Assembly (NCBI GenBank): GCA_029433475.1
Contig: JAQTIE010000014.1
Span: 1-32,520, forward strand
From: Neisseriaceae bacterium ESL0693
GTDB taxonomy: Bacteria; Pseudomonadota; Gammaproteobacteria; Burkholderiales; Neisseriaceae
Reading direction: 5' to 3'
DNA: 32,520 bases
How positions within the stretch are numbered: the first letter of the stretch is position 1; each line of letters starts with the position of its first letter. This document shows, piece after piece, positions 1 to 32,520 of the stretch. A program made the position numbers and the translations under genes. Under the pieces are notes generated by a model. That model did not search any database. It saw only the letters and a list, made by a program, of their open reading frames with translations, and had not been told where the DNA came from.

Positions 1-77
1 GCAATCGTATCGGTTTTGAGGCAAAATTGCTAGTAAATCGGAAGTTAATCTGGTTTTATTCATGGTGTTATCGTTGC
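1..77. repeat. Terminal overlap, left copy (circular closure)
   Basis: These 77 bases are identical to the last 77 bases of the window (32444-32520). A perfect direct repeat at both ends of a contig is the usual mark of a circular molecule cut open by an assembler, and 77 is a common assembly k-mer length. The repeat lies inside oriT, between traK and traJ, exactly where the two halves of an IncP transfer region should meet. It is therefore a closure artefact and not a biological repeat. Confidence 0.95.
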
Positions 78-96
78 CGTAAGGCGGGCAGGATGG

Positions 97-136
97 GTGA
101 AGTAGGCCTACCCGCAAGCGGGTTATCCTTCTTCAC
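97..136. promoter_or_regulatory. TraJ-binding inverted repeat at oriT
   Basis: Arms GTGAAGTAGGCCTACCCGC (97-115) and GCGGGTTATCCTTCTTCAC (118-136) are inverted repeats with four mismatches in the middle and an AA loop. In RP4 the equivalent repeat lies next to nic, and TraJ binds the arm nearest the nick site. Here that is the 97-115 arm, eight bases or less from the nick at 88/89. The assignment rests on position and similarity to RP4. Confidence 0.85.
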
Positions 137-228
137 TATTCCTTATTCGCGCCAAGGCACTCAACGGTAATCCTGCTCTAGCGAGGCAACCGGCTACCGC
201 CGGCAAAAAATATAAGCGAGGTTAAACG

Positions 229-597
229 ATGGTGAAAAACAAAAACATTACACGCAAAAGCAGCAGCCCAATAAAAGTCTATTGTCTGCCCGAAGAACGT
301 GCACTCATTGAACAAAATGCATCAACGGCAGGTTTGAGCATGTCTTCATTTCTGTTAGCTGTTGGCCAAGGCTACGAAGTTAAAGGTATTACAGATTTTG
401 AGAACGTGCGTGTACTTGCGAGAATCAATGGTGATTTGGGTAGGCTTGGTGGCCTTCTAAAACTTTGGCTGACTGACGACGTGAAGACAATCAATTTTAG
501 TGAAGCTACTATCTTGGCGTTATTAGGGCGGATCGAGGCTAATCAGGACGAAATGGCACGTATCATGAAATTTGTGGTACGTCCGAGAATTGAATAA
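229..597 (+). CDS. traJ: TraJ, relaxosome oriT-binding protein
   Basis: This 122-residue protein closely follows RP4 TraJ (123 residues) through its length. Shared stretches include PIKVYCLPEER near residue 15, LLAVGQGYEV near 42, ARINGDLGRLGGLLKLWLTDD in the middle, and a VVRPR ending. TraJ is a ribbon-helix-helix-type protein of the MobC/TraJ group. It binds the inverted repeat next to nic and recruits the relaxase TraI, so it acts in the cytoplasmic relaxosome. The ATG at 229 follows a GAGG at 218-221. It is the first gene of the rightward operon traJ-traI-traG-traF-traE-traC. A KorB-type operator lies between it and traI. Confidence 0.95.
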   Translation: MVKNKNITRKSSSPIKVYCLPEERALIEQNASTAGLSMSSFLLAVGQGYEVKGITDFENVRVLARINGDLGRLGGLLKLWLTDDVKTINFSEATILALLGRIEANQDEMARIMKFVVRPRIE

Positions 598-601
598 TGA
601 T

Positions 602-614
602 TTTAGCTGCTAAA
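602..614. promoter_or_regulatory. KorB operator between traJ and traI
   Basis: TTTAGCTGCTAAA matches the IncP KorB operator TTTAGC-S-GCTAAA except for T at the central base. It begins five bases after the traJ stop and lies 18 bases upstream of the traI start. KorB bound here could act locally on traI expression or at a distance on the traJ promoter. No clear -35/-10 pair was seen beside it. Confidence 0.8.
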
Positions 615-631
615 AAAATCGGGGTCGGTTA

Positions 632-2869
632 ATGATAGCTAAGCACATCCCTATGAGGTCACTTGGAAAGAGCGATTTCGCTGGCCTGGTACAGTACATC
701 ACAGACTCCCAGAACAAAACTGAGCGGTTAGGCATAATCACGATTACAAACTGCCAAGCAGGTACTATGCAGGCTGCTATAGATGAAGTGCTTGCTACTC
801 AACATATGAACACCCGGGCAACAAGTGACAAGACTTTTCATTTATTAGTGAGCTTTCGTGCTGGCGAAAAACCTAATGCAAATATTCTCAAAGAGATAGA
901 AGAGCGTTTTTGCGCTGGCCTTGGCTATAACGAGCATCAGCGAATCAGTGCAGTACATCACGATACAGACAACTTGCATATTCATATTGCCATTAACAAG
1001 ATTCACCCTACACGCAATACCATACATGAACCTTTTCAATCATATCGAATGCTAGGTGAATTATGTGCAATCATGGAGCAAGACTACGGATTTGAAAAAG
1101 ACAATCACTCCTCTGTTCGCAATATTGCCCAAGGCCGCGCAGCTGACATGGAACGCCATGCAGGAGTTGAAAGTCTGATTGGGTGGATAAAGCGTGAATG
1201 TTTGGATGATATTAAGGCTGCACAGTCATGGACTCAACTACATGAGACTTTACAGGTTAATGGCTTAGAATTGCGTAAAAAAGGTAATGGTTTTGTAATC
1301 GTAGCAAGTGATGGTACCCAGGTGAAGGCAAGTACCGTAGATCGTGGACTATCTAAATCAAAGTTAGAAGCAAGGTTTGGATTTTTCGAATCAGCGCCAG
1401 AGCAGAAGGCCAAAGCAAAGCGACAGTATAGAAAAAAGCCAGTATACATGCGAGTCAGTACCAATGAGTTGTACGCCAAGTATAAGGTCAATCAACAAAC
1501 TTTAGCTGCTGAACAACGGGTGGCTTTGGAAAGGGTAAGAAGAGATAAAAATAAAAATATTGAGGATGCGAAGCGTTCCAGCCGATTAAGGCGTGCGGCC
1601 ATTAAATTAATGGGTGGAAATGCGGCGACTAAGAAGCTGCTATATACTCAAGCGAATGCAGCGCTGCGAAAAAAAATTCAAACTATTAATAAGGAATACC
1701 AGCGCGAACGTCATAGTTGTTATGACAAGTATAAACGGCGCACTTGGGCTGATTGGCTTAAGAAAGAAGCTTTGCAGGGTAATAATGAAGCATTGGCTGC
1801 CTTGCGTGCTAGAGAGGCTGCTCAAGGCCTTAAGGGTAACACAATAAAAGGGCAAGGCACGGCTAGTCCTAATCAAAATGAACAAGCCCCCATAATGGAC
1901 AATATCACGAAGAAAGGCACGATTATTTTTCGTGTTGGCAAAACCGCCGTACGAGATGATGGTGATAGGTTACAAGTATCTCGTGAGGCTACTCCTGAGG
2001 GGTTGCAGCAAGCTCTTAAACTAGCAGTGGAACGCTACGGAAACAACATAACTGTCAATGGTACAGCTGAGTTCAAAGAGCAGATTATTCAGGCTGCTGT
2101 TAAATCACAACTACCCATCACCTTTGCTGATCCAGCTCTCGAAAGCCGGCGTCAGATTCTTTTAAAGAAGGAGAATACACATGATAGAACCCAACAAGAT
2201 CGAAGACGAGCTGGACGCAGTACTGGCCACACTGGATCAAGACCCGTTGCCAACAACAACAGCGATGATATTAGATTCTTCGTCGACCCCAACAGAAATA
2301 TCCACAGTCCAGCAGGAGAAGTTTACGCCTCTGGACAGTACCGGAAGCCCAACATTGGACGCATTGGACGAGTCCCGCCGCCCCAGAGCCAAAACCGTTT
2401 GCGAACGCTGTCCAAACTCGGTGTGGTTCGCATCGCCAGGAGAGGTGAAGTGTTACTGTCGAGTGATGTTTCTGGTCACATGGAGCAGCAAAGAACAAAA
2501 TCAGTTAACACACTGCGACGGAATATTTCTAGACCAAGAGTAAGGTTAAGCCTGGATTCTTGGCTGCAATACAAGCCGGAGCAGATTACGGCGATGGATA
2601 AATATATTGCTGAACGTGAGGAAAAGCGTTTAAAAGGTTTCGATATACCGAAACATTCCCGTTATACTGCTGGGGATGAAGCGTTGTTGTTTGCTGGTAT
2701 ACGGAACGTCGAGGGTCAGCCTCTGGCCCTAGTAAAGCGTGGTAGTGACATATTAATAATGCCCATTGACCAAGCTACTGTTAACAGTTTGAAGCGCATT
2801 GCCATTGGTGATGCTATTTCTATTACTCTCAAAGGCTCGATTAAAACATCGAAAGGAAGGAGCAGATGA
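632..2869 (+). CDS. traI: TraI relaxase (MOBP family)
   Basis: This 745-residue protein is about the length of RP4 TraI (732). It nicks the minus strand at oriT and stays bound to the 5' end. The N-terminal relaxase domain starts MIAKHIPMRSLGKSDF and carries the catalytic Tyr22. The metal-binding motif has His109, His110, Asp111, His116 and His118; Tyr22 and His116 fall at the RP4 numbers. Residues about 420-520 resemble the LPD7 domain of conjugative relaxases. The tail ends in a KfrB-like stretch finishing KGRSR, as the plasmid's separate KfrB ends RGRSR. From 2181 the DNA also encodes TraH in another frame. The stop overlaps the traG start (ATGA). The start follows a weak GGTCGG-type site. 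Confidence 0.97.
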   Translation: MIAKHIPMRSLGKSDFAGLVQYITDSQNKTERLGIITITNCQAGTMQAAIDEVLATQHMNTRATSDKTFHLLVSFRAGEKPNANILKEIEERFCAGLGYNEHQRISAVHHDTDNLHIHIAINKIHPTRNTIHEPFQSYRMLGELCAIMEQDYGFEKDNHSSVRNIAQGRAADMERHAGVESLIGWIKRECLDDIKAAQSWTQLHETLQVNGLELRKKGNGFVIVASDGTQVKASTVDRGLSKSKLEARFGFFESAPEQKAKAKRQYRKKPVYMRVSTNELYAKYKVNQQTLAAEQRVALERVRRDKNKNIEDAKRSSRLRRAAIKLMGGNAATKKLLYTQANAALRKKIQTINKEYQRERHSCYDKYKRRTWADWLKKEALQGNNEALAALRAREAAQGLKGNTIKGQGTASPNQNEQAPIMDNITKKGTIIFRVGKTAVRDDGDRLQVSREATPEGLQQALKLAVERYGNNITVNGTAEFKEQIIQAAVKSQLPITFADPALESRRQILLKKENTHDRTQQDRRRAGRSTGHTGSRPVANNNSDDIRFFVDPNRNIHSPAGEVYASGQYRKPNIGRIGRVPPPQSQNRLRTLSKLGVVRIARRGEVLLSSDVSGHMEQQRTKSVNTLRRNISRPRVRLSLDSWLQYKPEQITAMDKYIAEREEKRLKGFDIPKHSRYTAGDEALLFAGIRNVEGQPLALVKRGSDILIMPIDQATVNSLKRIAIGDAISITLKGSIKTSKGRSR
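2181..2543 (+). CDS. traH: TraH, nested in traI (overlapping frame)
   Basis: This is a real gene inside traI, not a chance frame. It has its own AAGGAG site (2168-2173) seven bases before the ATG. The 120-residue acidic product (start MIEPNKIEDELDAVLATLD, end TWSSKEQ...DGIFLDQE) closely resembles RP4 TraH, 119 residues, also encoded within the 3' part of traI. It has a Cys-rich middle (VCERCPNSVWF, KCYCRV). In RP4 TraH is a small acidic protein that stabilises the TraI-TraJ complex at oriT. The host frame, in the variable TraI linker, is rich in Arg, Asn and Gln, as expected of overprinted DNA. Whether the cysteines bind metal is unknown. Confidence 0.9.
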   Translation: MIEPNKIEDELDAVLATLDQDPLPTTTAMILDSSSTPTEISTVQQEKFTPLDSTGSPTLDALDESRRPRAKTVCERCPNSVWFASPGEVKCYCRVMFLVTWSSKEQNQLTHCDGIFLDQE

Positions 2870-4770
2870 AAATAAAGATGAACAACGCAGTTGGCCCGCA
2901 GATGCGTTCCGCTAAACCGAAATCCAGAAAGCTGTTGCCGATACTGGCTTTTTTATCTCTGGTCAGTGGTCTAATTGCCGCTACGCAATATTTCGCATAT
3001 ACGTTTGATTACCATGCTAGCCTTGGCAGCCATATCGGACATATATATACACCTTGGTCTATCCTGCAATGGGCGTCGAAATGGTACAGTTATTACCCAA
3101 GCGAAATTATGAAGGCTGGTAGTATTGGTGTAGTGGTTTCAGCTGTTGGGATACTAGGTGTAATTATTATCAAAGTTATTTCCTCGAATACGTCCAAAGC
3201 AAATCAATTTTTGCATGGTTCTGCTAGATGGGCTGAGAAGAAGGATATTCAGGCTGCTGGTTTATTACCTAGATCGCGCACTCTTCTTGAAGTAGTCACT
3301 GGCAAGGATGAGCCAATAGCAAACGGTGTTTATGTTGGCGGATGGAATGACAAAGATGGTTCATTCTATTATTTGCGTCACAGTGGCCCAGAGCATGTGT
3401 TATGTTTTGCTCCGACGCGTTCTGGCAAGGGGGTTGGCCTTGTTGTACCAACTCTGCTTTCATGGCCAGCAAGTGCCATTATTACCGATCTTAAAGGTGA
3501 ATTATGGGCACTGACTGCTGGATGGCGCAAGAAGTACGCCAATAATAAGGTATTGCGGTTTGAGCCTGCATCATCTGACGGAGGGATTTGCTGGAACCCC
3601 TTAGATGAAATCCGGCTAGGCACTGAATTTGAAGTGGGTGATACGCAGAACCTTGCGCAGCTTATAGTTGATCCTGATGGAAAAGGGTTAGAGACTCACT
3701 GGCAAAAAACTGCGTTTTCATTATTAGTTGGTGTAATCCTTCATGCGCTTTACAAAGCCCAAGCAGACGGTATCTGTGCTACTTTACCATCAGTTGATGC
3801 TATGCTGGCTGATCCAAACCGAGACATTGGCGAATTGTGGATGGAGATGGTGACCTATGGTCATGTAGATGGCCAGAATCATCCTGCTGTCGGAGCCGCT
3901 GCTCGTGACATGATGGATCGACCCGATGAAGAAGCAGGTTCAGTGTTGTCGACTGCGAAATCGTATCTATCCCTGTATCGTGATCCAGTCGTAGCCCGCA
4001 ATGTGAGTAAATCCCAATTTCGCATTAAATCCCTAATGCACGAGGATGATCCAGTCAGTCTTTACATCGTTACACAGCCTAATGACAAAGCACGGTTACG
4101 ACCATTAGTTAGGATTATGGTAAACATGATTGTGCGTCTATTAGCCGATAAAATGGACTTTGAAAATGGCCGCCCAATCGCACATTACAAACATCGTCTA
4201 TTGATGATGCTAGACGAATTCCCAAGCCTTGGGAAGCTAGAAATTTTACAAGAGTCATTAGCCTTCGTTGCTGGTTATGGCATCAAGTGTTATCTGATTT
4301 GCCAAGATATTAACCAACTCAAGAGCCGCGAAACTGGCTATGGTCCTGATGAAACAATTACTAGTAATTGCCATGTTCAGAACGCTTATCCACCTAATCG
4401 GATCGAGACTGCTGAACATCTCTCACGACTGACCGGTCAAACAACCATCGTTAAAGAACAAATTACGACGAGTGGCCGTCGCACAGCTGCTGTGATGGGG
4501 CAAGTGTCACGTACCTTCCAAGAAGTTCAGCGTCCCTTATTGACTCCTGATGAGTGCTTGCGTATGCCAGGACCACGCAAGTTGGCCACTGGCGAGATTG
4601 AGGAAGCAGGCGATATGGTCGTATACGTTGCTGGTTACCCTGCTATCTATGGTAAGCAGCCGCTTTACTTTAAAGATCCAATATTTCAGGCCAGAGCTGA
4701 AATTACAGCTCCAAAGGTCAGCGATAAGATTATCGACGACCAAGACGCAATTCAGCAGATTGCAATATGA
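2866..4770 (+). CDS. traG: TraG coupling protein (VirD4-type ATPase)
   Basis: At 634 residues it matches RP4 TraG (635). It is the inner-membrane ATPase that links the relaxosome to the type IV secretion channel and pumps the DNA strand. Two N-terminal membrane segments lie at about residues 25-45 and 85-105. The Walker A motif (APTRSGKGVG) is near residue 185 and Walker B (LLMMLDEFPSLGK) near residue 448. The C-terminal third carries the conserved coupling-protein ending with ...GDMVVYVAGYPAIYGKQPLYF. It overlaps traI by four bases at ATGA and traF by four bases, so the three are probably translated together. Confidence 0.97.
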   Translation: MKIKMNNAVGPQMRSAKPKSRKLLPILAFLSLVSGLIAATQYFAYTFDYHASLGSHIGHIYTPWSILQWASKWYSYYPSEIMKAGSIGVVVSAVGILGVIIIKVISSNTSKANQFLHGSARWAEKKDIQAAGLLPRSRTLLEVVTGKDEPIANGVYVGGWNDKDGSFYYLRHSGPEHVLCFAPTRSGKGVGLVVPTLLSWPASAIITDLKGELWALTAGWRKKYANNKVLRFEPASSDGGICWNPLDEIRLGTEFEVGDTQNLAQLIVDPDGKGLETHWQKTAFSLLVGVILHALYKAQADGICATLPSVDAMLADPNRDIGELWMEMVTYGHVDGQNHPAVGAAARDMMDRPDEEAGSVLSTAKSYLSLYRDPVVARNVSKSQFRIKSLMHEDDPVSLYIVTQPNDKARLRPLVRIMVNMIVRLLADKMDFENGRPIAHYKHRLLMMLDEFPSLGKLEILQESLAFVAGYGIKCYLICQDINQLKSRETGYGPDETITSNCHVQNAYPPNRIETAEHLSRLTGQTTIVKEQITTSGRRTAAVMGQVSRTFQEVQRPLLTPDECLRMPGPRKLATGEIEEAGDMVVYVAGYPAIYGKQPLYFKDPIFQARAEITAPKVSDKIIDDQDAIQQIAI

Positions 4771-5291
4771 AGAAAGTGATGAAATATATCATTATAGGTT
4801 TGATTATTGTCGGAGTAGTTGTCATAGGGCTAGGGGTTGCTGGTGGCCGCATTAATACTACAAAGAGTATTCCGATCGGTCTGTACTGGACAACAAGCGA
4901 GCCGGTAAAAAAGGGGTCTTATGTAATTTGGTGTCCACCCAAAACGCAGATATTCGATGAAGCTAAGAATAGGGGCTATATTGGCGCTGGTTTCTGCACA
5001 GGTGGCTACGGTTACATGATGAAACGCATTTTAGCGGCTAAAAATGACGTTTTGACAATTACGGATGAAGGCGTGCAAGTAAATGGCGTGATGTTACCCT
5101 TCAGTAAGCCGATTAAAACTGATTTTGCTGGCAGACTATTACCACATTATCATGTTGATAACTATAAACTGGGTAATTATGAGGTACTGCTTATGTCAGA
5201 TGTAAGCAGCACTTCCTTTGATGGACGTTATTTTGGACCAATTAATCTATCACAAGTTAAAACGGTGATTCTTCCTGTCATCACATTTTAA
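4767..5291 (+). CDS. traF: TraF, pilin-cyclising serine protease (S26 type)
   Basis: This 174-residue signal-peptidase-like enzyme matches RP4 TraF in length. An N-terminal membrane anchor spans residues 7-25. The catalytic serine is Ser34 in TKSIPIGLYW, and the catalytic lysine is Lys86 in MMKRI. RP4 uses Ser37 and Lys89, the same 52-residue spacing. A conserved SFDGRYFGPI motif lies near the C terminus. In RP4 TraF trims the TrbC prepilin and joins its ends into a cyclic pilin in the periplasm; TrbC here keeps both processing sites. A KorB operator falls inside the gene just after the Lys86 codon. Confidence 0.95.
   Translation: MKKVMKYIIIGLIIVGVVVIGLGVAGGRINTTKSIPIGLYWTTSEPVKKGSYVIWCPPKTQIFDEAKNRGYIGAGFCTGGYGYMMKRILAAKNDVLTITDEGVQVNGVMLPFSKPIKTDFAGRLLPHYHVDNYKLGNYEVLLMSDVSSTSFDGRYFGPINLSQVKTVILPVITF
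5030..5042. promoter_or_regulatory. KorB operator inside traF
   Basis: TTTAGCGGCTAAA is a perfect match to the KorB operator and lies within traF, covering codons just after the catalytic lysine. No promoter is near, the downstream gene traE starts 264 bases away. KorB can bind intragenic sites and spread or slide from them, so this may serve partition or long-range repression. Confidence 0.85.
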
Positions 5292-5305
5292 GAAAGGAGA
5301 TTATC

Positions 5306-7384
5306 TTGCGACTTTTTATTGCTGAAAAACCATCTGTAGCAAAAGCTATTGCTGAGGCGTTAGGTGTTACAAATAGAGGTGATGGCTACATTGAATGTGG
5401 AACAGACAAAATTACCTGGTGTTTTGGCCACATGTTCGAACAGGCCGAACCGGAAGAATACACACCAGAGGATGTACCTCGTAACAAGGCTGGTAAGAAA
5501 ATATGGCGTATTGAAGAACTACCCATTATTCCGGAAACATGGATTTTACGGGAAAAAAACGATGCTAAGAAGCAGCTTACTCTGATCGGCAAACTCATCA
5601 AGGAAGCAGAAGAAATCGTTAATGCTGGCGACCCTGATAGAGAAGGTCAGTTATTAGTCGATGAAGTGCTAAGCCACTTTAATGCTAACAAGCCAACGCG
5701 TCGTTTTTGGGTATCCTCACAAGACACGGTCACAGTCAAACGCGGCTTGTCCGCATTAAAAGAAAACAATTCTTATTGCGGCTGGGCAGATGCTGCTCGT
5801 GGACGTGCACGTGCAGACTGGCTAATTGGTATGAACTTATCCCGTGCCTATACTCTGAGAGCGCAGCGTGGTGGTTCTAAGGCTTTGTTGACCGTAGGCC
5901 GTGTGCAGACGCCGACACTGGCTATTGTTGTGAATCGTGATCGTGAAATAGAAGCGTTTAAACCTATTCCATATCATACAATACAAGCTGCTATCCAGCA
6001 TGAAGACAACATTTTTATGGCAACTTGGAAAGCTAAAGAAGATCAGATTGGCCTTGATAGCGATGGCCGCCTTGTAGATACTGCCGTAGCGGATGGCATA
6101 GTAGCCCATATCAAGGGTAAGCCAGGTAGCATTACTGAGTATAGACAAGAAGCAAAGAAGCAAAACCAACCTCTGGCGTTCTCACTATCCGATATTACAG
6201 TACTGGCCTCGAGCAAATACGGGTACAGCGCAGAGGATATATTAAAAACTTGCCAGTCGCTTTATGAAACGCACAAGCTAACCAGCTACCCAAGAACCGA
6301 TTGTGCTTATCTGCCTGAATCTCAGCTCGCAGATGCAACTAATGTGCTTGATGCCATCAAGCATGTAAATCCCGAGTTGGCCAGACTAGTCGATGCTGCT
6401 GATCCGTGCATTAAATCAAAGACCTGGAACGATTCCAAAATCACTGCGCATCATGGCATCGTACCGACTATGCATAAGGGTAGCAAGGCCAGCTTAAACG
6501 AGTACGAGCGTAATATCTATGAATTAATCGTACGAGCCTACATTGCACAGTTCTACCCCCTACACGAATATATGCAGACTGTTGTAAACGTGGATGTGGA
6601 CGGAGAGACGTTTTATGCCTGCGGCAATGTGGTAACGAAAAACGGCTGGCGTGACGTGTACGGCCAGACCGATGAGAACATCGACGATGGACAGGGCGCT
6701 GATGATGGTCAACGTTTGCCAGTAATGAAGCAAGGCGACAGTGTAACTTGTACTGATGCAACCCGAAAAGACGCCAAGACGAAGCCGCCGAAACGGTTCA
6801 CTGATGGCACACTTACCAGTGCAATGGAGAACATACACAAGTTTGTAAACAACCCTGAACACAAGAAGCTACTACGCGAAGGCGATGGTATAGGCACTTC
6901 TGCAACTCGTGCTTCAATCATTGCTGAATTGAAACGGCACGAATTTCTAGAAACCAAGGGAAAGCAAATTATTAGCACTACCTTAGGGCGTAGTGTGATT
7001 GACGCATTGCCAGAGGTAGTAAAAAGTCCAGTTCTTACCGCACTTTACGAACGTATGCTGAAAGGCATCGAACAAGGTACTGCTGAATTGGACGCATTTA
7101 TTACAAAACAAGAATCTTTTATTCGCGAACAGGTAGCAAAGGCTAATGATGGTGCAGTATCCATTGCTGGCGCTAAAGAAGCCATCCCAATATCTACCCT
7201 TTACAAGTGTAAAGTGTGTGGTACAGGACTTTCGCGACGACCGACCAAGAAAAAGGGGCATTTCTGGTGGGGTTGTTGCAACTATCCTGCCTGTAAACAA
7301 ACCTACCCCGACCTAAAAGGCCGTCCCGACTACAACAAGGGGCGCAACGGCTCCGCTAATTTAACCACCGAAAAGGAGAAATAA
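5306..7384 (+). CDS. traE: TraE, plasmid topoisomerase III
   Basis: This 692-residue type IA topoisomerase is of the TopB/TraE group (RP4 TraE 737). The Toprim domain starts [19 protein letters not shown] and has the acidic motif [12 protein letters not shown] near residue 105. The active-site tyrosine is Tyr328 in LTSYPRTD, the same number as in E. coli TopB. The C terminus holds a four-cysteine zinc ribbon (CKVCGTGLS...[13 protein letters not shown], about residues 634-665). The TTG start at 5306 has a strong AAGGAG (5294-5299) six bases upstream and gives the conserved N terminus. The enzyme probably unlinks plasmid DNA during transfer or replication. In RP4 traE is dispensable for transfer in common hosts. 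Confidence 0.95.
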
Positions 7385-7385
7385 C

Positions 7386-7733
7386 ATGACAGATCTAAAG
7401 AATCAAATTATTGAAGAAGTAGTGAAAGAAAAATTGATCGATGCACAGACGCCTGGTTTCGAAGCAGAGTTTGACCCTGATGAAGCTGAATTTGCTGGGG
7501 CGTTCGTGGAAGATGCTTTGAGCGAGGAGGATGCTCTCGAGGGTAGTGTCGATTTGAATGATGCTTTAGGTGAAGTACAGCCTTGTTTCTTGGATGATGA
7601 TAATGGTTATTCTGAAGTCCCCCCTTTCATTACAGTTATTCATGCTCACGAAATGTTTGATATAAAAGAAGATGAAACGTTACCAGAGGCTATTGCTAGA
7701 TACAATGCCGAAAATAATGATAAGGAGGGTTGA
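7386..7733 (+). CDS. Small acidic protein in the traD position
   Basis: This 115-residue, very acidic protein is rich in Glu and Asp, for example in FDPDEAEF and [11 protein letters not shown]. It sits between traE and traC where RP4 has traD, a small gene of unknown and dispensable function. A good AAGGAG site precedes the ATG. No motif was recognised, so the traD name rests on position only. Its acidity would fit a DNA-mimic or a partner of the large basic TraC, but nothing shows this. The stop lies two bases before the preferred traC start. Confidence 0.75.
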
Positions 7734-7735
7734 TT

Positions 7736-10700
7736 ATGGCAATGAGCAAGGATGAAGCAGAAAAGGTAACACGGTCGTTTTTAACCGATTACCCAGGTGC
7801 AGGTGTGTTGGCTTATAAATTGCGTAAAAATGTAAGTGAACTTTACGGGCCAAATTCTAAGATGGTACCGAAAAGTATGAAAGGCGCTTATCTTCCAAAT
7901 AAAACCATAGCATCTGATGGACAAACTTATCAAGGACGTGTGGATATTGTGTTGGAAAATGCCGATCACGCCAAGGATTTACTCATTACGTTGCGCCATG
8001 AAGTTATAGGGCACTATGGGATGAACACTTTTGCACCAGAGGAAAAACGACATTTGCTCGATGGCATAATCGCAGGCCGTGAAGAGCCAACGCTCAAGCC
8101 TCTATGGGAAAAAATTAATAAGCACTATGCTAATATATCGCTTGATATGCGCGCCGAAGAAGTCCTAGCCCTGCAATCTGAACGTGTAGAGCCACATCAA
8201 CACATCGGTAATGATATGGTACAACAACAAGCCCAGAAATCCTTTAACGAAACCTGCCTCTCTCGTGTGCGACCAATGGGAGTTGATGATCTTCAAAACA
8301 TAGTATGTATGGTCGCTCAAGGGCTTCATGACCGCACTAGGACACAGAAAACATTCCCAACAACCGATCCCCAATTCAGAAAGGATAACGTCAAGGATGA
8401 AGCAAAAAAGCCATTTCATGAGGTGGTGGCTGAAAAGCTAATCGAACAGCTTAAGGCCGGTACCGCGCCTTGGCAAATACCTTGGAACCCAGGGAGTCCT
8501 AATTCAATAATGCCGATGAATCCTACCACCGGCAAACGGTACAAAGGCATTAATGCCATTTACTTGATGGCTCAAGGGCGTGATGACTTACGTTGGATGA
8601 CATATAAGCAAGCGTCTGCTGTTGGTGCCCAAGTTCGAAAAGGCGAGAAAGGTACAACCGTTCAATATTGGAAATTCAACGAAGAACGAGACAAGTTGGA
8701 TGACCAGGGCCGACCAATGCGCGATGAGGAAGGCAAGAAGATCAAGGAAATAGTCATATTTGAAAGACCGCGTGTATTCTACTCAACTGTTTTCAATGGT
8801 GAGCAGATTGATGGTTTACCACCGCAGCAGATTAAACCAGCTGAAGAGCAGAAATGGAATATTATAGATCGGGCTGAAAATATCCTACAGGCTTCTGGTG
8901 CAAAGATTGTTCATACGGGTGTGGATCGAGCTTTTTATAGAGTTTCGCACGATTTGATTGCTCTACCAGAAAAAAGCCAATTCGATAGTGCAGACCGTTA
9001 CTATGCGACGGCATTGCATGAGCTAGGACATTGGACTGGGCATCCTTCGCGTCTCGATCGAGACCTTGCTCATCCATTTGGATCAAGAGGGTACGCTAAG
9101 GAAGAATTAAGAGCAGAGATTTCTTCAATGATGTTGGGTGATGAGCTGGGTATTGGCCATGACCCTGGGCAACATGCCGCGTATGTCGGTAGCTGGATCA
9201 AGGTGCTGCATGATGAACCAATGGAAATTTTTCGAGCTTCATCCGATGCCGAGAAAATCTTTGACTATGTGATGGCTTTTGAGCAGGTACAGATACAGCA
9301 GGAAGAAAAGGAGCTTACAGTGAAGGATATTCCAGCCGATAAAGAAATACAAAAAGATACTGAAACTCAGAGTGCGATGGCTATACCTACTCAGCAGAAA
9401 GGAGAACGTGAGTACATTAATGTACCCTTTAAGGAGAAAGACCAAGCCAAGAAACTTGGAGCACGATGGGATCGTCAACAGCAGTCATGGTATGTACCGG
9501 CAGGCATTGATATTGCACTGTTTACCAAATGGGCGAAGAGTACTGATACATCAGTTCCAGATGTAAGCCAGAATAATAATAAGCCTGCACAAGAGCGACA
9601 GTATCTTGCTGTACCTTATGCTGAACGTGGGGAAGCTAAGGCTGCTGGCGCCCTTTGGGATAAAACGGTTAAATCTTGGTATGTCGGTCCACGTGCTGAT
9701 ATGGCTAAGCTGGAGCGCTGGAACCCAGACAAGATAGCTATCCAGCAGGAACCTACTATGACACCAAGGGAGGAATTTGCGCAAGCCATGCTTAGCGCAG
9801 GTTTGTTCGTTGGCCATCGGTCAGATGGCGATCATCCAATCATGGATGGCAAGAAACATCGTGTGCCGGTGGAGGGGGGTAGGCCAGGAACATTAGATGG
9901 CTTCTATGTTGGTCACATGGACGGACATCCAGCTGGCCGAATTATCAACAACAAAACCGGTACCGATATTACTTGGAAGAGTAAGGGGTATGCCTTGAGT
10001 AGTGAAGAAAAAGCTAAGCTACAAGCCGAGGCTGCAACCAAGTTGGCCAAGCGTGAGCGTGATCAGGAGCAAGCACATGAAGTCGCAGCCGAGCGTGTTG
10101 GTCGTCAGATGGCCACGCTTACACCTATCAAACAGCCAACCCCATATCTGGAAAATAAAGGCATTAAACCTCAGATTGGTGTGCTAACGGACAAAGAAGG
10201 CCAAAAAACCTATATTCCTGTATTTGATACGAACGGCAAGCAGTGGGCAATGCAGTACATTCAAGAAGATGGTACCAAACGGTTTGCCAAGGATAGCAAG
10301 AAGGAAGGATGTTTTCATGCAGTGGGTGGTATGGATGCGTTGGCCACAGTACCAGCCATAGTTATTTCTGAAGGTTATGCTACAGCAGCGAGTAATTCTG
10401 AAGCACTAGGCTTTGCTACAGTGGCAGCTTTTGACTCAGGAAACTTGCCCCATGTTGCTCGTGCACTCCATGAAAAATACCCTGACAAACCTATCATTAT
10501 TGCTGGAGACGATGATAAAGCTCAGGAGCTAGAGCGCGGTTACAATCCTGGGAGGGCTAAAGCAGAAGAAGCAGCGAAGGCTGTAGGAGGCAAAGCCGTT
10601 TTCCCTATTTTTGCACCAGGGGAACAGGTCAGTAATCCTAAAGGCTTTACTGACTTTAATGATTTGGCCACTAAAAGCGAACTAGGTCGTGAAGGTGTTG

Positions 10701-10828
10701 AACGGCAGATTAATGCGGCTGTAAGTAAAGTACTGGTCGACGTTGACCAGCATAAAAAAGAGCAGAAGATTGTGCAAGAACAGAGACACGAAAAGAAACA
10801 GCGGCCGAAGCGGGTAGCTAGAATCTGA
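7736..10828 (+). CDS. traC: TraC-type primase fused to ArdC-like domains
   Basis: This 1,030-residue protein has several parts. An N-terminal zincin-like region carries HEVIGH at residues 88-93. An ArdC-like ssDNA-binding domain runs about 225-330, followed by its zincin partner with HELGH at 428-432. Two DUF5710-like repeats lie at about 558-600 and 621-663 (REYINVPFKEKDQAKKLGARWD, then RQYLAVPYAERGEAKAAGALWD). The C-terminal Toprim primase domain has SEGYATA near 880, AGDDD near 921 and FTDFNDLA near 970. RP4 TraC1 (1,061 residues) also has an ArdC-like N terminus. TraC primes DNA synthesis in the recipient and is itself transferred; the ArdC part may protect incoming DNA from restriction. 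The ATG at 7736 is chosen for AAGGAGG at 7722-7728; a TTG at 7730 also opens the frame. Confidence 0.9.
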   Translation: MAMSKDEAEKVTRSFLTDYPGAGVLAYKLRKNVSELYGPNSKMVPKSMKGAYLPNKTIASDGQTYQGRVDIVLENADHAKDLLITLRHEVIGHYGMNTFAPEEKRHLLDGIIAGREEPTLKPLWEKINKHYANISLDMRAEEVLALQSERVEPHQHIGNDMVQQQAQKSFNETCLSRVRPMGVDDLQNIVCMVAQGLHDRTRTQKTFPTTDPQFRKDNVKDEAKKPFHEVVAEKLIEQLKAGTAPWQIPWNPGSPNSIMPMNPTTGKRYKGINAIYLMAQGRDDLRWMTYKQASAVGAQVRKGEKGTTVQYWKFNEERDKLDDQGRPMRDEEGKKIKEIVIFERPRVFYSTVFNGEQIDGLPPQQIKPAEEQKWNIIDRAENILQASGAKIVHTGVDRAFYRVSHDLIALPEKSQFDSADRYYATALHELGHWTGHPSRLDRDLAHPFGSRGYAKEELRAEISSMMLGDELGIGHDPGQHAAYVGSWIKVLHDEPMEIFRASSDAEKIFDYVMAFEQVQIQQEEKELTVKDIPADKEIQKDTETQSAMAIPTQQKGEREYINVPFKEKDQAKKLGARWDRQQQSWYVPAGIDIALFTKWAKSTDTSVPDVSQNNNKPAQERQYLAVPYAERGEAKAAGALWDKTVKSWYVGPRADMAKLERWNPDKIAIQQEPTMTPREEFAQAMLSAGLFVGHRSDGDHPIMDGKKHRVPVEGGRPGTLDGFYVGHMDGHPAGRIINNKTGTDITWKSKGYALSSEEKAKLQAEAATKLAKRERDQEQAHEVAAERVGRQMATLTPIKQPTPYLENKGIKPQIGVLTDKEGQKTYIPVFDTNGKQWAMQYIQEDGTKRFAKDSKKEGCFHAVGGMDALATVPAIVISEGYATAASNSEALGFATVAAFDSGNLPHVARALHEKYPDKPIIIAGDDDKAQELERGYNPGRAKAEEAAKAVGGKAVFPIFAPGEQVSNPKGFTDFNDLATKSELGREGVERQINAAVSKVLVDVDQHKKEQKIVQEQRHEKKQRPKRVARI

Positions 10829-10855
10829 TAACAGAATTGTTGCCTACTTCCTTGG

Positions 10856-10884
10856 CCGCCCTGCATTTTGGGGCGGTTTTTTTT
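10856..10884 (+). terminator. Rho-independent terminator after traC
   Basis: A perfect 6-bp stem CCGCCC (10856-10861) and GGGCGG (10871-10876) with a nine-base loop is followed by eight T residues (10877-10884). It closes the rightward tra operon and separates it from the resolvase unit. Confidence 0.93.
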
Positions 10885-11014
10885 ACCTAAGCACAAGGTG
10901 GCTATTTTATATGGCTAAAAATAACCTAGCCAATTTGAGCTGGGAAACTTCAATTTTTGGCTAGGTATGCAATAATGGTCATTTTAAGTATACCTAAAAT
11001 AACTAGGAGAGCAT
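10885..11014. promoter_or_regulatory. Resolvase leader with candidate res site
   Basis: This stretch between the traC terminator and the resolvase start is full of inverted repeats. CCTAGCCA (10925-10932) pairs with TGGCTAGG (10958-10965), and TAGGTAT (10962-10968) pairs with ATACCTA (10990-10996). Serine resolvases act on about 28-bp imperfect dimer sites arranged upstream of their own gene, overlapping its promoter. The number and spacing of subsites were not resolved by eye. No convincing -35/-10 pair was found. Confidence 0.55.
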
Positions 11015-11650
11015 ATGAAAGTAGCACGTATTTATCTTCGCGTGAGTACTGAAGAACAAGACCTGACCCGTCAGGCAGCTATTGTCGAAAGTACAAAGGC
11101 AGCTGGCTTTTATGTGGCAGGTATCTATCGAGAGAAAGCATCTGGGGCACGCGCAGATCGAGCTGAAATGCTACGTATGATTGCCGATCTACAACCTGGT
11201 GAAGTAGTAGTTGCTGAGAAGATTGATCGCATTAGTCGCTTACCGTTACCAGAAGCAGAACGCCTAGTAGCATCAATTCGAGCTAAAGGAGCTAAGCTTG
11301 CTGTTCCTGGCGTAGTGGATTTGACCGAACTAGTGGCCGAAACGCAGGGAGTGGCCAAAGTTGTCCTGGAATCTGTGCAGGACATGCTTTTGAAACTAGC
11401 GTTACAGATTGCGCGTGATGATTACGAAGATCGACGGGAGCGGCAACGCCAAGGAGTAGAACTGGCAAAGCAAGCAGGTCGCTATGTAGGAAGAAAAGCT
11501 GACCCTATTATGCATGATCGAATTATTGCGCTACGCATTGCTGGCCACAGTATCTCAGAAACAGCTAAACTAGCTCAATGTAGCGAAAGTCAGGTTAAAC
11601 GAGTGTGGGCGATACATCGGGGCGCAAAAAGCCCGCACAAGGTAGCCTGA
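11015..11650 (+). CDS. Serine recombinase (resolvase/invertase family)
   Basis: This 211-residue small serine resolvase has a catalytic domain starting KVARIYLRVSTEEQDLTRQ, with nucleophile Ser11. The arginine-rich EKIDRISRLPL motif lies near residue 68. A C-terminal helix-turn-helix reads SISETAKLAQCSESQVKRVW. It most resembles plasmid ParA-type resolvases, which turn dimers back into monomers at a res site so that copies segregate. RP4 also has a resolvase, but within parCBA next to parDE. Here it stands alone between the tra and trb blocks, a usual cargo-insertion site in IncP-1 plasmids. Start is supported by AGGAG five bases upstream. An invertase role cannot be excluded, but no invertible segment was seen. 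Confidence 0.85.
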   Translation: MKVARIYLRVSTEEQDLTRQAAIVESTKAAGFYVAGIYREKASGARADRAEMLRMIADLQPGEVVVAEKIDRISRLPLPEAERLVASIRAKGAKLAVPGVVDLTELVAETQGVAKVVLESVQDMLLKLALQIARDDYEDRRERQRQGVELAKQAGRYVGRKADPIMHDRIIALRIAGHSISETAKLAQCSESQVKRVWAIHRGAKSPHKVA

Positions 11651-11687
11651 TCCATCAGTCTTCCAAGGCGGCAAAGTAGCAGTGAGG

Positions 11688-12101
11688 CTAGAAGGTAGCG
11701 TCTTTCAGAGAAATTGCGCAGCCATTGAAGTCATAGGACACGTCCATAATAACACCGGAGGCGCGAGCTGTCTTGCCGACCGTCAACGCAGTGACATTGG
11801 CCTTGTTATCGGTGCCGGCGTGTATCAATACTTGGCCAGCTTTCAAGAGTACGCGATAGTGAGGCTGGAAGCCTTCATTGACTGACTGCACTTTGCCGGT
11901 TATGGCAAGGCTCTTACCGACATACGTGCTATTGGCCTGTATCTGGTTGTTCTTTGAAGCTTGGCAAATCTGCGGCAGTGTATCCGTCACCATGACTGGG
12001 GCCGTGGCCTTTTGAATGTTCTTGGCGAACTGATCCAGCTCAGCACAGCCGGCCAGAACCAGGATTGGTAAAGCAAAAGCTAGGCGGTTTATAGATTTCA
12101 T
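11688..12101 (-). CDS. OB-fold lipoprotein at the end of the trb operon
   Basis: This 137-residue protein has a lipoprotein signal peptide with lipobox LAGC at residues 16-19, so it should be anchored in a membrane by Cys19. The mature part reads YVGKSLAITGKVQSVNEG...VLIHAGTDNKANVTALTVGKTARASGVI, typical of tRNA_anti-like OB-fold domains found in small periplasmic lipoproteins. It is the last gene of the leftward trb operon, 15 bases after trbN. Canonical RP4 has trbO and trbP near here, which this does not resemble. A role at the mating channel or cell surface is only a guess from position. Confidence 0.7.
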   Translation of the reverse strand: MKSINRLAFALPILVLAGCAELDQFAKNIQKATAPVMVTDTLPQICQASKNNQIQANSTYVGKSLAITGKVQSVNEGFQPHYRVLLKAGQVLIHAGTDNKANVTALTVGKTARASGVIMDVSYDFNGCAISLKDATF

Positions 12102-12116
12102 ATAGCAAACTCCTTA

Positions 12117-12716
12117 TCAGTGAAAAAATATGGAACGCGGCACATAGCTGGCAGTGTTAAGCGTGCTAGGTGCTGCGGGCTTGTATTGCATAGCCGCAGG
12201 GGCAGTCGCAGGTGCCGCTACAGGCGATTGGGTCGCAGGCATGGTCGATACCGAAGCGGTAGCGCCTTTTTTCGTCACGTCCAGAGTCACAAAACGTGTT
12301 TCGAGCCAGTTGGCCCACTTGGATGCTTTACGGATTAAATCTGCGCGATAAATAGAGTTGTAGCGAGGTGTGCGCGAGTGGTAGTTAGCTGCTTTTGTCC
12401 AGATATCACCTTTATCATTGCGAATATGCATCCGTAACCGCCAAGCAGCCAAATCATATGGATAACAACCAGTTGCTGCCACATCGTCAGTTGTGATCCC
12501 ATATTTAGCCAAGCTACGCAGATATGATGTATTAAATTGCATGGGGCCAACATCATGAGTACCATTTGAGTTACGTACCCACTGTCCAGGCTTGCCGCCT
12601 TCTTTCTCGGCTACAGCCAATACGATATTGGCTGGAATCTCATATTTGACTGCTGCCGAAATTGAGCAAATAACACGTTCTTGAATCTGTGGAGGCATAT
12701 CGGCTATAAGTGGCAT
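12117..12716 (-). CDS. trbN: TrbN, lytic transglycosylase (VirB1-like)
   Basis: This 199-residue protein has a soluble lytic transglycosylase domain (about residues 10-145), with the likely catalytic glutamate at 39 in AVAEKEGGKPGQW. Downstream family features include DVGPMQFNTSYL and the AANYHSRTP stretch. RP4 TrbN is 211 residues. The enzyme cuts peptidoglycan locally to make room for the transfer channel. No clear N-terminal signal peptide is visible from the ATG at 12716, which is odd for a periplasmic enzyme. A Pro/Ala-rich tail follows the domain. It is near the end of the trb operon. Confidence 0.9.
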   Translation of the reverse strand: MPLIADMPPQIQERVICSISAAVKYEIPANIVLAVAEKEGGKPGQWVRNSNGTHDVGPMQFNTSYLRSLAKYGITTDDVAATGCYPYDLAAWRLRMHIRNDKGDIWTKAANYHSRTPRYNSIYRADLIRKASKWANWLETRFVTLDVTKKGATASVSTMPATQSPVAAPATAPAAMQYKPAAPSTLNTASYVPRSIFFH

Positions 12717-12731
12717 TACGATCCCTTATAT

Positions 12732-13307
12732 TTACCGTTTCAACCAGCTGTTTTCACGGTTTTGGCGACGCTTTTCTTTCAAACGTGCGTTATATTCAGC
12801 TTGGGCGCGGTCATAGTCCTTTGCATTGACCCAATATCCCCCCTCTTTTGGTGTACCAACATAACGTGGCATGGTGCCGCTGGAGCCAAAGTCGGTATAA
12901 GCGTGCCCAGTATATGCTGCACAATAATCTGGCATTTGGTTGCTGATGTATATTTGGCCAGTGCCCCACCCATGATATTTAATCAGCGTATGATTGAGTG
13001 ATTTTGCATCACAACGACCTGCACCGTTGACTTGTGCAGAAATTAGAGATGCCATTTCGGGCGTTTGGTTTGAGACAGGACAGAGATTGAGGAAATTTCT
13101 TCGCTTCTTGAGTGTGTCTGAGAATTTACGAGCCGTAATGCTAAAATAACGGTTAAGTGAAGGTGCGCATTCATTCGGTCGAGTACCAGATGAGAGACAC
13201 AGAACGGCTTCACATGCAAGGCGAGTATCACCTGTTAAAACCTCCTCTGCTGATGCTGTGCCAAGAGCTAAAAACATGACAGTTACGGCAAACATTTTTT
13301 TCTTCAT
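12732..13307 (-). CDS. trbM: TrbM family transfer protein
   Basis: This 191-residue exported protein has a signal peptide at residues 1-20 (ending TASA) and a cysteine-rich mature part: LACEAVLCLSSGTRPNECAPSLNRYFSI, NLCPVS, GRCDAK. This is the signature of TrbM, 195 residues in RP4. Its biochemical role is not known; in RP4 trbM is not strictly needed for transfer. It lies between trbL and trbN in the usual order. The paired cysteines suggest disulfide bonds in the periplasm (inference). Confidence 0.9.
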   Translation of the reverse strand: MKKKMFAVTVMFLALGTASAEEVLTGDTRLACEAVLCLSSGTRPNECAPSLNRYFSITARKFSDTLKKRRNFLNLCPVSNQTPEMASLISAQVNGAGRCDAKSLNHTLIKYHGWGTGQIYISNQMPDYCAAYTGHAYTDFGSSGTMPRYVGTPKEGGYWVNAKDYDRAQAEYNARLKEKRRQNRENSWLKR

Positions 13308-13325
13308 AATGACTTCTCCTAGTGG

Positions 13326-15005
13326 TTAAACAGATTTTTCACCTTTATCGCGGTTTACAAATGATGCGACTTCTGATTCTCGGTCGACTTTTGTTTCTCC
13401 GGAAGCCAAACTATTTGTGTCAAATGTCGGCTTTGTATCTTGTACCTTAATAGCGGCTGCGATCTTACCGCCTACGGTATTGGAAATCCGATTTTTTGCA
13501 GATTCCTTAATACGATTAGCTCGGTTTTTTGCAACCGTTGCTGCGCCTTTGGCTAATATACCTCCGGCATCGGCTGTAATCCGCCCAACCTTGGAAGCCT
13601 TAGATAGAAAACCATTACTGGCTTTTGTTTGACTCTTATCGTTATCTGAGTTGCTACTTTTATTGGAGGGAGCGCTATCATTAGAAGAGTTATTGCTGTC
13701 CGAATTGGCTTCTGAATCTGACGATCCGCTGCCTGAACTAGTATCGCTGCTTGAGCTAGACTCACTACCGCCACTGCTGCTGTTTGAGTCCGCTTCTGAA
13801 GATGATTCGCTTTTCGAGCCAGAATCGCTACTTGAACTAGATTCACTGCTATTACCACCGCCGCCACCACCACTACTATCAAAACCGGCAGCTTGGGCAA
13901 ATGGCGTATCGCCAGTGCTAGATCCGTTACTGTCACTACCACTGCCTCCATCACCACCAGACATAATATCGCCACTATTACCGCTAGCAGAGGCATTTTC
14001 GCTAGCTTTTGAGAATGCAGCCTTAATAGCTTGTGCTCCACCGGCTATTTGTGATGCACCAGCCGCTATGGCAGCACCACCGGTTGCCATAGCGGCTGCT
14101 GCCATACTAGCTGCTGCTAATGCAGACCCAGCACCAAACGAAGGGGAGCTTACGCTTGCACCTGTAATCATCGACGCAAACATCCCTGGAATTTTATTGG
14201 TTAATAAAAGAAGAATGATAACAACGATTAGCATTACAGCCATTTCTTTCAGAGCTATGCCATTGGTACTCATGAGTGCATAGTAATCATCAAGGAAGGT
14301 CTTACCGATACCAACCAAAAGCACCATCCCCATAAGCTGTACCGCTACTCCTAGCACTGTCTTGTAGTAATTGATCGCCATATCTGATGTCCAACGCGAC
14401 CCACCAAAGCCGAGAAAAAACACGCCGCCATATGCAAGTACCCACCCAGATATGAGAAGAAGTAGCATGTTTATGCTGACTAAAGCTAGGATTACTAGAA
14501 TACCTATTGCCAATATAAACCCAACTAGGCTATCGACAGGTTTCCAAATTGAAGAGTTTTCCAAAACCCGCTCAAATAATTCAAAACCAATATCAACCAT
14601 GCCTGATGGAGAAATACCGTTATTAAGACCGGAAACATTGGCGGCAAGTTTTCGCAATGATTCGTATATAGTCGAAGCAAAATAAGGACCATTAGTTAAC
14701 AGCCACCAGAAGAATCCGGTAAAGATCGTAAATCTAATGAACTCGGAAAAAAACTCACCAATATCGGCTTTGCGTAAAGCCATTAGGCCGAACGTCCAAG
14801 TCATACTTATAAGAGCTAATGTCCAAAACAACCAACTTGCTGCATTTATAATAATGCCAGCCCATCCTGAGGCAGCAGTTTGATATCGGCTTAGTATGCT
14901 ATCAAGTACACCGGTATTAGTTAATTCCGCATGCGCTGACATTGAAAACAATGCTAGCCAAAGGAATAACGGCAAAGTGTATTTTAGTTTGGCTAGCATT
15001 TTCAT
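13326..15005 (-). CDS. trbL: TrbL, polytopic channel protein (VirB6-like)
   Basis: The start chosen is ATG 15005, after GAGG, giving a signal-like N terminus (KYTLPLFLWLALFSMSAHA) and 559 residues; RP4 TrbL has 528. An upstream frame start at 15050 would overlap trbK and lacks a ribosome site. The first 290 residues hold about five to six membrane segments and form the inner-membrane core of the type IV secretion channel. They are followed by an Ala/Gly-rich stretch, then about 110 residues of almost pure Ser, Gly, Asp and Asn (about 355-460). A basic tail with repeated Lys/Arg ends the protein. The Ser-rich part is probably disordered. Confidence 0.93.
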   Translation of the reverse strand: MKMLAKLKYTLPLFLWLALFSMSAHAELTNTGVLDSILSRYQTAASGWAGIIINAASWLFWTLALISMTWTFGLMALRKADIGEFFSEFIRFTIFTGFFWWLLTNGPYFASTIYESLRKLAANVSGLNNGISPSGMVDIGFELFERVLENSSIWKPVDSLVGFILAIGILVILALVSINMLLLLISGWVLAYGGVFFLGFGGSRWTSDMAINYYKTVLGVAVQLMGMVLLVGIGKTFLDDYYALMSTNGIALKEMAVMLIVVIILLLLTNKIPGMFASMITGASVSSPSFGAGSALAAASMAAAAMATGGAAIAAGASQIAGGAQAIKAAFSKASENASASGNSGDIMSGGDGGSGSDSNGSSTGDTPFAQAAGFDSSGGGGGGNSSESSSSSDSGSKSESSSEADSNSSSGGSESSSSSDTSSGSGSSDSEANSDSNNSSNDSAPSNKSSNSDNDKSQTKASNGFLSKASKVGRITADAGGILAKGAATVAKNRANRIKESAKNRISNTVGGKIAAAIKVQDTKPTFDTNSLASGETKVDRESEVASFVNRDKGEKSV

Positions 15006-15012
15006 TTCTACC

Positions 15013-15234
15013 TCACCATTCTTTTTTAGGACTTGACTTGTAGCTGCCACGGCGTAAACACATTGAGGAAAATTCTTGTTGTTGATCCTGTGGCATTGCC
15101 TTTACCGCTTGAAAAGCGCAGTTCTCATCGTTTACTTCTGGAAACGGTTGCTTTTCGGATTTGTTGTCACAACCCGTGACCAAAGCTACCAAGGTAACGA
15201 TAAACGCCAAGATTAAAATTTTATTTTTTTTCAT
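15013..15234 (-). CDS. trbK: TrbK, entry-exclusion lipoprotein
   Basis: This 73-residue lipoprotein has a signal peptide and lipobox VTGC (Cys22). It sits between trbJ and trbL like RP4 TrbK (69 residues), which stays in the recipient's membrane and blocks entry of a second related plasmid. The mature part is charged, with two further cysteines. Size, lipobox and place support the name; the mature sequence is poorly conserved among IncP plasmids, so exclusion specificity may differ. Confidence 0.85.
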   Translation of the reverse strand: MKKNKILILAFIVTLVALVTGCDNKSEKQPFPEVNDENCAFQAVKAMPQDQQQEFSSMCLRRGSYKSSPKKEW

Positions 15235-15246
15235 GAACTTTATCCT

Positions 15247-16017
15247 TTACCAGTAAACTACGGGACTGCGTTTATATTTGCCTCGTCGAAGCTGTACAGC
15301 CGCAGCTTCTTCTTGGGCTTCTCGATCTGTTTGTGCTTGGAGGCGTGTTGTAATGACATTTTGCTGAGCTATCAATAATGCACGAATTTGTAAAAGCTGA
15401 TTACTCTGATGACTAGCAAGTTGGTTAGCATAACCGATAGCTTGGAGTTGCCCTTTAACATCTTGCGCTTTCCCCTGTAACTGTTCTAATGTACGAGCAT
15501 CGGCATTCAGTGCAGTTTGCTGTTTATCTAGGCTACGGAATAATGCATCATTCGCCTTTTTCTGACTCTCACTAGCAAGACGGCGGCTTTCCTCCATTGC
15601 AGCTTTTTCTGTTGGCGTACAGCCACCGGCAGAAAAACATGGTGAGCTGCGATAATAAGCCACGTCATGAAACTTACTTAGATATGAATCTAGGCTGCCG
15701 AGCTGATTTTTATAGTAATTGAGTGTGTCTTGAGCCTGCCGCAGATTGTTCATTGTAGCCTGCGCTTGATCCCAGATATATGCTGCTGGAGCCATTGTGT
15801 TTTGCAGCATGTTCTCGTATTGCTGCAATTGAGTCTGATATTGCTGAATTTGTTTTGCAGTCTGCGCGACTGCTTCCATTGCAGTCATGACATTCTGTAT
15901 TAGGTTTGTTCCGTCGACCACAGGGATACCTGCTGCTTGTATCGGAACGGATGTAAATGTTCCAGCAGAAAATGCAACTACCAGTATAATTTTAGCAGCT
16001 AAAAATTTTTGCTTCAT
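15247..16017 (-). CDS. trbJ: TrbJ, minor pilus-tip protein (VirB5-like)
   Basis: This 256-residue exported protein has a signal peptide (about residues 1-29, ending PIQA) and long Gln/Leu-rich coiled-coil helices (QIQQYQTQLQQYENML, residues 57-73). RP4 TrbJ is 254 residues. VirB5-type proteins sit at the pilus base or tip and help attach to the recipient. In RP4, TrbJ with TrbK was also examined for entry exclusion. The loop with two cysteines (SSPCFSAGGCTPTEK) is typical. A KorB operator overlaps codons 5-9 of the gene. Confidence 0.93.
   Translation of the reverse strand: MKQKFLAAKIILVVAFSAGTFTSVPIQAAGIPVVDGTNLIQNVMTAMEAVAQTAKQIQQYQTQLQQYENMLQNTMAPAAYIWDQAQATMNNLRQAQDTLNYYKNQLGSLDSYLSKFHDVAYYRSSPCFSAGGCTPTEKAAMEESRRLASESQKKANDALFRSLDKQQTALNADARTLEQLQGKAQDVKGQLQAIGYANQLASHQSNQLLQIRALLIAQQNVITTRLQAQTDREAQEEAAAVQLRRGKYKRSPVVYW
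15991..16003. promoter_or_regulatory. KorB operator in the start of trbJ
   Basis: TTTAGCAGCTAAA matches the KorB operator apart from the central base (A on this strand). It lies inside the trbJ coding region, 15 to 27 bases after the start codon and far from any recognised promoter. It may allow KorB to act midway along the long trb operon. Confidence 0.75.
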
Positions 16018-16035
16018 TACAGTGTCTCCTTGGCG

Positions 16036-17448
16036 TTAATAATCAAATGAACGGTAGGGTTTTGAGAAAGTCATATCTTTGGTCACAATCACGTTAAAGC
16101 GATAACCAGGACGGATTTCTAGTGTTGGAGCAATATTGAGATTTTTTGCTATCATTTGTGCGGTTACTTGACCGAGTTGCTGGCCTAATGCCTCGCTCAA
16201 TGCACTAGATGCGGTAGGACGATTATTTGACGAGTTATTGTTTTTGTCTTGACTCAAGGCGATTCCTGCGGTTACACCAGACATGAGGAAAGCAGAGGAA
16301 AATACACGGAAGTAGTGGTTGTTAACTTTATCATTTAAGCCAGCATAACCTGCACTATCTCCACCAGGCATTGAACCTATATCTAGCGCCTTGCCATCGG
16401 GGAACACTATGCGTTGCCAAGCAATTAATATCCGAGATTGTCCGTAAATAACATCACTTGAATACATACCAATCAGTCGTGAACCTTGTGGAATCAAAAG
16501 ATATTTTCCAGTTGGCGTGTCAAAGACATTTTGGCTGACTTGAGCCATAATTTGACCTGGTAATTCGGAGTTTATCCCCGAAATTAGAGTAGCAGGTACA
16601 ACGAAACCAGCTCGTAATTCATACGGCGAGCGTGGAGCTTCCGGTTGTGAATCAAGCCTCCAGCGATCACTTTTACCACTTCCCTCAAACTGTGCGATGT
16701 TATTAGCGTCCCTTGATGTTGATCCTGAGGTCTGCAACAGTGTAGGAGCGCCACTAACTGGAATTTCACTATCTGATCCTCCTACATTACGAAGCTGCGC
16801 TAGGCGGGCTTGATATGTAGCTGTAGGATCATTGGTTCGTTGCGCTTCAATTTGTTGGCGAACAGCGGCAAGGCGAGCCAGCATTTCATCGCGTGTTTGA
16901 GGAGGACTTGTTTCATCACTCAGTGCCGAGCCAGCACTACGAGGCGCAATGACCTGAACATTGGTTTTTGACTTGATTGCTTCTTCCAGCATTTGTAGCT
17001 TGGCCATGCGGATACGCTGAACTTCGTCGTCATTAGATGACTGATTCTGATGTTCGTTATTTAGCGTTCCGCTAATAGGTGGTGTGGGTGGCATATCTAG
17101 GTTATCTGGGCGTGCGATTAATATTGGATCGAAGGGGGCTGAGGCCATCGATATAGGCATATCAGGAGTTAATATATCATGCTCTGGAGCTACTATGCCT
17201 CCGTCCTTGTCGCCTGTGATTTCCTTAGCGAACATTGATGTGTTGCCAGCCTTTTCGGGTGATTTAGTAATCGGTGCATTTTGTTTCGCAGAACGATCCA
17301 TAGCTACCATAGCTATAATCAAAAGGAACAGGCCTAGTACAACACCCAGTAAATACATCGGTAGGTTATTGACTCGGCGGACTCCGGACTTTTTAGACAC
17401 TGTGCCTGGCGAGGCATTAGGTGCCATTTGATCGATTGTTTCGCGCAT
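16036..17448 (-). CDS. trbI: TrbI, core-channel protein (VirB10-like)
   Basis: This 470-residue protein matches RP4 TrbI (464). A short cytoplasmic part is followed by one membrane segment at about residues 30-50 (MYLLGVVLGLFLLIIAMVAM). A long Pro/Ser-rich periplasmic linker follows. The C-terminal VirB10 beta-barrel domain (about 280-465) has LLIPQGSRLIGMYSSDVIYGQSR and ends near RPGYRFNVIVTKDMTF. VirB10 proteins span both membranes and sense ATP use by the motor ATPases. It lies between trbH and trbJ in the standard order. Confidence 0.95.
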   Translation of the reverse strand: MRETIDQMAPNASPGTVSKKSGVRRVNNLPMYLLGVVLGLFLLIIAMVAMDRSAKQNAPITKSPEKAGNTSMFAKEITGDKDGGIVAPEHDILTPDMPISMASAPFDPILIARPDNLDMPPTPPISGTLNNEHQNQSSNDDEVQRIRMAKLQMLEEAIKSKTNVQVIAPRSAGSALSDETSPPQTRDEMLARLAAVRQQIEAQRTNDPTATYQARLAQLRNVGGSDSEIPVSGAPTLLQTSGSTSRDANNIAQFEGSGKSDRWRLDSQPEAPRSPYELRAGFVVPATLISGINSELPGQIMAQVSQNVFDTPTGKYLLIPQGSRLIGMYSSDVIYGQSRILIAWQRIVFPDGKALDIGSMPGGDSAGYAGLNDKVNNHYFRVFSSAFLMSGVTAGIALSQDKNNNSSNNRPTASSALSEALGQQLGQVTAQMIAKNLNIAPTLEIRPGYRFNVIVTKDMTFSKPYRSFDY

Positions 17449-17451
17449 GAC

Positions 17452-17883
17452 TTATTCCTTACGTGTCCAATACCCAGCTGGTACAAATGTGCCATTTTGC
17501 TCTAAGTAAGGGCGAGTGATAGACTGATTGCCGACCTTCAAGGTCAGGCGGTAAAGGTTCGACGTATCGGCTTTATCAAGCACATAGTGTAACGGCAGAG
17601 CTCCCGCAGCAGTTTGTTCCTTGTTTTTCGAGTTGAATTCCAAAATGGCATAACCGCGTTCGCGCAGTATGTTAACAAGAGCCAATCCAAAAGCATCAGG
17701 CGTAGCTTGATGTAACTCAAGATGGGTCTTGGCCGGAGGGTACAATATGACTAATTGCTGGGCGGTATCGACAGCAAGCTTCTCTTGATTGGCTGTTGTC
17801 GAAACGAAATTGCCATATTGGCCAGTGGTGGTGCATCCGCTCAAAATTAGAGTAAACAGCATGGCGATAGTGTGCTTGCGCAT
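17452..17883 (-). CDS. trbH: TrbH, outer-membrane lipoprotein (VirB7 position)
   Basis: This 143-residue lipoprotein has lipobox LSGC at residues 14-17 (Cys17) and a compact C-terminal domain ending PYLEQNGTFVPAGYWTRKE. RP4 TrbH is 160 residues. It lies between trbG and trbI and probably stabilises the outer-membrane core complex formed by the VirB9- and VirB10-like proteins. The start is one base from the trbG stop, so the two are translationally close. Confidence 0.9.
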   Translation of the reverse strand: MRKHTIAMLFTLILSGCTTTGQYGNFVSTTANQEKLAVDTAQQLVILYPPAKTHLELHQATPDAFGLALVNILRERGYAILEFNSKNKEQTAAGALPLHYVLDKADTSNLYRLTLKVGNQSITRPYLEQNGTFVPAGYWTRKE

Positions 17884-17884
17884 G

Positions 17885-18781
17885 TTATTTCCCCCTGGTG
17901 ATTGTCACGCGGTCTTGCCTGTTTCCGATGCCAGCAATCAGAATGGCTTTGTCGAAAACTGTATCAACGATGAAGCGGTCACCTTGTACACGATAGTTGA
18001 CCATAACGGTTTCATCATCACGGAACAAGCTACCCTCGTGGCGTACGACCAATAAGGTTGGTGCTTCGGTTTGCTCCATCGAGCGTGGCATTTGAATAAT
18101 GGTCTTTCGACCGTCATTGAATACACGCACAGGCTTCCAAGTAGTTGATCCGGATATCTTATAATCAAAAGACAAATCGCCTAAGTATTCACCTGTGGCA
18201 GGAATTGTATTGTCGTTGCGGTGATTTTTTTCACGGGTTTTGATCGTTTCCCACTTAGCAAGTGCATCTTCGGGATAGGAGAAGGATACTTGGGGCATGT
18301 ATTGGGTACGGTGCGAGCGAAGGCGTATGTGATATGCTCGGCGGTTAGTTGTCACAACTATACTTGTTTCAAGGCCCACATCCATCGGCTTAATTATAAG
18401 GTGCTGTACTTCACTAGCACCACTGCCAGTAATTGCTGGTTCGACTGTCCAACGCGCAGTATCGCCTAGATTTATTGAATTGACCTGTTCACCTGCCTGC
18501 AAGGCAATGTCACATACCTGGAGTACGGCGCAAACAATGCTAGGTTGCTGAGCACCATATAGGAAGGTGATTGAACCATTTGCGCCAGCTACTGGTTTCA
18601 TACCAGTAGCTGATCCTGCTTCCCATTTCTTGGCAATACTAATGGCTGCCTTTTCCTGAGGAGTCAGTGTCGGATTATTGTTAGAGAAAAACTTGTCTGT
18701 AAGATCATCGGCAGCAAAAGCCATGGTTGGGATCATCAGTGAAGCCCCAACAAATAGTACAGCAAAAATGGTTTTGTTCAT
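17885..18781 (-). CDS. trbG: TrbG, outer-membrane core protein (VirB9-like)
   Basis: The chosen ATG at 18781 follows GAGG by nine bases and gives a clean signal peptide (MNKTIFAVLFVGASLMIPTMAFA) and 298 residues, close to RP4 TrbG (297). An in-frame ATG at 18796 would add five residues but has no ribosome site. The protein has the VirB9/CagX fold, with the YHIRLRSH stretch near residue 150 and a C-terminal domain around PVRVFNDGRKTIIQMP. It forms the outer-membrane ring with TrbH and TrbI. Confidence 0.93.
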   Translation of the reverse strand: MNKTIFAVLFVGASLMIPTMAFAADDLTDKFFSNNNPTLTPQEKAAISIAKKWEAGSATGMKPVAGANGSITFLYGAQQPSIVCAVLQVCDIALQAGEQVNSINLGDTARWTVEPAITGSGASEVQHLIIKPMDVGLETSIVVTTNRRAYHIRLRSHRTQYMPQVSFSYPEDALAKWETIKTREKNHRNDNTIPATGEYLGDLSFDYKISGSTTWKPVRVFNDGRKTIIQMPRSMEQTEAPTLLVVRHEGSLFRDDETVMVNYRVQGDRFIVDTVFDKAILIAGIGNRQDRVTITRGK

Positions 18782-18802
18782 GGAGAATAACCTCATGGGT
18801 GA

Positions 18803-19582
18803 TTAAGGAAGGCGCGACCAAGAGAAATCACGCACGTAAATTCCCATCGGGTTATTGCGTAGTTGCTCATCTGTAGTCTGTGAAGTGGGTTTAGCTGTAT
18901 AGACAGTGACAAGAGCGCGCATTTTTGTGGGTTGACCCTTCAATGCACCTTGGCGATCACGGGTAGTTTCTGTCCAATCCACTTGCCAGGTATCCGGCGA
19001 TTGCGGAATTGCAGATGTGATTTCGATACTCACCATTTCTTTGGTTGCCCGTTTGAAAGGATTGGCATCAGCATTGCCGTTAAGCCATTCATTCATCTTT
19101 GAAGTAGCTGGGTCATCTGGGGAAAGAACGGCGTATACCTTAAAAACCGCTTTACGTTGCAGAGCTACATCAGGTGTGACTATTCGAGAACTGCTAATAA
19201 AGTCTGCGATAGTGGCGTGAATGATGCGTGGATCAGCCTTATTGGCCTCGGTGACAGGTCCAGCTGCAATTGTTTGGCCTAACTTATCTACCTGGACAAC
19301 ATAAGGAATAAACTTCGACTGGCTACCAATATGGATTATACCGCCGATACTAGCCAGTGCGATTAGCATAGATAGAATGCCGATTACTTGCCAAGTCTGA
19401 CGCGAAGAGACAACTGAGCCGATATGTTCGTTCCAAGTGCGGCGAGCTGAAAGATATGGATTTTCAACCCTATCATGGTGTTTTGTCTCTTTTTTTTCTT
19501 CTGTTGAATCCAGTTCTGGTGAGAACTGGATGTTGTTGGGTTTCTTGAAGATCAAACCCTTGATTATATCTACAAAGCTCAT
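18803..19582 (-). CDS. trbF: TrbF, assembly factor (VirB8-like)
   Basis: This 259-residue protein matches RP4 TrbF (260). A cytoplasmic N-terminal tail of about 65 residues precedes one membrane segment (about 68-90, QVIGILSMLIALASIGGI). The periplasmic VirB8/NTF2-like domain has YVVQVDKLGQTIAAGPV and WQVDWTETTRDRQG. VirB8 proteins nucleate assembly of the channel. The start overlaps the trbE stop by four bases (ATGA), which points to coupled translation. Confidence 0.95.
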   Translation of the reverse strand: MSFVDIIKGLIFKKPNNIQFSPELDSTEEKKETKHHDRVENPYLSARRTWNEHIGSVVSSRQTWQVIGILSMLIALASIGGIIHIGSQSKFIPYVVQVDKLGQTIAAGPVTEANKADPRIIHATIADFISSSRIVTPDVALQRKAVFKVYAVLSPDDPATSKMNEWLNGNADANPFKRATKEMVSIEITSAIPQSPDTWQVDWTETTRDRQGALKGQPTKMRALVTVYTAKPTSQTTDEQLRNNPMGIYVRDFSWSRLP

Positions 19583-22137
19583 GCGATCTCCAAATAGTCG
19601 TTTAAATTCAAACCACGATCAGCTAGCCACTCATGTACCCAAGTATTACCAAACTTGGCTTCCAAACTTTTGATAATGGCGACCGATTCCTTGTCAGAAG
19701 CACCGACAAAAGCTAGGGCAAGAGGCCCTAGAGCAAGGTCATAGAGTCTACGGCCATTTTCCGAGACATAGTAATACTGACGTTTCGGAATAGCGGTCGC
19801 AATAATTCCAATCTGGCAGGCGTTCAATCCCATACGTTTGTAAAGCTCTGCCGTATCATTATCGCGGGCATAAACATTGGGCAAGAAAATTTTGGTTGCA
19901 GTGGATTCTACAATCACATCCAAAATGCCACTGTTTGCTGCGTCAGAAAGGCTCTGTGTCGCCATAAGAACAAGGCAGTTAGCTTTACGCAGTACTTTAA
20001 GCCATTCCCTAATCTTAGCGCGAAATGCTGGGTGTCCAAGCATCAACCATGCTTCGTCTAGAATGATAACGGCAGGCTGGCCGTGTAAGGATCGTTCAAT
20101 CCGGCGGAATAGATACAGTAATACTGGTAGCGCAAATTTTTCACCTAAATTCATCAACTCTTCAATTTCAAACACTGTGAAATTGGAGAGCGAAAGACCA
20201 TCCATTTCTGCATCCAATAGGTGCCCCATTGTGCCATCTACCGTATATTGTCTGAGAGCTTCGCGAATCGCTTCATCTTGGATTGTCATGCAGAACTCAG
20301 ATAATGTATGAGCGCCGCTAGCATGCATACTTACGATGGCATTACCTATTTCATTGCGCTGCATGGGAGTGGTTTGTAAGCCGTTTAACGCCAAGGTAGT
20401 ATCTATCCATTCCATTGCCCAAGCTCGATCCCCTCGTGTTTCTAGAAATTGCAATGGGCAAAATGAAGATCGACTATCATCAGCATCAATATTGATATGT
20501 AAGCCGCTTTTGCCTTCAGACGATGCCCAGATGGCCGCCGCAAGCGGGTACATTGACATGCCTTTATCAAAAGCAAAAATTGACATACCGGCATAACGGC
20601 GAAGCTGTGCGGCAATGATGCCCAAGTGCGTAGATTTACCTGCTCCAGTTGGCCCCAACATAATGGTGTGACCAAGGTCACGTACATGTAAATTTAGCCT
20701 GAACGGGGTAGCGCCATGTGTGACACAGTGCATGAGTGCGGGCGATAATGGTGGGTACATCGGACAAGGGGCACTGGCAGCACCCGTCCATATTGTGCTT
20801 GTCGGCAAAAGATCGGCCAAATTCATCGTATTAATGAGTGGCCTGCGTACGTTCTCGACTCCATGGCCAGGCAAGCTGCCTAAAAAAGCGTCCAGAGTGT
20901 TTATCGTTTCGATACGAGATGCGAAACCCAAGCGGTTGATAGCTTTCTCTACTTGGCGTGCTGACTGTTCCAATTTGGTACGATCTTCATCCATCAGTAC
21001 AACGACACCAGTATAATATCCAACAGCGACCAATCCGCTATTGACTTCGGCAATAGCGGATTCAGCATCCTTTACCATCGAAACTGCGTCTGTGTCGATA
21101 TTGCCACTATTTGTGTTAAATATCTGGTCAAAGAAGCCGCGAATTTTTTGTCGCCATTTCTTGCGATATTTATCTAAATGTGCAGCAGCCTCGTGCTGAT
21201 CCATAAAAATGAATCGTGAGGACCAACGATATTCACAAGCGAGCTCACCTAATGCGGTTAGTACGCCAGGGGTAGATTCCAAAGGAAAACCTTCAATGGC
21301 CACGACTTGAATAAATTTTCGACCTACTTTGGGTACGACCCCCCCAAACAACTCCTGGCCACCAATTAGAGCATCCAAATACATCGGATTGTTTGGAAGT
21401 TGCACTGGGTGATGTATGCCTGTGATGCAGAATTGCAGCCATGCAAGGAAGTCATCATGCGTGATTGTTTTTTCATCTTCTGTTATGACCTTATGATCAC
21501 GCAGACGGGTCAGCTTTACAGCTGATGACAGGCGCGATTCAATACTGATGATTTCTTGCTTGAATTGCTTAATCAGCCCCATCGTGCGAGCTTTACGGTC
21601 AGGTATAACCGTATCATCATCAAACATAAGTTCAATAAACTTGCGTTGGGCAATTAATGGTGGAAACCATGTTAAGGTCAGTACAAAATAACCCTCGAAC
21701 ATTGTTCCTAGACCTTGAAACAACCGCCTACGCTCTTCATCGATGGCCAACGATAAGGGATCTGGAAAACTAGAATGCCCACGTTCAGAGTAATTTGGAG
21801 CAGGACGGCGCACAGCATCGACGTGTACCATCCATCCATTACCTAGGCCAGCCAATGCCTGATTGATACGGAAGGAAACCATTTCCCGCTGTTCATCGGT
21901 GCTACTAGCATTATCATCCCCTTTATACAACCATGCAGCCATGAAGGAGCCGTTTTTACACACAATTATGCCAGTATCGACAACAGCAGCGTAATTGAGC
22001 AGATCAGCTAGTCCCGCATCCTTGGAGCGATGTTTTTTCAATTTCAATTCAGCATCGGCCATTCGGATACGCGCGAACAAGATTAGTAACAGAAATATGC
22101 CCAAGCCAGCAATGGTAAATGAAATTAATTCAATCAT
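19579..22137 (-). CDS. trbE: TrbE, secretion ATPase (VirB4-like)
   Basis: This 852-residue protein equals RP4 TrbE in length. A membrane segment lies at residues 6-24. The N-terminal CagE/TrbE/VirB domain is followed by the motor domain with Walker A (LGPTGAGKSTHLG) near residue 495. Walker B (VIILDEAWLMLG) lies near residue 690 and MATQSLSDA follows near 720. VirB4 ATPases power pilus assembly and substrate transfer at the inner membrane. It overlaps trbD and trbF by four bases each, keeping the tight operon spacing of RP4. Confidence 0.97.
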   Translation of the reverse strand: MIELISFTIAGLGIFLLLILFARIRMADAELKLKKHRSKDAGLADLLNYAAVVDTGIIVCKNGSFMAAWLYKGDDNASSTDEQREMVSFRINQALAGLGNGWMVHVDAVRRPAPNYSERGHSSFPDPLSLAIDEERRRLFQGLGTMFEGYFVLTLTWFPPLIAQRKFIELMFDDDTVIPDRKARTMGLIKQFKQEIISIESRLSSAVKLTRLRDHKVITEDEKTITHDDFLAWLQFCITGIHHPVQLPNNPMYLDALIGGQELFGGVVPKVGRKFIQVVAIEGFPLESTPGVLTALGELACEYRWSSRFIFMDQHEAAAHLDKYRKKWRQKIRGFFDQIFNTNSGNIDTDAVSMVKDAESAIAEVNSGLVAVGYYTGVVVLMDEDRTKLEQSARQVEKAINRLGFASRIETINTLDAFLGSLPGHGVENVRRPLINTMNLADLLPTSTIWTGAASAPCPMYPPLSPALMHCVTHGATPFRLNLHVRDLGHTIMLGPTGAGKSTHLGIIAAQLRRYAGMSIFAFDKGMSMYPLAAAIWASSEGKSGLHINIDADDSRSSFCPLQFLETRGDRAWAMEWIDTTLALNGLQTTPMQRNEIGNAIVSMHASGAHTLSEFCMTIQDEAIREALRQYTVDGTMGHLLDAEMDGLSLSNFTVFEIEELMNLGEKFALPVLLYLFRRIERSLHGQPAVIILDEAWLMLGHPAFRAKIREWLKVLRKANCLVLMATQSLSDAANSGILDVIVESTATKIFLPNVYARDNDTAELYKRMGLNACQIGIIATAIPKRQYYYVSENGRRLYDLALGPLALAFVGASDKESVAIIKSLEAKFGNTWVHEWLADRGLNLNDYLEIA

Positions 22138-22445
22138 TTATACTGCCTTCCTTGACTTGAAGTATTAATACGAAAGGGCGTGCTACGCGGCGGGTAATAC
22201 TCTTTATAGAGGCGGTGCCGTAAGTAGACTTTGCGTAGTTTAGGGTCGGATTTAGCCATAAGGCGGCACGCATAAAGCGCAAAGAACCATAGACCTATTC
22301 CGAATAGTGTTGCCCTTAATTCTTGTGCGCTAAAAATTAACGCTCCAGCTAATAAACCCGAGAACATTACCAGCTCACGATCTCCACCCATGAACAGATT
22401 TTCTCGGTTACCGGCTCGACGGATTGGGATCGTACGTAGAGACAT
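22134..22445 (-). CDS. trbD: TrbD, inner-membrane protein (VirB3-like)
   Basis: This 103-residue protein is the same length as RP4 TrbD. It begins SLRTIPIRRAGNRENLFMGGDRE and has two membrane segments (about residues 27-47 and 50-66). VirB3 proteins work with the VirB4 ATPase in pilus assembly; in some systems the two are fused. The stop overlaps the trbE start by four bases. Confidence 0.95.
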   Translation of the reverse strand: MSLRTIPIRRAGNRENLFMGGDRELVMFSGLLAGALIFSAQELRATLFGIGLWFFALYACRLMAKSDPKLRKVYLRHRLYKEYYPPRSTPFRINTSSQGRQYK

Positions 22446-22448
22446 AAC

Positions 22449-22844
22449 TTATGCAACCCGACTGATTTCAATATAGTGCATCACGCTATTGGTTATGGCT
22501 GTGAGCTCAGCACCACGGCCAAAGAAGGTACTCATGATGTTTTGTGCACCGACCAGAAAAGCCATTACCAGAACTAAGAAAATCAAGGTACGAAAAAAAG
22601 CATTGATTTCACCACCAAAAATTAAGGTTCCACCTGCAATCACGATACCAATGATTGATAGCGTAAATGCTACAGGTCCGGTAACAGAGTTTCTTAAATT
22701 CACTAACCAATTCTCATATGGTAGTCCTCCACCAGTGCCTTCCGAGGCGAAAGCATGCTGGGGATACAGCAATAGAAGTGCCAAAATAAGAGTGAGACCC
22801 ACGTAAAATAAAGTCCGTTCATTGATAGAGAGGGTTACTTGCAT
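22449..22844 (-). CDS. trbC: TrbC, prepilin for a cyclic pilus subunit (VirB2-like)
   Basis: This 131-residue prepilin has a signal peptide with cleavage after AFA (residue 33) and two membrane helices (about 58-77 and 83-100). The mature region Ser34 to Gly111 is 78 residues, the same size as the RP4 cyclic pilin (Ser37 to Gly114). It is followed by AELTA where RP4 has AEIA, the peptide removed by TraF before head-to-tail joining. The flanking motifs SEGTGG and STFFGRG are conserved. The gene lies between trbB and trbD and encodes the major pilus subunit. Confidence 0.96.
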
Positions 22845-22855
22845 TGTTCTAACTC

Positions 22856-23818
22856 CTAAAGAGATAAGGTTTTATAATGGCCATCGGCATATCCAGAAAC
22901 CTCTAGAATTTCTTGGATACGACGTGAACCATCTGAGGTTCTGGCGATGTGGACAACAACATGAACTGCTTCGCCTATTAGCGGTTCAATCTCTGATGGG
23001 GCTGACTTGTTTCGTGAAATAAGAGACTTCAAACGAGTCAGGCCTTCTGATGCACTATTTGCATGAAGGGTAGCAGCGCCGCCTGGGTGTCCTGTATTCC
23101 ATGCATCTAGCAAATCTAAGGCTTCTTCCCCTCGGACTTCACCGACTAGAATTCGGTCAGGTCGCATACGTAGTGTGGTTTTTAATAGCATAGTCATGCT
23201 AACTTCAAGGCTAGTGTGATATTGGATAAAATTTTCAGCAGTGCATTGTATTTCACCGGTGTCTTCGATAATAACGAATCGTTCAAGCGAATCGTGATCC
23301 ACCATTGCCTGAATAATTGCATTAACCAGAGTTGTTTTACCTGAGCCAGTGCCACCGATTACTAAGATGTTTTTATGTGCTGCGACAGAGTTATTGATTG
23401 CCTCCGCTTGTGCAGCTGTCATAATCCTCGAGTCGACGTATTGCGCAAGCGTGTATACTGCAATGGCTTTTTTTCGAATTGCAAAAACAGGACCTGTCAC
23501 AACAGGACTGAGCGCTCCAGCAAAACGCGAACCGTCAATAGGAAATTCACCCTCAAGTAAAGGTTTATTTTTTGTAATTTCTTTACCGTGGTAACCAGCG
23601 ACGGTCTCTAGAATGGCTTGGGATTGAGCACGTCGTAGCGAGCCAATGCATTGTGCTCGCTCTCCTTGTCGTTCAAGCCACAACTTACCGTCTGCATTAA
23701 GCATGATTTCAACGGTCTTAGGGTCATATAAAGCCTCTAAAAGCTTTGGACCCATATCTCGTTCGAGTTTTTTCTTCGCCCTTTCCTTGATGCTGTCTTG
23801 TCCTTTTATTTCAGTCAC
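22856..23818 (-). CDS. trbB: TrbB, motor ATPase (VirB11-like)
   Basis: This 320-residue hexameric ATPase is the same length as RP4 TrbB. Walker A ([16 protein letters not shown]) is near residue 158. The VirB11 features [25 protein letters not shown] (His/Walker B region) and [15 protein letters not shown] follow. The enzyme sits at the cytoplasmic base of the channel and powers assembly and DNA handover. It is the first structural gene of the leftward trb operon, and a KorB operator lies 87 bases upstream. Confidence 0.97.
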
Positions 23819-23951
23819 TATCTACCCTTTTATGTACTTTTCATAATTAAATAGTTGTACGGTAAATATACGATATACTGAAATTATAAGATGTGCAACA
23901 AACTTTTAGCGGCTAAAACCTCTTTTGGTATATAATGTTATCTATGCTAAT
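23819..23951 (-). promoter_or_regulatory. trbB leader with KorB operator
   Basis: The gap between trbA and trbB holds a perfect KorB operator TTTAGCGGCTAAA at 23905-23917. On the minus strand TTGTTG and TATATC, 18 bases apart just downstream of it, make a possible promoter; the fit is modest. In IncP-1 plasmids trbBp is a KorB- and TrbA-controlled promoter in exactly this place. A TATAAT at 23931-23936 on the plus strand has no -35 partner and no gene to serve. Confidence 0.75.
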
Positions 23952-24326
23952 TCACTTTTTGGAGTTCTGATGCCCTAGTTTTTTTCTTGTCTCTTCATCC
24001 CATTTTTTGACGATAAAAGCTTGGTGTTCGGAAAGTACGGCAGATACTCTTTCATAGCCTGCTGGAAGACTGCTAGGAACCTTACCTCCTGCCAAGGTAT
24101 CTAGGGTATGCTTGTCTAGGTCGGTCGACTCTAAGAGCAAAGGTAATGATGTTTCAAGAGCACTAGCAATAGCCTCCATTACCTTAAGCGATGGATTAGC
24201 TTTTCCGGTTGTTAAATCAGAAAGAAAAGAGATTGATACTCCAGATCGTTCTGATAAGTCATTTTTTGTCATGTTCCGCTCATCAAGAATGCGGAGAATG
24301 TTAGTAAAGAATATATAATTGTACAC
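23952..24326 (-). CDS. trbA: TrbA, repressor of transfer genes
   Basis: This 124-residue regulator matches RP4 TrbA (121). The N-terminal helix-turn-helix domain reads MTKNDLSERSGVSISFLSDLTTGKANPSLKVMEAIASAL (about residues 19-57). The C-terminal part, GYERVSAVLSEHQAFIVKKW, is nearly the same as the end of this plasmid's KorA, as expected since the two share a dimerisation domain in IncP-1. TrbA represses trb and tra promoters. The GTG start at 24326 has no clear ribosome site; an ATG at codon 19 is possible but would cut into the first conserved helix. Confidence 0.92.
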   Translation of the reverse strand: MYNYIFFTNILRILDERNMTKNDLSERSGVSISFLSDLTTGKANPSLKVMEAIASALETSLPLLLESTDLDKHTLDTLAGGKVPSSLPAGYERVSAVLSEHQAFIVKKWDEETRKKLGHQNSKK

Positions 24327-24360
24327 AGCAACACTGCTTTATCGTTATGCGACTCATAAT

Positions 24361-24406
24361 TTTAGCCGCTAAAGTTCTTGACCGTTAGAGTTGGTTTAGC
24401 TAAACT
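24361..24406 (+). promoter_or_regulatory. trfA promoter with KorB and KorA operators
   Basis: A strong promoter has -35 TTGACC (24378-24383), a 17-base spacer and -10 TAAACT (24401-24406). A perfect KorA operator GTTTAGCTAAAC (24394-24405) sits over the -10 box, and a perfect KorB operator TTTAGCCGCTAAA (24361-24373) sits just upstream. This is the RK2 trfAp arrangement, where KorA and KorB jointly repress ssb-trfA. The divergent trbA gene starts at 24326, so repression may reach both directions. Confidence 0.93.
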
Positions 24407-24436
24407 ATTCTTTCCAATAACAAAGGAGTCCATCTA

Positions 24437-24778
24437 GTGAGCCATAACCAATTCCAGTTTATTGGTAATCTTACCCGTGATGTAGAGGTTAAGCATAGTG
24501 ATTCTGGCAATAGCCGAGCGATTTTTGATCTTGCTGTTAACCGAGTTTGGCGTAATGCTTCCGGTGAAAAGCAGGAACAAGCAGATTTTTTTCGCATCAA
24601 GGCTTTCAATGTTCTTGCTGAAAACGCTGGCAAATACTTGGGTAAAGGTTCCAAGGTATTCGTCCAAGGCCGTATCGAACCTACTAAGTTTGAAAAGGAC
24701 GGTAAGACAGAATATAGCATTGACTTTATTGCTGAAGGAATCGAGTATTTGGATACGAAACCCCCAAAAGGGAAATGA
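24437..24778 (+). CDS. ssb: Single-stranded DNA-binding protein
   Basis: This 113-residue SSB has the same length and start as RP4 P116/Ssb (MSHNQFQFIGNLTRDVEV). It has one OB-fold domain (about residues 4-105) and lacks the long acidic-tipped tail of chromosomal SSB. The GTG start at 24437 has AAAGGAG eight bases upstream. It is the first gene of the trfA operon and supports plasmid replication or incoming single strands after transfer. Confidence 0.95.
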   Translation: MSHNQFQFIGNLTRDVEVKHSDSGNSRAIFDLAVNRVWRNASGEKQEQADFFRIKAFNVLAENAGKYLGKGSKVFVQGRIEPTKFEKDGKTEYSIDFIAEGIEYLDTKPPKGK

Positions 24779-24784
24779 CGTAAA

Positions 24785-24816
24785 AGCGCCTTGCTTCGGC
24801 TAGGCGTTGTTTTTTT
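24785..24816 (+). terminator. Hairpin and T-tract between ssb and trfA
   Basis: A ten-pair stem with one mismatch (24785-24794 against 24799-24808) closes on a cTTCGg tetraloop, a very stable loop in RNA. It is followed by a T-tract at 24810-24816. It looks like a rho-independent terminator, yet trfA starts only 14 bases later with no second promoter seen. It could be a partial attenuator that lowers trfA expression relative to ssb. Confidence 0.75.
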
Positions 24817-24829
24817 ATAGGTAAAGGAT

Positions 24830-25780
24830 ATGCTACATCAATTCGACGAGCTAGAAGACAAGCTAAAAGAACGGCGTACAGTTGTTAATAAAGTATCCGA
24901 CAAAGTGGCAGAATTGGCCGCAAAAAAACAGAATAAATCAAATTCTGCCTGTCATGATCTAGCAGAGCAAGTCAGTCAGGCAAAGCAAGCTGCTTTGCTT
25001 AAACAGACTAAGCAACAAATCAAAGATAATCAGTTATCACTATTTGATATTGCGCCTTGGTCAGACACTATGCGTGCCCTGCCAAATGACTATGCGCGCT
25101 CAGCTCTTTTCACCACTCGTAATAAGCGTGTGCCACGTGAAGCCCTACAAAGTGAAGAAATCTTTCACGTCAACAAAGATGTATCGATCACATATACAGG
25201 TGTTGAGCTACGTGCTGAAGATGACGAACTGGTCTGGCAACAGGTTCTTGAGTATGCTAAGCGGACTCCATTAGGTGAACCAGTCTCATTTACGTTCTAT
25301 GAGCTTTGCCAAGACTTGGACTGGTCGATCAACAGCCGCTACTACTCAAAGGCAGAAGAGTGTCTTAGCCGTTTGCAAGCATCCGCAATGCAATTTACAT
25401 CAAAGCGTATCGGAAGGCTTGAATCACTGTCCTTAATTCGTCGCTTTCGCGTTTTAAATCGAGGTACACGTAATTCACGTTGCCAAGTTGAGATAGATGA
25501 AGAAATGGTTGTTCTGTTTGCTGGTGAACATTATAGCAAATTCATCTGGGAAAAGTACCGTAAATTGACGCCCACAGCTAGGCGAATGTTTGATTACTTT
25601 GCTTCTCATCAAGAACCGTTCCCAATGAAGCTAGAAACTTTTCGACTCATGTGTGGCTCACAGTCGGCTCGACCAAAAAAGTGGCGAGAACAGGTCAATG
25701 AGGCATGTGAGGAACTCTGTAAAAGTGGTTTAGTCGAACATGCATGGGTTAACAAGGACTTTGTGCATTGTAAGCGGTAA
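24830..25780 (+). CDS. trfA: TrfA, replication initiator
   Basis: This 316-residue IncP-1 initiator binds the iterons at oriV and helps load host DnaB helicase. The body from NQLSLFDIAPW to the end (VEHAWVNKDFVHCKR) closely follows RK2 TrfA as I recall it. QLSLF (residues 68-72) fits the sliding-clamp-binding motif described in TrfA. The two winged-helix domains follow, at about 110-310. RK2 makes 382- and 285-residue forms from two starts; here the N-terminal extension is intermediate and Lys/Gln-rich, and no well-supported second start was seen. The ATG follows AAAGGA. The protein marks the plasmid as IncP-1. Confidence 0.97.
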   Translation: MLHQFDELEDKLKERRTVVNKVSDKVAELAAKKQNKSNSACHDLAEQVSQAKQAALLKQTKQQIKDNQLSLFDIAPWSDTMRALPNDYARSALFTTRNKRVPREALQSEEIFHVNKDVSITYTGVELRAEDDELVWQQVLEYAKRTPLGEPVSFTFYELCQDLDWSINSRYYSKAEECLSRLQASAMQFTSKRIGRLESLSLIRRFRVLNRGTRNSRCQVEIDEEMVVLFAGEHYSKFIWEKYRKLTPTARRMFDYFASHQEPFPMKLETFRLMCGSQSARPKKWREQVNEACEELCKSGLVEHAWVNKDFVHCKR

Positions 25781-25845
25781 TTCATAAAAAGATCAGTTCT
25801 ACTCCAGAAACATGTGGATTGTTTGAGGGTAACTTCTATAGGTAC

Positions 25846-26133
25846 TGATCCTTGAGGGGCGCATGTTGACACTTGGGGGGCCTACCATACCGGCGGGATA
25901 TTGATATATGAGGGGCAATCGAGGATTTTAGCCTAATCTAAGACTTCCTAAGTATTTATTTTTGTCGTATTTAAGCGGATTATTCACAAAATTTGTGGAT
26001 AACCTTGTTAATAAGTGCACTTTTGTACTAACATTTGAAGGGCACACATATTAATACTTGAAGGGCGAGGTTAATAACACTTGAAGGGCAATATACTAAC
26101 ACTTGAGGGGCAATATACTAACACTTGAAGGGC
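25846..26133 (+). repeat. oriV: oriV iterons: three plus five copies
   Basis: Eight direct copies of a 15-base core (consensus TRACACTTGARGGGC) fit the IncP-1 TrfA-binding iteron. A loose group lies at 25846-25860, 25867-25881 and 25902-25916. A regular group of five starts at 26029, 26052, 26075, 26097 and 26119, so spacing is 22-23 bases, two helical turns. RK2 also has a group of five regular iterons and a separate group of three. The three upstream copies are more diverged and may act in copy control. Confidence 0.93.
25980..26002. promoter_or_regulatory. DnaA boxes in oriV
   Basis: A perfect DnaA box TTATCCACA lies on the minus strand at 25994-26002, and a one-mismatch box TTATTCACA on the plus strand at 25980-25988. 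They form an inverted pair between the two iteron groups, as in RK2 oriV, where DnaA boxes precede the five-iteron cluster. Confidence 0.88.
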
Positions 26134-26238
26134 AAGGTGAAAAAAAATTCTTTTTATTATCATGCTGTTATGTTAATTTTTTAGACTCTCTAACCGGTTT
26201 TTAACGCCTTTTTAACACATAATAACTAGTTTTTTAAC
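26134..26238. other. AT-rich unwinding region of oriV with phased repeats
   Basis: This AT-rich stretch directly follows the fifth iteron. It holds TTTTTAAC at 26198-26205, 26209-26216 and 26231-26238, and weaker copies at 26187-26194 (TCTCTAAC) and 26219-26226 (ATAATAAC). The spacing is about 11 bases, one helical turn. RK2 oriV has four 13-mer AT-rich repeats here, where the duplex opens first. No gene is present. Confidence 0.85.
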
Positions 26239-26629
26239 CTCACCGACAAAAAACGTTCACCGCGAGAACCCGTCGCCGAAGGGGGATACCCCCTTCTCAA
26301 ACCCACCCGGCCGCTATGCGTCCTCCCATCCCCCAGGGACAAGCCCCTCGAACGTTGCACGTTCTCACCCCAAAAGGAAGCGCTTCGCGCTAAATTTAAT
26401 TTAAATCAGGTACAAGCGCCTAAACCCTCATTTTGTTCTCTTACGCTGCGCTATGCCCAAAGGGGCGCGCCCCTCTGGACTCCCAAATCCTATAACTAAA
26501 AAACTAAACATCACACACAAATCAAAATTCCATGCAAGTTAAAAAAACCAAATGGATTACGCCAAGAGAGAGAGAAGGGGCAATTCTAGCCAAAAAATAA
26601 CGCCCCTCAAGTATTAAATTTAAATAAAA
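26239..26629. other. Gene-free GC-rich stretch beside oriV
   Basis: No coding gene was found. The first part is notably GC-rich against its surroundings and holds hairpins: GAAGGGGG/CCCCCTTC (26278-26296, three-base loop), GAACGT/ACGTTC (26350-26364), and the 14-base palindrome AGGGGCGCGCCCCT (26461-26474). IncP-1 oriV also has a GC-rich part beyond its AT-rich region. The last 100 bases return to AT-rich DNA with one inverted iteron and the end of the toxin gene. The hairpins could be single-strand initiation sites, but that is conjecture. Confidence 0.6.
26602..26616 (-). repeat. Isolated inverted iteron
   Basis: On the minus strand TAATACTTGAGGGGC matches the oriV iteron core. It lies about 470 bases from the five-iteron cluster and in the opposite direction, just past the toxin gene's end. 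RK2 has a similar lone inverted iteron outside its minimal origin, thought to take part in TrfA-mediated pairing of origins. Confidence 0.85.
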
Positions 26630-26962
26630 TTATTGGAATAAAGCTGAAACTGTAGCTAGGACTTCATCAAGGATTGATAACGGTAACGTCTCTACTTTAC
26701 GAGCATTACGAGCTGATAAATCAATTACTCTAGGTTGATCGCAACGAATAACCCCTGTTGTTTTAATTCCAGATCCACAAATTGGCACCGCAAAACCTAC
26801 ACGCCGTGAAAAACCACCACCATTAGTAATAGGTAGGATTACAGGACATTGTGTAAGAATATTGAATGCTTCTGTAGTTACGATCAATACTGGTCGATGG
26901 CCACGCTGTTCATGACCGGATGTCGGCTCAAGATCGACAAGATAAATATCACCACGTTTCAT
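26630..26962 (-). CDS. MazF/PemK-type toxin (mRNA endonuclease)
   Basis: This 110-residue toxin of the MazF/PemK/ChpB family starts MKRGDIYLVDLEPTSGHEQRGHRPVLIVTTEAFN. The conserved GDIY, GHEQ.G.RPVLIV and the CDQPR motif (about residues 91-95) are present. The family cuts single-stranded mRNA at short sequence motifs and arrests growth when its antitoxin decays, so it retains the plasmid. It overlaps the antitoxin stop by one base (TAATG). It fills a slot between oriV and korC where RK2 has klc genes. Cleavage specificity cannot be told. Confidence 0.92.
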   Translation of the reverse strand: MKRGDIYLVDLEPTSGHEQRGHRPVLIVTTEAFNILTQCPVILPITNGGGFSRRVGFAVPICGSGIKTTGVIRCDQPRVIDLSARNARKVETLPLSILDEVLATVSALFQ

Positions 26963-27225
26963 TAAATAAGCTCTTTTCCGACTGCGGGAACATCAACCCA
27001 TTCACGCTCTTCCGTTGGAAGCGGATACGCACCAGATGCTTCTGCTTCTGCTAACAATTCAGCTAGGGCGTAGCGCGGGCTTGGTTTTGGATCGACTACT
27101 AAACGGCCATTGTTAACTGAGACACCGACTGTGGCCCCAACCTGCAAATGCAACAGGTCGAGAATTGCTGGAGGTACAGCTAACATGACTGAACCTCCGA
27201 CTTTGCGTAGATTAGTTGTGTGCAT
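26962..27225 (-). CDS. MazE/PemI-like antitoxin (AbrB fold)
   Basis: This 87-residue antitoxin has an N-terminal AbrB/MazE swapped-hairpin DNA-binding domain (LRKVGGSVMLAVPPAILDLLHLQVGATVGVSVNNGRLVV, about 6-44). Its acidic, proline-containing tail (about 50-87) should bind the toxin. It is the first gene of a two-gene operon with a good promoter and a palindrome over its -10 box, which suggests self-repression by the antitoxin-toxin complex. Confidence 0.9.
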   Translation of the reverse strand: MHTTNLRKVGGSVMLAVPPAILDLLHLQVGATVGVSVNNGRLVVDPKPSPRYALAELLAEAEASGAYPLPTEEREWVDVPAVGKELI

Positions 27226-27245
27226 AAAATTATTCCTGTTATCCT

Positions 27246-27288
27246 AAAAGTTATATTTTAATATAACTTTTTTTGTGTAAATTTGCAA
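27246..27288 (-). promoter_or_regulatory. Toxin-antitoxin promoter and operator
   Basis: On the minus strand -35 TTGCAA (27288-27283), a 17-base spacer and -10 TATATT (27265-27260) make a good promoter for the antitoxin-toxin operon. An 11-base inverted repeat AAAAGTTATAT/ATATAACTTTT (27246-27256 and 27261-27271) covers the -10 box, as expected for an autoregulatory operator. Confidence 0.82.
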
Positions 27289-27295
27289 GTTGAAT

Positions 27296-27308
27296 TTTAG
27301 CTGCTAAA
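27296..27308. promoter_or_regulatory. KorB operator upstream of korC
   Basis: TTTAGCTGCTAAA fits the KorB operator except for the central base. It lies between the divergent promoters of the toxin-antitoxin operon and korC, 18 bases upstream of the korC -35 box and close behind the antitoxin -35. KorB bound here could act on both. Confidence 0.82.
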
Positions 27309-27325
27309 AAATATTAATAAAATAC

Positions 27326-27355
27326 TTGATATATTAGGGCAATTTGCCCTAATAT
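27326..27355 (+). promoter_or_regulatory. korC promoter with perfect KorC operator
   Basis: The -35 TTGATA (27326-27331) and -10 TAATAT (27350-27355) are 18 bases apart. TAGGGCAATTTGCCCTA (27335-27351) fills the spacer and resembles the known RK2 KorC operator, TAGGGCATAATGCCCTA. It is part of a 25-base palindrome (27331-27355) with perfect 12-base arms about one base. KorC should therefore repress its own gene. Confidence 0.88.
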
Positions 27356-27402
27356 ATAGTATATAGATTTGTAAAATATCAATTTTCAGGAGGAAACAAA
27401 GC

Positions 27403-27657
27403 ATGATAGAAGCAAATATTAAATTAGAATGTCTTCGCCCTGCTGCACGTTGGCAGCATCCTTCGGGAGAGGAAGTTAGAGAAGTGTTACGATTGGCAGG
27501 ATTTACCGGCATAGCAGCGGCAAAGGTATTGGGGCTGGGAGCTAAGGGAGATCGTACTGTACGCCGTTGGATTGGAGAAGAAACTGCTATTCCTTATGCT
27601 GCTTGGGCATTGTTGTGTGAATTCGCAGGACTAGGAATGATTTGGAGAGAAATTTGA
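27403..27657 (+). CDS. korC: KorC, transcriptional repressor
   Basis: This 84-residue helix-turn-helix protein fits RK2 KorC (85 residues). It has HPSGEEVREVLRLAGFTGIAAAKVLGLGAKGDRTVRRWIGEE as its DNA-binding part (about 24-66), then PYAAWALLCEFAGLG. The sequence, the AGGAGG site at 27390-27395, the KorC-type operator just upstream and its place before kleE and korA all agree. In RK2 KorC represses klcA, kleA and kleC. Here the recognisable targets are korC itself and the kleE-like gene. Confidence 0.88.
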   Translation: MIEANIKLECLRPAARWQHPSGEEVREVLRLAGFTGIAAAKVLGLGAKGDRTVRRWIGEETAIPYAAWALLCEFAGLGMIWREI

Positions 27658-27716
27658 GAGCTAAGTAAAAAATTTTGCTATTAGATTAAACCTAAAATAT
27701 GTTTACATAATACTTA

Positions 27717-27760
27717 GTTTAGCTAAAACATTTGACAACTAGGACAATTCATCCTATTTT
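27717..27760 (+). promoter_or_regulatory. kleE promoter with KorA and KorC operators
   Basis: The -35 TTGACA (27732-27737) is perfect and -10 TATTTT (27755-27760) lies 17 bases on. GTTTAGCTAAAA (27717-27728) is a one-mismatch KorA operator just upstream. TAGGACAATTCATCCTA (27740-27756) matches the korC operator at 13 of 17 bases and fills the spacer. In RK2 the kle promoters are likewise under KorA and KorC control. Confidence 0.85.
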
Positions 27761-27788
27761 TTATATATAAAGGGTAGGAGGACAAACT

Positions 27789-28085
27789 ATGTCGAACTCC
27801 ATTAATAAAATATTTAAGATTTTTAAGAATAAGCAACTGTCGGTTTTAACTACCAAGAAAAAAATGTTTTTGGGTAGTGTGTTGCGTTTTGTCCAGATTA
27901 CTGTTGTCTTGATCTGGCCGATACTAAAGTGGATAGTTTCTATTGAAGTTTTTTTCCAGTTTATTCGTATGATTTATCACTGGAATACGCCTGATATATA
28001 TGCAGGATGGGTGTTTCTCTTACACTTCTCTATATTAATTTTCCTCACTTATTTTGTGTCGACCTACGAACCAAAAGGGCTTTGA
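27789..28085 (+). CDS. kleE: KleE-like membrane protein
   Basis: This 98-residue protein has a basic N terminus, then two or three membrane segments (about residues 32-55 and 70-92), with RMIYHWNTPDIYAGWVFLLHF between and a YEPKGL ending. This is like the KleE stable-inheritance protein of IncP-1 plasmids, and the place directly before korA agrees. The role of KleE is not known beyond stable maintenance. The name rests on recalled similarity. Other kle genes (kleA-D, kleF) are not seen. Confidence 0.7.
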   Translation: MSNSINKIFKIFKNKQLSVLTTKKKMFLGSVLRFVQITVVLIWPILKWIVSIEVFFQFIRMIYHWNTPDIYAGWVFLLHFSILIFLTYFVSTYEPKGL

Positions 28086-28129
28086 TATATGAAAATAATA
28101 GTTTAAGAGAGAATTTCTCATACGAATAT

Positions 28130-28158
28130 TTTAGCCGCTTAATAAAGTTTAGCTAAAT
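28130..28158 (+). promoter_or_regulatory. korA promoter region with KorB and KorA operators
   Basis: TTTAGCCGCTTAA (28130-28142) matches the KorB operator at 12 of 13 bases and GTTTAGCTAAAT (28147-28158) the KorA operator at 11 of 12. The pair precedes korA-incC-korB, so the operon should be autoregulated by both products, as in RK2. The -10 is uncertain; TAAATA or TAAAAT nearby are candidates. Confidence 0.82.
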
Positions 28159-28221
28159 AATTTAAAATGGTTGGAAGCTGATTCTTTCATTTTTTAATAA
28201 CCGAAATGTGGGGTTGATTAA

Positions 28222-28533
28222 GTGTTTTCTAGAAAAAAACGATTAACTGAAACACAATTTCAAGGGGTAATAAAGGGGCTTGAAATCGGCCAGCAGACAA
28301 TTGATATAGCACATGGAGTTTTAGTTGAAGGAAAGCCTCAGGCGGCGTTTGTTGCATCGCTAGGATTGTCGAAAGGCGCAGTATCTCAGGCAGTTAATCG
28401 TGTATGGATGGCCGCAGAAGGAAATCTTCCAGTGGGCTTTGAGAGAGTTGCGGTGATACTACCAGAACATCAAGCATTCATCGTGAAGAAGTGGGCAGAG
28501 GATGCAAAGAAAAAACAGGAGTCAAAAGCATGA
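28222..28533 (+). CDS. korA: KorA, global repressor (TrfB)
   Basis: This 103-residue protein closely matches RP4 KorA (101), with RKKRLTETQFQGVIKGLEIGQQTIDIAHGVLVEGKPQAAF, a helix-turn-helix LGLSKGAVSQAVNRVW (about 48-63), and the C-terminal dimerisation part HQAFIVKKWAEDAKKKQ. KorA represses the trfA, kle, korA and related promoters, often with KorB. The GTG at 28222 adds two residues to the RP4 start and has only a weak ribosome site. The stop overlaps the incC ATG. Confidence 0.96.
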   Translation: MFSRKKRLTETQFQGVIKGLEIGQQTIDIAHGVLVEGKPQAAFVASLGLSKGAVSQAVNRVWMAAEGNLPVGFERVAVILPEHQAFIVKKWAEDAKKKQESKA

Positions 28534-29294
28534 AAACACTGGTCACAACGATTCAGAAAGGTGGTCAAGGCAAAACATTTGCAACGTGTCACCTCGCATT
28601 TGACTTTCAAGAACGCGGCCTGCGTGTGGCTGTGATTGACCTAGATACCCAAGGTAATGCCAGTTGGACGCTGGCTGAGCATGATTCTGGATACCAAGCC
28701 AGTCGGATGTTTACTGCAAACACTGACGAACTACGAGGTTGGTTTACTAACAAAAAAGATGATGGTATTGCGCTAATTGCAGCAGATGCTAGTTTGGCAA
28801 ACCTGGACAAAATGCATTTAGGAAAAGCAGCTGGCGCCCTGCGGGTCAGTATCGAGGTACTTAGCGAGTTCTTTGATGTATGCTTGATTGATACTGCTCC
28901 TTCTCTTGGCGTTGCCATGACAGCTGCTGTGTTGGCCGCTGACTATATGTTGTCACCGATTGAGATGGAAGCCTATAGCTTGCAAGGTATGAAAAAGATG
29001 GTTGCAGTTATCAGTAACCTTAGAAAACAAAATCCAAAGCTGAAATTCTTGGGTATGCTACCCAATAAGGTAGATGCTCGTAAACCGCGTCATGTTGTCA
29101 ATTTAGCTGCATTGCAGCAGGCATATCCAAAGCTTGTGGTGCCGTTCAGCGTGGGAGCACGTGATAGCATTGCACAGGCTCTTGGTGAGCAGATACCTGT
29201 ATGGAAGATTAAGAAAACAGCAGCACGTAAAGCCTCTCAGGAAGTGCGAGAATTAGCTGATTATGTATTTAATAGAATGGAGATTTTACAATGA
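28530..29294 (+). CDS. incC: IncC, ParA-type partition ATPase
   Basis: The start is ATG 28530, overlapping the korA stop (ATGA), giving 254 residues like RK2 IncC2 (259). Walker A is KGGQGKT (residues 11-17), with Gln where the usual motif has Val, and VAVIDLDTQGNAS follows. It works with KorB for partition and strengthens KorB repression. RK2 also makes a longer form, IncC1, from a start inside korA; here the frame opens only 13 codons further upstream (GTG 28491), so a long form is missing. It overlaps korB by four bases. Confidence 0.94.
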   Translation: MKTLVTTIQKGGQGKTFATCHLAFDFQERGLRVAVIDLDTQGNASWTLAEHDSGYQASRMFTANTDELRGWFTNKKDDGIALIAADASLANLDKMHLGKAAGALRVSIEVLSEFFDVCLIDTAPSLGVAMTAAVLAADYMLSPIEMEAYSLQGMKKMVAVISNLRKQNPKLKFLGMLPNKVDARKPRHVVNLAALQQAYPKLVVPFSVGARDSIAQALGEQIPVWKIKKTAARKASQEVRELADYVFNRMEILQ

Positions 29295-30328
29295 CTTCCA
29301 TGCTAATCAAGAAGGTTGCCAATGTGGGTAGTATGGACATGTTGGACAGTTTGGGTGATCTTTCTGAGTTGTTAAATGAACCCATGATTGTAAATAATAA
29401 TGTTACAGGGCCACAAGAATTGTCAATGGAACTAATTGACGAAGATCCAAATCAACCTCGAAAGGCAAATAATCCTGGCTTTTCACCGAAGTCTATTGCT
29501 GAGATTGGTCAGACGATTAAGGATCGTGGCGTGAAATCACCTATTAGCGTACGAGAGAATCCAAATGCACCAGGTCGATATCTTATCAATCATGGCGCTC
29601 GTCGCTTCCGTGGATCAAAGTGGGCAGAAAAAAAGACTATTCCAGGATTTATTGACAATAACTATAACGATGACGATCAAGTTATTGAAAACTTACAACG
29701 TAATGAATTAACTGCTCGTGAAATTGCCGATTATATTGGTCGTGAATTGGCTAAAGGAAGGAAAAAAGGTGAAATCGCAAAAGCGATCGGAAAGTCTGGA
29801 GCTTTCATCACTCAACACGTTACGCTACTGGACTTGCCGGAATCGATTGCTGAGGCGTTCAATAGCGGTAGGGCTAAGGACGTTACTGTTATCAACGAAT
29901 TAGTGACAGCTTACAAGAAGAACCCAGATGAAGTAGAGGTGTGGCTGACAGATGATAGTCAAGAGTTGACACGTGGATCAGTCAAGCTACTGCGCGAATA
30001 TTTGGATGATAAGCAAAGTCAGATCGATGATTGTGATGATGTTCCTGATCCTGATCCTGATCCTGATCTAGGCGATATATTACTTGGCCAGATCGATAAT
30101 GATGAAGATGGTACTGAGGCTGTAAAGAAAAAAGAATCGAAGGATCACAGTCTAGACAAGCTGAAAAAGGCAGTTGTTCTAGTTGAGTATGGTGGTCGTT
30201 CAGCTCGTCTTATTCTAAATCGCCGTCCATCCGCAAAGGGTTATGGATGGTTGAAGTATGAAGATGATGGCCAAGAGTTTGAAGTTAACCTTGTAAAGGT
30301 ACAATTAATAGCTCTACTGGAAGGCTAG
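29291..30328 (+). CDS. korB: KorB, ParB-type partition protein and repressor
   Basis: This 345-residue protein matches RP4 KorB (358). The ParB N-terminal domain includes ARRFRGSKWAEKKTIPGFI (about 98-116), and the helix-turn-helix region KGEIAKAIGKSGAFITQHVTLLDLP lies about 158-182. The linker has a repeat VPDPDPDPDLGD from four CCTGAT units (30044-30067). The C-terminal dimer domain ends VNLVKVQLIALLEG. KorB binds TTTAGCSGCTAAA, several copies of which lie around this plasmid, and acts in both partition and silencing. Confidence 0.96.
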   Translation: MTSMLIKKVANVGSMDMLDSLGDLSELLNEPMIVNNNVTGPQELSMELIDEDPNQPRKANNPGFSPKSIAEIGQTIKDRGVKSPISVRENPNAPGRYLINHGARRFRGSKWAEKKTIPGFIDNNYNDDDQVIENLQRNELTAREIADYIGRELAKGRKKGEIAKAIGKSGAFITQHVTLLDLPESIAEAFNSGRAKDVTVINELVTAYKKNPDEVEVWLTDDSQELTRGSVKLLREYLDDKQSQIDDCDDVPDPDPDPDLGDILLGQIDNDEDGTEAVKKKESKDHSLDKLKKAVVLVEYGGRSARLILNRRPSAKGYGWLKYEDDGQEFEVNLVKVQLIALLEG

Positions 30329-30423
30329 CCTGCTAGGCTCCCATATATCTTATTGTAGTTTTTAATTTTGGGATAGGAGGATCAACATTTTATTTTTAAC
30401 CAGCAGTACCACGGGAGTATTTA

Positions 30424-30771
30424 ATGAAAAAGCGCCTATTAGTCATGAACGGACAACGCATTGTTCAGACTGAGAAAGCAGGTGAGTGGACAAATAATAA
30501 GGTGGATAAAGCCAGAACACTAAAACCTGGTATTTATAATTTGTACCTGGCAAAGGAAGTTGATAAAGCCCAAAGTTATGAAGGACTGATAGTTCACTCG
30601 GACAGTAAAAATGTGTATCAGCAAATTGGTAAAAATTTTGTCATGCATGAAAAACAAAACTTCGATAAATTACCTGATATAGGGGTATTAAAGAGTATTA
30701 GTTACGACGCCCAAGGTAAGGCCGTAGTATCTGCGGTCAGTCTTAATCTTAGCCGAGGGCGGTCACGATAA
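30424..30771 (+). CDS. kfrB: KfrB-like protein
   Basis: This 115-residue protein fits the KfrB family of IncP-1 plasmids, with MKKRLLVMNGQRIVQTEKAG at the start, TLKPGIYNLYLAKEVDKAQSYEGLIVHSDSKNVYQQ in the middle and LSRGRSR at the end. The C terminus of TraI here has a related ending. KfrB is linked to stable inheritance, with KfrA and KfrC, in R751. Neither kfrA nor kfrC nor korF/korG is seen here, so it stands alone after korB. Confidence 0.82.
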   Translation: MKKRLLVMNGQRIVQTEKAGEWTNNKVDKARTLKPGIYNLYLAKEVDKAQSYEGLIVHSDSKNVYQQIGKNFVMHEKQNFDKLPDIGVLKSISYDAQGKAVVSAVSLNLSRGRSR

Positions 30772-30773
30772 AT

Positions 30774-30786
30774 TTTAGCGGCTAAA
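30774..30786. promoter_or_regulatory. KorB operator between convergent genes
   Basis: TTTAGCGGCTAAA is a perfect KorB operator lying two bases past the kfrB stop and 13 bases before the end of traM, which runs the other way. No promoter can be here, so a role as a partition site or spreading block is more likely than local repression. Confidence 0.85.
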
Positions 30787-30799
30787 TATTTGCTTGGCT

Positions 30800-31243
30800 C
30801 TACATTGTTGAAGCCCATAAAGCTATGGCAGCAGCTAGGACGGCAAGTCCAGCTGCTGCCATATTCAACATTGATACACGGCGCGCTTCTTGAATTGAGC
30901 TAACCAATTTTGCTGTGCTGGCATCAAATTCACGCTTTACTGCTTCCGCCACTAATTTCCCAGCTTCTTTCATTTCTTGCGACATTACTTCTTTTGATGT
31001 TACTAAGGCTGCGTTAAGTATTCTATCGGCCTTTTTCTTTGAATCTTCACTCCATCGGTGTGCAGTCTCTTCCAGTTCCGATTTGAAGCTTTCTAAAATT
31101 TCTTGCTGGGCAGTTTGGCTATCTAGCATCAAACGATCATTAATTGTTTGCATTACCAGAATTGGGTCATCACGACTGATAGCTATGCCATGCTTTGCTG
31201 CTATGGCCTTAATGGTTTCTTCAATCTTATCATCACTTGTCAT
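30800..31243 (-). CDS. traM: TraM, transfer protein with a membrane tail
   Basis: This 147-residue protein has the length and place of RP4 TraM (145). Its first 115 residues are mostly helical and charged, likely coiled coil (QQEILESFKSELEETAHRW). One membrane segment ends the chain (about 122-145, SMLNMAAAGLAVLAAAIALWAS), so it is a tail-anchored protein. RP4 traM mutants show lower transfer; the role is unclear. Its start overlaps the traL stop by one base (TAATG). Confidence 0.82.
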   Translation of the reverse strand: MTSDDKIEETIKAIAAKHGIAISRDDPILVMQTINDRLMLDSQTAQQEILESFKSELEETAHRWSEDSKKKADRILNAALVTSKEVMSQEMKEAGKLVAEAVKREFDASTAKLVSSIQEARRVSMLNMAAAGLAVLAAAIALWASTM

Positions 31244-31968
31244 TAGAGCACCACCACGTTTTCAAGTTGTTGGAAAATCTGAGATTTGACGATTTTAAGC
31301 CGTTGCCGTGTCATGATAGTAAGGGTTGAGTCTGCAAGAGCCTCATCGAATGTCTGACGGCCATGTAGCATTTCTGAAAAGTCACGGCCATATGTTTCTT
31401 CTTTGAGGGTTGGAATTTGTATGATAGCTGCTACCCTTGCTTTGTTATCTGTATATGCCTTCATATCCTCGAAGCTCTTATTTCCATGTTCGATTGGTCC
31501 CCAATATGGGTTTAACCAGACCATAAATACGCATTCAGCTGGGAACTGTTTTGCCAGTGTGTTAAAGCCATTCAGGGTATCTAGAAAAGCCTGTCCACCA
31601 GTGATAACGGAATGTACAATCAGCTCGTGTCCCATTTCTTGGATCAATGCCGGTACTTGATTGCCAATCAAGTAGCTTGACAATGGTACGAACGAGCTAG
31701 ACCCGTTGTCGATAATAACGTCGTTTTTGGTCGAAGCGATTAATTCTACAAGAGTATCGAAATTTCTAGTATTGATTTCATCGTCATCAAGGATGTCTAA
31801 ACGTTGCACGTTCAGTACTTGATAACTCTCAAAGGTACTATTAACTGGATCGGTATCTATGCAAAGAGGCTTCTGCCCCTTGCTTATTTTGTACTGTGCA
31901 ATCATAGCTGCGATCATCGACTTGCCAACACCGCCTTTGCCTTGCAGAATAATGTGAATTTTTGCCAT
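31243..31968 (-). CDS. traL: TraL, ParA/MinD-like ATPase
   Basis: This 241-residue protein equals RP4 TraL in length. It starts AKIHIILQGKGGVGKSMIAAMIA, with Walker A KGGVGKS at residues 11-17, and PLCIDTDPVNSTFESY as the switch region. It is the ATPase of the leftward traK-traL-traM operon. Its exact role is unsettled; related ATPases with a small partner position plasmids or the transfer complex. It should not be confused with IncC, the true ParA of this plasmid. It overlaps traK and traM by one base each. Confidence 0.9.
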   Translation of the reverse strand: MAKIHIILQGKGGVGKSMIAAMIAQYKISKGQKPLCIDTDPVNSTFESYQVLNVQRLDILDDDEINTRNFDTLVELIASTKNDVIIDNGSSSFVPLSSYLIGNQVPALIQEMGHELIVHSVITGGQAFLDTLNGFNTLAKQFPAECVFMVWLNPYWGPIEHGNKSFEDMKAYTDNKARVAAIIQIPTLKEETYGRDFSEMLHGRQTFDEALADSTLTIMTRQRLKIVKSQIFQQLENVVVL

Positions 31969-32360
31969 TACAGTAAATCCTCTTTGTTTGGCTTTGGATT
32001 GAAGTTGAAGCTACCGATGGATTGCGATGCCTCTATCTTGGATTTTGGTTGTATGTCAGTTTTTGCCTTATCTTTTGGTGCTACTTTGTCAACCTTCACT
32101 TGTTCTGTAAGTGGTTTGACGGGTAATATTTTTTTCTCTCGGATGAATCGGTTTACATAACCGATGAATGCGTCATAACCGAACTCTATCTTTCCTTCAT
32201 CGTGCAGTGTGTTCCAGATAACCTTAACAGGCCAACCATCTTCTAAAGCTCTTCTCACGTCATCCCTAATAGCCAAAAAGGATATACGGTTTTTCCCTAT
32301 TCTACTTGGTTGTTTGGTACTAACCCTTTGGGCAATACGTTCTGAAAGGCTTTTGGCCAT
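31968..32360 (-). CDS. traK: TraK, oriT-binding protein
   Basis: This 130-residue protein resembles RP4 TraK (134). A basic N-terminal DNA-binding part (ISFLAIRDDVRRALEDGWPVKVIWNTLHDEGKIEFGYDAFIGYV, about 27-70) is followed by a Lys/Pro-rich linker and the conserved tail FNPKPNKEDLL. In RP4 TraK binds the bent DNA beside nic and wraps it, helping expose the nick site. It is the first gene leftward from oriT. The AT-rich leader holds GAAGGA about 14 bases before the ATG. Confidence 0.92.
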   Translation of the reverse strand: MAKSLSERIAQRVSTKQPSRIGKNRISFLAIRDDVRRALEDGWPVKVIWNTLHDEGKIEFGYDAFIGYVNRFIREKKILPVKPLTEQVKVDKVAPKDKAKTDIQPKSKIEASQSIGSFNFNPKPNKEDLL

Positions 32361-32443
32361 AATGGTTTTTCATCCTTCAATTTGATTTTATTGATTTTAG
32401 ATCAATAGTCATGATTTTTTTCTAATTTCGCTATATCGTTGAT

Positions 32444-32520
32444 GCAATCGTATCGGTTTTGAGGCAAAATTGCTAGTAAATCGGAAGTTAATCTGGTTTT
32501 ATTCATGGTGTTATCGTTGC
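32444..32520. repeat. Terminal overlap, right copy (circular closure)
   Basis: This is the second copy of the 77 bases at 1-77, identical at every position. Joining the two removes it and leaves a circle of 32,443 bases in which traK and traJ flank one oriT. See the left copy for the reasoning. Confidence 0.95.

Follow-up and report, generated by a model that had tools for sequence, protein, structure and literature searches.

The traC locus and its plasmid

In the window, by which we mean the whole stretch of 32,520 nucleotides that was analysed, the traC gene occupies positions 7736..10828 of the forward strand, on which its parts and the two upstream genes described below also lie. It begins with an ATG behind a ribosome-binding site, AAGGAGG (7722..7728), that can be read in the sequence, and encodes 1,030 residues with zero internal stops. 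Domain search, the relatives of the protein and a primase tree identify the product as a polyvalent conjugative primase. In the tra operon the gene comes after traE, the upstream topoisomerase III gene of the transfer operon (5306..7384), and a gene in the traD position without a Pfam match (7386..7733), and the backbone is that of an IncP-1 plasmid with TrfA. The N-terminal part of TraC, residues 1-215 (7736..8380), is recognised as a zincin, here called zincin1, by conservation, a predicted model and structure matches. It is followed by an ArdcN domain of the single-strand-DNA-binding type at residues 228-348 (8417..8779; Pfam E 9e-32), a second zincin, MPTase-PolyVal, at residues 379-503 (8870..9244; Pfam E 2e-47), two DUF5710 repeats at residues 558-600 (9407..9535) and 621-663 (9596..9724), and a primase with a Toprim_3 domain at residues 875-978 (10358..10669). 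Pfam finds DUF5710 in two stretches, the best at 558-600, and the second repeat was read at 621-663. The primase part matches PHROG DNA primase families. Residues 225-513 match the solved ArdC structures 6sna and 6i89 (E about 1e-46), so that this part, with its ArdcN and MPTase domains, is by sequence of the ArdC type; H428, E429, H432 and E457 of the second zincin are invariant in 12/12 sequences. A Toprim primase therefore stands C-terminal to an ArdC-type part in a single ORF, as in IncP-1 TraC, and several unrelated activities, with MPTase and ArdC-N among their domains, appear to be combined in one chain, as in polyvalent proteins. The full-length predicted structure was too poor for use. 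The nearest relatives share 78.8% identity with this TraC across 98% of the query, and on the primase tree of 23 rows it is the sister of pKJK172 TraC (support 98/96).

This domain content agrees in large part with an earlier note on the same DNA, which had placed HEVIGH at residues 88-93, HELGH at residues 428-432 and the two repeats exactly where we find them, and had proposed an ArdC-like domain holding HELGH together with a Toprim primase, both of which are borne out by the Pfam search. The note had also counted two zincin motifs of one kind. Both are present, but in HEVIGH three residues separate E from the second H, which makes it HExxxH, and HELGH (9017-9031) alone is HExxH.

In all probability the contig is a complete IncP-1 plasmid. 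Its ends, 1-77 and 32444-32520, share 77 identical bases, and joining them gives a 32,443-bp circle with 44% GC. Similarity search reveals homologues of tra, trb, trfA and korB of IncP plasmids in the window, and 54% of positions 1-25000 aligns with the best-matching IncP-type plasmids at 77.9% identity. A Pfam scan of ten window ORFs gave TrfA, KorA, KleE, KfrB, a MazF-type toxin, a MazE-like partner (its match just under the Pfam cut-off) and a resolvase, and no cargo gene was recognised among these ten. The resolvase gene lies at 11015-11650, between traC and the trb operon, where R751 carries integron and transposon genes. Elsewhere in the same genome, another ArdC gene lies close to a primase-type ORF (contig C23, 182774-187251; loci L005 and L007), perhaps as part of another mobile element. 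The Neisseria uptake word occurs in the genome at control level (7 occurrences vs 7 for the reversed word) and lends no support to a Neisseriaceae host.

The N-terminal zincin

The HEVIGH motif of zincin1 (7997..8014) and the sequence EEVLA at residues 141-145 (8156..8170) are strongly conserved: H88, E89, G92 and H93 as well as E141 and E142, the latter being the predicted third metal ligand, are identical in 25/25 homologues, whose identity to the window protein goes down to 29%. The spacing from the first His to EE is 53 residues in every row in which both patterns were found. A lone HExxxH string would be weak evidence, because four such strings, together with one HExxH, occur across the 35 genes of the window (9,969 aa). 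The invariant active-site residues and a confident predicted model of zincin type (pLDDT 90.9), taken together, indicate that zincin1 is a real domain. The fold match to zincin structures is moderate, and the combination of HEXXXH, a later conserved Glu and a modelled zincin fold would place the domain with the HEXXXH MPTases. Its dN/dS ranges from 0.10 to 0.35 for six pairs out of seven, the last one lacking a dS value; the estimate for the window-pKJK172 pair depends on a dS of 1.9, and the dS value is missing in 4 of 19 comparisons, all of which involve the window protein.

Searches of domain collections return little for this region. Pfam has no match for residues 1-220 of the window protein, and NCBIfam, searched with the window protein alone, has none up to E 1. 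A zincin1 profile run against the sequences of solved structures gave one chance-level match (E 0.34), and PHROGs gave weak matches only, inside two very long phage families. When 25 zincin1 members were scanned with Pfam, five families appeared, each limited to one member. The first-ranked Foldseek match is MATCAP (7z5g), a protease with HExxxH and EEG motifs, at a weak level (E 3e-3, TM about 0.33). Besides matches to catalytic domains, the structure rows marked VIA include several in which the aligned region, in anthrax lethal or edema factor, is the N-terminal domain; as this domain is not known to be proteolytic, these matches speak for the fold and not for catalysis. Literature searches brought up no paper dealing with the N-terminal domain of TraC of the R751 type, which may be described in the figures or supplement of PMC5512222.

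Zincin folds that lack an active site exist, and zincin1 stands at the N-terminus in the plasmid proteins examined, as might be expected if it were a non-catalytic fold that, for instance, the coupling protein reads as a signal for docking or translocation. The ArdC metal-site mutant E229A is still functional in conjugation to P. putida, its protease activity being dispensable (PMC7213743), which shows that catalysis by a zincin of polyvalent proteins can be dispensable. For the same reason, the substitution of HExxH residues proposed in the earlier note would probably miss any ArdC effect. Nevertheless, the predicted metal and base residues, needless for a pure docking fold, are invariant in 25/25, and RP4 TraC1 is reported to be transferred (PMC5512222) although IncP-1-alpha TraC is without zincin1. 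Because the active site is invariant, we consider a docking role unlikely.

The domain is shared among very different proteins. Of 72,556 plasmid records searched by tblastn, 238 match zincin1. The corresponding figure for phages is 107 of 50,697 records, with no match extending over 80% of the domain. Scanning the genomes of the GTDB collection yielded 43 zincin1 loci, which were sorted by our own profiles and Pfam. Twenty-six hold a five-part TraC in one ORF, among them an R751-like traC with a frame break in the primase (L028); a further R751-like traC is broken by a stop inside the second zincin (L030), and another TraC is cut by a contig end (L037). The remaining loci comprise a zincin1 ORF standing alone (L039), two proteins in which zincin1 is joined to DUF5710, a primase-like stretch and LPD7 without ArdC (L040, L041), one in which it is joined to ArdC only (L046), six fusions to a zeta kinase (L047, L048, L050, L053, L054, L055), three LPD38 giants with zincin1 inside (L049, L052, L056), a helicase/methylase-like protein (L051, with ResIII above and Eco57I below the Pfam cut-off) and a fragment (L057). 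Two more zeta fusions come from plasmids (L010, L011). Among 101 genomes of the host's kin, its own included, 35 match TraC and, among the matches listed, none outside the window contig covers residues 1-216. On the primase tree, whose 23 rows comprise 14 with and 9 without zincin1, four changes of zincin1 state are counted (three to four in bootstraps). A single origin of zincin1 is not recovered on this tree, on which long branches leave several placements unsure.

Zincin1 may also be an effector, that is, a peptidase that cleaves a recipient protein involved in defence or growth control and reaches the recipient as the N-terminal part of TraC or of a zeta kinase. The catalytic residues are kept, the top Foldseek match is itself an HExxxH protease, and two plasmids with a zincin1-zeta fusion are typed conjugative, MPF_I. 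All 8/8 zincin1-zeta loci examined have a topoisomerase-like ORF upstream, in the same orientation and at a distance of 1.2-4.9 kb, loosely like TraC behind TraE, but this is a raw count that leaves aside six further zeta-annotated plasmid rows, and in three of the loci (L047, L048, L053) the topoisomerase match is just a 1-kb ORF about 4.9 kb away. IncP-1-alpha plasmids, moreover, are highly promiscuous and manage without zincin1. We therefore hold an effector role to be a tentative possibility. Apart from this question, the zincin1-zeta fusion beside a topoisomerase-like ORF may represent a conjugation-associated zeta protein.

Internal starts, linker and repeats

The TraC proteins that carry zincin1 appear to be made in several forms. 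In 22/22 other distinct zincin1-bearing TraC ORFs, the ArdC domain is preceded, at a distance of at most 12 codons, by an in-frame ATG. These ORFs include the broken gene of L028 and many near-copies of R751, and amount to fewer than 22 independent cases. The window has GTC at this codon (V219; 8390..8392). The ribosome-binding score of the pre-ArdC ATG is modest, ranking 2-19 among 55-89 in-frame starts. A second candidate start lies after the second zincin, where a GTG at 9320 (residue 529) stands behind AAGGAG in the window, the two together spanning 9308..9322, as found by start-codon scan and comparison with relatives; it would give a TraC2-like, primase-only product of 502 aa. This GTG is the sole one of 57 in-frame starts with an AGGAG, GGAGG or AAGGA word at ribosome-binding distance, ranks third of 57 by duplex energy, and aligns with an ATG behind AAAAGGAGCT of pKJK172. 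The second start of the relatives sits in a long linker (243-615 aa, 22 rows), where a high rank is partly expected. In rows without zincin1 the second sites are mixed, being strong in L008, L058 and L076 and weak in L070, L071, L074, L075 and L077.

Computed masses for R751 TraC are 158,949 from M1, 134,475 from M219, where the ArdC part starts, and 80,759 from M702, and those for pBS228 TraC are 116,721 from M1 and 81,647 from M316; the record of PB11 annotates traC2 at the codon matching M316 of pBS228. The product masses for R751 and RP4 that Miele and colleagues reportedly gave in 1991 lie within 1 Da of the computed R751 and pBS228 values. The window plasmid, judging from its start codons, probably makes two TraC forms, as against at least three in R751.

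The same work is said to show a 152-kDa R751 TraC band beyond the three start-codon products, which is what one might see if TraC cut itself. Zincin1 and the ArdC zincin would then process the chain after delivery, freeing the primase from the DNA-bound ArdC part. Zincin1 adjoins unrelated partners, as expected of a processor acting in cis, and an autoproteolysis hypothesis for polyvalent proteins, TraC1 among them, is in print (PMC5512222). On the other hand, the same paper has ArdC and RP4 TraC1 transferred as full-length chains (PMC5512222), and the in-frame starts already explain the shorter forms in the relatives. Self-processing thus stands as a possible but doubtful explanation, and we consider it and cleavage of a recipient target about equally likely.

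The linker leading from the second zincin to DUF5710 repeat 1 is only 49 aa long in the window protein vs 243-615 aa in the 22 zincin1-bearing TraC proteins (243 aa in pKJK172, 404 aa in R751). A stretch of roughly 190 aa, common to 11 aligned relatives, is missing from it, in an alignment that left out L042, whose repeats were missed by the pattern. Short linkers are also found in two distant TraC proteins without zincin1 (44 aa in L075 and 48 aa in L077). The third-position GC of the window traC is 0.39 vs 0.63-0.90 in 12 relatives (0.79 in pKJK172 and 0.90 in R751). Identity between the two DUF5710 repeats of the window TraC is 42%; with the repeat in the same position in four other TraC proteins, each reaches 72-93%, so the duplication must predate the divergence of these plasmids. 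A local novelty of the repeats is ruled out, since, across five TraC proteins, repeats in the same position resemble one another more closely than do the two within a protein.

Proposed role and relation to known systems

The locus is, in our judgement, probably best explained as encoding TraC, the conjugative primase, on a complete IncP-1 plasmid that stands closest to the pKJK172 group, with a nested product and an active zincin1 that we infer. RP4 TraC1 is reported to accompany the DNA strand into the recipient, and primase activity is reported for it (PMC5512222). Published work on relatives also has an ArdC-type part binding single-stranded DNA and the Toprim part priming the second strand. 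By homology, the window TraC would enter the recipient in the same way, its ArdC-type part would bind the incoming single-stranded DNA, and its Toprim part would prime the second strand. The GTG at 9320 would give a second, primase-only product like RP4 TraC2, so that priming would be available without the zincin-ArdC half. Least certain is the part of zincin1, which may be an active metallopeptidase with a job independent of the primase, since it is found joined to very dissimilar partners in different elements; its likeliest jobs would be to cleave, once delivered, the chain it belongs to or a protein of the recipient. A bolder reading makes zincin1 a portable peptidase head, placed on any protein that accompanies DNA, be it an ArdC-primase, a zeta kinase or a helicase/methylase-like protein, with one common recipient target. 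The relatives would then make part of their ArdC-primase without zincin1 from the internal start, and the window plasmid would have lost the pre-ArdC start, so that every ArdC carries the peptidase. We regard this reading as quite improbable.

The earlier note had suggested that such a protein could be a package for anti-defence and priming that travels with the DNA. This idea repeats a hypothesis already published for polyvalent proteins and TraC1 (PMC5512222). ArdC is required in the recipient and not in the donor (PMC7213743), and the antirestriction activity of TraC1 is stated in the same paper not to have been investigated. What is new here is modest, namely that zincin1 is shared with zeta kinases and giant phage-type proteins and that in-frame starts lie at module borders in the relatives. 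Zincin1, a little-studied N-terminal protease module outside the Pfam and NCBIfam models, with a conserved active site and common to zeta-kinase and phage-type proteins, is the noteworthy part of an otherwise mostly ordinary TraC.

Among known systems, the HEXXXH polyvalent MPTases, which Iyer et al. described in 2017 along with multi-zincin polyvalent proteins, resemble zincin1 in the motif, the zincin fold and the later conserved Glu (PMC5512222). Like zincin1, they are joined to ArdC and to LPD/MuF proteins in that account, which has 12 clades (PMC5512222). MATCAP/TMCP1, a tubulin carboxypeptidase, is eukaryotic, and its weak fold match to zincin1 implies no common function. ArdC of R388/pSa is matched by TraC residues 225-513; unlike the window TraC, it is a stand-alone protein without primase, repeats or zincin1. 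The Tardibacter plasmid pHSL3 shows TraC naturally split, with an ArdC unit (L069:1269-2135) and a DUF5710-primase unit (L069:2465-5140) encoded by adjacent genes.

The records compared here are typed simply as IncP; in naming subgroups we take pBS228 and PB11 to be IncP-1-alpha, R751 to be IncP-1-beta and the pKJK172 group to be epsilon. The TraC proteins of pBS228 and PB11 presumably have the length and masses of RP4 TraC, for which they serve as stand-ins. These alpha proteins (1,061 aa) have ArdcN, MPTase-PolyVal, two DUF5710 repeats and Toprim as in the window TraC, and an internal start after the second zincin, for which the window has a candidate. They differ from it in starting straight at the ArdC domain without zincin1, so that the contrast with RP4 over the first zincin, drawn in the earlier note, is sound, and alpha and non-alpha plasmids offer a natural comparison of the role of zincin1. 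The view that the layout and the repeated module are unusual did not survive. Both alpha proteins have the two repeats, and the TraC proteins of R751, pKJK172, pAOVO02 and pAKD16 share the first zincin and both repeats; it was canonical TraC proteins of this kind, as R751 and pKJK172 TraC are, that the note itself had named as evidence against it. By domain content, two protease-like domains with repeats are the ordinary layout of non-alpha IncP-1 TraC. The domain order of the window TraC is the same in R751 (1,448 aa), pKJK172 (1,235 aa), pAOVO02 (1,580 aa) and pSM0227-02 (1,391 aa), and R751 and pKJK172 TraC, like the window protein, have zincin1 with HExxxH and EExxA, ArdcN, MPTase-PolyVal with HELGH, two DUF5710 repeats and Toprim. 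Compared with these two, the window TraC has a shorter linker, GTC for the pre-ArdC ATG and a lower third-position GC; the missing pre-ArdC start and a linker about 190 aa shorter appear to be what sets it apart from its zincin1-bearing relatives.
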